Positions 1 to 42,524 of a stretch of 42,524 bases of DNA are shown in pieces. The notes beneath the pieces were generated by a model. It saw only the letters and a list, made by a program, of their open reading frames with translations. It was not told the origin of the DNA and did not search any database. Numbering within the stretch: position 1 is the stretch's first letter; the number at the start of each line of letters is the position of its first letter. The DNA is taken from contig JAHXHR010000014.1 in assembly GCA_025656505.1 (NCBI GenBank), positions 1 to 42,524 on the forward strand, given 5' to 3'. Both the position numbers and the translations under genes were made by a program. Source of the DNA: Candidatus Thiodiazotropha sp. (ex Epidulcina cf. delphinae). GTDB lineage: Bacteria > Pseudomonadota > Gammaproteobacteria > Chromatiales > Chromatiaceae.

Positions 1-816
1 ATCCCAGAAACCGCCGGCGAAACCGTCGACAGTCAAACCCGCGAACAGATTCAGGCCCACGGGTAGCGCCGTGCCGCCGGTAAAGCCTCCGCCCATGGCG
101 GCGGCGTTGAAAGTGGCCGCCACATTGCTCAATGCCGGGGCTATATTGTAGAAGCCGTTGACCTTACCGCTGATCGTCTCCACCCCCTTCATCAAAAAGG
201 GATGCCCGACGTCGCCATTGGGGTTGAGGCCGGGAATCTTATTCTCTTCCACCTGAGAAACAATAAACTGCAGATTGCTGTTATCGCCGATATTCCGCTC
301 TGTATTGATCATCCAGATCGGTATCCGCGAGTCCTCCATGGCGTTCTGATTGAGTTCCCTGAAATCGGTGGGATTGATGATATCCAGCAGCTTGATGCCG
401 TCCGCGGTCCCCCAAACGACCTGCTGTTTACCCAGCCGGAAATCCCATCCGAACAAACTGGTATCGATATAGAGTTCTCTCAGGTAGTCGTGCTGGGTAT
501 AGAGTTCATGTCCCTTGTAGTCATCGTTGGCCCCTTCGGAATCGTAGATGAAGTTCAGATCGGCATGCCAGGTGCTCTCTTCGCCGAGGTCGCCATTCAG
601 GAAGACCCGGACGGAGTTTTCGAATTTCAGCAAGTCCCCCTTGTCGTGCCCTTCCCGGTCCAGCATGGTGTCCGCCTCACCGGTCAGTTGACCGTCTCTG
701 GTGAACACCGATGTTTCGTTTTTTAAATAACCGGTAATCTCTACCTCAGCGACGGCGACGCCCGGTAAAACCAAGGCGAACAGTATCGACTGATGCATCT
801 TACAGCGCTTAAACAT
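1..816 (-). CDS. DUF1302 family outer-membrane protein, C-terminus beyond window
   Basis: The reading frame is open from an ATG at 816 to the window edge, so only the N-terminal 272 residues are visible. A strong ribosome-binding site (GGGAGGAA) lies just upstream of the start. The N-terminus has a short basic stretch and then a hydrophobic signal-peptide-like segment. The mature part begins with a beta-rich 'ITGYLKNETSVF' strand and contains 'FRLGKQQVVWGTADGIKLLD' followed by 'INPTDFRE', the hallmark of the DUF1302 family. Members are predicted outer-membrane beta-barrels of 500-600 residues and are often encoded next to a LolA-like/DUF1329 protein, as here. Substrate and role are unknown; lipid or hydrophobic-compound handling is often suggested. 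The family call is firm, the function is not. Confidence 0.8.
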   Translation of the reverse strand, partial: MFKRCKMHQSILFALVLPGVAVAEVEITGYLKNETSVFTRDGQLTGEADTMLDREGHDKGDLLKFENSVRVFLNGDLGEESTWHADLNFIYDSEGANDDYKGHELYTQHDYLRELYIDTSLFGWDFRLGKQQVVWGTADGIKLLDIINPTDFRELNQNAMEDSRIPIWMINTERNIGDNSNLQFIVSQVEENKIPGLNPNGDVGHPFLMKGVETISGKVNGFYNIAPALSNVAATFNAAAMGGGFTGGTALPVGLNLFAGLTVDGFAGGFWD

Positions 817-1005
817 GAATGATTCCTCCCGGGTTCAACGATCTCCGACAACCCTTGTCCCTCTCATTCGCCGGATTCGATGATGTGTAAGACCGCCGTG
901 TGCCGGCAGCCAAGACTTAGTTGGGTGCGCCTTGGCGACCTGCCCCGGGAGTTGGTCGGACTCCCCCTGTCGGGACAGGACGGTTCAGTGCGCGCCCATT
1001 TATGA

Positions 1006-1983
1006 TTAACGTTTGATTTTTCTCAGGGTCTTCTCTGACCAATAGTCGGATTGCCATCCCTGATTATACTGAACGATTCCCTGAGGGATCACCGCCCAGG
1101 TCTCGTGTCCGGACTCGAAGGTCTTGCCATACCAGTATCCCCAGAACTGGGCCCGCAGATCATCCTGTTCGAGACTCTTCCAGTCACGATCGATCACCTT
1201 CACCTTGGTGTCGCCTTTGTAATATTCCGTACGGTAGTCGGCAAAGGTGGTGGTGTCGACATAGCTGACGCGGTGGTCGTACCACCAGTTTTTCCGCTTG
1301 GTGGCGCTCTTCAGCTTATAGACCGTCTTGCCCTTGTGGCCGCATGCCGCATCCGGAGGATTCGGCAGGTATTTGTTCTTCGACTCCGCCTTGCCGATGG
1401 CGCCGAGGCAATCGTTGAAGGTCTCGGTGCCAAGCAGTTCATGGGTCTCGTCCTTGGGTTTGCGCAGGGTCACGTCGCCGAAGGTGAAATCGGTGCCGCC
1501 CCAGGCGTCATCGTGGGCAGGCTCGGCAAAACGGCGGACCTTACGCAGCGCCGGCAGCCAGATGGAGTAGGACTGGCTCTTGTCGTCATCCACATAGTCG
1601 GTGATCAGCATCCCGGTGCCTTTCAGCTTGCCGGAACGGAAGATGGCGATATCCTGGGCGTTGGTGGCGCTATTGCCGTATTCATTGTTCAGGTAGCGCT
1701 CTACCGTAATGGTAGTGGGTTTGCTCCCCGCCGATTTATTCACAATAACCGTGATCTTACCGGGAATCGCCCGATTGCTTTTCTTGGGATCCTTGTTGTT
1801 ATTGGTGATGCCGAAATTCTTCAAGGCATAGAAGTGATTGACGAAGTAGACCTGATCCGCGATCCCATTGGCGTCAGGCGTACCGGTCGGTAGCGGAAGG
1901 TTCTTGGGGACACCGGCGATGACGTAACTTGAAGATAGGATACCGGTAGCGACAACTGCTGACACAAATTTATGCACCTGCAT
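1006..1983 (-). CDS. LolA-like outer membrane lipoprotein-sorting protein (DUF1329/TP0789-type)
   Basis: This is a 325-residue exported protein. It starts at an ATG preceded by AGAGGAGGATGA, a very good ribosome-binding site, and has a signal peptide ending near 'SSYVIAG'. The middle shows 'SIWLPALRKVRRFAEPAHDD' followed by 'GGTDFTFGDV', the signature of the LolA-like fold found in proteins annotated 'outer membrane lipoprotein-sorting protein'. The C-terminal half is rich in Trp and Tyr, as expected for a lipid-binding half-barrel. It lies 189 bp upstream of the DUF1302 gene on the same strand. The two families commonly pair, and I infer a periplasmic carrier working with an outer-membrane barrel. 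In some bacteria such pairs sit beside RND lipid exporters, but none is seen here. The long antisense frame over this gene is a shadow. Confidence 0.78.
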   Translation of the reverse strand: MQVHKFVSAVVATGILSSSYVIAGVPKNLPLPTGTPDANGIADQVYFVNHFYALKNFGITNNNKDPKKSNRAIPGKITVIVNKSAGSKPTTITVERYLNNEYGNSATNAQDIAIFRSGKLKGTGMLITDYVDDDKSQSYSIWLPALRKVRRFAEPAHDDAWGGTDFTFGDVTLRKPKDETHELLGTETFNDCLGAIGKAESKNKYLPNPPDAACGHKGKTVYKLKSATKRKNWWYDHRVSYVDTTTFADYRTEYYKGDTKVKVIDRDWKSLEQDDLRAQFWGYWYGKTFESGHETWAVIPQGIVQYNQGWQSDYWSEKTLRKIKR

Positions 1984-2119
1984 TATTCATCCTCCTCTGT
2001 TGGACGGCGCCATGACGTCAGACCGTCCTTAATATTATTGGATTACGAGTTTCTTTATGAGCGCGGCCTGTGAATAGAATCCATATTAATACCAGACAAC
2101 CCAGTTGTTTAGCAATGAA

Positions 2120-2137
2120 GATTAACCCTGGTTAATC
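2120..2137. promoter_or_regulatory. Palindrome in divergent intergenic region, possible operator
   Basis: GATTAACC and GGTTAATC form a perfect 8-bp inverted repeat separated by two bases. It lies in the 349-bp AT-rich gap (1984-2332) between the divergent LolA-like gene and hemA. There is no T-run, so it does not look like a terminator. A regulator-binding site is plausible but unproven. Apart from this and the hemA promoter candidate I see no gene or RNA in the gap. Confidence 0.3.
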
Positions 2138-2283
2138 AGGGGATATCACTTTATTCTTCGCGTATTAGTTTACATCGGCACGGCCCGCCGGGATTAAGAT
2201 TTGCTTAACTCATGATTCGTCTGTCACAACACGGTGTAAACATCAAAAACTTAAAAAAACGAATTAAACTTGAATTCAACCCC

Positions 2284-2311
2284 TTGATATAACAAAATTT
2301 CCCTTTATCTA
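2284..2311 (+). promoter_or_regulatory. Candidate sigma-70 promoter of hemA operon
   Basis: TTGATA and TATCTA are spaced by 16 bp, ending 21 bp before the hemA ATG. Transcription would begin about 15 nt before the start codon, leaving a very short leader. No clear Shine-Dalgarno sequence is present (the start is preceded by CACCCCATTGC). The match is by eye only. Confidence 0.4.
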
Positions 2312-2332
2312 ACAATCTGCGCACCCCATTGC

Positions 2333-3601
2333 ATGTCGATACTCGCCCTAGGACTCAATCATAAAACCGCCCCCGTGGACATCCGCGAGAAGCTCTCTTT
2401 CGGTCCTGACATTATTGCCGGGGCCCTGCGCAGCCTGCTGGAAAACCCGGCCGTGGAAGAGACCGTTATTCTCTCCACCTGCAATCGCACGGAAGTCTAC
2501 TGCACCATCAGCCAAGAGGATCATGAACCGCTGGCGGACTGGATCAGCCGCTTTCACGGCTTGCCCGGCAACCGGGTGACCCCCTACCTGTACAACCATT
2601 TCGGCCCGGATGCGGTCAAGCACCTGCTTCGCGTCTGCTGCGGCCTCGACTCCCTGGTGCTTGGCGAACCGCAGATCCTCGGACAGGTCAAGGCGGCCTA
2701 CCAAACCGCTACGGACGCCGGCACCACCGGGAAATTGCTCTACAGACTGTTTCAGCACGCCTTCTCGGCCGCCAAGCAGATTCGCACCGATACGGCGATC
2801 GGCAACAGCCCGGTATCGGTCGCCTTTGCCGCCGTCAGCCTGGCGAAACAGATTTTCAGCGACCTTTCGGAGCAGACCGCACTGCTGATCGGCGCCGGCG
2901 AAACCATAGAACTGGCCGCCCGCCATCTCAGCCAAAACGGTGTCGGAAGGATTATCGTCGCCAACCGAACGGTTGAAAGGGCCCACACCCTCGCCGCCCG
3001 GTTCGATGGTTACGCGATTGCCCTGACCGAACTGAGCAGCCACCTTGCCGAAGCCGACATTGTCATCTCCTCCACCGCCAGCCCACTCCCCGTGCTGGGA
3101 AAGGGTACGGTAGAGAGCGCCCTCAAAGAGCGTAAGCACCGTCCGATCTTCATGGTCGACATCGCCGTGCCGCGGGATATCGAACCGGAAGTCGCCGACC
3201 TCAGCGACATCTATCTCTATACCGTCGACGACCTGGATGAAGTCATCCAGGAGAACATGCGATCACGGGAAGAAGCGGCTAAACAGGCGGAGGAGATCAT
3301 AGAACACTATGTCGGGGAATACATGGGCTGGCTGCGCTCCCTGGATGCGGTGGAATTGATCCAGGACTATCGCTGCTACGCGGAACAGCTACGGGACGAG
3401 GTGGTGGGCAAGGCCCTACAGCAATTGGGCAAGGGCAAGCCCCCCGAAGAGGTGGTGTGTTTCATCGCCCACACCCTCACCAACAAATTGCTGCATACCC
3501 CCAGCGCACAGATGCGCCAGGCCGGTTTCAACGGACAAGTCGAGTTGCTCGAAGCCGCCAATACCTTGTTTCAACTAAAGAAAACCGACAACACCCCATG
3601 A
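2333..3601 (+). CDS. hemA: Glutamyl-tRNA reductase
   Basis: HemA reduces the glutamyl group of Glu-tRNA(Glu) with NADPH to glutamate-1-semialdehyde, the first committed step of C5-pathway tetrapyrrole synthesis in the cytoplasm. The protein is 422 residues, normal for the family. It opens with '[17 protein letters not shown]', has the catalytic Cys50 in 'STCNRTEVY', and carries '[17 protein letters not shown]'. The nucleotide-binding '[15 protein letters not shown]' and the C-terminal dimerisation helix are present. The stop overlaps the prfA start (ATGA), so the two are translationally coupled, the usual gammaproteobacterial arrangement. The hemA-prfA-prmC order supports the assignment. Confidence 0.97.
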
Positions 3602-4677
3602 AGCCTTCACTCCGAGGGAAACTGGATCAGATCGCCGAACGTTTCGAAGAGATCACCGCACTTCTCGCAGACCCCGAGATCCAGGGCAAGCAGAACCGGT
3701 TTCGTGACCTGGGGCGCGAATATGCCCGGTTGGAACCCGTTGTCGAAGCCTTCCGTCGTTATGTGGCTGCGGAAAAAGATGTGGATAGCGCCAGGGAGCT
3801 GATGGTGGACCCGGAAATGGTCCCTCTCGCCAAGGAGGAGTTGGTCATTGCGCAACAGACCCGGGAGAGGCTTGAACCCGAACTGCAACTGCTGTTGATC
3901 CCGAGCGATCCCAACGACCAACGCAACATTTTTCTGGAGATCCGCGCCGGCACCGGCGGCGCGGAAGCGGCGCTCTTCGCCGGCGACCTCTACCGCATGT
4001 ATTTACGTTATGCGGAGTCGCAACACTGGCAGGTGGAGACCATCGGTGAGAGCCTGGGAGAACATGGGGGTTACAAAGAGGTGGTCTGCCGCATCAGCGG
4101 CAACGCGGTCTATTCATGCTTGAAGTTCGAATCCGGCGCCCACCGGGTGCAACGCATCCCGGAGACCGAATCCCAGGGCCGCATCCATACCTCGGCCTGC
4201 ACCGTGGCGATACTTCCAGAAGCGGAAGCGGTGGATGAGGTGGAGATCAACAGCAACGACCTGCGCATCGACACCTATCGCGCCTCCGGCGCAGGGGGCC
4301 AGCACGTCAACAAAACCGACTCGGCAGTGCGCATCACCCATCTGGCGAGCGGCATCGTGGTGGAGTGCCAGGATGAGCGCTCCCAGCACAAAAACAAGGC
4401 CCGCGCCCTGTCGCTGCTACAGGCGAAACTGCTCTCCCAAGCCAGGGAAAGAGTCGCCAGCGAACAGGCCGGTTCGCGTAAGCTTCAAGTCGGCAGCGGA
4501 GACCGCTCGGAGCGCATCCGTACCTACAACTTTCCACAAAATCGATTGACCGACCACCGCATCAATCTCACCCTCTACAAACTGGATGAGATCATGACCG
4601 GCACGCTGGACCAGGTGATCGAACCCCTGTTGAGGGAGCACCAGATCGAGCTGCTGGCGGCCATGGGCGAGGCCTGA
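3598..4677 (+). CDS. prfA: Peptide chain release factor 1
   Basis: RF1 recognises UAA and UAG stop codons and triggers hydrolysis of peptidyl-tRNA on the ribosome. The ATG at 3598 overlaps the hemA stop and gives a 359-residue protein, close to the E. coli length. The longer open frame to 3457 would run through hemA and is rejected. The codon-recognition tripeptide is P-E-T in '[15 protein letters not shown]', an RF1-type PxT rather than the RF2-type SPF. The GGQ motif lies at residues 233-235 in '[18 protein letters not shown]'. Its glutamine is the substrate of PrmC, encoded immediately downstream. Confidence 0.97.
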
Positions 4678-4691
4678 GTCGCGGCCGGCTT

Positions 4692-5552
4692 GTGGCGATG
4701 GTCACCCTGCGACAGGCCCTGCAATCCGCCCGGCTCACCCTGGGTGAGCTGCCTCATTCCGACCCCGAATTGGAAGCCGCCCTACTGCTATGCCATCTGC
4801 TCGGCAAGCCACGCAGCCATCTGTTTGCCTGGCCGGAAGCAACCTTGACGGCAGATATGCAACAAGCCTACGCGACGCTTATCAAACGCCGGCGCAATGG
4901 CGCCCCCATTGCCTATATCACCGGGGAACGCGAGTTCTGGTCCCTGACATTGCGCGTTACACCGGACACCCTGATCCCTAGGCCGGAAACCGAACTCCTG
5001 GTGGAGCGGTCGCTCCATCACCTGCGACAACGCCCGGATCCACTAGTCGCCGATCTGGGCGCCGGGAGCGGAGCCATTGCCTTGGCATTGGCCAGTGAAC
5101 GCCCGGATGCCCGGATTCACGCCGGCGACCGCTCCGCTGAGGCCCTCGCCGTGGCCGGGGAAAACGCCGCCCGATTGGGCTTTACCCAAGTGAGTCTCTT
5201 TCGAGGGAACTGGTGCGAAGCCCTGCCGACGGAAAACCGCTATGACCTGATAGCATGCAATCCTCCCTATATCGAGACAGGCGACCCACACCTCTCTCGG
5301 GGTGATCTGCCGAACGAACCGGCTTCAGCCCTGGTATCCGGTAGTGACGGGCTGGCGGATATCAGGGTGATCATCCAACAGGCCGGAGGGCGGCTGAAAA
5401 AAGGGGGCTGGCTACTGCTCGAACACGGTTACCGGCAAGCCCCCAAGGTGCAACAACTCCTCCGTGCGGCCGGCCTCAGCGACATTTCCACCCACCGGGA
5501 TCTCTCCGGCCACCCACGCCTCACCGAGTCCCGTTTGGCTGAATACTATTGA
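4692..5552 (+). CDS. prmC: Release factor glutamine methyltransferase PrmC
   Basis: PrmC transfers a methyl group from S-adenosylmethionine to the glutamine of the GGQ motif of RF1 and RF2. It has an N-terminal helical domain, then 'GEREFWSLTLRVTPDTLIPRPETELLVE', then a Rossmann methyltransferase domain with 'VADLGAGSGAIALALA'. The NPPY catalytic motif is present in 'ACNPPYIE' (about residue 188). The GTG at 4692 or the ATG two codons later (4698) could be the start; neither has a convincing ribosome-binding site. It is 14 bp downstream of prfA, in the same operon as its substrate's gene. Confidence 0.95.
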   Translation: MAMVTLRQALQSARLTLGELPHSDPELEAALLLCHLLGKPRSHLFAWPEATLTADMQQAYATLIKRRRNGAPIAYITGEREFWSLTLRVTPDTLIPRPETELLVERSLHHLRQRPDPLVADLGAGSGAIALALASERPDARIHAGDRSAEALAVAGENAARLGFTQVSLFRGNWCEALPTENRYDLIACNPPYIETGDPHLSRGDLPNEPASALVSGSDGLADIRVIIQQAGGRLKKGGWLLLEHGYRQAPKVQQLLRAAGLSDISTHRDLSGHPRLTESRLAEYY

Positions 5553-5566
5553 TCTGGCATCATTAT

Positions 5567-5668
5567 CCTAAAAATCGCAGTTGACCGCTCCATCCTGATA
5601 CTAACCTACTGATAGGCAAACCATTGACTTCGATGTGCCTATTCACCTGCCGGTTGAACCACGCTACA
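5567..5668. repeat. Inverted-repeat mobile element copy A (one end only)
   Basis: This stretch begins with the family end, here CCTAAAAATCGCAGTTGA, and stays similar to the inverted copy D as far as about 5668 (shared CCATTGACTTCGATGTG-type core and CACGCTAC). The opposite end is missing. It starts 15 bp after the prmC stop and is preceded by ATTAT, the same pentamer that flanks copy D. It fills most of the gap between prmC and the next gene, which argues that the next gene starts after it. Confidence 0.7.
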
Positions 5669-5726
5669 GACCGGATGAATGGAGTACTATTGCCGCTTGA
5701 TTATTTCACTGCGTTGGTTAGGATTG

Positions 5727-6143
5727 ATGGTTATGGGTGATTTCCCACACGACTTGGTGAAATACCGGGACATTCACTTTGCCGAACTCCACCCGGATCC
5801 CAACCAGGCCGGCACAGCCGCCATGCTTCTGGCGGATGTGGACGGCATCGTCCGGACAACCCCCCTCACCGCGACCCATTTGCATATCAGCTACGAACTG
5901 ATGCAGGTCACCCTTGAGCAGATAGAATCGGGCCTCACCACCATGGGACTGCATATCGACAACCGCCTCCTCTACCGACTGAAGCGAGCCCTCCATTACT
6001 ACAAGGAAGATACCGAACGCGCCAACCTGGGCTGCAGTCGGGGTGATTCGAAATGCACCCGTATGATCTTTGCCGACCGCTATCAACGCATGAACCACAA
6101 ACTACGCGATCAACGCCCCGAACACTGGCGTAAATATCTCTGA
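5727..6143 (+). CDS. Small conserved-looking protein, possible HMA-like fold
   Basis: I do not recognise this family with confidence. The ATG at 5727 has AGGATTG just upstream and gives 138 residues. An in-frame ATG at 5679 would place the start at the edge of repeat copy A, so I prefer 5727; 5733 is also possible. The central part, 'MLLADVDGIVRTTPLTATHLHISYEL' then 'TLEQIESGLTTMGLHID', has the pattern of a heavy-metal-associated (ferredoxin-like) fold but lacks a CxxC motif. The C-terminus is basic and helical with two cysteines (around 'LGCSRGDSKC'). It lies between prmC and a moeB-like gene. No signal peptide or membrane segment is visible. Confidence 0.6.
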   Translation: MVMGDFPHDLVKYRDIHFAELHPDPNQAGTAAMLLADVDGIVRTTPLTATHLHISYELMQVTLEQIESGLTTMGLHIDNRLLYRLKRALHYYKEDTERANLGCSRGDSKCTRMIFADRYQRMNHKLRDQRPEHWRKYL

Positions 6144-6184
6144 TTCTTTAAGGTTCAGCCTTGCGACAGGTAGGATATCTCTTG

Positions 6185-6928
6185 ATGAACGACGATCAAC
6201 TGCTGCGTTACAGCCGCCAGATTATGTTGCCCTCGATCGGTATCGAAGGGCAGCAGCAATTGCTCGATGCCCGAATTTTGATTATCGGTCTCGGCGGCCT
6301 CGGTTCTCCGGCGGCCATGTATCTGGCCTCAGCGGGAGTAGGCAGTCTGGTGCTGGTCGACTTCGACCAAGTGGATTTGACCAATCTACAGCGCCAAATC
6401 GCACACACCACGGAACGTATCGGCCACCCCAAGGTGGAGTCGGCCCGTGAGACCCTGCGGGCCATCAATCCTGACGCCCGGATAGAAACCATCGCCAGGC
6501 GACTTGACGGGGCATCGCTAGCCGAACAGGTTGACAAGGCCGATCTGGTCATCGACGCCAGCGACAATTTCGCTACCCGTTTCGCCATCAATAAGGCCTG
6601 TTTCGCCCATCAAACACCCCTGGTGTCCGGGGCCGCCATTCGTATGGAAGGGCAGATAAGCGTCTTTACCGGCCAAGCGGGCGGTCCCTGCTATCACTGT
6701 CTCTACCCCGACGAGGGAGAGATCGACGAGACCTGTTCCGCGAACGGCGTGCTTGCCCCTCTGGTGGGTATCATCGGCAGCATTCAGGCCGTTGAAGCCA
6801 TCAAACAACTGACCGGCGCCGGAAAATGCCTGCAAGGCAGGCTCCTGCTGTTGGACGCCCTGCAAATGGAGTGGCGCACCCTGCGCCTGACAGCCGACCC
6901 AGCCTGCCCCGTCTGTAGTACGACCTAG
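6185..6928 (+). CDS. moeB: MoeB/ThiF family adenylyltransferase
   Basis: Proteins of this family adenylate the C-terminal glycine of ubiquitin-like sulfur carriers (MoaD or ThiS) for molybdopterin or thiazole synthesis. The ATG at 6185 has TAGGATAT about 8 nt upstream and yields 247 residues, the usual MoeB size. The N-terminus 'LLRYSRQIMLPSIGIEGQQ' and the nucleotide-binding 'ILIIGLGGLGSPAAMYLASAGVG' are classic. 'DNFATRFAINKAC' and two zinc-binding CxxC pairs ('CYHC' and 'CPVC' near the C-terminus) are present. No rhodanese domain is attached. MoeB versus ThiF cannot be settled from sequence; hemA-prfA-prmC neighbourhoods commonly carry moeB. Confidence 0.88.
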   Translation: MNDDQLLRYSRQIMLPSIGIEGQQQLLDARILIIGLGGLGSPAAMYLASAGVGSLVLVDFDQVDLTNLQRQIAHTTERIGHPKVESARETLRAINPDARIETIARRLDGASLAEQVDKADLVIDASDNFATRFAINKACFAHQTPLVSGAAIRMEGQISVFTGQAGGPCYHCLYPDEGEIDETCSANGVLAPLVGIIGSIQAVEAIKQLTGAGKCLQGRLLLLDALQMEWRTLRLTADPACPVCSTT

Positions 6929-6932
6929 TGTA

Positions 6933-7535
6933 GTGTCCTGGGAGATGCGATCCGCAGTAAAGCCACTGGCCTGCCCGCTGGCAATCAGCCTTGCTTGCCT
7001 GCTATTCGGTCTGCTGCCGACATCACTCGTTGACAGCCTGCAATACCACCGCACCGAAATAGCGGCGGGAGAGTGGTGGCGTCTGATCACCGGACATCTG
7101 ACCCATCTAGGCTGGGGACATTTATTGATGAACCTGGCTGGATTGTGGTTGATCTGGGGTCTGTTTCCGGGGCAGTATCCAGCACACCGATGTATCTATC
7201 GGCCGGCCTTGCTGATGCTCGGCGCTTCACTGGGTTTATGGTTATTTTCTCCCGAAGTGGTCTGGTATAAGGGATTGTCAGGAATGTTACACGGCCTGTT
7301 ATGCTGGGCATTGCTGCGCCGGATAAGATTCCAACCCGCCCCCTTCATACTCATTCTGGCTTTTCTATGGGTGAAGCTAGCCTGGGAACAGTGGTTCGGC
7401 CCCATCCCCGGCAGTGAGTCGTTGGCAAGCGGACAGGTTATCGTTGACGCACATCTTTACGGCGCTGTAAGCGGCATCCTATTATGGAGTTTCGAGCTGG
7501 TAATATTTGCCCCCAAACACGAGGATAGCGAGTGA
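6933..7535 (+). CDS. rrtA: Rhombosortase, rhomboid-family intramembrane protease
   Basis: Rhombosortases are rhomboid serine proteases that process proteins bearing a GlyGly-CTERM tail. The protein has about 200 residues with six hydrophobic segments. It carries 'GHLTHLGWGHLLMNLAGLWLIW', the catalytic Ser motif 'YKGLSGMLHG', and a late 'VDAHLYGAVSG' containing the catalytic His. These match the short rhombosortase subfamily rather than GlpG. The start is uncertain: GTG at 6933 or ATG at 6945. It follows moeB closely and overlaps the next gene by four bases. No GlyGly-CTERM substrate is visible in this window, so targets must lie elsewhere. Confidence 0.85.
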   Translation: MSWEMRSAVKPLACPLAISLACLLFGLLPTSLVDSLQYHRTEIAAGEWWRLITGHLTHLGWGHLLMNLAGLWLIWGLFPGQYPAHRCIYRPALLMLGASLGLWLFSPEVVWYKGLSGMLHGLLCWALLRRIRFQPAPFILILAFLWVKLAWEQWFGPIPGSESLASGQVIVDAHLYGAVSGILLWSFELVIFAPKHEDSE

Positions 7536-7921
7536 AGGAACTTCTTCCGGTACTGGTTTCGCTTCTCTTTTTCACGGCTTGTCAGGAAAGAGAGGGGGTA
7601 GACATGAGCCAGGTTGGCCCGGAAGAGAAAAGCGGTGTGGACTCCCTGTTGTGGCTGAATAACGCAGACCCTGAAAAGAACGCCCGGCAGGCATTGGCCA
7701 GGGGCGACAAGCGCCTGATGGCCATGGCAATGCGCACCCCCAACCTGCCTGGTATCAAGCCCGAGCTGCTTTCCAAGGCAAAGCGTGTCTGCGGCGTTCG
7801 TTACCTGGAGGGTTCCACCGACACCGTTCTCGGTGAAACCCACCTGAAACTCATACAGGCCGCGGCAGAATATGCCGCATCCTACAATCGGCTCATCCTC
7901 GGTCACTGCCTGGAAAAGTAG
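7532..7921 (+). CDS. Small lipoprotein of unknown function
   Basis: The GTG start overlaps the rhombosortase stop (GTGA), indicating coupled translation. The 129-residue product has a hydrophobic N-terminus ending in 'LLFFTAC', a lipobox with Cys17, so it is probably a lipoprotein. The mature part has two further cysteines, 'RVCGVRY' and 'LGHCLEK', that could form a disulfide. A helical 'NARQALARGDKRLMAMA' segment resembles a single repeat-like helix. I do not recognise a family. Its place directly after rhombosortase suggests co-expression, though a functional link is only a guess. Confidence 0.7.
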   Translation: MKELLPVLVSLLFFTACQEREGVDMSQVGPEEKSGVDSLLWLNNADPEKNARQALARGDKRLMAMAMRTPNLPGIKPELLSKAKRVCGVRYLEGSTDTVLGETHLKLIQAAAEYAASYNRLILGHCLEK

Positions 7922-7965
7922 GATCACGTCGCTTGTCGCTGCTGAGTAACCTCATAATTCGCTGT

Positions 7966-7990
7966 GGAATAGGCCCAATAATTTTGCGTC
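7966..7990 (+). promoter_or_regulatory. Candidate ECF-sigma-type promoter before DUF2703-sigZ
   Basis: GGAATA and CGTC are separated by 15 bp, the spacing and sequence of typical extracytoplasmic-function sigma promoters (GGAAC...CGTC). It lies about 75 bp upstream of the DUF2703 start, in front of the gene pair that encodes a SigZ-like sigma factor. Autoregulation is therefore plausible. This is found by eye in a short gap and could be chance. Confidence 0.35.
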
Positions 7991-8065
7991 CTTTTGCAGG
8001 GTATCACGTCTTCTATAGTGGAGAGCTCATTGAGAGCGAACAATCAATATTATTACAGGGGACAA

Positions 8066-8701
8066 ATGATGAATACCCGAACATTGGAATTACCCGATCA
8101 ACAACAAATTTCACCACGCCGGGTTGATGTTGACTTCCTTTTCCTTGATTTGAATACCTGCACTCGATGTGTCGGCACGAATGAGAATCTTGAAATCGCC
8201 CTCGACGCTGTAAAACAAGTGTTAACGCTCACCGGCGCGCGATTGAATATCAATAAAGTGCAAATTGACTCAGAGGAAAAAGCCCGGGACCACCAATTTG
8301 TCACGTCACCTACCATTCGGGTTAATGGCCGCGATATTGCCCTTGAAACAAAAGAGAATCGGTGTGATTCGTGTACAGACTTGTGTGGCTGCGACGAGGG
8401 GACAGCGTGTCGCATTTGGGTATATCAGGAACAAGAATATACAGAAGCACCCGTAGCAATGATTGTAGAAGCGATTCTGCAGGAAGTTTACGGAATGCCC
8501 CGTAAACCAACAACAATTTCTGCTGAATACGATGAGGTCCCGGAAAATTTGCAAAACTTTTTTGCAGGTCAGGCAATACAATCGGCAGATACACCATCAT
8601 CCTGTTGCGCACCTGAAGAACAGGAAAGTTGTTGTGAACCACGGGAAAAGCCTACTTGTTGCAGCAAAGCTTCCCAAACCGATAGTTGCGGGTGCCGGTA
8701 A
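8066..8701 (+). CDS. DUF2703 family protein with cysteine-rich tail
   Basis: The ATG pair at 8066/8069 follows ACAGGGGACAA, a good ribosome-binding site; the open frame further upstream is not needed. The product of about 211 residues begins 'VDVDFLFLDLNTCTRCVGTNENLEIAL', the thioredoxin-like DUF2703 pattern with a CxxC pair (CTRC). It continues with 'TSPTIRVNGRDIALE' and a second cysteine cluster 'NRCDSCTDLCGCDEG'. The last 40 residues contain repeated Cys-Cys pairs, and in total there are about 20 cysteines. A cytoplasmic role in binding metal, metalloid or thiol is likely, but the substrate is unknown. It precedes the sigma factor gene by 89 bp and shares its AT-rich composition. Confidence 0.82.
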   Translation: MMNTRTLELPDQQQISPRRVDVDFLFLDLNTCTRCVGTNENLEIALDAVKQVLTLTGARLNINKVQIDSEEKARDHQFVTSPTIRVNGRDIALETKENRCDSCTDLCGCDEGTACRIWVYQEQEYTEAPVAMIVEAILQEVYGMPRKPTTISAEYDEVPENLQNFFAGQAIQSADTPSSCCAPEEQESCCEPREKPTCCSKASQTDSCGCR

Positions 8702-8741
8702 CCAAAATATTCCATGGCAACAAGCCGAAAGGCGCTATTTA

Positions 8742-8771
8742 TCAACCCGGCAACCTAATAGGTTGCGTTAA
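8742..8771. repeat. REP-like palindrome, copy 1
   Basis: A 30-bp imperfect palindrome centred on CAACCTAATAGGTTG lies between DUF2703 and sigZ. A second copy at 18051-18080 matches at 26 of 30 positions and is also palindromic. This suggests a dispersed repeat of extragenic-palindrome type. Confidence 0.5.
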
Positions 8772-8790
8772 TTTGCGGAGCATTCTTCGA

Positions 8791-9336
8791 GTGATAGAAA
8801 ATAAAGCGTTTGATAGTCATCAATGGGAAGAATATCGAACAATGCTATACCGGTTCATTCTAAAGCGGGTAAATGAACCGGCAATGGCTGAAGATATTGT
8901 TCAGGATGTTTTAATCAAGGTCTATGCACACTTAAACACCTTGAATGACCGAGGTAAAATCCTGTCTTGGATGTATCGGATAACCAGAAACGCTATTGCA
9001 GATCATTACCGCAAATATAAGCCGACTGAAGATTTTGATAAAATAATGGTTATAAATGAAACACATACTGAAGAAAATGCCGAGAAAGATCTGGCTAAAT
9101 GTCTTTTGCCATTGGTCAATAAGCTTCCATCCAATTATCAACAAGCCATCAAAATGACTGAATTTGACGGCCTGACTCAGAAAGAGGTTGCTCAAAAGCA
9201 GGGGCTCTCCCTATCGGGAGCAAAATCGCGTGTTCAGCGAGGGCGAAAACTGCTGAAAGAGAGGCTTATGGAATGTTGCCGGATTGAATTCGACCGTCAA
9301 GGAAAAGTTTGTAATTATGAATGTGAGAACTGTTAA
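8791..9336 (+). CDS. sigZ: ECF RNA polymerase sigma factor, SigZ-like
   Basis: This is an extracytoplasmic-function sigma factor with region 2 ('FILKRVNEPAMAEDIVQDVLIKVYAHL', 'KILSWMYRITRNAIADHYRK') and region 4 ('LTQKEVAQKQGLSLSGAKSRVQRGRKLLKERL'). I place the start at GTG 8791, preceded by GCGGAG, giving 181 residues. The longer open frame would overlap DUF2703 and include the palindrome at 8742-8771. The C-terminus after region 4 carries five cysteines ('MECCRIEFDRQGKVCNYECENC' region), as in SigZ proteins, perhaps sensing metal or redox. No anti-sigma gene is adjacent; the neighbouring DUF2703 protein may take part in control (inference). Confidence 0.85.
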   Translation: MIENKAFDSHQWEEYRTMLYRFILKRVNEPAMAEDIVQDVLIKVYAHLNTLNDRGKILSWMYRITRNAIADHYRKYKPTEDFDKIMVINETHTEENAEKDLAKCLLPLVNKLPSNYQQAIKMTEFDGLTQKEVAQKQGLSLSGAKSRVQRGRKLLKERLMECCRIEFDRQGKVCNYECENC

Positions 9337-9356
9337 GGCATGACAAAGAGACACAA

Positions 9357-9410
9357 ATGCCGGTTTATTCAGAAGAACGTAAAGCCTCTGTAATGAGGAA
9401 GCGGTTGTGA
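9357..9410 (+). pseudogene. Remnant of an IS transposase OrfA N-terminus
   Basis: The 17-codon frame reads 'MPVYSEERKASVMRKRL' and then stops. It matches the familiar N-terminus of IS3-type OrfA transposases ('YSEERK...VLRKLL') and is followed by unrelated sequence. It lies just after sigZ and suggests that an insertion sequence once bounded the DUF2703-sigZ island. The match is short, so confidence is moderate. Confidence 0.45.
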
Positions 9411-9416
9411 GATTGA

Positions 9417-10331
9417 TCAGACTTTATTGAGATTGTTCCAAACAAGCTGAACCAAGGCGCTACGTCTTATCTCTGTGAGCCTGTCACCGAACTCTTGAAT
9501 ATTGTCATCCAGCAGATCCGCCAACTCGAGTCTACCCTCTCGGGCGTCGAGCAGTTCCAGTCTTTTTATCCGCAGCCGGTCGATGGAGCGGATATCGCGC
9601 AGTTTCGCGTATGAGATTACGGAACCGGCCGAGGCGACCGGCCCGTCCGGCGTCAACGCCCTTTTTCGCTGCCGAATCTCCTGGTCCAGTTTGAAAATCT
9701 CACCGTTGAGTTTTTTGATAACCCCCAGTTGCTCATCCCGAATCGCAAACAGATTGTCGACACCCTCCTCCACCCAGTTTTGGATCTCCTGAAGGTGCTG
9801 TTGCTTAAACATACGCATCGCATGGATGGAGTCGGGCATGGAGAGCAGATGTTCGAATACCTCGATCCATCCCTCTTCCCGATAGTTGAAGAGCCTGTTC
9901 ATGTAGTGCAGCAACAGTCCGACGGATTCGCTGTAATCGTAACCTGTGTAGGTTTGGCTGACAGTGTTAAGGATGTCGGCGAAATTGACTGCGGTTCCTG
10001 TAAACGCCCTGTCGTCCTGGGCGTGTATCCCTTTTGCATAGATGCGTGTCAAGCGGTTGAGCATGCGAATGTAACCGTCATCCTGGATTTTACCCTTACC
10101 GGAGCGGATGAAGTGGGAGATCTCCCTTAACATCTCCCGTAACTGACCGATATCGATGCGGCTGTCTTGCTGGGTAAGGTTCAATTCCAGGCAGTCGAAA
10201 TACTGCTTGATGATTTGGCAAGATTCGTCCTGGGCCATGACAGGAAGCTGATCGACACTGCCGGTCCTGAAGGGAATAACCCCCTCATCGAAATCCCGCG
10301 CCGGACTGAAATTCTGGTGCCGGTTGCTCAT
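9417..10331 (-). CDS. Unknown cytoplasmic protein with C-terminal coiled coil
   Basis: I do not recognise this 304-residue family. It has no signal peptide or membrane segment. Residues about 40-190 look all-helical ('QLREMLREISHFIRSGKGKIQDDGYIRML' region). Residues about 195-225 have heptad-like spacing ('IRDEQLGVIKKLNGEIFKLDQEIRQRKRAL'), and another long helix follows near 250-280. The GC content and codon use match the chromosomal neighbours rather than the AT-rich sigZ island. A good promoter lies upstream on the same strand, so it is probably transcribed alone. The large plus-strand frames over it are shadows. Confidence 0.65.
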   Translation of the reverse strand: MSNRHQNFSPARDFDEGVIPFRTGSVDQLPVMAQDESCQIIKQYFDCLELNLTQQDSRIDIGQLREMLREISHFIRSGKGKIQDDGYIRMLNRLTRIYAKGIHAQDDRAFTGTAVNFADILNTVSQTYTGYDYSESVGLLLHYMNRLFNYREEGWIEVFEHLLSMPDSIHAMRMFKQQHLQEIQNWVEEGVDNLFAIRDEQLGVIKKLNGEIFKLDQEIRQRKRALTPDGPVASAGSVISYAKLRDIRSIDRLRIKRLELLDAREGRLELADLLDDNIQEFGDRLTEIRRSALVQLVWNNLNKV

Positions 10332-10373
10332 CTGATTGCCGTGCCTTGGGTGGAACCCATTTTCAGTAGGTGC

Positions 10374-10401
10374 GTTATATTAACGTTTTCTTATATTTCA
10401 A
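10374..10401 (-). promoter_or_regulatory. Strong sigma-70-like promoter for the 9417-10331 gene
   Basis: On the minus strand TTGAAA and TATAAC are spaced by 16 bp in an AT-rich patch, ending 43 bp before the gene's ATG. It is the best promoter match in the 316-bp gap 10332-10647. The rest of that gap holds no convincing gene. Confidence 0.55.
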
Positions 10402-10647
10402 GTTACTTTAATTATAGTCTACTGCCTTTTTTGTATGTATGTCTTGCGGTTTTTATCGGCCGGCATGCCGGAAACTTGAGACGTCCCATTATACATATTC
10501 TTATGTAACCTATTGATATTAAATAGATAAGTATTAATTCTGCATTTCGCATAAAATAAACGGTTCGCTGGATGTGTTTTCCGGTTACGGATTTGCCGGT
10601 TCTTTCTCTTTCCGTTATCTGCGTAATGAGGGTAGGAACCGAAAAAT

Positions 10648-11052
10648 TCAATCCCGGCGATAGCCGGCCAGGGCGCTGTCCGTTTCGTGGATCGACACCT
10701 CGACCACTGGGAAACCACCGGCTTCGACCCGCTCGAAGATAAGCCTGGCGATATTCTCTGCGGTCGGATTGGTTTGCATGACATAGACCGGTTCGCCTGC
10801 CTCCTGCAGCAGGGGCAATACCGGATCGTCCCCATGCAGCAGCATGCGGTGATCAAGGGTCTGGTCGATCCAATCCTTGACATAGTCACCGATATCACTG
10901 AAATCGCACACCATTCCCAAGGAGTCAAGCCGCTCCGACTCCAGTCGTATGACGGCCTTGGCATTGTGACCGTGCAGATGGCGGCACTTCCCTTGATGAT
11001 TCAGAAGCCGGTGGCCGTAGCAAAAGTGGATCTCTTTGATAACCGTGTACAT
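10648..11052 (-). CDS. queD: 6-carboxytetrahydropterin synthase QueD
   Basis: QueD converts dihydroneopterin triphosphate to 6-carboxy-tetrahydropterin in the pathway to queuosine and other 7-deazaguanines. The 134-residue protein has the PTPS fold motifs: zinc ligands His14 ('CYGHRL'), His27 and His29 ('GKCRHLHGHN'), catalytic Cys23 in the same segment, 'LDHRMLL' and 'NPTAENIARLIFERV'. The final 'VSIHETDSALAGY' is also typical. No other queuosine genes are nearby. The start has only a weak ribosome-binding site. Confidence 0.92.
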   Translation of the reverse strand: MYTVIKEIHFCYGHRLLNHQGKCRHLHGHNAKAVIRLESERLDSLGMVCDFSDIGDYVKDWIDQTLDHRMLLHGDDPVLPLLQEAGEPVYVMQTNPTAENIARLIFERVEAGGFPVVEVSIHETDSALAGYRRD

Positions 11053-11123
11053 TTCCCGAGAGGCGCCTTTTTTGAAGGACGCTAGTATACGGGGAGGTGC
11101 GCCGATCCACCAGGGAGGATAAA

Positions 11124-11173
11124 CCTAAAAACCGCAGTTGACCACTCCATCCCGTCCGACTGCGGTTTTTAGG
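11124..11173. mobile_element. Inverted-repeat element copy B, 50-bp minimal form
   Basis: The element consists almost only of its two 15-bp inverted ends (CCTAAAAACCGCAGT and its complement) around a 20-bp spacer. It is flanked by a perfect 5-bp duplication, ATAAA (11119-11123 and 11174-11178). It lies between queD and the next plus-strand gene. As RNA it would fold into a GC-rich stem followed by a T-run on both strands, so it may also act as a bidirectional terminator. Confidence 0.8.
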
Positions 11174-11234
11174 ATAAAGGTTTCCGCCGGATTGCCGATA
11201 ATTAGGGAGTGGCGAAAAAAACACGCGAGAGATC

Positions 11235-11702
11235 ATGGGTGAGACATGCGAATTTATTGACGCGGCGCGAGAGGCGATTGATCAACTCAAGCGCTTGGCC
11301 CATGATTTTCCTCGTCTCTCCTCCGAACCGGTGCGGGTTGCCATCGAGACCTGGAACGAAGAAATGTTTCGCAAAGGGGAACTCATCTGGCTGGAGCGCG
11401 AACGGGCCAGGTTGGAGAGGAGTGTGTTGGAGAATCGTGCGGTCGAGCTTATCGGCATCAACCTTGTGGATGATGCGATCGATTTGCTGAATCAGGAGTT
11501 TTCCAAAGATGTCGACTATTACGGCCTCATCGATCTTGTAGGGAAAGACAGGTACATTGCGGCATTGCGCCGGGAAGCTATTGAATTGAAAATGAATTTT
11601 GTCTCTCCAGAGCAGACGGCGGATCTTTGGAACGGCCAGAAAAAACCCCCTGTCGGCGGAGAGCATTGGCATACCACAGGGGTATCCGTGCTGATGGGTT
11701 GA
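11235..11702 (+). CDS. Small unknown protein between two repeat elements
   Basis: The 155-residue product is not a family I recognise. It is acidic and helical, with 'EEMFRKGELIWLERERARLERSVLENRAVELIG' suggesting a charged helix, then 'IDLLNQEFSKDVDYYGLIDLVGKDRYIAALRREAI'. The start ATG has GAGAGATC upstream. An overlapping minus-strand frame of similar length exists, but the plus-strand translation has a far more natural amino-acid mix. The gene lies between copies B and C of the repeat family; its stop is directly followed by the target duplication of copy C. No signal peptide or membrane segment is seen. Confidence 0.6.
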   Translation: MGETCEFIDAAREAIDQLKRLAHDFPRLSSEPVRVAIETWNEEMFRKGELIWLERERARLERSVLENRAVELIGINLVDDAIDLLNQEFSKDVDYYGLIDLVGKDRYIAALRREAIELKMNFVSPEQTADLWNGQKKPPVGGEHWHTTGVSVLMG

Positions 11703-11707
11703 TTGAA

Positions 11708-11973
11708 CCTAAAAACCGCAGTTGACCGCTATGTACTGTACTAAATCGCTTTGAAAACATGCGTTTTATTAGACTTGCCGGCATTCACCTATTGGGTGAG
11801 CGGAATGGCATGCTTGGGGCGGCGCATGGCTGCGTTAACGCCTTGCAATAGAACAGCTATTCCGCGTCGTGCAGGGATGCACAAGTATCGCAAGCACAGG
11901 GATATGCAGGAGCGACCCTTGCCCTGCACCACCACAAACGCACCCTTCACGGTGTTCAACTGAAGATTCCAGG
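11708..11973. mobile_element. Inverted-repeat element copy C, 266 bp
   Basis: The left end is CCTAAAAACCGCAGTTGA; the right end is a diverged form that reads CCTGGAATCTTCAGTTGA on the minus strand. The interior closely matches copy E in inverted orientation, including the GTGCAGGGATGCACAAGT and CGACCCTTGCCCTGCAC stretches. The flanks TTGAA and TGGAA are a near-duplicate. It has no coding capacity and separates the convergent ends of the unknown 155-residue gene and the phosphopantetheinyl transferase gene. Confidence 0.78.
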
Positions 11974-11978
11974 TGGAA

Positions 11979-12638
11979 TCAGGGTGGAGCCGGTCGCTGC
12001 CGCGTCAGAAAGCAACCGGTATAGAGGTGGCTGCCGTCTACCAGATAGGCCCCATGAAAACAGAGATTCCTTGGGAAGCGGATATGACTCTCCGGGGTCG
12101 GCATGAAATGGAAACGCCGTTCAGGAATATCGATATCCAAGCTGACCGATTGAAAGCCGAAATAGTGCTGTAGCAAGGGGTAGTAGCATTTGTAGAGGCT
12201 CTCCTTGGCGCTGAAGATCAATCTGCCGGGTAGCGAGTCATGCAGTTGTAGAAACCGTTCTTCCTGCACTGTGTTGATATATCGGGCAATACCTTTCGGC
12301 AGGGGCGTCAGGGGTTCCACGTCAATACCCAGGCTGACGATTTTCCCCTTTTCGGCACAGACTGCGGCGCAGGCATCCCGGCAATGAGTGATGCTCCCCA
12401 GGAAGCCTGTCGGCCAGACCGGTTGGCGTTTCTCTCCACGAAGCAACGGGGCCGGTGGGGCGTTCAATCGACTCAGGGCCGCATGAGCGGCATGCCGACC
12501 GGCGCGGAACTCCCTTTGACGCTTTTCCACGGCGCCTTCGATCAATTTCTCCTCTTCCATGCACAACGGGCTTATCCACATCTCACGGGTGGCTTTGACG
12601 ATAACGACGTCGGGTGGAAACAGGCTGGAGAGGTTCAT
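11979..12638 (-). CDS. 4'-phosphopantetheinyl transferase, EntD/Sfp type
   Basis: Enzymes of this family move phosphopantetheine from CoA to a serine of carrier proteins in polyketide, peptide or polyunsaturated fatty-acid synthases. The 219-residue protein has the EntD N-terminal domain ('VEKRQREFRAGRHAAHAALSRL'), 'GFLGSITHC', the metal-binding 'GIDVEPL' and 'FSAKESLYKCYYPL'. All key acidic and lysine residues are present. No carrier-protein synthase is in the window. The start codon lies only 3 bp from repeat copy D, so that insertion has replaced its upstream region. The end TTAGG plus the target duplication now provides an AGGA close to the ATG. Confidence 0.9.
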   Translation of the reverse strand: MNLSSLFPPDVVIVKATREMWISPLCMEEEKLIEGAVEKRQREFRAGRHAAHAALSRLNAPPAPLLRGEKRQPVWPTGFLGSITHCRDACAAVCAEKGKIVSLGIDVEPLTPLPKGIARYINTVQEERFLQLHDSLPGRLIFSAKESLYKCYYPLLQHYFGFQSVSLDIDIPERRFHFMPTPESHIRFPRNLCFHGAYLVDGSHLYTGCFLTRQRPAPP

Positions 12639-12641
12639 TAT

Positions 12642-12880
12642 CCTAAGAAAGAGCAGTTGGGCGGAGTGGAGTGTGCGTTTGCGGCGGTGCGGGGCAAGGC
12701 GCAGCGACGCGGAATAGGGATGCTATTCCAAGGCGTTGCAACACAGCCACGCACCGCCGCAAGCGTGCAATTCGCCCCGTAGCGTAACTCACCCGACAGG
12801 TGAACAGACAAATCGAAGTCAATAACATTGCATAACAGCAACTTAGTATCAGAATGGAGCGATCAACTGCTCTTTTTAGG
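12642..12880. mobile_element. Inverted-repeat element copy D, 239 bp
   Basis: The left end is CCTAAGAAAGAGCAGTTG and the right end is the complement of CCTAAAAAGAGCAGTTGA. A perfect 5-bp duplication, ATTAT, flanks it (12637-12641 and 12881-12885). The interior matches copy E (GGCGTTGCAA...GCGTGCAATTCGCCCCGTAGCGT region). It sits immediately upstream of the phosphopantetheinyl transferase start. The rest of the 549-bp gap, 12881-13133, holds no gene I can support, only a possible RNA hairpin at 13045-13071 (AAACGCC/GGCGTTT). Confidence 0.85.
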
Positions 12881-13133
12881 ATTATTCTGGCTGGCGAACA
12901 CTATTCCCGATGATTGTATCAGTTGTCGGCATGTCGGGTGGTTGCGACCGGCGGATGGAGAAGACAATCCGCTTGACCTTATTCCTTCCCGGATGCATGC
13001 TGGCGCTTATGAATCGCTACCTCCAGACCAAGATGATGACCGACAAACGCCGCCTGTCCGTATGGGCGTTTGCCTGCTCATCTGCGTCCGGGAGTCTGAT
13101 TCACAGCTAGCCACATAAGCAATCGGATTCTTC

Positions 13134-13167
13134 AAAGGCCGCAGATGGCAACATCTGCGGCCTTTTT
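13134..13167 (+). terminator. Intrinsic terminator directly upstream of eamA
   Basis: AAAGGCCGCAGATG and its perfect complement form a 14-bp stem with a GCAA tetraloop, followed by a T-run. It ends about 20 bp before the EamA start and just before the ribosome-binding site. With no clear gene upstream, it could end a small RNA or work as an attenuator for eamA. Confidence 0.75.
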
Positions 13168-13187
13168 CGTTTTTAGGAGGAAATGTC

Positions 13188-14084
13188 ATGTCTGTTCCAG
13201 CCGCCTATCTGGGGGTCGTGCTGATCTGGGGAACCACGCCGCTAGCGATCAAGTGGAGTGGCGAGGGTGTGGGTTATCTGTTCGGCCTCACCGGACGGAT
13301 GGTTATCGGTGTGGCCCTGGCCCTGTTGGTGCTGCGACTGATAGGTCTGCGTCTGGCGTGGCATAAACAGGCGCGACGCACCTACTTGGCTGCCGGCTTG
13401 GGCATCTTTGTTGCGATGACTTCGGTCTACTGGTCGTCCCAGTTCATCCCCTCCGGCTGGATCTCGGTGATGTTCGGTTTGTCGCCCATCGTTACCGGAT
13501 TGATGGCGCGCGCCTGGCTGCAGGAACAGGGGCTCAATGTACAACGCTTGTTGGCGATGTTGGTGGCGCTTGCCGGGTTGGCAATGATATTTACGGTCGG
13601 CATGCACCTGGGTGCGAACTTCGCCCTGGGGTTGGGCGGCGTGCTGATCTCGGTGACCACCCATTCGGCCAGCGCCGTCTGGGTGAAGCGCATTGACGCA
13701 CAGTTGCATGGATTGGTGGTGACTGCCGGTGGGCTGATGGTGGCGGCGCCGCTGTTTCTGCTGAGTTGGTTCCTGCAAGGAGAGAGTTGGCCGGTGGTCA
13801 TCGATCACCGGGCTCTCTCTGCGATCATCTATTTGGCTATCGTGGGTTCAGTACTCGGGTTTACCCTCTACTTCTATGTATTGCGTTATGTGGAAACGAC
13901 CAAGGTGGCGTTGATTACCCTGGTCACTCCTGTCATTGCCCTGCTGGCGGGTCAATGGCTGAATGCGGAGCAGGTGGATGGGCGTGTCTGGGCGGGCACC
14001 CTGTTGATCATGCTGGGCCTGTTGGGTTTTGAACTGGGCGGCCGATTCCGCCTTCAACCTAAAAACCGCAGTCGAGCGGGGTGA
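13188..14084 (+). CDS. EamA/DMT superfamily transporter
   Basis: This is a drug/metabolite transporter of the inner membrane, with ten predicted hydrophobic segments in two EamA halves and 298 residues. The substrate is unknown; relatives export amino acids or metabolites. The start has an ideal ribosome-binding site (TTAGGAGGAAATGTC). The C-terminal half contains 'SVLGFTLYFYVLRYVETTKVALITLVTPVIALL', typical of the family. The last eight codons and the stop (from 14058) are part of repeat copy E, so the natural C-terminus has been replaced. An intrinsic terminator lies just upstream of the ribosome-binding site, hinting at attenuation. Confidence 0.88.
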   Translation: MSVPAAYLGVVLIWGTTPLAIKWSGEGVGYLFGLTGRMVIGVALALLVLRLIGLRLAWHKQARRTYLAAGLGIFVAMTSVYWSSQFIPSGWISVMFGLSPIVTGLMARAWLQEQGLNVQRLLAMLVALAGLAMIFTVGMHLGANFALGLGGVLISVTTHSASAVWVKRIDAQLHGLVVTAGGLMVAAPLFLLSWFLQGESWPVVIDHRALSAIIYLAIVGSVLGFTLYFYVLRYVETTKVALITLVTPVIALLAGQWLNAEQVDGRVWAGTLLIMLGLLGFELGGRFRLQPKNRSRAG

Positions 14085-14317
14085 AGTGTGCGCTTGCGGG
14101 GGTGCAGGGCAAGGGTCGCTCCTGCACATCCCTGTGCTTGCGACACTTGTGCATCCCTGCACGGCGCGCAACAACGCGGAATCGTCATGCTATTCCAAGG
14201 CGTTGCAACGCAGCCATGCGCCACCCTAAGCGTGCAATTCGCCCCGTAGCGTGCTTCACCCAACCGGTGAATCAGTAGGTTAGTAGCAGAATGGAGCGGT
14301 CAACTGCGGTTTTTAGG
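14058..14317. mobile_element. Inverted-repeat element copy E, 260 bp
   Basis: The ends are CCTAAAAACCGCAGTCGA and the complement of CCTAAAAACCGCAGTTGA. A perfect target duplication, TTCAA, flanks it (14053-14057 and 14318-14322). The interior contains the palindromic GTGCATCCCTGCA-type segment shared with copy C. It sits exactly between the convergent eamA and dctM genes: the left end encodes the eamA C-terminus and the right duplication contains the dctM stop codon. This is the best-preserved member. Confidence 0.9.
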
Positions 14318-14318
14318 T

Positions 14319-15593
14319 TCAACCCCGATCCAGCAGCGCGAGGGAAAGCGAAGGCCAATAGGTGATGATCAATACCGCGCCGAACAGGAGAATGAACCAG
14401 GGAAGGCTGGCGCGGTAGATCTCGGTGATCGGCTTGTCGAAACGGTAACTCGCAATGAACAGGTTCATGCCCACAGGTGGGGTGAAATAGCCGATCTGCA
14501 TATTGGCCAGAAAGATGATCCCGAGATGGACCGGATCGATATCATACTGAATGGCCACGGGGAGCAGCAGCGGCACCATTAACACCAGTGCGGAAAAGAT
14601 GTCGAGCATGGCGCCGAGTATCAGCAGAAAGATGTTCAGTAGAATCAGGAAGGTGAGCGGGTCATCGATCCGCTCATGCAGCCAGCCGAACAGTTTGCCC
14701 GGCACGTCTGCATCGATCAGGTAGTTGGTGGAGGCCAGGGAAAGACCGAGTATCACCATAATCCCCCCTACCAAGAGCATCGCCTCGCGCATCACCCGGG
14801 GAAGTTGCCTGAGAGGTATTTCCCGGTGGATGAAGACCTCGGTGATCAGTACGTAAACCGCGGTGACGGCTGCCGCTTCGGAGAGGGCGAAGTAGCCGCT
14901 GTAGATGCCGCCCAGGAGGATGCACGGCAGCGGCAGTTCCCAGACAGCCTCCCGAACGGCCGCTTTTGCCTCAACCATCGAGAAGGCGGTGAGGGTCAGG
15001 TGGCGTCCCGACCAGAGGCTCCAGGCGATCAGGATCAGCAACATCAGCAGTCCGGGCAGAATCCCGGCAAGGAACATATCGTCCACGGTGATGGAGCCGC
15101 CTATGCCCAGTTGCTGGGCGACAATGGCATATAGAATCAATGGCAGCGCGGGGGCGAACAGCAGTCCCAGACTGCCGGAGGTGGTGACTAGGCCCAGGCT
15201 GAAGTTTTGCCGGTATCCCGCTTCGCGCAACGCCGGGTAGAGGAGCGCGCCCAACGCCACAATCGTAACCCCCGAGGCCCCGGTGAATGCCGTGAACAGG
15301 GCACAGGCGATGAGCGCCACGAAGGCCATGCCGCCGGGCATCCAGCCGAGCAGTGCCTCGGTCAACTTGAGCAGGCGGAACGGCGCCTTACTTTCGCTCA
15401 GCAGATAGCCGGCGAAGGTGAACAGAGGGATCGCCAGCAACATCGGCATTTCCGCCAATCGGAAAAACTCGATCACCACCACCGAAAGGTCGATTTCCGA
15501 TTGATGGAAACCCCACAGGGCGCCGGCCCCGATGATCGTGAAAAGAGGGGCACCGCAAAGGGCCAGTAGGATTAAGCCCAATGCGATCAGCAT
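14319..15593 (-). CDS. dctM: TRAP transporter large permease DctM
   Basis: DctM is the ion-coupled membrane subunit of a TRAP uptake system. The ATG at 15593 overlaps the dctQ stop by seven bases and gives 424 residues, the normal size; a longer open frame to 15908 lies over dctQ and is rejected. About twelve membrane segments are visible. Family signatures include 'AIPLFTFAGYLLSES', 'TAFTGASGVTIVALGALLYPAL' and 'LGIIFLANMQIGYFTPPVGMNLFIAS'. The stop codon lies inside the target duplication of repeat copy E. It works with DctQ and DctP encoded upstream. Confidence 0.94.
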   Translation of the reverse strand: MLIALGLILLALCGAPLFTIIGAGALWGFHQSEIDLSVVVIEFFRLAEMPMLLAIPLFTFAGYLLSESKAPFRLLKLTEALLGWMPGGMAFVALIACALFTAFTGASGVTIVALGALLYPALREAGYRQNFSLGLVTTSGSLGLLFAPALPLILYAIVAQQLGIGGSITVDDMFLAGILPGLLMLLILIAWSLWSGRHLTLTAFSMVEAKAAVREAVWELPLPCILLGGIYSGYFALSEAAAVTAVYVLITEVFIHREIPLRQLPRVMREAMLLVGGIMVILGLSLASTNYLIDADVPGKLFGWLHERIDDPLTFLILLNIFLLILGAMLDIFSALVLMVPLLLPVAIQYDIDPVHLGIIFLANMQIGYFTPPVGMNLFIASYRFDKPITEIYRASLPWFILLFGAVLIITYWPSLSLALLDRG

Positions 15594-16078
15594 GGGTCGT
15601 CCCTGTGCATGATCTGCAACGGTATGTTGAAAAGAAAGCGTAGCGACATGGCGCCGAACCCGATAGGGATGATCACCTCGCCCAGCCAAGCGGGCAGGCT
15701 GGCGAAAAGTTTGCTCCCTTCCTGCCATTCGATATACACGAAACGCACTGCATGCCATGTGATGACGCCACAGACTAGGGCGCTGAAGAGATTGTTGAAT
15801 ACGGACAATACGGCCTTGCCGCGGTTGGAGAGATAGTGGGATAACAGATCGATGCGGATATGCCGATCTTCTCTGGTGGCTGCGATGGCCCCCAATAGGG
15901 CGATCCACATCACCATGATCCGCAGGCTGGGATCGGCCCAGATCAGACCGCTGTCAAACAGGTTTCGTAACAGGATCTGGCAGGCGGCGAGCAGGATCAT
16001 GGCGCTCAACAGGATGGCCGTCAGGCCCTCTTCGAATAGTAGAACCAGGTCTCTGGCGCGTTGCAGTGAAGTTTTCAT
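15587..16078 (-). CDS. dctQ: TRAP transporter small permease DctQ
   Basis: DctQ is the four-helix small membrane subunit that pairs with DctM. The 163-residue protein has four hydrophobic segments and the characteristic 'SLRIMVMWIALLGAIAATREDRHIRIDLLSHYL' region. Its stop overlaps the dctM start (ATGCTGA on the minus strand), so translation is coupled. Thirteen bases upstream of its ATG lies the end of repeat copy F, so its native promoter region may be disrupted. Confidence 0.92.
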   Translation of the reverse strand: MKTSLQRARDLVLLFEEGLTAILLSAMILLAACQILLRNLFDSGLIWADPSLRIMVMWIALLGAIAATREDRHIRIDLLSHYLSNRGKAVLSVFNNLFSALVCGVITWHAVRFVYIEWQEGSKLFASLPAWLGEVIIPIGFGAMSLRFLFNIPLQIMHRDDPC

Positions 16079-16091
16079 GGTTGCGGATTAT

Positions 16092-16166
16092 CCTGGAATC
16101 CTCAGTTGAACGCAGTGAAGAGTGCGTTTGTTGTGGTGAAGGGCAAGGCACAACGATACGGATTCC
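16092..16166. repeat. Inverted-repeat element copy F, truncated
   Basis: It begins CCTGGAATCCTCAGTTGA, nearly identical to the right end of copy C, and stays similar to copies C and D through the GGGCAAGG segment to about 16166. It is flanked on the left by ATTAT. No matching second end is found downstream, so it is a deletion remnant. The remaining gap to 16331 shows no gene. Confidence 0.65.
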
Positions 16167-16331
16167 GCCGAGTCGTGGATGCGGGGAATGATGCATGAGA
16201 AACAGATGCACGACCAGATGGAATTGTCATCCCCTGTTTGAGATCATCGCGTTGTGAGGGAGGGATAGGAGAGTGTCAGTGACCGATTATTTCCCCTGGC
16301 GGTCGGTCCGGTGCCGACATCGGCAATCCAT

Positions 16332-16643
16332 TTAAAGGATATGCACTGCAAGCCATATACAGTGCGGCTGGTGGCTGGTCGTTATAACCCGATGTGGTGT
16401 GTGGGCGGGTATCAGCGCGCTATCCCCCCGATGCAGGTTGAGGTGTTCGTCAGCCATTTCCAATCTTGCGCTGCCCTGCAGGACACAGACCCACTCATCA
16501 TGGGGTTGTTGAGTGATTGTCGTGGACGTGCCAGGAGGGCTCAGAATCCGCTCTATGGCAATGTTCTTGGTTTTTAACAAGGTGTCGAATGTCTCTCCCT
16601 CCCCTGCTGCCGTGTCGGGTTTAAACAGATTCTTCGAGGACAT
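16332..16643 (-). CDS. Small cupin-domain protein
   Basis: I choose the ATG at 16643, with GGGAGG about 12 nt upstream, giving 103 residues; the open frame extends to 16775 without a better site. It is a single cupin barrel: 'TITQQPHDEWVCVLQGSARLEM' is a degenerate first motif, and 'LHRGDSALIPAHTPHRV' is the second, with metal-type histidines. Single-domain cupins of this type are often annotated as phosphoribosylaminomonophosphate-like or of unknown function. It lies inside the TRAP gene group, between dctP and dctQ, so a role in handling the TRAP substrate is possible but unproven. Confidence 0.75.
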   Translation of the reverse strand: MSSKNLFKPDTAAGEGETFDTLLKTKNIAIERILSPPGTSTTITQQPHDEWVCVLQGSARLEMADEHLNLHRGDSALIPAHTPHRVITTSHQPHCIWLAVHIL

Positions 16644-16814
16644 ATTTTCTTGGTGCCTCCCTATCGATTGTTTATAAGGATTGGTAGGAGAAGTGTCTGC
16701 ATACTGTATGAAATGCGGTCCCTGTTCAGGTTTATCAAGGTATCCGAGAATGAATACGGGTGCATGAGCAGACAACTATCGCATGGATTGACCGCTAAGT
16801 GTCTCGCCCGGAGG

Positions 16815-16938
16815 GAGGCCCGTCAATGCCTCAATCCTACGTTGCGGCGCTTGGCAAGGGGGTTGCCATTGCCTGCGCGCTGCCCCTTGTATCCCAAGGA
16901 CGCTGCCCGCAGGGCGTCTTGAGGCATTGACGGGCCTC
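16815..16938. repeat. 124-bp element with perfect 20-bp terminal inverted repeats
   Basis: GAGGCCCGTCAATGCCTCAA at 16815-16834 is repeated as its exact complement at 16919-16938. The 84-bp interior is GC-rich and non-coding. It lies in the 362-bp gap between the cupin gene and dctP; nothing else in that gap looks genic. Its ends differ from the CCTAAAAACC family, so this is a second kind of miniature repeat. I see no clear target duplication. Confidence 0.7.
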
Positions 16939-17005
16939 TGATTTGTATAGCTTATACGTTTCACCGCACTAGGCATAATGTCTAGATAGCGAAGATGGCA
17001 GATGC

Positions 17006-18016
17006 TCAAGGCATTTCCGCCGACTCATCCCTTCTTTTCTGCAGGATCAGGGTCTGCATCCTGTTGAGCATGTTTGCGTCGAAGATCCCCTCTTTACGTA
17101 GTTTTTCGAGGGTTGTCTTGGCGTGCTTTTCCCATGCCGATTGTTGACCGGGACTAGGATAGACGAATTCGATTCCTTGGCGTTTCAGGGCTGCCAGGGC
17201 TTGTATATTATCCTTACGATTTTTTCGGTTGATTGAGATGAAGGTTGCCTCTAACGTCTGTTTAACCAACGCCTGATCGGCTTTGCTGAGTTTCATGAAC
17301 GCCTTTTCCTGCACCACCAGGGCGGCATAGAGATAAGCCAAAGGCACCTGGGTCAGATAGTTCACCCTGGTGTGCCATTGCAGGGCGATAGCACCGATGG
17401 GGGCGCTTGCGATGGTGTCGATCAGACCGGTTTGCAGGCCGGTAAGCACATCGGTCAGTGGCAGGGGGATGGGGGAAATGCCCAACTCTTTAAACATGTT
17501 TGCGTTGATCCGGTCTCCCTCGGGGATCCAGATCTTCAACTTCCTCATGTTTTCAGTGGATGTGACCGGCGAGTTGGACAGGAGATAGGCGAAGCCCCCC
17601 TCACTCAAACCGAAGCTGATGAACCCCTCTTTTTGCAGCCCGTCTATGATCTGTTTGTCCATCACCCGGCGCACCGCGTCAACCTCTCGCAGGTTACGGA
17701 ATTGAAACGGGAGGGTGTAGATCTGGGCTTCGCTATAGATGGTGCTGAGACCGCCGCCGGTGATGGCGCCGCCTTGCAATTGACCGACACGAATCTTGCG
17801 CAGTACGTTGTTGTCATTGCCCATGACGCCGCCTGGATAGAATCTGATTTTGACCCGTCCAGCGGTCTCCTGCTTGATCTGCTTGGCTGCTGCCCGCATC
17901 GCCTTCATCCAACTGGTGCCGTCCGGGGCCAGGGTTGCGATCTTCAGGGTGGTGTTCGCATGACCCAAGGGTATCAGCAGAAAGAATAGAATCAGTGCAT
18001 TCAGCATGCGCGGCAT
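17006..18016 (-). CDS. dctP: TRAP transporter substrate-binding protein DctP
   Basis: DctP is the periplasmic ligand-binding subunit of the TRAP system. The 336-residue protein has a cleavable signal peptide ending near 'PLGHA', then 'TLKIATLAPDGTSWMKAMRAAAKQI'. It also has 'VKIRFYPGGVMGNDNNVLRKIRVGQLQGG' and the ligand-carboxylate-contacting 'KLKIWIPEGDRINANMFKELGISPIPLPLTDVLTGLQTG'. The conserved Arg that usually binds a carboxylate is in a different context (WIP instead of a clear R-x-P), consistent with the hydrophobic-ligand subgroup found with TatT. The latter point is inference. Confidence 0.92.
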   Translation of the reverse strand: MPRMLNALILFFLLIPLGHANTTLKIATLAPDGTSWMKAMRAAAKQIKQETAGRVKIRFYPGGVMGNDNNVLRKIRVGQLQGGAITGGGLSTIYSEAQIYTLPFQFRNLREVDAVRRVMDKQIIDGLQKEGFISFGLSEGGFAYLLSNSPVTSTENMRKLKIWIPEGDRINANMFKELGISPIPLPLTDVLTGLQTGLIDTIASAPIGAIALQWHTRVNYLTQVPLAYLYAALVVQEKAFMKLSKADQALVKQTLEATFISINRKNRKDNIQALAALKRQGIEFVYPSPGQQSAWEKHAKTTLEKLRKEGIFDANMLNRMQTLILQKRRDESAEMP

Positions 18017-18050
18017 GGTGGATTCCTCGGTGATAACTCAGTCTGTATTA

Positions 18051-18080
18051 TTAACCCGACAACCTAATATGTCGCGTTAA
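18051..18080. repeat. REP-like palindrome, copy 2
   Basis: The 30-bp sequence around CGACAACCTAATATGTCG resembles copy 1 at 8742-8771 at 26 of 30 positions and can form a hairpin with TTAAC/GTTAA outer arms. It lies between dctP and tatT. Confidence 0.5.
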
Positions 18081-18140
18081 CAGAATACGTTTGTTGGCCG
18101 AAAATAGACGCAAAACAAGGACTCATTCGCTGTGGGGGGA

Positions 18141-18992
18141 TTAAAAATAGTCGTCCTTCAATAGGCGTTCGGCCTGCTGCTGCGCCATGATGTTGCTCAG
18201 GGTGAGTCCCGGCTGCACCGGGTCGGCCCGAATAACCTCATTAAGCAATTCATCGTGCAATGCTTTATCGAATACCAAGCGGGCATAGTGCCGGGCGTAT
18301 TCCAGCTTTACCATCAGATCGTGGCCGGAGGAGTAGCCGATAGCCTGTTCAAAATGCCTGCGCCCGATCTCGGGTTTACCCCCCAAGGCCGGTGGTATCT
18401 GGCTCCTGATGATGCCAAGGTAGAGTTGTGCGCGGCCGTTTTCATAACCCGGTTCCGCCGAGATGACACGTTGCAGCAAGGCTTCAGCCTTGACCAGGTC
18501 GGCAATGGCGCTCCAATCGTCCGTGCGCGCCTGTATCCAGCCGGCCCAACTGGCGCCGTAGAGATAGAGTCCCTCGATATCATCCGGACCCGCCTTGTCC
18601 AGGGCCGCGATGAAACTATCAAAGGGTTGCTGCATGTTCTCGCAGATGCCGGACTGCCGCCGGCAGAGCCCCCGACCGGCATAGTCCAGGGCCTTTTGAC
18701 TGAGATGTTTCTGTCGCTGCGGATCGCTCACCAGCCCTCCGGCATAGGCGCTATACAGTCTGGCGCCGGCGTAGAGCAGACCTTGATCGTCGGGACTCTC
18801 CTCGATAAGCGAGTCGAGCAGCAGCAGATAGGCGGGAGCGCCGTGGCGCACGATTTCCGGATCTGTCTGGTTGAGCATCGCCTTCGACAGATTGGCCGCC
18901 AACCGGTCGGTGGCCATGGAAACGCAACCGCTGATCAACAGCAGAGATAACCCATACAGGAGAATGATGATAGGCGAACGACGGCGGTTCAT
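18141..18992 (-). CDS. tatT: TRAP transporter T-component, TatT-like lipoprotein
   Basis: TatT proteins are TPR-like, all-helical periplasmic lipoproteins that form complexes with a TRAP binding protein, as described for Treponema pallidum. The 283-residue protein has a basic N-terminus and a lipobox 'LLISGC' (Cys23). Helical segments follow: 'ATDRLAANLSKAMLNQTDPEIVRHGAPAYLLLLDSLI', 'LYAGARLYSAYAGGL' and 'GLYLYGASWAGWIQARTDDW'. The gene lies upstream of dctP on the same strand, the usual TatT-TatP order. The pairing points to a hydrophobic ligand, though the substrate is unknown. Confidence 0.87.
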   Translation of the reverse strand: MNRRRSPIIILLYGLSLLLISGCVSMATDRLAANLSKAMLNQTDPEIVRHGAPAYLLLLDSLIEESPDDQGLLYAGARLYSAYAGGLVSDPQRQKHLSQKALDYAGRGLCRRQSGICENMQQPFDSFIAALDKAGPDDIEGLYLYGASWAGWIQARTDDWSAIADLVKAEALLQRVISAEPGYENGRAQLYLGIIRSQIPPALGGKPEIGRRHFEQAIGYSSGHDLMVKLEYARHYARLVFDKALHDELLNEVIRADPVQPGLTLSNIMAQQQAERLLKDDYF

Positions 18993-19272
18993 GGAGGGGA
19001 TTGTGACAGAAATCAGCGGTGTTTTCTGCCGACCTCTTCCATACGGTGAAGCTGGTTGCTGAACATCGCGTTCACGGGTGAGGCATCCGGGCTAAAGATA
19101 ATGACGCAAAGAGACATGGCAAGTCATCGATCCCGTTTGTCAGTCAATCTTAAGGATGATACCCGGGCCTTTTCGTTTTTTGGGCTCTGATGCCTGGGGT
19201 GTGTTAAGTTGACGGCGGGCCAAGCCGTTGGGTTTCCCGTTTGCGGCAAACAACAACAAACAGGAGAGCAGC

Positions 19273-20625
19273 ATGGAGATAGTGACCGGTCTCATCAATG
19301 ATTTGAACAGCATCGTCTGGGGCCCTCTTATGTTGGTGCTGATATTAGGCACCGGCCTGTTTCTCATGTTCGGGCTGAAACTGATGCCATTGGCCAGGTT
19401 GGGGTACGGCTTTCGCATGCTATGGCGCGGTCGTCAGGGGCTGGGCGCGGGCGAGATCAGCCCTTTCAACGCCCTGATGACTTCCCTCTCCGCAACCATC
19501 GGCACCGGTAATATCGCCGGTGTGGCCACGGCGATAGCGCTGGGAGGCCCGGGCGCCCTATTCTGGATGTGGTGCACGGCCCTGGTCGGGATGGCGACGA
19601 AGTATGCCGAAGCGGTATTGGCGGTTCGCTACCGCGAAGTGGATGAGAACGGCAACCATGTCGGGGGGCCGATGTATTACATCAAGAACGGACTTGGCAG
19701 CCGTTGGGGATGGTTGGGCACCCTGTTTGCCATCTTTGGCGCATTGGCCGGTTTTGGCATCGGCAATACGGTACAGGCCAATTCGGTGGCTCAGGCCCTG
19801 CTGGAAAACGGCAACCTGGGTATTGCGCCGGCTATTACGGGCGGAGTGATGGCCGTGCTTGCCGCGCTGGTATTGATCGGCGGTATTCGGCGTATTGCCG
19901 AGGTGGCCGGTATGCTGGTTCCTGTTATGGCCATCGCCTATCTACTCGGCGGGCTGGTGGTATTGATGCTGAATGCCGGTGCAATACCAGCAGCGGTGGT
20001 GCAGATTGTCGAGCATGCCTTTACCCCCACGGCGGCGACAGGCGGCTTCGCCGGCGCGGCGGTCTGGGCCGCGATTCGTTTCGGCGTTGCCCGCGGGGTC
20101 TTTTCCAACGAGGCAGGTCTCGGCAGTGCGCCGATCGCCCATGCCGCAGCATCCACCGACAACCCGGTGCGACAAGGTACCGTTGCCATGCTCGGCACCT
20201 TCATTGATACGCTGGTCATTTGCTCTGTCACTGGTCTGGCAATCGTGGTGACCGGCGCCTGGACCAGCGGCGAGACTGGGGCGGCCCTCTCATCCATGGC
20301 CTTCGAACTGGCCCTGCCGGGTGTCGGCGGTTATATCGTCAGCATCGGTCTGGCGGTTTTTGCCTTTACCACCATTCTGGGGTGGAGTGTCTACAGTGAA
20401 CGCTGCGTCGAGTATCTGTTTGGCGTCAAGGCGATTATCCCTTTCCGCAGCCTGTGGATACTGATGATTCCCGTCGGGGCCTTGGCCCAGGATCATCTCG
20501 GCTTCGTCTGGTTGGTGGCCGACACCCTAAATGCACTGATGGCGATCCCGAATCTGACGGCGTTGCTGATGCTCAGTCCGGTGGTGTTCAAGTTGACCCG
20601 GGACTATTTTGCCGAGCAGCGTTGA
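19273..20625 (+). CDS. Sodium:alanine/glycine symporter (AGCS family)
   Basis: This inner-membrane sodium-coupled amino-acid symporter has about 450 residues and eleven membrane segments. The ATG at 19273 is preceded by CAGGAGAGCAGC, a perfect ribosome-binding site; the open frame to 19228 has none. Diagnostic motifs include 'NALMTSLSATIGTGNIAGVATAIALGGPGALFWMW', 'GGPMYYIKNGLG', 'GVARGVFSNEAGLGSAPIAHA' and 'TTILGWSVYSERC'. Alanine or glycine is the likely substrate. I looked for a glycine riboswitch in the leader and saw none. Confidence 0.94.
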   Translation: MEIVTGLINDLNSIVWGPLMLVLILGTGLFLMFGLKLMPLARLGYGFRMLWRGRQGLGAGEISPFNALMTSLSATIGTGNIAGVATAIALGGPGALFWMWCTALVGMATKYAEAVLAVRYREVDENGNHVGGPMYYIKNGLGSRWGWLGTLFAIFGALAGFGIGNTVQANSVAQALLENGNLGIAPAITGGVMAVLAALVLIGGIRRIAEVAGMLVPVMAIAYLLGGLVVLMLNAGAIPAAVVQIVEHAFTPTAATGGFAGAAVWAAIRFGVARGVFSNEAGLGSAPIAHAAASTDNPVRQGTVAMLGTFIDTLVICSVTGLAIVVTGAWTSGETGAALSSMAFELALPGVGGYIVSIGLAVFAFTTILGWSVYSERCVEYLFGVKAIIPFRSLWILMIPVGALAQDHLGFVWLVADTLNALMAIPNLTALLMLSPVVFKLTRDYFAEQR

Positions 20626-20643
20626 ATGAACAGAGTGGAGTGG

Positions 20644-21003
20644 TCAGGTGAGACTTGTTGCCTGGGTATCATCAACCTCGGCGAAGCGCTGCCGAAGGAA
20701 ACTGAGGATCTCATCTGATGCGTACAGCCATTCAATCCGGTCATCGTGCCGGATCTTCAGGCAGGGGGTTTGCAGTTTGCCGCCCTCCCTGCGCAGTTCA
20801 TCCGCCCAGTTGTCCCAACGAAAGACGTTGCGGCGTTCTATGCGTAGGTTCAGTCGCCGGATGCCCCGGCTCACCTTGAGGCAGTAGGGGCAGAGAGGAA
20901 AGTGGTAGAGCGCCAGCCGGCCGGTTTCCGCATCAATCCGCCGCTGCTGCTCAGGGATCCGTCTTAGCGGTAGGGTAAAGAGTCCGAATAGCCTATCCGG
21001 CAT
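20644..21003 (-). CDS. Glutaredoxin-like protein
   Basis: The ATG at 21003 gives 119 residues and lies just after the bolA stop; a longer open frame overlaps bolA. The N-terminal 25 residues are a basic extension. The glutaredoxin core begins 'LALYHFPLCPYCLKVSRGIRRL' with active-site Cys38 and Cys41, and includes 'TPCLKI' (cis-Pro region) and 'LYASDEILSFL'. It may transfer electrons or bind an iron-sulfur cluster. BolA proteins form clusters with monothiol glutaredoxins, but this one is a dithiol CPYC type; the gene order bolA-grx still suggests a link. Confidence 0.85.
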   Translation of the reverse strand: MPDRLFGLFTLPLRRIPEQQRRIDAETGRLALYHFPLCPYCLKVSRGIRRLNLRIERRNVFRWDNWADELRREGGKLQTPCLKIRHDDRIEWLYASDEILSFLRQRFAEVDDTQATSLT

Positions 21004-21005
21004 CA

Positions 21006-21329
21006 CTAGACGCTCTGCTTTGAACCACCGAGACACTCAGGTGAATCGGGGACGGTGCCGCCTCGATTGAACCAATCCTCCTGGGTCAGGGTATGCAGGG
21101 CCAGGGCATGGACGCTGCCCTGCAACTCTTCGGCCAGCACCTGGTTGACCTGCCGATGGCGGTGGATCAACTTCTCACCCTGAAAGGCATCGCTCACCAG
21201 CACGACCTTGAAATGGGATTCTGCGCCCTCCGGAACATTGTGCATGTGGCTCTCGTCGATGACCTCCAGATGTAATGGAGAGAAAGTCGACTGCAGCTTC
21301 CGGCGGATAATTTGCTGAGTGGTTGTCAT
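21006..21329 (-). CDS. BolA family protein
   Basis: The ATG at 21329, with AGGTACCGAT upstream, yields 107 residues, the normal BolA size; the open frame continues upstream without a better site. It carries 'LHLEVIDESHMHNVPEGAESHFKVVLVSDAFQGEKLIHRHRQVNQVLAEEL', the BolA signature with the conserved histidine region. BolA proteins bind [2Fe-2S] clusters with glutaredoxins and influence stress morphology. It sits directly upstream of the glutaredoxin-like gene and after hda. Confidence 0.92.
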   Translation of the reverse strand: MTTTQQIIRRKLQSTFSPLHLEVIDESHMHNVPEGAESHFKVVLVSDAFQGEKLIHRHRQVNQVLAEELQGSVHALALHTLTQEDWFNRGGTVPDSPECLGGSKQSV

Positions 21330-21482
21330 ATCGGTACCTGCTTCTCGCTCGTGACGGGCCGGGGCGTCTTGCATCGGTAGGCCTTCCATTGATGCCGCCG
21401 TTCGATGAATCATTTCCGTTTCCAGTCCGCTTATCCTCTCGAAAAAAGGGAGAATAAACAACTGAATAATTTAAGTAATGGG

Positions 21483-21501
21483 ACTAGACATCATGTCTAG
21501 T
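21483..21501. promoter_or_regulatory. 19-bp palindrome after hda
   Basis: ACTAGACATCATGTCTAGT is a perfect palindrome around a single central base. It lies 5 bp beyond the hda stop, upstream of bolA. No T-run follows, so it could be an operator or a processing hairpin rather than a terminator. Confidence 0.3.
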
Positions 21502-21506
21502 GTACC

Positions 21507-22187
21507 TCAGAGGTTCAGGATCTCACGTACAAACGGTATGGTCAGGCGGCGTTGAGCGGCCAGTGACGCCTGATCCAGGCGGTCTAAGAGCAGGGTCAGA
21601 AAATGGATATCCCTGGGGATTCTCTGCAATAGAAAACCCGCAGTCTCCACACTCATGGACATGCCGCGTTTCTCTGCGCTGCTGATCAGCAGTTCAAGAC
21701 GCTCATCGTCATTCAGCGGAATCAGGTGATAGCACGGCCCCGAGGTCAGTCTGGAGGCAAGATCGGGAAGCTGGATCGGGAGCTGAGCCGGGGGGCGGTC
21801 ACATGCCGCCACCAGGTGTGCGCCCTTCTCACTTAGCTGATTGAATAGGTTGAATATCGCCAGCTCCCACGCCGGTTTGCCCGCCAGCACTTCCAGATCG
21901 TCGAGACAGACCCTGGAGAATGCCTCCAGTCCCTCCAGCATGGCGGGCTCCAGGCCATGCTCCGATTTGAAGGGCAGGTAGGCTGGTCGTCCGCCTTCGG
22001 CCTGCGCCTGATGGCAGCTTGCCTGCAACAGATGGCTCTTGCCGGCGCCCGATTCGCCCCAAAGATAGATGAATGGGTCGAGATTACCGCGTAGCCGAGA
22101 TACCGCCTCACCATTGCGTCCGATGATGAAGCCGGCGAAATCGACCCTGGGTCTGATACTGAGGCCGAGTGGCAGTTGGATCGGCAC
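21507..22187 (-). CDS. hda: DnaA regulatory inactivator Hda
   Basis: Hda binds the sliding clamp and stimulates ATP hydrolysis by DnaA to prevent re-initiation. The protein has about 226 residues from a GTG start. It has the N-terminal clamp-binding 'QLPLGL' (residues 4-9), Walker A 'GESGAGKSH' (44-52), Walker B-like 'RVCLDDLEVLAG', and the AAA+ lid. Overall length and order match E. coli Hda. The gene follows wrbA closely on the same strand. Confidence 0.93.
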   Translation of the reverse strand: MPIQLPLGLSIRPRVDFAGFIIGRNGEAVSRLRGNLDPFIYLWGESGAGKSHLLQASCHQAQAEGGRPAYLPFKSEHGLEPAMLEGLEAFSRVCLDDLEVLAGKPAWELAIFNLFNQLSEKGAHLVAACDRPPAQLPIQLPDLASRLTSGPCYHLIPLNDDERLELLISSAEKRGMSMSVETAGFLLQRIPRDIHFLTLLLDRLDQASLAAQRRLTIPFVREILNL

Positions 22188-22197
22188 GAGTTGGCGC

Positions 22198-23209
<1,012 letters not shown>

Positions 23210-23335
23210 TGTTTATTGCCTCAAAAGTGATTTGCGGCCATTGTATCCATACAGGCGGCACTGCTCCAAACGGTTACCTGCCGCACAGCAAACTAGTGGG
23301 AAATCATGAGGCCCCACGATGAATGGAGTTCACTG

Positions 23336-24568
23336 ATGAGCCAGTCGGCTGCCACCCGGATCATTCTTCCCCCCCTGCGGCACATCCGTTCGTTCATGCG
23401 CCTGCTGATACACCATTTCATAGAAGATGGCGGTGTGCAGCATGTGGCGGCGCTGACCTACACCACATTGCTTTCTCTGGTGCCGTTGATGACCATCATG
23501 TTGGCCCTGTTTTCGGTATTTCCCGCCTCCGAGCGGATGTCCGAGCAGATCGAAAATTTTCTGTTTCAGCATTTCGTACCGGCGGCAGGCGAGGCGGTGC
23601 AGGAGCATCTGCGCAATTTCAGCCGCAAGGCAGCGCAACTGACCGGGGTAGGGTTTCTGTTTCTGATCCTGGTGGCTTTGCTGCTGATGAGCAATATCGA
23701 CAAGGCCTTCAACACCATCTGGCACGTCAGGCGCAAGCGTGCGCCGCTTGCCAAATTCACCATCTACTGGGCCATTCTTTCACTCGGCCCGATATTGATC
23801 GTAATAAGTGTGGGCGTCACCTCCTACCTTGTTTCAATGCCGTTTTTCGACCAAGCCCAGGCAGTGGTGATGGTGCGTTCACGACTGCTCGGCATGATGC
23901 CGGTAATGATCTCGGCTTTGGCCTTCACCCTACTGTATGCCTTGGTGCCGAACCGTTCGGTTCCACTTCGCCATGCCCTGGTCGGGGGGCTGGTTGCGGC
24001 CTTGTTGTTTGAGATCTCCAAGCGGGGCTTTGCGCTCTATGTCACTACCTTTCCAACCTATGAAGCGATCTACGGGGCTCTGGCGATAGTCCCTATCTTC
24101 CTGATCTGGATCTATCTCTCATGGCTGGTGACCCTGCTCGGCGCCGAGTTTACCTACTGTCTAGGGATTTACCGGGAAGACTGGGGGGAGAGCATGCTGC
24201 GGCGGGGAGACAGGTTCCTGCTGGCCACAAAGCTGTTGCAGGTGCTGCGTGAGTCGCAACGCCGGGGAGCATCCCATACGACCCACCGATTGTTGGAGAA
24301 GGTGGATGGCGCTACAGAAGAGCAGCTTGACCATGCATTGACGTGTCTGCAACAGGCGGGGCTGGTGCTGCGGACCGAGGAGAAGGGTTGGGCCCTGGCC
24401 CGTGATTTGCGCGAAGTCACGCTCATGGATCTCTATCGTTCCGATGCTTATGTGTTGCCTGATAAACAACAGGCCGAGGGGATCTCCGATGGCCTACGGC
24501 GCCTGATTGAAGAACTGAATGACGATATGCGGCAGACCATGGATCGCCCGCTGGAAGAGTTGTTGTGA
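23336..24568 (+). CDS. YihY/BrkB family inner-membrane protein
   Basis: This is a six-helix membrane protein with 'GGVQHVAALTYTTLLSLVPLMTIMLALFSVFP', 'LFLILVALLLMSNIDKAFNTIWHVRRKR' and 'YEAIYGALAIVPIFLIWIYLSWLVTLLGAEFTY', the core of the YihY/BrkB family (sometimes mislabelled RNase BN). The ATG at 23336 is preceded by GGAG and gives 410 residues; ATG 23306 is an alternative. The C-terminal 100 residues after the membrane part look soluble, with a winged-helix-like 'HALTCLQQAGLVLRTEEKGWALA'. Function is unknown; a transport role has been suggested for the family. Confidence 0.88.
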   Translation: MSQSAATRIILPPLRHIRSFMRLLIHHFIEDGGVQHVAALTYTTLLSLVPLMTIMLALFSVFPASERMSEQIENFLFQHFVPAAGEAVQEHLRNFSRKAAQLTGVGFLFLILVALLLMSNIDKAFNTIWHVRRKRAPLAKFTIYWAILSLGPILIVISVGVTSYLVSMPFFDQAQAVVMVRSRLLGMMPVMISALAFTLLYALVPNRSVPLRHALVGGLVAALLFEISKRGFALYVTTFPTYEAIYGALAIVPIFLIWIYLSWLVTLLGAEFTYCLGIYREDWGESMLRRGDRFLLATKLLQVLRESQRRGASHTTHRLLEKVDGATEEQLDHALTCLQQAGLVLRTEEKGWALARDLREVTLMDLYRSDAYVLPDKQQAEGISDGLRRLIEELNDDMRQTMDRPLEELL

Positions 24569-24611
24569 ACAGATCCTGACTCAGAAGGGCGGAGAACGGA
24601 TCCCGATCGGG

Positions 24612-26225
24612 TTAGACGTCCTTAATCCGAAAGCGCTCGAGCCTGGCCGTGGCCTCAAGAAGCTGCAGCGGGATGATACTGGGAGCGGGGATCATCTCTT
24701 CCACCCGGTACTCCTGTCCGATGACGAAGAAATGTTTCGGCACGATCAGCGAGCTGCGATGATTATGTCCCTGGTTGATAAAGAGACTGGGACGATCCAC
24801 CGTCTCCTGCTCACTCTGTTGTTGCTTCATCGGGCGGACGGTGATCGGCTCGATTTTCCCGAGAATGAACTGCAGGCCGATTTCAAGTTGATCATCCTCG
24901 CGGTTCAAGGCGCGCTTGACTATGCCGACCTTCCAGTCCTTTCCCTCACGCCTGTGGTGACTGGAGAGCAGGATGATCTCACCGACGAGCGGAAGATTGG
25001 CGCCCTGTTTGGCTATCCGCAACGCAACCCCGGAGCGGCTCTGATTGCTGCGTAGGCCGGTCAGTTGACGGCCCGAGTCGGCGTTCCCCGCACTGAGAAT
25101 CCCGGCCGGCTGGGACACGGTGATCTCTTGCTCCTCATGCTCCGGTGCGACCTGCCCACCCGTCAGGTAACGGTGGATATTCTTTAGCCCAACCCACAAC
25201 ATGACCCGGCCGGAAGTGTTGTGGCGTTCGCTGTCGCGTTGCAAACGGATATGCCAGGTTCTCAGTATACGTGACAGCAGATGGGTGGCTTCCTGGGTCG
25301 TCAACCCAGAGATGACATCCGGTTTTCTCTCCTCTGAACGCTCCATGAGCCTTAGTTGGAGGTGCAGTCGCTGGCTCACCGGGTTGAGATCGAACAAGGC
25401 AAAACGGGGTTGCGTCAGGTTGTCCCGGCTATCCGTGTCGTAGAGGTAAGGAGGCACTTCGCCCAAGCGGTCGATGACATAGTGTCCGGTGGGTTCCGTT
25501 TCGGCAGTCGGCGGCACGATACGGGCTTCCCCGGCAAGGGTATTGAGATAGTCGAAACAGAGTCTCGGCTCTCCCTCCTGCATGTGGCAGGGATCGAGGA
25601 GCACCAGCAGCAGGAAACGATTAAACTGGTGTGCGATGGTGGCCTGTTCAGGTTTAGGCTGATCATGGTCGTCGATCCGGTTGTGGTGCAGTTTCTGTTC
25701 CTCGGCATAGGTCCTCAGCCGGGATGCTTCACGATAAGTCGCCACTGATCTGCAGTCGAAATCCTCACAGGCCAGGAGGAATTCAAGCAAAAAATATTTG
25801 ATGGCGTAGTAGATGGCGCGGTTGAGCCGCCCGAGATTCTTTCGGTTGGGTTTATTACCGATGCACTCATTTGCGATGTGACTGTAACCGTAGGCCATCT
25901 CTGACATGACGCTGCGGATCAACGTTACCGGGGCCTGTTCCTTGCGTTGTGTAAGTCCATGAGAGAGTCGGATCGAGGGCGTGGTATAGATCTCCATCAA
26001 CTCTTCGCGCTTCTTTATCCGGCCTGGAAACCGGTTCAGGCGGCCCAGGCTGGTGATCACGGTTTCAGCAAGCTGCTGTTGATTGGCGAACGGCAGCGCC
26101 GTGGCCCACTGACGGAGCTGCCCAGGGTCGGTTTCGACCAGAGGGTTTTCGAAGGGATCGGGCTGGGGCACGAAAAATAATGCCTGTTGAGCCGATGTCC
26201 TCTGATGTGTGAAAAAATCAAACAT
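24612..26225 (-). CDS. PilZ-domain-like protein, predicted c-di-GMP effector
   Basis: The 537-residue cytoplasmic protein has a long helical N-terminal part and a C-terminal beta-rich domain. The segment 'LRSNQSRSGVALRI' near residue 392 fits the (D/N)xSxxG motif of PilZ domains that bind cyclic di-GMP. An upstream arginine (in 'GRQLTGLR') could be part of the first PilZ motif, but it is imperfect. Proteins of this architecture are common in sulfur-oxidising and other gammaproteobacteria. It is convergent with the YihY gene; no clear operon partner. The PilZ assignment is probable, the function inferred. Confidence 0.68.
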   Translation of the reverse strand: MFDFFTHQRTSAQQALFFVPQPDPFENPLVETDPGQLRQWATALPFANQQQLAETVITSLGRLNRFPGRIKKREELMEIYTTPSIRLSHGLTQRKEQAPVTLIRSVMSEMAYGYSHIANECIGNKPNRKNLGRLNRAIYYAIKYFLLEFLLACEDFDCRSVATYREASRLRTYAEEQKLHHNRIDDHDQPKPEQATIAHQFNRFLLLVLLDPCHMQEGEPRLCFDYLNTLAGEARIVPPTAETEPTGHYVIDRLGEVPPYLYDTDSRDNLTQPRFALFDLNPVSQRLHLQLRLMERSEERKPDVISGLTTQEATHLLSRILRTWHIRLQRDSERHNTSGRVMLWVGLKNIHRYLTGGQVAPEHEEQEITVSQPAGILSAGNADSGRQLTGLRSNQSRSGVALRIAKQGANLPLVGEIILLSSHHRREGKDWKVGIVKRALNREDDQLEIGLQFILGKIEPITVRPMKQQQSEQETVDRPSLFINQGHNHRSSLIVPKHFFVIGQEYRVEEMIPAPSIIPLQLLEATARLERFRIKDV

Positions 26226-26551
26226 GGCAATGTAGCATGGAATTCTTCGGTGTCATTATCCAGCTTAAAACTATATCATCCGCGACATCCCGGCAGAATA
26301 GCGCTTTTCGCCGAAGTCATCCGATGGCGGGGCGGCCTGCGGGCGGTGTCGCCAAAACTTGCTTGCAGGGATGGCTACAGTGCGTTTTGACGCCTTGCGG
26401 CAGGCCGTCGCACAACCGCTGAACGCGACATATCAGGTTTCCCTGAATTACACTGATCGGAATTTAGCCCGAGAATATCGGTCTGATAGGACGGTTGACC
26501 GGCCCGGTAGACAGCCCTACCCACTAGCAAGATATACCACGGGAGAGACAT
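26226..26551. other. Intergenic region without a recognisable feature
   Basis: This 326-bp stretch between the divergent PilZ-type gene and the TlpA-like gene holds only short open frames with no ribosome-binding site or natural composition. I see no repeat-family end and no clear terminator; promoters for both neighbours are expected here but none is convincing by eye. Confidence 0.5.
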
Positions 26552-27034
26552 ATGCCCCATTCAAGCCTACTGCGATGCGCCATTCTGATCTGTGCGCTGT
26601 CATTCCTTTCAAGCGCGGCAGCGGCCGAACAGGTGGATTTTGAATTGCAAGGGCTTGACGGAAAAAAGTATCGTTTATCGGACTACCGGGGAAAGTGGGT
26701 GCTGGTCAACTACTGGGCAACCTGGTGTCCCCCCTGCCTGGAAGAGCTGCCGGAACTGGAGATCTTTCACAACACCCACAAGGACAAGGATGCGGTGGTG
26801 CTGGGCGTGGCCATGGAACGTATCGATCCCTCTCGTCTCAAGACCTTCGTTGACGAGCAGTTTCTCAGTTATCCGATTCTGCTGACCAAGCCGGCGGCTA
26901 GCACCGAACTGGGCAGAGTGCCTGGATTGCCCACCTCATTCCTGGTCGATCCGGAAGGGGAGTTGGTTGCCCGTCAGGTGGGTCCGCTGACCCTGGATGA
27001 CCTGGAGGCGTTTATCGATGGCAAGACCCGCTGA
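26552..27034 (+). CDS. TlpA-like periplasmic thioredoxin
   Basis: This is an exported thiol-disulfide oxidoreductase of 160 residues. It has a signal peptide ending near 'SSAAAAEQ', then 'LDGKKYRLSDYRGKWVLVNYWATWCPPCLEELPELE' with active Cys59 and Cys62, and 'VPGLPTSFLVDPEGELV' with the cis-Pro region. Such proteins reduce disulfides in the periplasm, for instance in cytochrome c or metal-centre assembly. The start has GGGAGAGACAT upstream. It is followed after 10 bp by a second thioredoxin-fold gene. Confidence 0.9.
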   Translation: MPHSSLLRCAILICALSFLSSAAAAEQVDFELQGLDGKKYRLSDYRGKWVLVNYWATWCPPCLEELPELEIFHNTHKDKDAVVLGVAMERIDPSRLKTFVDEQFLSYPILLTKPAASTELGRVPGLPTSFLVDPEGELVARQVGPLTLDDLEAFIDGKTR

Positions 27035-27044
27035 GAAGGCAAAG

Positions 27045-27581
27045 ATGTCCCGCTCAGCATGCCTGTTCATCGCGCTGTCGATGATGCTTATGGATGTCGG
27101 GGCGGTGACCCGTGATCCGGACAGCTATTTCTTCGACCCGTCATTGGGTGATTTCAGCGAGGAACTGGAACTGGCCGGGGAGGAGGGTAAAAAGGGCGTG
27201 TTGATCATGTTTGAGATGGATGAGTGTCCTTTCTGCCATCGAATGAAGACCCGGGTGCTGAACCAAGTCGATGTGCAGGACTATTTCAAACGGTATTTCC
27301 TGATTTACTCAGTGGATATCGAGGGCGACGTGGAGATTGTCGATTTCCAGGGACAGGCCATGAAGGAGAAGGATTTCGCCTTCAGGCAGCATAAGGTCCG
27401 CGCCACCCCGGTATTTGGCTTTTTTGACCTTGAAGGCAATATGGTCGCTCGCTTTACCGGGGCGACCAACGATGTTCGTGAGTTCCTTTGGCTCGGCGAA
27501 TTCGTGGTTGAAGGCCATTACAGGTCGAGCAACTTTTCACGCTACAAGAGAGCAAAAAGAAAGGAACGCAGGAACCAGTGA
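27045..27581 (+). CDS. Exported thioredoxin-fold protein, SoxW/thioredoxin_2 type
   Basis: The ATG at 27045, with GAGAAGGC upstream, gives 178 residues with a hydrophobic signal segment; the ATG at 27018 is a weaker option. It carries 'KKGVLIMFEMDECPFCHRMKTRVLN' with Cys61 and Cys64 and 'VRATPVFGFFDLEGNMVARFTGA', the pattern of SoxW-like periplasmic thioredoxins. The C-terminus is very basic ('SRYKRAKRKERR'). No other sox genes are seen. Its stop overlaps the start of the TolC-like gene, so the thioredoxins and the efflux-type genes form one operon. Confidence 0.85.
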   Translation: MSRSACLFIALSMMLMDVGAVTRDPDSYFFDPSLGDFSEELELAGEEGKKGVLIMFEMDECPFCHRMKTRVLNQVDVQDYFKRYFLIYSVDIEGDVEIVDFQGQAMKEKDFAFRQHKVRATPVFGFFDLEGNMVARFTGATNDVREFLWLGEFVVEGHYRSSNFSRYKRAKRKERRNQ

Positions 27582-28873
27582 ACAGGTTTCCCTGTTTGTC
27601 GGCCGCTGCCGGCGGCAGTCTGTGCCTGACCCTAGGCCTGGGTGTGTGCTGGCCGGTTTTCTCTCAGGAACCCCTGCCTTCACCGCTGACATTGCAATAT
27701 GCACTGGAATTGGCGGGCGATGTTCATCCTGAGCGGGTGTTGGCGGACGCTGCATTGGCGCGGGCTCAAGCCCATCGCCGACAGGTGGGGGCGAGCGAGG
27801 ATGTGCGTGTCGATTTGACAGCGGAACTGCGCGCCATCGAGCCCTCGGATATCGCTGTCGATCAAACGCACAACGACAGTCTCGCCCGACTCAGTTTCAG
27901 CAAACAGTTGTATGATTTCGGCCGCACCACCCATGCCGAAGCAGCCGCCGAGGCGGGACTGGAGTCCCGTCAGTGGCATTTGCTCGAGGTCAAACAACAG
28001 CGCAGACTGGATGTGATGGCGCATTTCTTTGCTGTTCTGTTGGCGGATTTGGAGTATGCCAGAGACAACGAAGCCCTCTCCATTGCCTTTATCCGTTTTG
28101 ACAGGGCTCGCGCCAAGAATGAACTGGGTAAGGTTTCGGATATCGGGATGCTGGAATTGGAAAGCAGCTACCAGCAGTCCCGTCGCCGGATGAATGCCAG
28201 CCGGAACAGGCAACGCATCACCCGCTCCCAACTCGCCATCAGTCTCAATCGTCCCCTGGATCTACCGAGTGATCTGGAGATGCCAGTGCTTGAGGCTTCG
28301 GAAGAGATAGGGGATATTGATGCCTTGGTAGAGCAGGCCCTACGGGAAAATCCCCGGCTTGGCGTTTTGCGCGCAGAGCTGTTGGCGGCGCGAGAGCAGC
28401 TTCAGACAAGCGAAGCGGAGAATAATCCGATATTGCGTGCGGAGCTTGAGGCGGTAGCCTATCGGCGTGAGTTGGGTGGTCGAAACCCCCTCACAGCCGC
28501 CCTCGTGCTCGAATTGCCACTCTATACCGGCAACCGTGTAGCGGCGGAGGTTGCCGAGGCGCGCGCCCTGATTCAACAAAAGCAGGCGGCGCTGACTGCC
28601 TACGAATACGCATTACGACAGCAACTGCTGGACTACTGGATGGAGCTAGACAGACGGCGACTGCAAAGGGAGGAGTTGCAGGTGACAGAGGATTATCGGG
28701 ATCTCTACCTGGATCGCAGCCGTACGCTCTATGAGATGGATGTAGCGACCGATCTGGGCAACGCCATGACGCAGATCGCCGATATCCAGTTCGAACGGGC
28801 GAAGAACGAGTTTCAGATTCATCTGATACGTGCGCGTGTTCAGGCGCTCACCGGGGGAGCGTCGCCGGAGTGA
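27578..28873 (+). CDS. TolC family outer-membrane efflux protein
   Basis: The GTG start overlaps the previous stop. The 431-residue product has a signal peptide ('GVCWPVFSQ') and two long helical-hairpin repeats typical of outer-membrane efflux proteins, e.g. 'LTLQYALELAGDVHPERVLADAALARAQAHRRQVGAS' and 'ALRENPRLGVLRAELLAAREQLQTSEAENNPILRAE'. It would form a trimeric channel with the adaptor encoded next. No inner-membrane pump is encoded beside them. It is the nearest candidate outer-membrane partner for the type I exporter 1.3 kb downstream of it, though that locus is a separate unit. Confidence 0.87.
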   Translation: MNRFPCLSAAAGGSLCLTLGLGVCWPVFSQEPLPSPLTLQYALELAGDVHPERVLADAALARAQAHRRQVGASEDVRVDLTAELRAIEPSDIAVDQTHNDSLARLSFSKQLYDFGRTTHAEAAAEAGLESRQWHLLEVKQQRRLDVMAHFFAVLLADLEYARDNEALSIAFIRFDRARAKNELGKVSDIGMLELESSYQQSRRRMNASRNRQRITRSQLAISLNRPLDLPSDLEMPVLEASEEIGDIDALVEQALRENPRLGVLRAELLAAREQLQTSEAENNPILRAELEAVAYRRELGGRNPLTAALVLELPLYTGNRVAAEVAEARALIQQKQAALTAYEYALRQQLLDYWMELDRRRLQREELQVTEDYRDLYLDRSRTLYEMDVATDLGNAMTQIADIQFERAKNEFQIHLIRARVQALTGGASPE

Positions 28874-28900
28874 TTAAATAGATCGAGTGGGAGGAAAGCG

Positions 28901-29665
28901 ATGAGGGTTCTGTTGATTTTATGCCTGCTGCTCGGCGGGCAATCGGCTGCCAGGGATCTGCAGGCGGTGACCGATTGGCGCAACCGCGTGGAGCTGAGCA
29001 CCGTTGCCAGCGGCATGGTCAGTCGGGTGAATGTGGCAATCGGCGAAGCCGTCAACCGGGGATCAGTGCTTATCGAATTGGATCTGCGGCTGAATAAAGC
29101 CGAACTGGCGGCAGCCAAGTCACGTCTCGAGGCGGCGGCACAGCGGAATGACGAAGCGCGCCGGGAGTTGGATCGCTCACTCGAATTGTACGATCGCACC
29201 ATGTTATCCGATCATCAGCGCAAGCAGGCAGAGATCGAAGCCGCCACCGCCGATGCGCTCTACCGCGAGGCCCAGGCGAAGCTGGCCGGGATTCGCCTGC
29301 AACGGGAATACAGCCGGGTAACCGCACCGTTCGACGGTATCGTCGAGAGGATTCATGTGCAACCGGGACAAGCAGTGGTCAATCGCTTCCGCGCCGTGCC
29401 TTTACTGACGCTGATAGAGCATGGCGTCATGAAGGCGGTTGCCGGTGTCGATGAACGGACGGCAGCAGGATTGAAACCGGGAACAACGGTACGGATCGGT
29501 ATACGCGGCCAATGGCTGGACGGAAAGATCTCTCTTCTCGGCATACAGCCGATGGCGCAGGATGCCGAGGGTGCGAGGTATACTATGGAAGCCGGTTTTA
29601 CCCCTTTGCAAGGGATGAATTTACGGGCGGGGGAAAAGGCTGTGATGAGGTTACAGGATGAGTGA
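28901..29665 (+). CDS. Periplasmic adaptor subunit (HlyD/RND type)
   Basis: The 254-residue protein is a short membrane-fusion protein: signal peptide ('LLLGGQSAA'), a first lipoyl half 'VELSTVASGMVSRVNVAIGEAVNRGSVLIELD', a helical hairpin near residues 70-130, and a second half 'YSRVTAPFDGIVERIHVQPGQAV'. The ribosome-binding site is GGGAGGAAAGCG. It follows the TolC-like gene by 27 bp and should join it to an inner-membrane transporter, which is missing from the window. The start of the acylphosphatase gene overlaps its end. Confidence 0.87.
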   Translation: MRVLLILCLLLGGQSAARDLQAVTDWRNRVELSTVASGMVSRVNVAIGEAVNRGSVLIELDLRLNKAELAAAKSRLEAAAQRNDEARRELDRSLELYDRTMLSDHQRKQAEIEAATADALYREAQAKLAGIRLQREYSRVTAPFDGIVERIHVQPGQAVVNRFRAVPLLTLIEHGVMKAVAGVDERTAAGLKPGTTVRIGIRGQWLDGKISLLGIQPMAQDAEGARYTMEAGFTPLQGMNLRAGEKAVMRLQDE

Positions 29666-29948
29666 TCAGTTGGACAAAGGAGAGATTTGTGTCCGATGTC
29701 ATGTCGCCGGGCGCGTTCAGGGTGTCTTCTATCGCGCCTCGGCAAGGTATGAGGCGCAACGGTTGGGCGTCAACGGATATGCCAGAAATCTCCACGACGG
29801 CCGAGTGGAGGTAGTGGCCTGCGGCAGCGTCAGTGCAGTGGAGGAGTTACGGGAGTGGCTGCGCAAAGGTCCGGCCAACGCCGAAGTGACCAGTGTATCC
29901 TGTGCGGTCATCGATTTTCACGACTACCCGCAATTCGCCATTGGCTAG
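29658..29948 (+). CDS. acyP: Acylphosphatase
   Basis: Acylphosphatase hydrolyses acyl phosphates such as carbamoyl phosphate. The 96-residue protein contains 'CHVAGRVQGVFYRASARYEAQRLGVNGYARNLHDGRVEVVACG', with the catalytic Arg (in GVFYR) and Asn (in RNLHDG). The ATG overlaps the adaptor gene, so it is the last gene of that operon. The 258-bp gap that follows is AT-rich and carries a promoter candidate for the secretion locus. Confidence 0.93.
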   Translation: MSDQLDKGEICVRCHVAGRVQGVFYRASARYEAQRLGVNGYARNLHDGRVEVVACGSVSAVEELREWLRKGPANAEVTSVSCAVIDFHDYPQFAIG

Positions 29949-30050
29949 TGCGGCGCAACATATATACCGCACCCAGTTATACTTTTGTGCAATTTTAGTG
30001 GTTTTGATGATGACTATTGCGCCAATTCGCTATTTGTCATAAAAATGCTA

Positions 30051-30080
30051 TTGAAAATAGTGCCGCCAGTCGTTTATTAT
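30051..30080 (+). promoter_or_regulatory. Candidate promoter of the type I secretion locus
   Basis: TTGAAA and TATTAT are spaced by 18 bp, about 125 bp before the exporter start. Just downstream is a short palindrome, CTAATA-ATGC-TATTAG (30093-30108), that could be an operator or leader hairpin. The exporter ATG at 30207 has no good ribosome-binding site. Confidence 0.4.
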
Positions 30081-30206
30081 CCCCCCATATAACTAATAAT
30101 GCTATTAGAGGCTTCAACCACAATGTTTGGTAATAATACATAATCAGCATGTCTTGCCGGCCAAACCCATCGTTCAATTAAGGGACTGCCGCACTATCGC
30201 TGACGT

Positions 30207-32531
30207 ATGGATACGGGACTACACACACTAGTTGCCTTAGCGCGTTTTCACCAGTTACCCGCTGAGCCTGACCAGATTGCCCACCAATTCGGTGATCCAG
30301 GGCAATCTTTTACCGTTACCCACATCCTGCAAGCGGCAAAAGCCCTTACCTTAAAAGCCAAACAGCTCTCGCTCAAACTCAGTGATCTCGATAATACGAC
30401 CTTACCGGCGATTGCCCAAGCCAAAGACGGCAGCTTCTTTATTATTGCACGCGTGTCAGATCAAACGCCTAATCCAAGTCAAGATGGCCTGGAGAGTATC
30501 GATAACCCGACAAGTGCCCAGGGGGCGCTTATCCATGATCTGCGCGAGGCTGCGCCGCGCTTCGTCACCTTAGAAGAACTGGAGCAATGTTGGTCAGGTG
30601 AATTGATCGTAGTCACCCGCCGTCAGGGGTTGAGTGAAAGCCTGCAACAAAAGTTCGATATAAGCTGGTTTATTCCTTCGCTGGTGAAATACCGAAAACT
30701 CTTTAGCGAAGTATTAATCGCCTCCTTTTTCCTCCAACTATTTGCCTTGGCCACACCTTTATTTTTCCAAGTCGTGATGGACAAGGTGCTGGTGCATCGG
30801 GGCTTTACCACCCTGGATGTCTTAGCCCTTGGCTTTTTTGTGGTGGTGGTTTTTGAAGCGTTTCTCGGCGGCTTTCGTAACTATTTATTTAGTCACACCA
30901 CCAACCGTGTGGATGTGGAGCTAGGTTCCCGTTTATTTAATCATTTGCTGGCTTTGCCGCTCGCCTATTTTGAATCGCGCCAAGTGGGGCAAAATGTGGC
31001 ACGGGTGCGCGAACTGGATACCATTCGCAACTTTATCACCGGCACCGCCTTAACCTTGGTGATTGATCTCTTTTTTGTCTTCGTGTTTTTGGCGGTGATG
31101 TGGTACTACAGCCCCACACTCACCTGGATTGTGCTCGCCACCATTCCCTTTTACGTGGTCTTGTCCCTGTTTATCACACCAATATTGCGTCACCGTCTCA
31201 ACGATAAATTTAAACATGGTGCGGCCAATACCGCCTTCTTGACCGAGTCCATTACCGGTATCCGCACGGTAAAATCGTTGTCGGTTGAACCGCAAATGCG
31301 CCGCAAGCTGGAAGATCACCTTTCCAGCTATGTCCACGCTTCTTTTCGCAGCCAAAACCTCAGCAATGTGGCCAACCAAATAGCGGGTCTGATCAATAAA
31401 CTGATGACCTTGGGCATTATCTGGTGGGGCGCTCATCTGGTGATTGCCGGTGGCATTACGGTCGGGCAATTGATCGCCTTTAATATGTTGGCTGGGCGCG
31501 TCAGCGGCCCGATTTTAAAACTGGTGCAACTGTGGCAGGAGTTCCAGCAAGCGGGAATCTCCATTCAGCGTTTGGGAGATATTCTCAATACGCCCAGAGA
31601 ACCGGGTTTTAACCCCAACCGCTCCCGTTTGCCCTCCTTGCAAGGGGCTGTCTCCCTCGACCATGTGCTGTTCCGCTACCGTGCCGACGGGCCAAGAGTG
31701 CTTGAGAATGTTAACTTGCATGTCAAACCCGGTGAAGCCATCGGTATTGTGGGGCGCTCAGGCTCCGGTAAAAGTACTGTCACCAAGCTGATTCAACGCT
31801 TGTATGTCCCCGAAGCGGGACGGGTATTGATCGACGGCGTGGACTTATCGATGGTCGATACCGCTTGGCTGCGCCGTCAGATCGGTGTGGTCTTGCAAGA
31901 AAACTTTCTCTTTAACCGCAGTGTACGGGAAAATATCGCCCTGGTTGACCCCTCGATTGCGATGGAGAGAGTCGTCACCGCCGCGACAATGGCCGGCGCC
32001 CATGACTTTATTGTCGAACTACCCGAAGGCTACGACACGATGGTGGGCGAACAAGGCAGCAACCTCTCCGGCGGGCAACGACAGCGTTTAGCCATTGCCC
32101 GCGCCTTGATTACCAACCCCCGCATACTGATTTTTGATGAGGCCACCAGTGCGCTGGATTACGAATCCGAACGCCTCATCCAAGATAATATGGCTCGTAT
32201 CTGCCAGGGCCGCACTGTCTTTATCATTGCCCACCGTTTAACCACAGTGCGCCAATGCAATCGCATTATCGTGATGGACAAGGGGCGTATTGTTGAACAA
32301 GGCGATCATGATCAATTGATTGACCTTAATGGCTACTACGCCAAGCTTTACAGCTACCAAAGCCATCAACCGCGTTTACAAACCGTTGCTAATCCGCCGG
32401 AAAAAAGCGGTATCACCTTAACCTCATCGCATCCTGAGCGTGGTTCTTTCCGCGTTGAACGCAGTGGTAATGCCAATAAAGACGGGAATAGCCTTAGCCC
32501 TAAAGCACCCAGCAAGGATGATGAATCATGA
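30207..32531 (+). CDS. Type I secretion ABC exporter, HlyB-like with C39-like domain
   Basis: The inner-membrane ATPase of a type I secretion system, 774 residues. The N-terminal 130 residues are a C39-like domain without the catalytic cysteine ('TGLHTLVALARFHQLPAEPDQIAHQF'), as in HlyB, so it binds rather than cleaves the substrate. A six-helix membrane domain follows. The nucleotide-binding domain has Walker A 'GRSGSGKST', signature 'LSGGQRQRLAIARAL' and Walker B 'ILIFDEATSALD'. About 50 extra hydrophilic residues at the C-terminus are unusual. Its stop overlaps the HlyD gene start (ATGA). Confidence 0.95.
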   Translation: MDTGLHTLVALARFHQLPAEPDQIAHQFGDPGQSFTVTHILQAAKALTLKAKQLSLKLSDLDNTTLPAIAQAKDGSFFIIARVSDQTPNPSQDGLESIDNPTSAQGALIHDLREAAPRFVTLEELEQCWSGELIVVTRRQGLSESLQQKFDISWFIPSLVKYRKLFSEVLIASFFLQLFALATPLFFQVVMDKVLVHRGFTTLDVLALGFFVVVVFEAFLGGFRNYLFSHTTNRVDVELGSRLFNHLLALPLAYFESRQVGQNVARVRELDTIRNFITGTALTLVIDLFFVFVFLAVMWYYSPTLTWIVLATIPFYVVLSLFITPILRHRLNDKFKHGAANTAFLTESITGIRTVKSLSVEPQMRRKLEDHLSSYVHASFRSQNLSNVANQIAGLINKLMTLGIIWWGAHLVIAGGITVGQLIAFNMLAGRVSGPILKLVQLWQEFQQAGISIQRLGDILNTPREPGFNPNRSRLPSLQGAVSLDHVLFRYRADGPRVLENVNLHVKPGEAIGIVGRSGSGKSTVTKLIQRLYVPEAGRVLIDGVDLSMVDTAWLRRQIGVVLQENFLFNRSVRENIALVDPSIAMERVVTAATMAGAHDFIVELPEGYDTMVGEQGSNLSGGQRQRLAIARALITNPRILIFDEATSALDYESERLIQDNMARICQGRTVFIIAHRLTTVRQCNRIIVMDKGRIVEQGDHDQLIDLNGYYAKLYSYQSHQPRLQTVANPPEKSGITLTSSHPERGSFRVERSGNANKDGNSLSPKAPSKDDES

Positions 32532-33952
32532 GTGCGGTGGCGGTGTTCAAAGACGCTTGGCAAAACCGCCATAAGCTGGGGGACAACAAACAGTCCCAGG
32601 AACTCGCCGCCTTTTTACCCGCCGCGCTGGAAATTCAGGAAACACCGCCTAATCCCTTAACCCGTTGGCTGGCCTGGAGCCTGTTGGCCTTGGTGTTAAT
32701 TGCCATTATTTGGGCTTGCTTCGGCCAAGTGAATATCGTGGCTTCCGCCGAAGGCAAAATTATTCCCAGCTCCCGAGTGAAACAAATCCAACCGCTGGAA
32801 AAAGGCGTGGTCAAAGCCATCCTGGTCAATGAGGGGGATTATGTCACCCAGGGGCAAGCGCTAATTGAGCTGGACACTACGCTCACAGCAGCCGATAAAA
32901 ACCGCCTGCAATCAGAGCTTCATACCACCACCTTAAATCTGGCAGTTAATCAAGCACTACTCGCTCAGATTGAAACGGCAGCTAAGAAAAACGCCGAAAA
33001 ACAACCCGCCCTTCGCCGTGATCAATTAGTACTCAACTTGCCTGCATCGGCCAGCGCCCAGGAAACCCAACTGTATCAACACCTGCTCTGGCAACAATGG
33101 CAGCAATACTGGTCGCAGTATCAATTCTTGCAAAGCAGCTTGCGTAAAACCCAGGCCGAACAAGCGACTTCCAAAGAAATTATTAGCAAACTAAAACAAA
33201 CCCTGCCTATCGTCACCAAACGTGCGACCACCTTGGAAAACCTGCACAAAAAAGATTTTGTCTCCGAGACGGATTACCTGCAAGCCGAGCAAGAACGTAT
33301 ACAAAATCAACAGGACTTAGCCGCCGAAAAACAGCGCTACCAACAACATAAAGCGGCAGAGTCCGAAGTGAGTGAGCAAATCAACACCCATATCGCCCAA
33401 ACCAGCGGCACCTTGTTGGCGCAAATCGCGGATCAACAGCGACAAATCGCCGCTCTGAATGAAGAATTCACCAAGGCGACAGATCTGAACGACAAACAAA
33501 TTCTCTATGCCCCGGTGGCCGGTCGCGTGCAAGAGTTGGCGATTAATACCGTTGGCGGCGTTGTTACCGAAGCCCAGCAGCTGATGCTGGTCATCCCCGA
33601 TGAAGAACAATTAGAAGTGGAAGTCTTTTTAGAAAACAAAGATATCGGCTTTGTCCACGAAGAAATGCCCGCAGAGGTCAAAATCCACACCTTCCCCTTT
33701 ACCAAGTACGGCGTGATTGATGCGCAAGTTTCCAATGTGTCCAACGACGCTATTGTCGATGAACAGCGGGGTTTGATTTACAGCATGCAACTGCGCATGG
33801 CGAAAAACACCATTGCCGTTAATGGCAAAGACGTCAATCTGATGCCCGGCATGGCTGTTACGGCTGAGGTAAAAACGGGTAAGCGGCGAATTATTGAATT
33901 TTTCTTAGCGCCTTTGTTAAGGGCCAAGAGTGAGAGTATTAGAGAGCGGTAA
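32528..33952 (+). CDS. Type I secretion membrane fusion protein, HlyD-like
   Basis: The periplasmic adaptor of the secretion system, 474 residues. It has a cytoplasmic N-terminus of about 55 residues, one membrane segment ('WSLLALVLIAIIWACFG'), a lipoyl half 'GKIIPSSRVKQIQPLEKGVVKAILVNEGDYVTQGQALIELD', a long coiled coil, and a C-terminal beta domain with 'VMPGMAVTAEVKTGKRRIIEFFLAPLL'-like ending (here 'LMPGMAVTAEVKTGKRRIIEF'). It works with the exporter upstream and a TolC-type channel. Translation is coupled to the exporter gene. Confidence 0.95.
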   Translation: MSAVAVFKDAWQNRHKLGDNKQSQELAAFLPAALEIQETPPNPLTRWLAWSLLALVLIAIIWACFGQVNIVASAEGKIIPSSRVKQIQPLEKGVVKAILVNEGDYVTQGQALIELDTTLTAADKNRLQSELHTTTLNLAVNQALLAQIETAAKKNAEKQPALRRDQLVLNLPASASAQETQLYQHLLWQQWQQYWSQYQFLQSSLRKTQAEQATSKEIISKLKQTLPIVTKRATTLENLHKKDFVSETDYLQAEQERIQNQQDLAAEKQRYQQHKAAESEVSEQINTHIAQTSGTLLAQIADQQRQIAALNEEFTKATDLNDKQILYAPVAGRVQELAINTVGGVVTEAQQLMLVIPDEEQLEVEVFLENKDIGFVHEEMPAEVKIHTFPFTKYGVIDAQVSNVSNDAIVDEQRGLIYSMQLRMAKNTIAVNGKDVNLMPGMAVTAEVKTGKRRIIEFFLAPLLRAKSESIRER

Positions 33953-33972
33953 ATAATCAATAGGCAAATAGC

Positions 33973-36573
33973 ATGAAAAATCGATACACAGAATCCGTAT
34001 TAAAAGTGTTGGACTGCACTAAGAGCAATAAGAAGTGGTATGACGAAAAAAAACTCTTTGCGGGTTATCATACGGTGTCCATTCAAGGCGAAACAATTAA
34101 AGGCCAGCGTGACCCGGAAAGGAGACTGGCAAAAGTCGATATTGATTTTACCGGTAAGCGCGTGTTGGATGTGGGTTGCTCCAACGGAGGTTTATTGCAT
34201 GCATTAACTGAAAAAATTATCTTTGGCGTTGGTGTAGATTTCAATGCTAAGTGCATCAATGCCGCTAATGCACTTAAGGCGGCTAACCAACTCAATAATA
34301 TTCATTTCTACACTTTTGACCTGGATAAGGAAGACTTATCCATGCTACACCACTTTGTGTTTGGCGAGCCGGTCGATATCTGCCTTTTCTTTAATCTGTC
34401 AATTTGGGTGAAACGCTGGAAGGAAGCCTTTACCCTATGCTCTGAATTGACAAAGACCATGCTATTTGAGGCGCATGGCAATGAGCAACAACAAGAAGAA
34501 CAATTAAGGTTCGTTAAATCGATTTATCAAGAGGTGCAACTTCTCTCAGAGCAATCGGACGACGACCCGACCTATGCCAAGCGTAAGATGTACCGTTGTG
34601 ACCATAAAATCGAAAGAAAGAAGCTTCAAAACACTCAAGGTAATACAGAATTTCTAAAAGTGTATAGCGAGGAAGCGGTCAAAGAAGCTTACGAGCAAGC
34701 ATTTCCTGGGCATGCGGTCAAAAGTATTCACTTTTTTCCTAATACCCATGAAAGCGTCGTTGCCGACATCAATGGCGACTATATTTTAAAGCTACCCCGA
34801 CCACATCGAGGTTTGGCCGGCTTAAACACCGAACAGGCAGTGACAGACTTTATGCGTGAACGGCTTCAGTTGTCCATTCCTGCATTAAGCGTGCATGCCG
34901 ACCCGATCCTTATGGGGCGTTACCAGAAATTACCGGGAGAAACCTTTGACAAAACCCGCTATGCCAACCTACCCGAGCAAGATAAAAATACCTTAGCCAA
35001 ACAACTGGCCGAATTTATTGCTGCTCTTCATGCCACCTCTCAACAAGAGATAAAACAAGCCGGACTGACACTATCGCCTTCTTGGGAATTGTCTACGGCG
35101 CTGATTGAAGAGCAGTTAGGCTCGGATAAGGAACCGGTTATACAAGCACTTGTGCCGGAAGTGATACGCAATCATAAAGCGCTCAATGTCCCGGAAACCA
35201 ACCAAGTGTTTGGTCACTTTGATATTCACGGCAGTAATGTGCTTGTTAACAAGGCATATAATCAAGTAACGGCGATCATTGATTTCGGTAATTGTAAGGT
35301 AGGCGACTTACACCAAGATCTTTCCGTAATGAACTTAAGCTCTCCCGATTTGGCCAAACGCATGGCTCGGTCATACGAGCAAATCGCAGAGCGCAAACTC
35401 AATCGTTTGCTGATTCAGCACTACACCACCATCTTTTACTTAAATCTCTTGGCGGGCTTAAAACGCAAAAAAGCCGACTCCCAGTTCACCTACTGGCTTG
35501 GTGAGCTGAGCAATTGGTATCAGCATCTATTACGGGACAGAGCGCAAGCAAAGCTCAATAAACGCAAGCCCGCGTCTTCGTTGCCTGCGGGTTGGAGAAA
35601 GTGGCTCGCCTCCAATACGATCAAGGGTATTCCTGCTGCTGGACTCCAAAAAGCCTTAAGAGAGCACGGCTTCTCCCCTATTGATATTGCGACTGAGATG
35701 TTGTTGGTGGAGGATCACCCCTATGTTCAGGCAGGCAAAGAGTTTTTTCATACCCTCAATAAGCGTGAGTGGCTATTAAACACCTGTAATACCCTGGCGT
35801 CACTCGATACACGTTATGCGACAGCAATCGAAAAGCGCAAAACGCCCGACTTTCAAACCTTTATTAATGACTATTACGGTAAACACCTGCCGGTTGTGTT
35901 GACAGGTGGCGTCGATCATTGGCCTGCGCTGAAAAAGTGGACGCCTGATTTTTTACTGGAACAATTCGGCGATAAAGAAATAGAAATTCAATTTAACCGT
36001 GAGCAAGACCCACTGTACGAGCGCAATTCAGGCAAGCATAAAAAGCGCATGCTCATGCGGGAATTTATCGCCCTAATTGAAAAAGGAGAAAGTAATAACC
36101 ACTATATGACCGCCAATAATACCAAGAACAGTTTTTCTAGCCTCGAACCCTTATTCGAGGATGTCGCCGACTTTGGTGAAGGCTATCGTCAAACAGACAC
36201 CATCCATTCAGGAAACTTTTTTTGGTTTGGCCCCAAAGGCACCTATACACCTATTCACCACGATTTAACCAATAATATGCTGATACAAATCTATGGGCGA
36301 AAAAAAGTCACACTGATACCGGCCAAGCAAGTGCCTTGGCTGTACAACGACAAGGGCGTTTACAGTGCGGCGGAATTCCCCAATTTTGATCCAAAGCGTC
36401 ATCCCATGATGAAAGACCTTACGCCCGTTGAAGTCATTATCCATCCGGGAGAATCCATTTTTATTCCCGTGGGTTGGTGGCATTGCGTTGAATCGCTCGA
36501 CGTATCTATCAGCAATGTCTTCACCAACTTTAATGCACCTAATCAGTTTTCAGTGAATTTTCCCAGAGGGTGA
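33973..36573 (+). CDS. Three-domain fusion: methyltransferase, APH-like kinase, JmjC/cupin_8 oxygenase
   Basis: The 866-residue protein fuses three catalytic-looking domains. Residues about 1-220 are a class I methyltransferase with 'GKRVLDVGCSNGGLLHAL' (64-78). Residues about 227-540 resemble aminoglycoside/hydroxylysine-type kinases: 'FGHFDIHGSNVLV' near 414 (catalytic Asp) and 'AIIDFGNCKVGD' near 437 (metal-binding Asp). Residues about 610-866 are a cupin_8/JmjC oxygenase with His762-x-Asp764 ('IHHDLTNNM') and distal His837 ('GWWHCVES'), a complete iron triad. All three active sites look intact. It follows the HlyD gene by 20 bp in the RTX secretion locus, so modification of the secreted protein is the simplest guess, but no reaction is demonstrated. 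Confidence 0.88.
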   Translation: MKNRYTESVLKVLDCTKSNKKWYDEKKLFAGYHTVSIQGETIKGQRDPERRLAKVDIDFTGKRVLDVGCSNGGLLHALTEKIIFGVGVDFNAKCINAANALKAANQLNNIHFYTFDLDKEDLSMLHHFVFGEPVDICLFFNLSIWVKRWKEAFTLCSELTKTMLFEAHGNEQQQEEQLRFVKSIYQEVQLLSEQSDDDPTYAKRKMYRCDHKIERKKLQNTQGNTEFLKVYSEEAVKEAYEQAFPGHAVKSIHFFPNTHESVVADINGDYILKLPRPHRGLAGLNTEQAVTDFMRERLQLSIPALSVHADPILMGRYQKLPGETFDKTRYANLPEQDKNTLAKQLAEFIAALHATSQQEIKQAGLTLSPSWELSTALIEEQLGSDKEPVIQALVPEVIRNHKALNVPETNQVFGHFDIHGSNVLVNKAYNQVTAIIDFGNCKVGDLHQDLSVMNLSSPDLAKRMARSYEQIAERKLNRLLIQHYTTIFYLNLLAGLKRKKADSQFTYWLGELSNWYQHLLRDRAQAKLNKRKPASSLPAGWRKWLASNTIKGIPAAGLQKALREHGFSPIDIATEMLLVEDHPYVQAGKEFFHTLNKREWLLNTCNTLASLDTRYATAIEKRKTPDFQTFINDYYGKHLPVVLTGGVDHWPALKKWTPDFLLEQFGDKEIEIQFNREQDPLYERNSGKHKKRMLMREFIALIEKGESNNHYMTANNTKNSFSSLEPLFEDVADFGEGYRQTDTIHSGNFFWFGPKGTYTPIHHDLTNNMLIQIYGRKKVTLIPAKQVPWLYNDKGVYSAAEFPNFDPKRHPMMKDLTPVEVIIHPGESIFIPVGWWHCVESLDVSISNVFTNFNAPNQFSVNFPRG

Positions 36574-36632
36574 AATAATGGCATGCCGGAATATTCAACA
36601 TATTAAATCTATAGCTCGAATCAAAAAGGGTA

Positions 36633-37517
36633 GTGTCCGTGTGTAAAGTTACCCGGCGTCATCTGCTGGTGTGTCTACTGGGCCTAATGCTCAGTAGCAC
36701 CGCTATTGCAGAGGTTGTGCGCTGCAAAGACAAATCAGGCCAGATCATTTTCACGGATAATCCACGGCTTTGTTCTAGTAAAGAACAGGAAACGATTGTA
36801 TTAAAGTCAGATAATCAATACACATCGATTGTTGATATTAAGACGAAGCGCAGAATAAAAACGAATTTTCGTGTGCCCAAAAGACTCTATAAAAAAGCAG
36901 ATAGCACCTGGGTGATCTATATCGAAAAAAATTTGCTCGCTAATGATCCGTCGCTGGGCCAACAAGCATTAAGTAAACTTGAGCTTAACCTCAACGATAT
37001 TTTCGATAAATTGCCGCCTGTAGCGGCGAGTCGTTTAAAAAGCCTCTCTTTTTACCTGATGTGGGGAAAGCAATCCACTAAAGAAAAACCGCTCAATGGT
37101 TTGTCTTATATTCGTAAAGGCGAAGCGAATAATTACCCTACACTTGATCCACGCTGGAGCCACTCCATCATTGTATACAGCGCAAAAAACCTTATGTACC
37201 TGGATGAGGTTTGGACGAAAAAAGCGCTAATGCATGAGATGGCTCACGCTTGGCATATTACTAACTGGCCAGATAAACACCCGCCCATTGTTGCGGCCTA
37301 TGAAAATGCAAAGCAGCAGGGTTTGTATCGTAGCATCAAAGACTATAAAGGAAGGTCAATCCCCAAAGCCTACGCATTAAAAAATCAATTGGAGTATTTT
37401 TCGGATCTTTCGGCTATCTATTTTGTAGGTGGTAATTATTATCCATTTAATCAAGAAGGTCTATCGAAGTATGACAATGTAGGGCTGCAACTGGTATCCA
37501 GTTTATGGGGATACTAG
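36633..37517 (+). CDS. Exported zinc metallopeptidase with DUF4124-like N-terminus
   Basis: The GTG start has AAAAAGGGTA upstream; the 294-residue product has a clear signal peptide ending near 'STAIA'. The next 30 residues, 'EVVRCKDKSGQIIFTDNPRLC', look like the DUF4124 motif. The catalytic region has 'HEMAH' at 201-205 in 'KALMHEMAHAWH', with 'EYFSD' about 50 residues later (Glu254), the layout of a gluzincin-type zinc site. It is probably secreted to the periplasm and could process the RTX protein or act as a partner. The family is not one I can name. Composition is AT-rich like the following genes. Confidence 0.75.
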   Translation: MSVCKVTRRHLLVCLLGLMLSSTAIAEVVRCKDKSGQIIFTDNPRLCSSKEQETIVLKSDNQYTSIVDIKTKRRIKTNFRVPKRLYKKADSTWVIYIEKNLLANDPSLGQQALSKLELNLNDIFDKLPPVAASRLKSLSFYLMWGKQSTKEKPLNGLSYIRKGEANNYPTLDPRWSHSIIVYSAKNLMYLDEVWTKKALMHEMAHAWHITNWPDKHPPIVAAYENAKQQGLYRSIKDYKGRSIPKAYALKNQLEYFSDLSAIYFVGGNYYPFNQEGLSKYDNVGLQLVSSLWGY

Positions 37518-37551
37518 CTCAACAAATTAAATATGGAGGGGGGGGAAGTAG

Positions 37552-37944
37552 GTGATTTCAAATTTTAGGGTTTATGTTTACTTGTTTTTTCTATTTTTTT
37601 TAGAGGGATGCGGAATGTCTGAAAATAAAAATCTTGAGTACTTTAAAAGTCAAATATCAAGGTTGTTAGGCGACAATCATTCGGTGGAAGTTGTTGCTTC
37701 TGATATGACTGATTTTTCTTGGAATAAGCTTTGTTTTGAGCGCAATGAATCTCTTACGCTAACATTTTCTTCTGGAAATTCAGAAGTCGTTTTTGAGTTA
37801 GATTATGAAGATTATTTTGTAGATGAAGCGTATGTAGAGGGTTCTTTGGACAGAAAATGTATTTCCAGCCAAGACCGCATTTTTATCAAGAAGAAATACC
37901 CAGGATATTCCGAAACAATAGAATTTTTATCTACTAATAAATAA
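37552..37944 (+). CDS. Small lipoprotein in the RTX locus
   Basis: A GTG start lies behind a GGAGGGGGGGG ribosome-binding region that contains a run of eight G. The 130-residue product has an N-terminal hydrophobic segment ending in 'FFLEGC' (Cys20), a lipobox. The mature part is acidic, AT-coded and unlike any family I know. It lies 10 bp upstream of the RTX gene start. One possibility is an immunity protein or a surface partner for the RTX protein; both are guesses from position. Confidence 0.65.
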
Positions 37945-37954
37945 GGACTTAAAC

Positions 37955-40900
37955 ATGTCACTCTTAAACGACCTACGAAATGGTATTGAGCAAGATGCTT
38001 ATCGTTTTTATGAGCAACATACAGGCACAACTTTAGCAAGAGATACCAATGGCAACATTATTCCTCAAGGCCATAACGATGCGTTAGACTCATTTAGGCA
38101 CGCTTATACTAGTGGGCGTGTAACTCAGCTTGCAGCAGATAATCAGTGGATAGCAGAGCATTTTGGAGATCAAAATGAAATTGGGCCAGGGCATCCAAAT
38201 GATCCCTATGAGCATAGAATGGATCTTTGGAACAATGAAGTAGGAAGAAGAATTGGTGATGACGTATTTACAAAAGAAGAGTTAGCAAGGCGTCTGGCAC
38301 AAGAATTAAATAATGGTGATTTGGTAACAGATTTAAGCGATCAACGATTGCAGGATTTGTATCCTGGTGATCCCAGGCTTCAGTTACCCCCAGGTGATCC
38401 TCAGCGTGAAATATTGACAGAAGATGATGTGGATACGATCAATGATGACATTGATCAACGGTTAGACAACCCTCCTACACCCGTACCGACGCCTGTTCCC
38501 CCTCCAGTACCCGCACCTGTGCCGGTACCACCCCCTGTACCAACGCCTGTGCCAGTACCTACACCAGTACCAGTTCCAACGCCTGTGCCAGTGCCAACGC
38601 CCGTACCGGTTCCAACACCTGTGCCAGTACCGACACCTGTACCGGTTCCAACACCTGTGCCAGTGCCAACGCCTGTGCCAGTACCTACACCAGTTCCAAC
38701 GCCTGTGCCAGTGCCAACGCCCGTACCGGTTCCAACACCTGTGCCAGTACCGACACCTGTACCGGTTCCAACACCTGTGCCAGTGCCAACGCCTGTGCCG
38801 GTTCCAACGCCTGTGCCGGTTCCAACGCCTGTGCCGGTTCCAACACCTGTGCCGGTTCCAACACCTGTGCCGGTTCCAACACCTGTGCCGGTTCCAACAC
38901 CTGTGCCAGTACCGCCGGTGCCAACTCCAACCCCAACACCAACTCCAGGTTCACCTATTATTGTTGATCTGGATGGCGATGGCGTTGAAACCGTAGGCTT
39001 AATGGCTGATATCCACTTTGATCATGGTGGTGACGGTTTCAGAGAATTGACGGGGTTTGCTGCTGCGGATGATGGCTTTCTAGCGCGCGATACTAATGGC
39101 GATGGCGTCATCAATTCGGGCGCCGAATTATTTGGTAACGAAACCTTATTAGCGGATGGTTCTTCTGCCAGCAATGGTTTTGAAGCCTTGGCCGAATTGG
39201 ATTCAAACGCCGATGGCGTTATTGATGCAAATGATGAGTTGTTTGGTGAATTGAGGATATTCCAAGACGCTGATCAGGATGGCGAAACCGATGAAGGCGA
39301 GCTGTTGTCCCTCACAGATGCGGGTATCGAGTCGTTATCTGTCGCCTATACCAATCAGGCGTTTGTCGATGACTTCGGTAATGAGCATCGTCAAGTGGGT
39401 AATTATATTAATAGTGCGGGTCAAACCATGACCATGACGGATGTCTGGTTTGCTCGGGATCTGACTGACACGGAATCCGATGCGATTGACGTATCCAATA
39501 CCATTGCTGGTCTGCCGGATGTCCAAGGCTTTGGTCAGACGCACACTCTTCACCAAGCTATGGCAAGGGATGAATCCGGTGAATTGCAGAATTTGGTCAC
39601 ACAATTCGTCAACGCTTCTTCACGCGACGAGCGCCAAGCTTTATTAGAACAAATTATTTTTTCATGGACTGGTCAGGAAGGTGATTACCAGCAATATTAT
39701 CAATCGCCCATTGATGCGCGGAGAATTGGTGCGTTGGAAGCCTTCTACGGCTTTGAAATACCGTTGCCACGAGGCAGCGGCCAACAGTATGCCAGAATCT
39801 ATGGTGAAATCTTTGATAACTGGTCTGACAAAGTCTTTTATCAATTATCTGCCCGTAGCTATTTACAACCCTTCTTCCAAGAAATTAGTTGGGACAAAAA
39901 TCCTGAAACGGGCGTATGGGAAGGCGACTTTACCCAGGTGGTCGATAACTTGTTCGACTACGCCGAAGCCAACCCGTCAGAAGCCCAAGATATCCTCCTT
40001 GACTTCGCTCAGGCCATTCATGGTGTAAATCCTTACAACACGATTAACGAGGATCGTTTGCGTGATATAGTGGATCAATTTATCCAAACGGCGGATCTGT
40101 CGGGCTATTCCGATGAAACCATTGGCGTTGTCGTTGCCGCTACCATGAATGCCTCTGCGGGTGCCGACACCATTCATGGCAATGCCAATAATAATATTTT
40201 ATTTGGCCTGGAAGGCAACGATACCCTGAATGGTCAAGCAGGTAATGATGTGCTCGATGGCGGGACGGGTGATGATGTACTTGACGGTGGCAGCGGTAAT
40301 GATGAATACCATTTTGGCACAGGTTATGGCCGAGACCGAATTCGCAACCGTGACACTGATGCCGGACGTTATGACATCATTCGCTTGTTGGACGGTATTA
40401 CCGCAGAGGGTATTACCCTATCCCGTCAAGGAGATGACCTCGTCATAGCAATCAATGGCACTGACGATGTACTGCGTGTTGAATCCCACTTTGATCAAGA
40501 AGGCGCTTCACAGCGCTACATTGATGCCATTGTTTTCGATGATGGCAGTATGTTAGATGTGGGGCCAAGTCAATTTGATCAAATTAATGTGGCTTCTCAA
40601 TCCATCACTGAAGGTGATGATGAATTGCATGGAACATCTGCCGCTGAAATTATTGATGGCTTGGGTGGTAATGATCAAATTTACGGAAAAGATGGCGGCG
40701 ATTGGTTAATTGGCCGTGAAGGGAATGACCAACTGTTTGGTGATGCAGGCGGTGATTTGCTAACTGGAGACGAAGGAGATGATCAGCTTTACGGTGGAGA
40801 AGGAGAAGACTATCTCACTGGAGGAACTGGCCACGATGAATTACATGCTGGGGCTGACGATGATTTCCTTAGAGGCGACCAAGGGGATGATGTACTTTCC

Positions 40901-42524
40901 GGCGGCCAGGGCGATGATTACTACCTATTTAATCTAGGTGATGGCCTGGATGTGATTGATAACCAAGGTAGCTCAGGAGATACCGATAACATTCTATTAG
41001 GCAATGGCATTCTTCCCGAGCAAGTCGTTATCCGCCGCTCAGGTAATGACTTAATGATCATTATCCAAGAAGGGATTGATGAAATCCGTGTAGAAAACTA
41101 CTACACCAATGAAGCCGGTCGTATCGACAACCTAGTTTTCGATGATCCTGCCAGCTCCGTTGCTTCTTGGGATGCGGCAACCTTGGAGAGCCTAGCCGAT
41201 CAAGCCACGGCAAACGATGACGAATTGCATGGCGATGATGAGGCCAACACCCTGGATGGTTTAGCGGGTGATGACTTGCTCGCGGGCCACGGCGGTAATG
41301 ACACCTTATTGGGTTCTGAAGGGAACGATACCCTGCAAGGTAACGATGGCAATGACACACTCTCCGGCGGTAACGGCAACGACACGCTTGAAGGTGACCG
41401 AGGAGATGACACGCTTACCGGTGGTTTAGGTGATGATGTACTCAGTGGAGGTGCAGGCGGTGATACTTACGTGATTGCCGCCGACGGCAGTCATGACATC
41501 ATTCAAGATTACGACAACAGTAACGTCGATCTTGATCGAATCGTTTTTGCTGAAGGTATTACGCAAGCGGATGTGAGCTATCGAAGAACGGCTACCGACT
41601 TGGTTGTTGATATCAATAAGGATGGTGTATTAAGCACTGTGACCATTGAAAATGGTTTTACCAACAGTCGAAATCTGGTTGACCAACTGGAGTTCGCTGA
41701 TGGAACGACCGTTAGTATAGAAACAGCACTTGCCGAAGCTGCCACCTGGACGGGAACGGACGAAGCAGAAACCATTTACGGTTATGAAGGCGCTGATACA
41801 CTTGATGGAGCAGGAGGCAATGATCGACTCTACGGAGCGGATGGCAACGACACGCTCTCCGGCGGAGACGGCAACGACCGTGTGTACGGCCGGAACGGCA
41901 ACGACACCGTGTCGGGCAATGCCGGAGACGATTACGTCTACGGTGATGCCGGTGATGACGTGCTCGACGGCGGCGGTGGCCGGGACCGCGTCTATGGCGG
42001 CGCCGGCAACGATACCCTGCGTGGCGGCGCCGGCAGTGGCGATAGTTTGTATGGCAATGCCGGCAACGACACCTACCTGTTTGGCAGCGGCGATGGCAAC
42101 ACCACCATCAGCAACTCGGATAATGGTGCGGATCGCAATGATGTGTTGCGCTTCTTAGCCGGGGTTGATCCGAGCGATGTGCGGGCCACGCGCTCCAGCA
42201 CAAGCTTGCTATTAACCATCCAAAGTACCGGTGAAGTGATCACGGTATCGAGCTTCTTTAGCGGCAGCCGCTATGAACTCAATACCGTGGAATTTGCCGA
42301 CGGCACCGTGTGGGACACCGATGCCATTAAAACCCTGGTCCTGGGCGCGACAGACGGCGCGGACAATATCACCGGCTACGCCAGTGACGACACCATTGAT
42401 GCGCTTGGCGGTAACGACTACCTCGACGGCGCCGATGGCAACGACACGCTCTCCGGCGGAGACGGCAACGACCGTGTGTACGGCCGGAACGGCAACGACA
42501 CCGTGTCGGGCAATGCCGGAGACG
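37955..42524 (+). CDS. Giant RTX protein, C-terminus beyond window
   Basis: The ATG at 37955 follows ATAAGGACTTAAAC. There is no signal peptide, as expected for type I secretion. The 1,523 visible residues contain a DUF6973-like domain (1-150: '[19 protein letters not shown]', '[16 protein letters not shown]'), a Pro-rich linker (about 173-331), and an FrpC-like calcium-binding domain starting '[13 protein letters not shown]' with EF-hand-like loops ('[16 protein letters not shown]', '[16 protein letters not shown]'). A helical region follows to about 730, then several RTX blocks of GGxGxDxLx type. Haemolysin-type calcium-binding related domains ('[27 protein letters not shown]') separate the blocks. 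It is probably the substrate of the adjacent exporter. Toxin versus adhesin is open. Confidence 0.92.
38471..38947 (+). repeat. Coding tandem repeat for Val-Pro/Thr-Pro linker
   Basis: The stretch encodes repeated VPVPTP units of 18 bp (type GTGCCGGTTCCAACGCCT). A higher-order 120-bp period is visible: 38581-38679 is identical to 38701-38799. The reading frame is kept throughout. Such extended proline linkers act as rigid spacers, here between the N-terminal domain and the calcium-binding part. Repeat number is likely to vary between strains. Confidence 0.9.
41840..41930 (+). repeat. 91-bp perfect direct repeat in RTX gene, first copy
   Basis: These 91 bp recur exactly at 42434-42524, 594 bp (198 codons) downstream, where the window ends. 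They encode RTX nonapeptides around '[18 protein letters not shown]'. The match may continue beyond the window. Confidence 0.92.
42434..42524 (+). repeat. 91-bp perfect direct repeat in RTX gene, second copy
   Basis: Identical to 41840-41930 up to the last base of the window. The in-frame spacing of 198 codons covers one RTX block plus one calcium-binding-related domain, which suggests a long tandem module. Confidence 0.92.

Follow-up and report, generated by a model that had tools for sequence, protein, structure and literature searches.

A methyltransferase–APH kinase–JmjC fusion in a type I secretion operon as a candidate modifying enzyme for alternating-proline linkers

Introduction

JmjC ribosomal oxygenases are known enzymes, and an NAR paper of 2010 on peptide-modifying dioxygenases is said to cover the contexts in which bacterial JmjC proteins occur. 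Collagen and plant prolyl 4-hydroxylases belong to a 2OG subfamily other than JmjC. The APH-type kinases CaoK and LxmK act together with a lyase in the dehydration of a small peptide and are not known to carry a fused JmjC or methyltransferase part.

Glu238 of JMJD5 binds the target arginine, and ycfD has been compared with JMJD5 (PMC5862942); collagen prolyl 4-hydroxylase has a separate peptide-binding domain (PMC12433258); CaoK, an APH-like kinase of class V lanthipeptides, phosphorylates Ser/Thr of its peptide repeatedly (PMC9486802); and the O-antigen capping enzyme WbdD phosphorylates the glycan end and then methylates the phosphate (PMC3482155). Proline-threonine repeats are described in T11SS cargo, in a paper whose main text contains neither "cupin" nor "hydroxyl" (PMC12282271).

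Here, we describe an 866-residue protein that joins a methyltransferase (MT), an APH-type kinase and a JmjC oxygenase. It is encoded in a 42,524-nucleotide stretch of Candidatus Thiodiazotropha sp. (ex Epidulcina cf. delphinae), contig JAHXHR010000014.1, hereafter the window. Each part falls into a known family; neither their combination nor the substrate proposed below turned up in the literature searched. Among the matches listed, nothing concerned an MT-APH-JmjC fusion or a link between JmjC proteins and proline-threonine repeats, which is weak evidence of absence since subscription papers lie mostly outside the search. The accessible part of a review of bacterial protein hydroxylation likewise contains nothing on a link between JmjC and proline linkers or on the fusion (PMC4295552).

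Results and Discussion

Domain composition of the fusion protein

The sequence-only reading had described a single 866-residue methyltransferase-kinase-JmjC chain with intact signatures, and both the Pfam cut-offs and the motif residues confirm this. All three profiles scored above their cut-offs: Methyltransf_31 at residues 61–125 (33.9 bits against 27, E 3.1e-8), APH at 267–468 (87 bits against 23.2, E 2.2e-24) and Cupin_8/JmjC at 629–847 (124.4 bits against 27.4, E 9.7e-36). With such E-values, the three-domain composition is not a chance observation.

The Pfam match and motif I (VLDVGCSNGG) assign the N-terminal part to the class I SAM methyltransferases. The kinase part is APH-type by its signatures, with D417 and N422 in HFDIHGSN, D437 in IDFGN, and K273. 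The iron triad HxD...H (H762, D764, H837) is kept in 25/25 rows of alignment A5. Structure prediction, proposed earlier as a check, was informative for one end of the chain: the JmjC part showed the double-stranded beta-helix fold of JmjC/Cupin_8 2OG-Fe(II) oxygenases, while the MT-APH model was of low confidence and was not taken as proof. Foldseek on the kinase part of this low-confidence model returned APH(2'') structures as top matches. In Psychrobacter and Acinetobacter relatives, a second similar copy of the helical extension precedes it, as judged by eye. The window's own genome holds a single copy of the fusion.

Several known identities were compared with the protein and rejected. JMJD5 (KDM8) is an arginyl C-3 hydroxylase in which, unlike in the fusion, no methyltransferase or kinase parts were matched. 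Its Glu238 aligns with an invariant Gln (Q673 in the fusion; Gln in 25/25 chosen rows of A5, counted on the alignment), and its Tyr243 with a gap. Because the acidic Glu238 is replaced, a JMJD5-type arginyl hydroxylase was rejected, and an arginine substrate is unlikely.

No P4H-type domain was present among the 12 Pfam hits of the fusion at E 0.01. An aminoglycoside-resistance APH was rejected as well, since the best NCBIfam resistance model, with its cut-off at 600 bits, scored 49.8. CaoK/LxmK resemble the kinase part in being APH-type, and CaoK acts on a peptide; this likeness is drawn from the published description. WbdD also joins a methyltransferase to a kinase; unlike the fusion, it has a eukaryotic-type kinase and a glycan substrate (PMC3482155), and no JmjC part. 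As the kinase part of the fusion matches APH, the protein is not a WbdD-type MT-kinase. PADLOC gave one match, mads_2 (3.7e-9, residues 59–139), which covers the methyltransferase part alone, and defence is not argued from it.

Operon around the fusion gene

The fusion gene starts 20 bases after the end of hlyD. Genes for HlyB, HlyD and the RTX substrate line up in the window as they do in RTX type I secretion (T1SS) operons, with the difference that the MT-APH-JmjC gene stands among them. The RTX gene is the third gene downstream of the fusion (Table 1). No acyltransferase was found among the genes scanned.

Table 1. Features of the fusion gene and its operon, in window coordinates.
Feature	Position	Strand	Basis
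HlyB-type T1SS permease/ATPase with C39-like domain	30207..32531	+	NCBIfam TIGR01846, 1029.6 bits (cut-off 725.55); Pfam Peptidase_C39
HlyD-type T1SS adaptor	32528..33952	+	NCBIfam TIGR01843, 367.5 bits (cut-off 208.65)
MT-APH-JmjC fusion, 866 aa, candidate linker-modifying enzyme	33973..36573	+	Pfam, model, full-length relatives L059/L060/L061
N-terminal class I methyltransferase part, residues 1–216, SAM motif VLDVGCSNGG 64–73	33973..34620	+	Pfam Methyltransf_31, motif
APH-type kinase part, residues 217–535: K273, HFDIHGSN 415–422, IDFGN 436–440	34621..35577	+	Pfam APH, Foldseek, motifs
Helical N-terminal extension of JmjC module, residues 536–609	35578..35799	+	Model helices 539–609, alignment A1
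JmjC (Cupin_8) oxygenase core, residues 616–853: H762/D764/H837, K777	35818..36531	+	Pfam, model, alignment
Zincin-like protein, signal-like start (by eye), HEMAH motif	36633..37517	+	Motif
Small lipoprotein-like protein (by eye), without Pfam match	37552..37944	+	Pfam scan
RTX protein cut by the window end, with DUF6973 head, proline linker and RTX repeats	37955..42524	+	Pfam
160-residue P/V/T linker of RTX protein, candidate substrate	38471..38950	+	Composition count

The G+C content is 55.7% over positions 1–26500 versus 45.0% in the fusion gene, and near the contig end there are ORFs that, judged by eye, resemble IS transposase genes. On these grounds, the T1SS operon with the fusion may have been acquired. 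Promoter and terminator scans of positions 29500–42524 gave 17 and 18 sites, respectively, versus 18.3 and 14.1 in shuffled sequences; nothing is therefore concluded from these scans.

Full-length fusions in other genomes

A motif-based scan of 84,980 species genomes with alignment A3 yielded 551 candidate stretches, of which 533 were confirmed and the best 80 analysed. Three of these 80 relatives are full-length fusions and the other 77 are JmjC-only. The fusions occur in Peristeroidobacter agariperforans (L059, 60% best-segment identity), Marinagarivorans algicola (L060, 62%) and Marinomonas phaeophyticola (L061, 51%). This survey of domain fusions, a check proposed with the original reading, establishes that the architecture recurs in three other genomes and is not a one-off.

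The gene order of L059 (HlyB-HlyD-fusion-small ORF-RTX) is close to that of the window. Upstream of the L060 fusion are HlyB, HlyD and RTX ORFs; a second JmjC gene, broken across two frames, follows downstream, together with an ORF of 210 residues that has no Pfam match. This ORF continues past the contig end and may encode the head of a further RTX protein. All three operon-linked fusions (window, L059 and L060) retain the kinase and METHYLTRANSFERASE signature residues. The MT and APH parts of L059 and L060, which come from different bacterial families, are 48–73% identical to those of the window, with active-site residues kept.

Neither HlyD nor RTX is matched next to the fusion in L061, and its sole HlyB match is a sugar-type ABC ATPase, judged from its neighbours. 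Its genome contains no alternating-proline linker run by two patterns. The kinase DFG is changed to SFG, and identity to the window protein is 47% for the MT part, 35% for APH and 68% for JmjC. This single case would fit a kinase and methyltransferase that depend on an RTX client, with the JmjC part having a life of its own.

In the JmjC tree, the four fusion JmjC parts form one group (support 95/72; 94% of 200 bootstrap trees), nested in a larger group with stand-alone Psychrobacter, Acinetobacter and Marinibactrum forms. The tree comprises 87 rows and is midpoint-rooted, with 12 inner branches open; L078, L082, L084 and L133 were dropped because no row was extracted. Since the four fusions group together, the simplest reading of the tree is that the fusion arose in one event.

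Beyond the window's own genome, single-domain matches only, and no full-length fusion, were found in 194 genomes of the family (E 1e-3), 369 of the class (E 1e-20) and 398 of the phylum (E 1e-15).

Proline-repeat linkers beside JmjC genes

In many of the 77 JmjC-only loci among the best 80 of 533, a long (TP)n stretch is encoded by the next gene. All six frames of the 80 loci were searched for runs in which proline, with T/V, is alternating or dense. Within 3 kb of the JmjC gene (451,768 bp), 57 runs were detected, versus 10 farther away (938,724 bp), a rate ratio of 11.8.

By locus, 38 of 80 had a run within 3.5 kb; by genus-level group, 8 of 14 did: Acinetobacter (18/19), Paraburkholderia (9/10), Massilia (4/4), Undibacterium (3/3), Burkholderia (1/1), Actinomadura (1/2), Actinocorallia (1/1) and Peristeroidobacter (1/1). 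At the same distance, none was found in Psychrobacter (0/7), in the single loci of Marinomonas, Marinibactrum, Pirellulaceae and Marinagarivorans (the last at a contig end), or, by this strict measure, in cyanobacteria (0/28). A looser measure placed a proline-rich gene in reach at 9 of the 28 cyanobacterial loci, 7 of them TP-type.

Voting by group, with any positive locus counted as yes and cyanobacteria as one group, gave 8/14, with a background probability of 0.062 (p = 4.6e-7), or 8/24 with cyanobacterial labels counted apart (p = 6e-5); related loci are not independent, and these and all other linker statistics ignore kinship. As a control of little power, eleven loci with other JmjC types lacked runs both close to the gene and farther away.

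The JmjC gene is present in 34 of 195 Oxalobacteraceae genomes. In the 20 loci analysed (62–76% identical to the Massilia query), a run occurred within 3 kb in 18, with 40 runs near the JmjC gene versus 3 far from it. Because the partners listed again look like chitinases, these loci represent one lineage rather than 20 events.

Among 159 Moraxellaceae genomes, 12 have the JmjC gene (E 1e-40). All 12 contain a (PT)4-coding run, versus 28 of the 147 genomes without it (Fisher's test, p = 1.6e-8, kinship ignored). The reversed control pattern was found in 2/12 and 30/147 genomes, respectively, so that the (PT)4 rate without the JmjC gene is about the control rate. The 12 genomes include Psychrobacter (G940 and G941), in which the JmjC and linker genes lie apart. 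When the (PT)4 pattern was applied across 19 genomes, with L068 left out, some G+C-rich genomes gave many control matches; the (PT)4 statistics are consequently confined to Moraxellaceae. Proline-repeat linkers also occur without a JmjC gene, and further TP-rich genes lie elsewhere in the genome of the window, at a distance from the fusion.

Partner proteins and linker composition

Pfam scanning of ten linker-bearing proteins revealed GH18 chitinases with CBM5/12 at the Massilia and Undibacterium loci, Collagen_mid in Paraburkholderia, PATR in Burkholderia and DUF6801 in Actinomadura. Of two Acinetobacter linker proteins, one has DUF4177 (lipoprotein) and the other no Pfam match; the Psychrobacter linker protein is a TbpB-like lipoprotein that is not adjacent to the JmjC gene. 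In the window and L059, the partner is an RTX protein. Across lineages, the scanned partners have no Pfam domain in common, and an alternating-proline linker is common to them as far as seen. The linker is taken as the target mainly because the partner families are unrelated and the linker is their one common part by Pfam.

The 160-residue linker of the window RTX protein consists of 83 P, 48 V, 27 T, 1 A and 1 G, and the 96-residue linker of the L059 partner contains 59 P and 32 T, that is, T with extra P. Another contig of the L060 genome starts within a PVPVP...PVPTPTPVP linker followed by RTX repeats, and its visible part is nearly only P and V. The second linker residue thus varies, from T in stand-alone partners through V and T in the window to mostly V in the L060 genome. 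As proline is constant and the second residue changes, the composition points to proline as the better guess for the modified residue. The sequence-only reading had drawn an analogy to hydroxylysine and hydroxylysine kinases. With no lysine in the window linker, and with alternating-proline linkers as the only feature that scanned JmjC partners share, the hydroxylysine scheme was rejected.

Proposed function

The earlier interpretation holds in part: the idea of a protein-modifying chain is supported, and hydroxylation is a likely step. Most likely, the protein serves the maturation of alternating-proline linkers as a fusion of three enzymes, and its JmjC part is a candidate hydroxylase of such linkers that would act before export. 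More specifically, we propose with moderate confidence that the protein is a cytoplasmic linker-modifying enzyme for the RTX protein, in which proline hydroxylation before export is followed by kinase and methyltransferase decoration. The proposal builds on the three domains with their signature residues, on the gene order, on the finding that the fusion recurs and on the statistical JmjC–linker link described above.

The fusion would act in the cytoplasm on the product of the third downstream gene. The JmjC part would hydroxylate the P-x-P-x linker, most likely on proline, before export. The kinase part would phosphorylate the same RTX protein, for example, on threonine or on the newly made hydroxyl, and the methyltransferase part would methylate the product, in a step order that we infer. 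The modified RTX protein would then leave through the neighbouring type I system.

Like collagen and plant prolyl 4-hydroxylases, the JmjC part is proposed to act on proline-rich repeats; those enzymes work in the eukaryotic secretory pathway, unlike the bacterial fusion. The association with linkers suggests that bacteria have a counterpart to the enzymes that modify proline in collagen and plant cell walls. A wider version, which we consider unlikely, is a bacterial hydroxyproline system in which JmjC enzymes would serve exported-protein linkers, and the fused form would make hydroxyproline, phosphorylate it and cap the phosphate with a methyl group. The exported proteins concerned would be chitinases, lipoproteins, autotransporters, collagen-like and RTX proteins. 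We know of no protein with methyl-capped phosphohydroxyproline.

The linker could also be the target with threonine as the modified residue, phosphorylated by the APH part, while JmjC hydroxylates threonine or another linker residue. The (TP)n linkers of JmjC-only partners are indeed rich in threonine, and repeated Ser/Thr phosphorylation by the APH-like CaoK has been described (PMC9486802). We nevertheless regard this as unlikely, given that proline is the constant residue, valine outnumbers threonine in the window linker and the visible L060-genome linker is nearly all P and V. It is likewise unlikely that the three enzymes modify the RTX head or calcium repeats, or a co-exported small molecule or glycan, with the linker association arising as a by-product of surface-protein islands. 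The partners do look exported, and the MT-kinase WbdD acts on a glycan (PMC3482155); however, no Pfam domain unites the scanned partners across lineages, and linker co-occurrence extends to Psychrobacter genomes in which the genes are not adjacent.

A role in the translation machinery appears quite unlikely. The JmjC part would then act on a ribosomal protein or factor and aid the making of proline-repeat proteins without touching them, as could be imagined from the existence of JmjC ribosomal oxygenases and from alternating-proline repeats that might translate slowly. However, a kinase and a methyltransferase fused to it within a T1SS-RTX operon speak for a single, dedicated client. We give very little credence to a decaying or chance product without joint function: the full-length copies seen are few (four in all: one from the window genome, three from the best 80 among 533 relatives) and the L061 kinase has decayed, but conservation of the MT and APH parts in L059 and L060 argues against it.

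If the maturation of alternating-proline linkers is confirmed, it would provide a function and a substrate for a bacterial JmjC/Cupin_8 branch, and bacteria would have their own analogue of collagen and extensin maturation, carried out by another oxygenase family. In its fused form, the enzyme would modify a protein in three steps within a single chain and be linked to a type I secretion substrate. The proposal would also supply a chemical mark that can be measured when asking what purpose (TP)n linkers serve in bacterial surface enzymes. Linker hydroxylation is directly testable with short linker peptides.

Matches in plasmids, phages, viral contigs and further lineages

The JmjC/Cupin_8 branch spans Pseudomonadota, Cyanobacteriota, Actinomycetota, Planctomycetota and viral contigs. 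In Cellvibrionaceae, the JmjC part was detected in 2 of 144 genomes, both among the loci already found. The fusion was matched by 578 plasmid records and 14 phage records, none of which covers 80% of the query. In viral contigs, no relative was confirmed with the fusion protein alone as query; alignment A3 retrieved 17 loci, all JmjC-only. Since the ORFs listed for these 17 contigs contain no (xP)5 run, either the viral JmjC target is different or the family is broader than linkers. Most of the 17 viral JmjC genes sit in phage structural-like gene rows, as read from their ORFs.

JmjC relatives on viral contigs

Relatives of the JmjC portion were found on 17 viral contigs (L042-L058), with identities of 34-39%. 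The majority lie within apparent phage structural gene rows, and the JmjC gene often sits immediately 3' of a gene for a protein of about 800 aa that by eye resembles a portal. Proline repeats were absent from the ORFs listed at all 17 viral loci.

RTX protein heads and the surrounding genes

The heads that precede the linker differ between the two RTX proteins: that of the window belongs to DUF6973 (Pfam), whereas that of Peristeroidobacter agariperforans (L059) matched no Pfam family. Differing heads are likewise a feature of polymorphic effector families. The lipoprotein-like gene upstream of the window RTX gene has a low G+C content (31.8%); its product could, as a guess, be an immunity protein against the DUF6973 head.

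The TolC-like, RND-type adaptor and acylphosphatase group that precedes the T1SS probably represents an efflux unit distinct from it, although the TolC-like protein might serve both. At L002, ORFs that by eye look like IS transposase genes were placed past the RTX gene, close to the contig end.

Coordinates of the features discussed
Locus	Position	Feature	Placement
Window	27578-29948	genes for a TolC-like protein, an RND-type adaptor and an acylphosphatase	upstream of T1SS genes
Window	36633-37944	zincin-like protein and lipoprotein-like gene	between fusion and RTX gene
Window	37955-38470	RTX protein head	before linker
L059	13821 onward	RTX protein head	before linker
L002	1743-2581	IS-transposase-like ORFs (by eye)	past RTX gene
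L060	12634-14386	second JmjC copy	downstream of methyltransferase-APH-JmjC fusion
G000:C46	near 27376	TP-rich linker protein	
G000:C21	near 25145	TP-rich linker protein	

Additional JmjC, methyltransferase and linker proteins

Marinagarivorans algicola (L060) carries a second JmjC copy, whose JmjC portion is broken across two frames in the draft sequence. The first ORF of this copy starts with a 340-residue stretch that by eye resembles an alpha/beta-hydrolase and had no Pfam match.

Loci L007 and L008, from genomes of the same family as the window's, encode long proteins with a kinase-like stretch, recognized by eye, N-terminal to a methyltransferase resembling that of the window. These proteins are possibly WbdD-like.

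The window's own genome encodes two further TP-rich linker proteins, on contigs C46 and C21; one has CxxCH-type motifs and the other resembles a lipoprotein. The sole JmjC match of this genome is situated apart from both genes.
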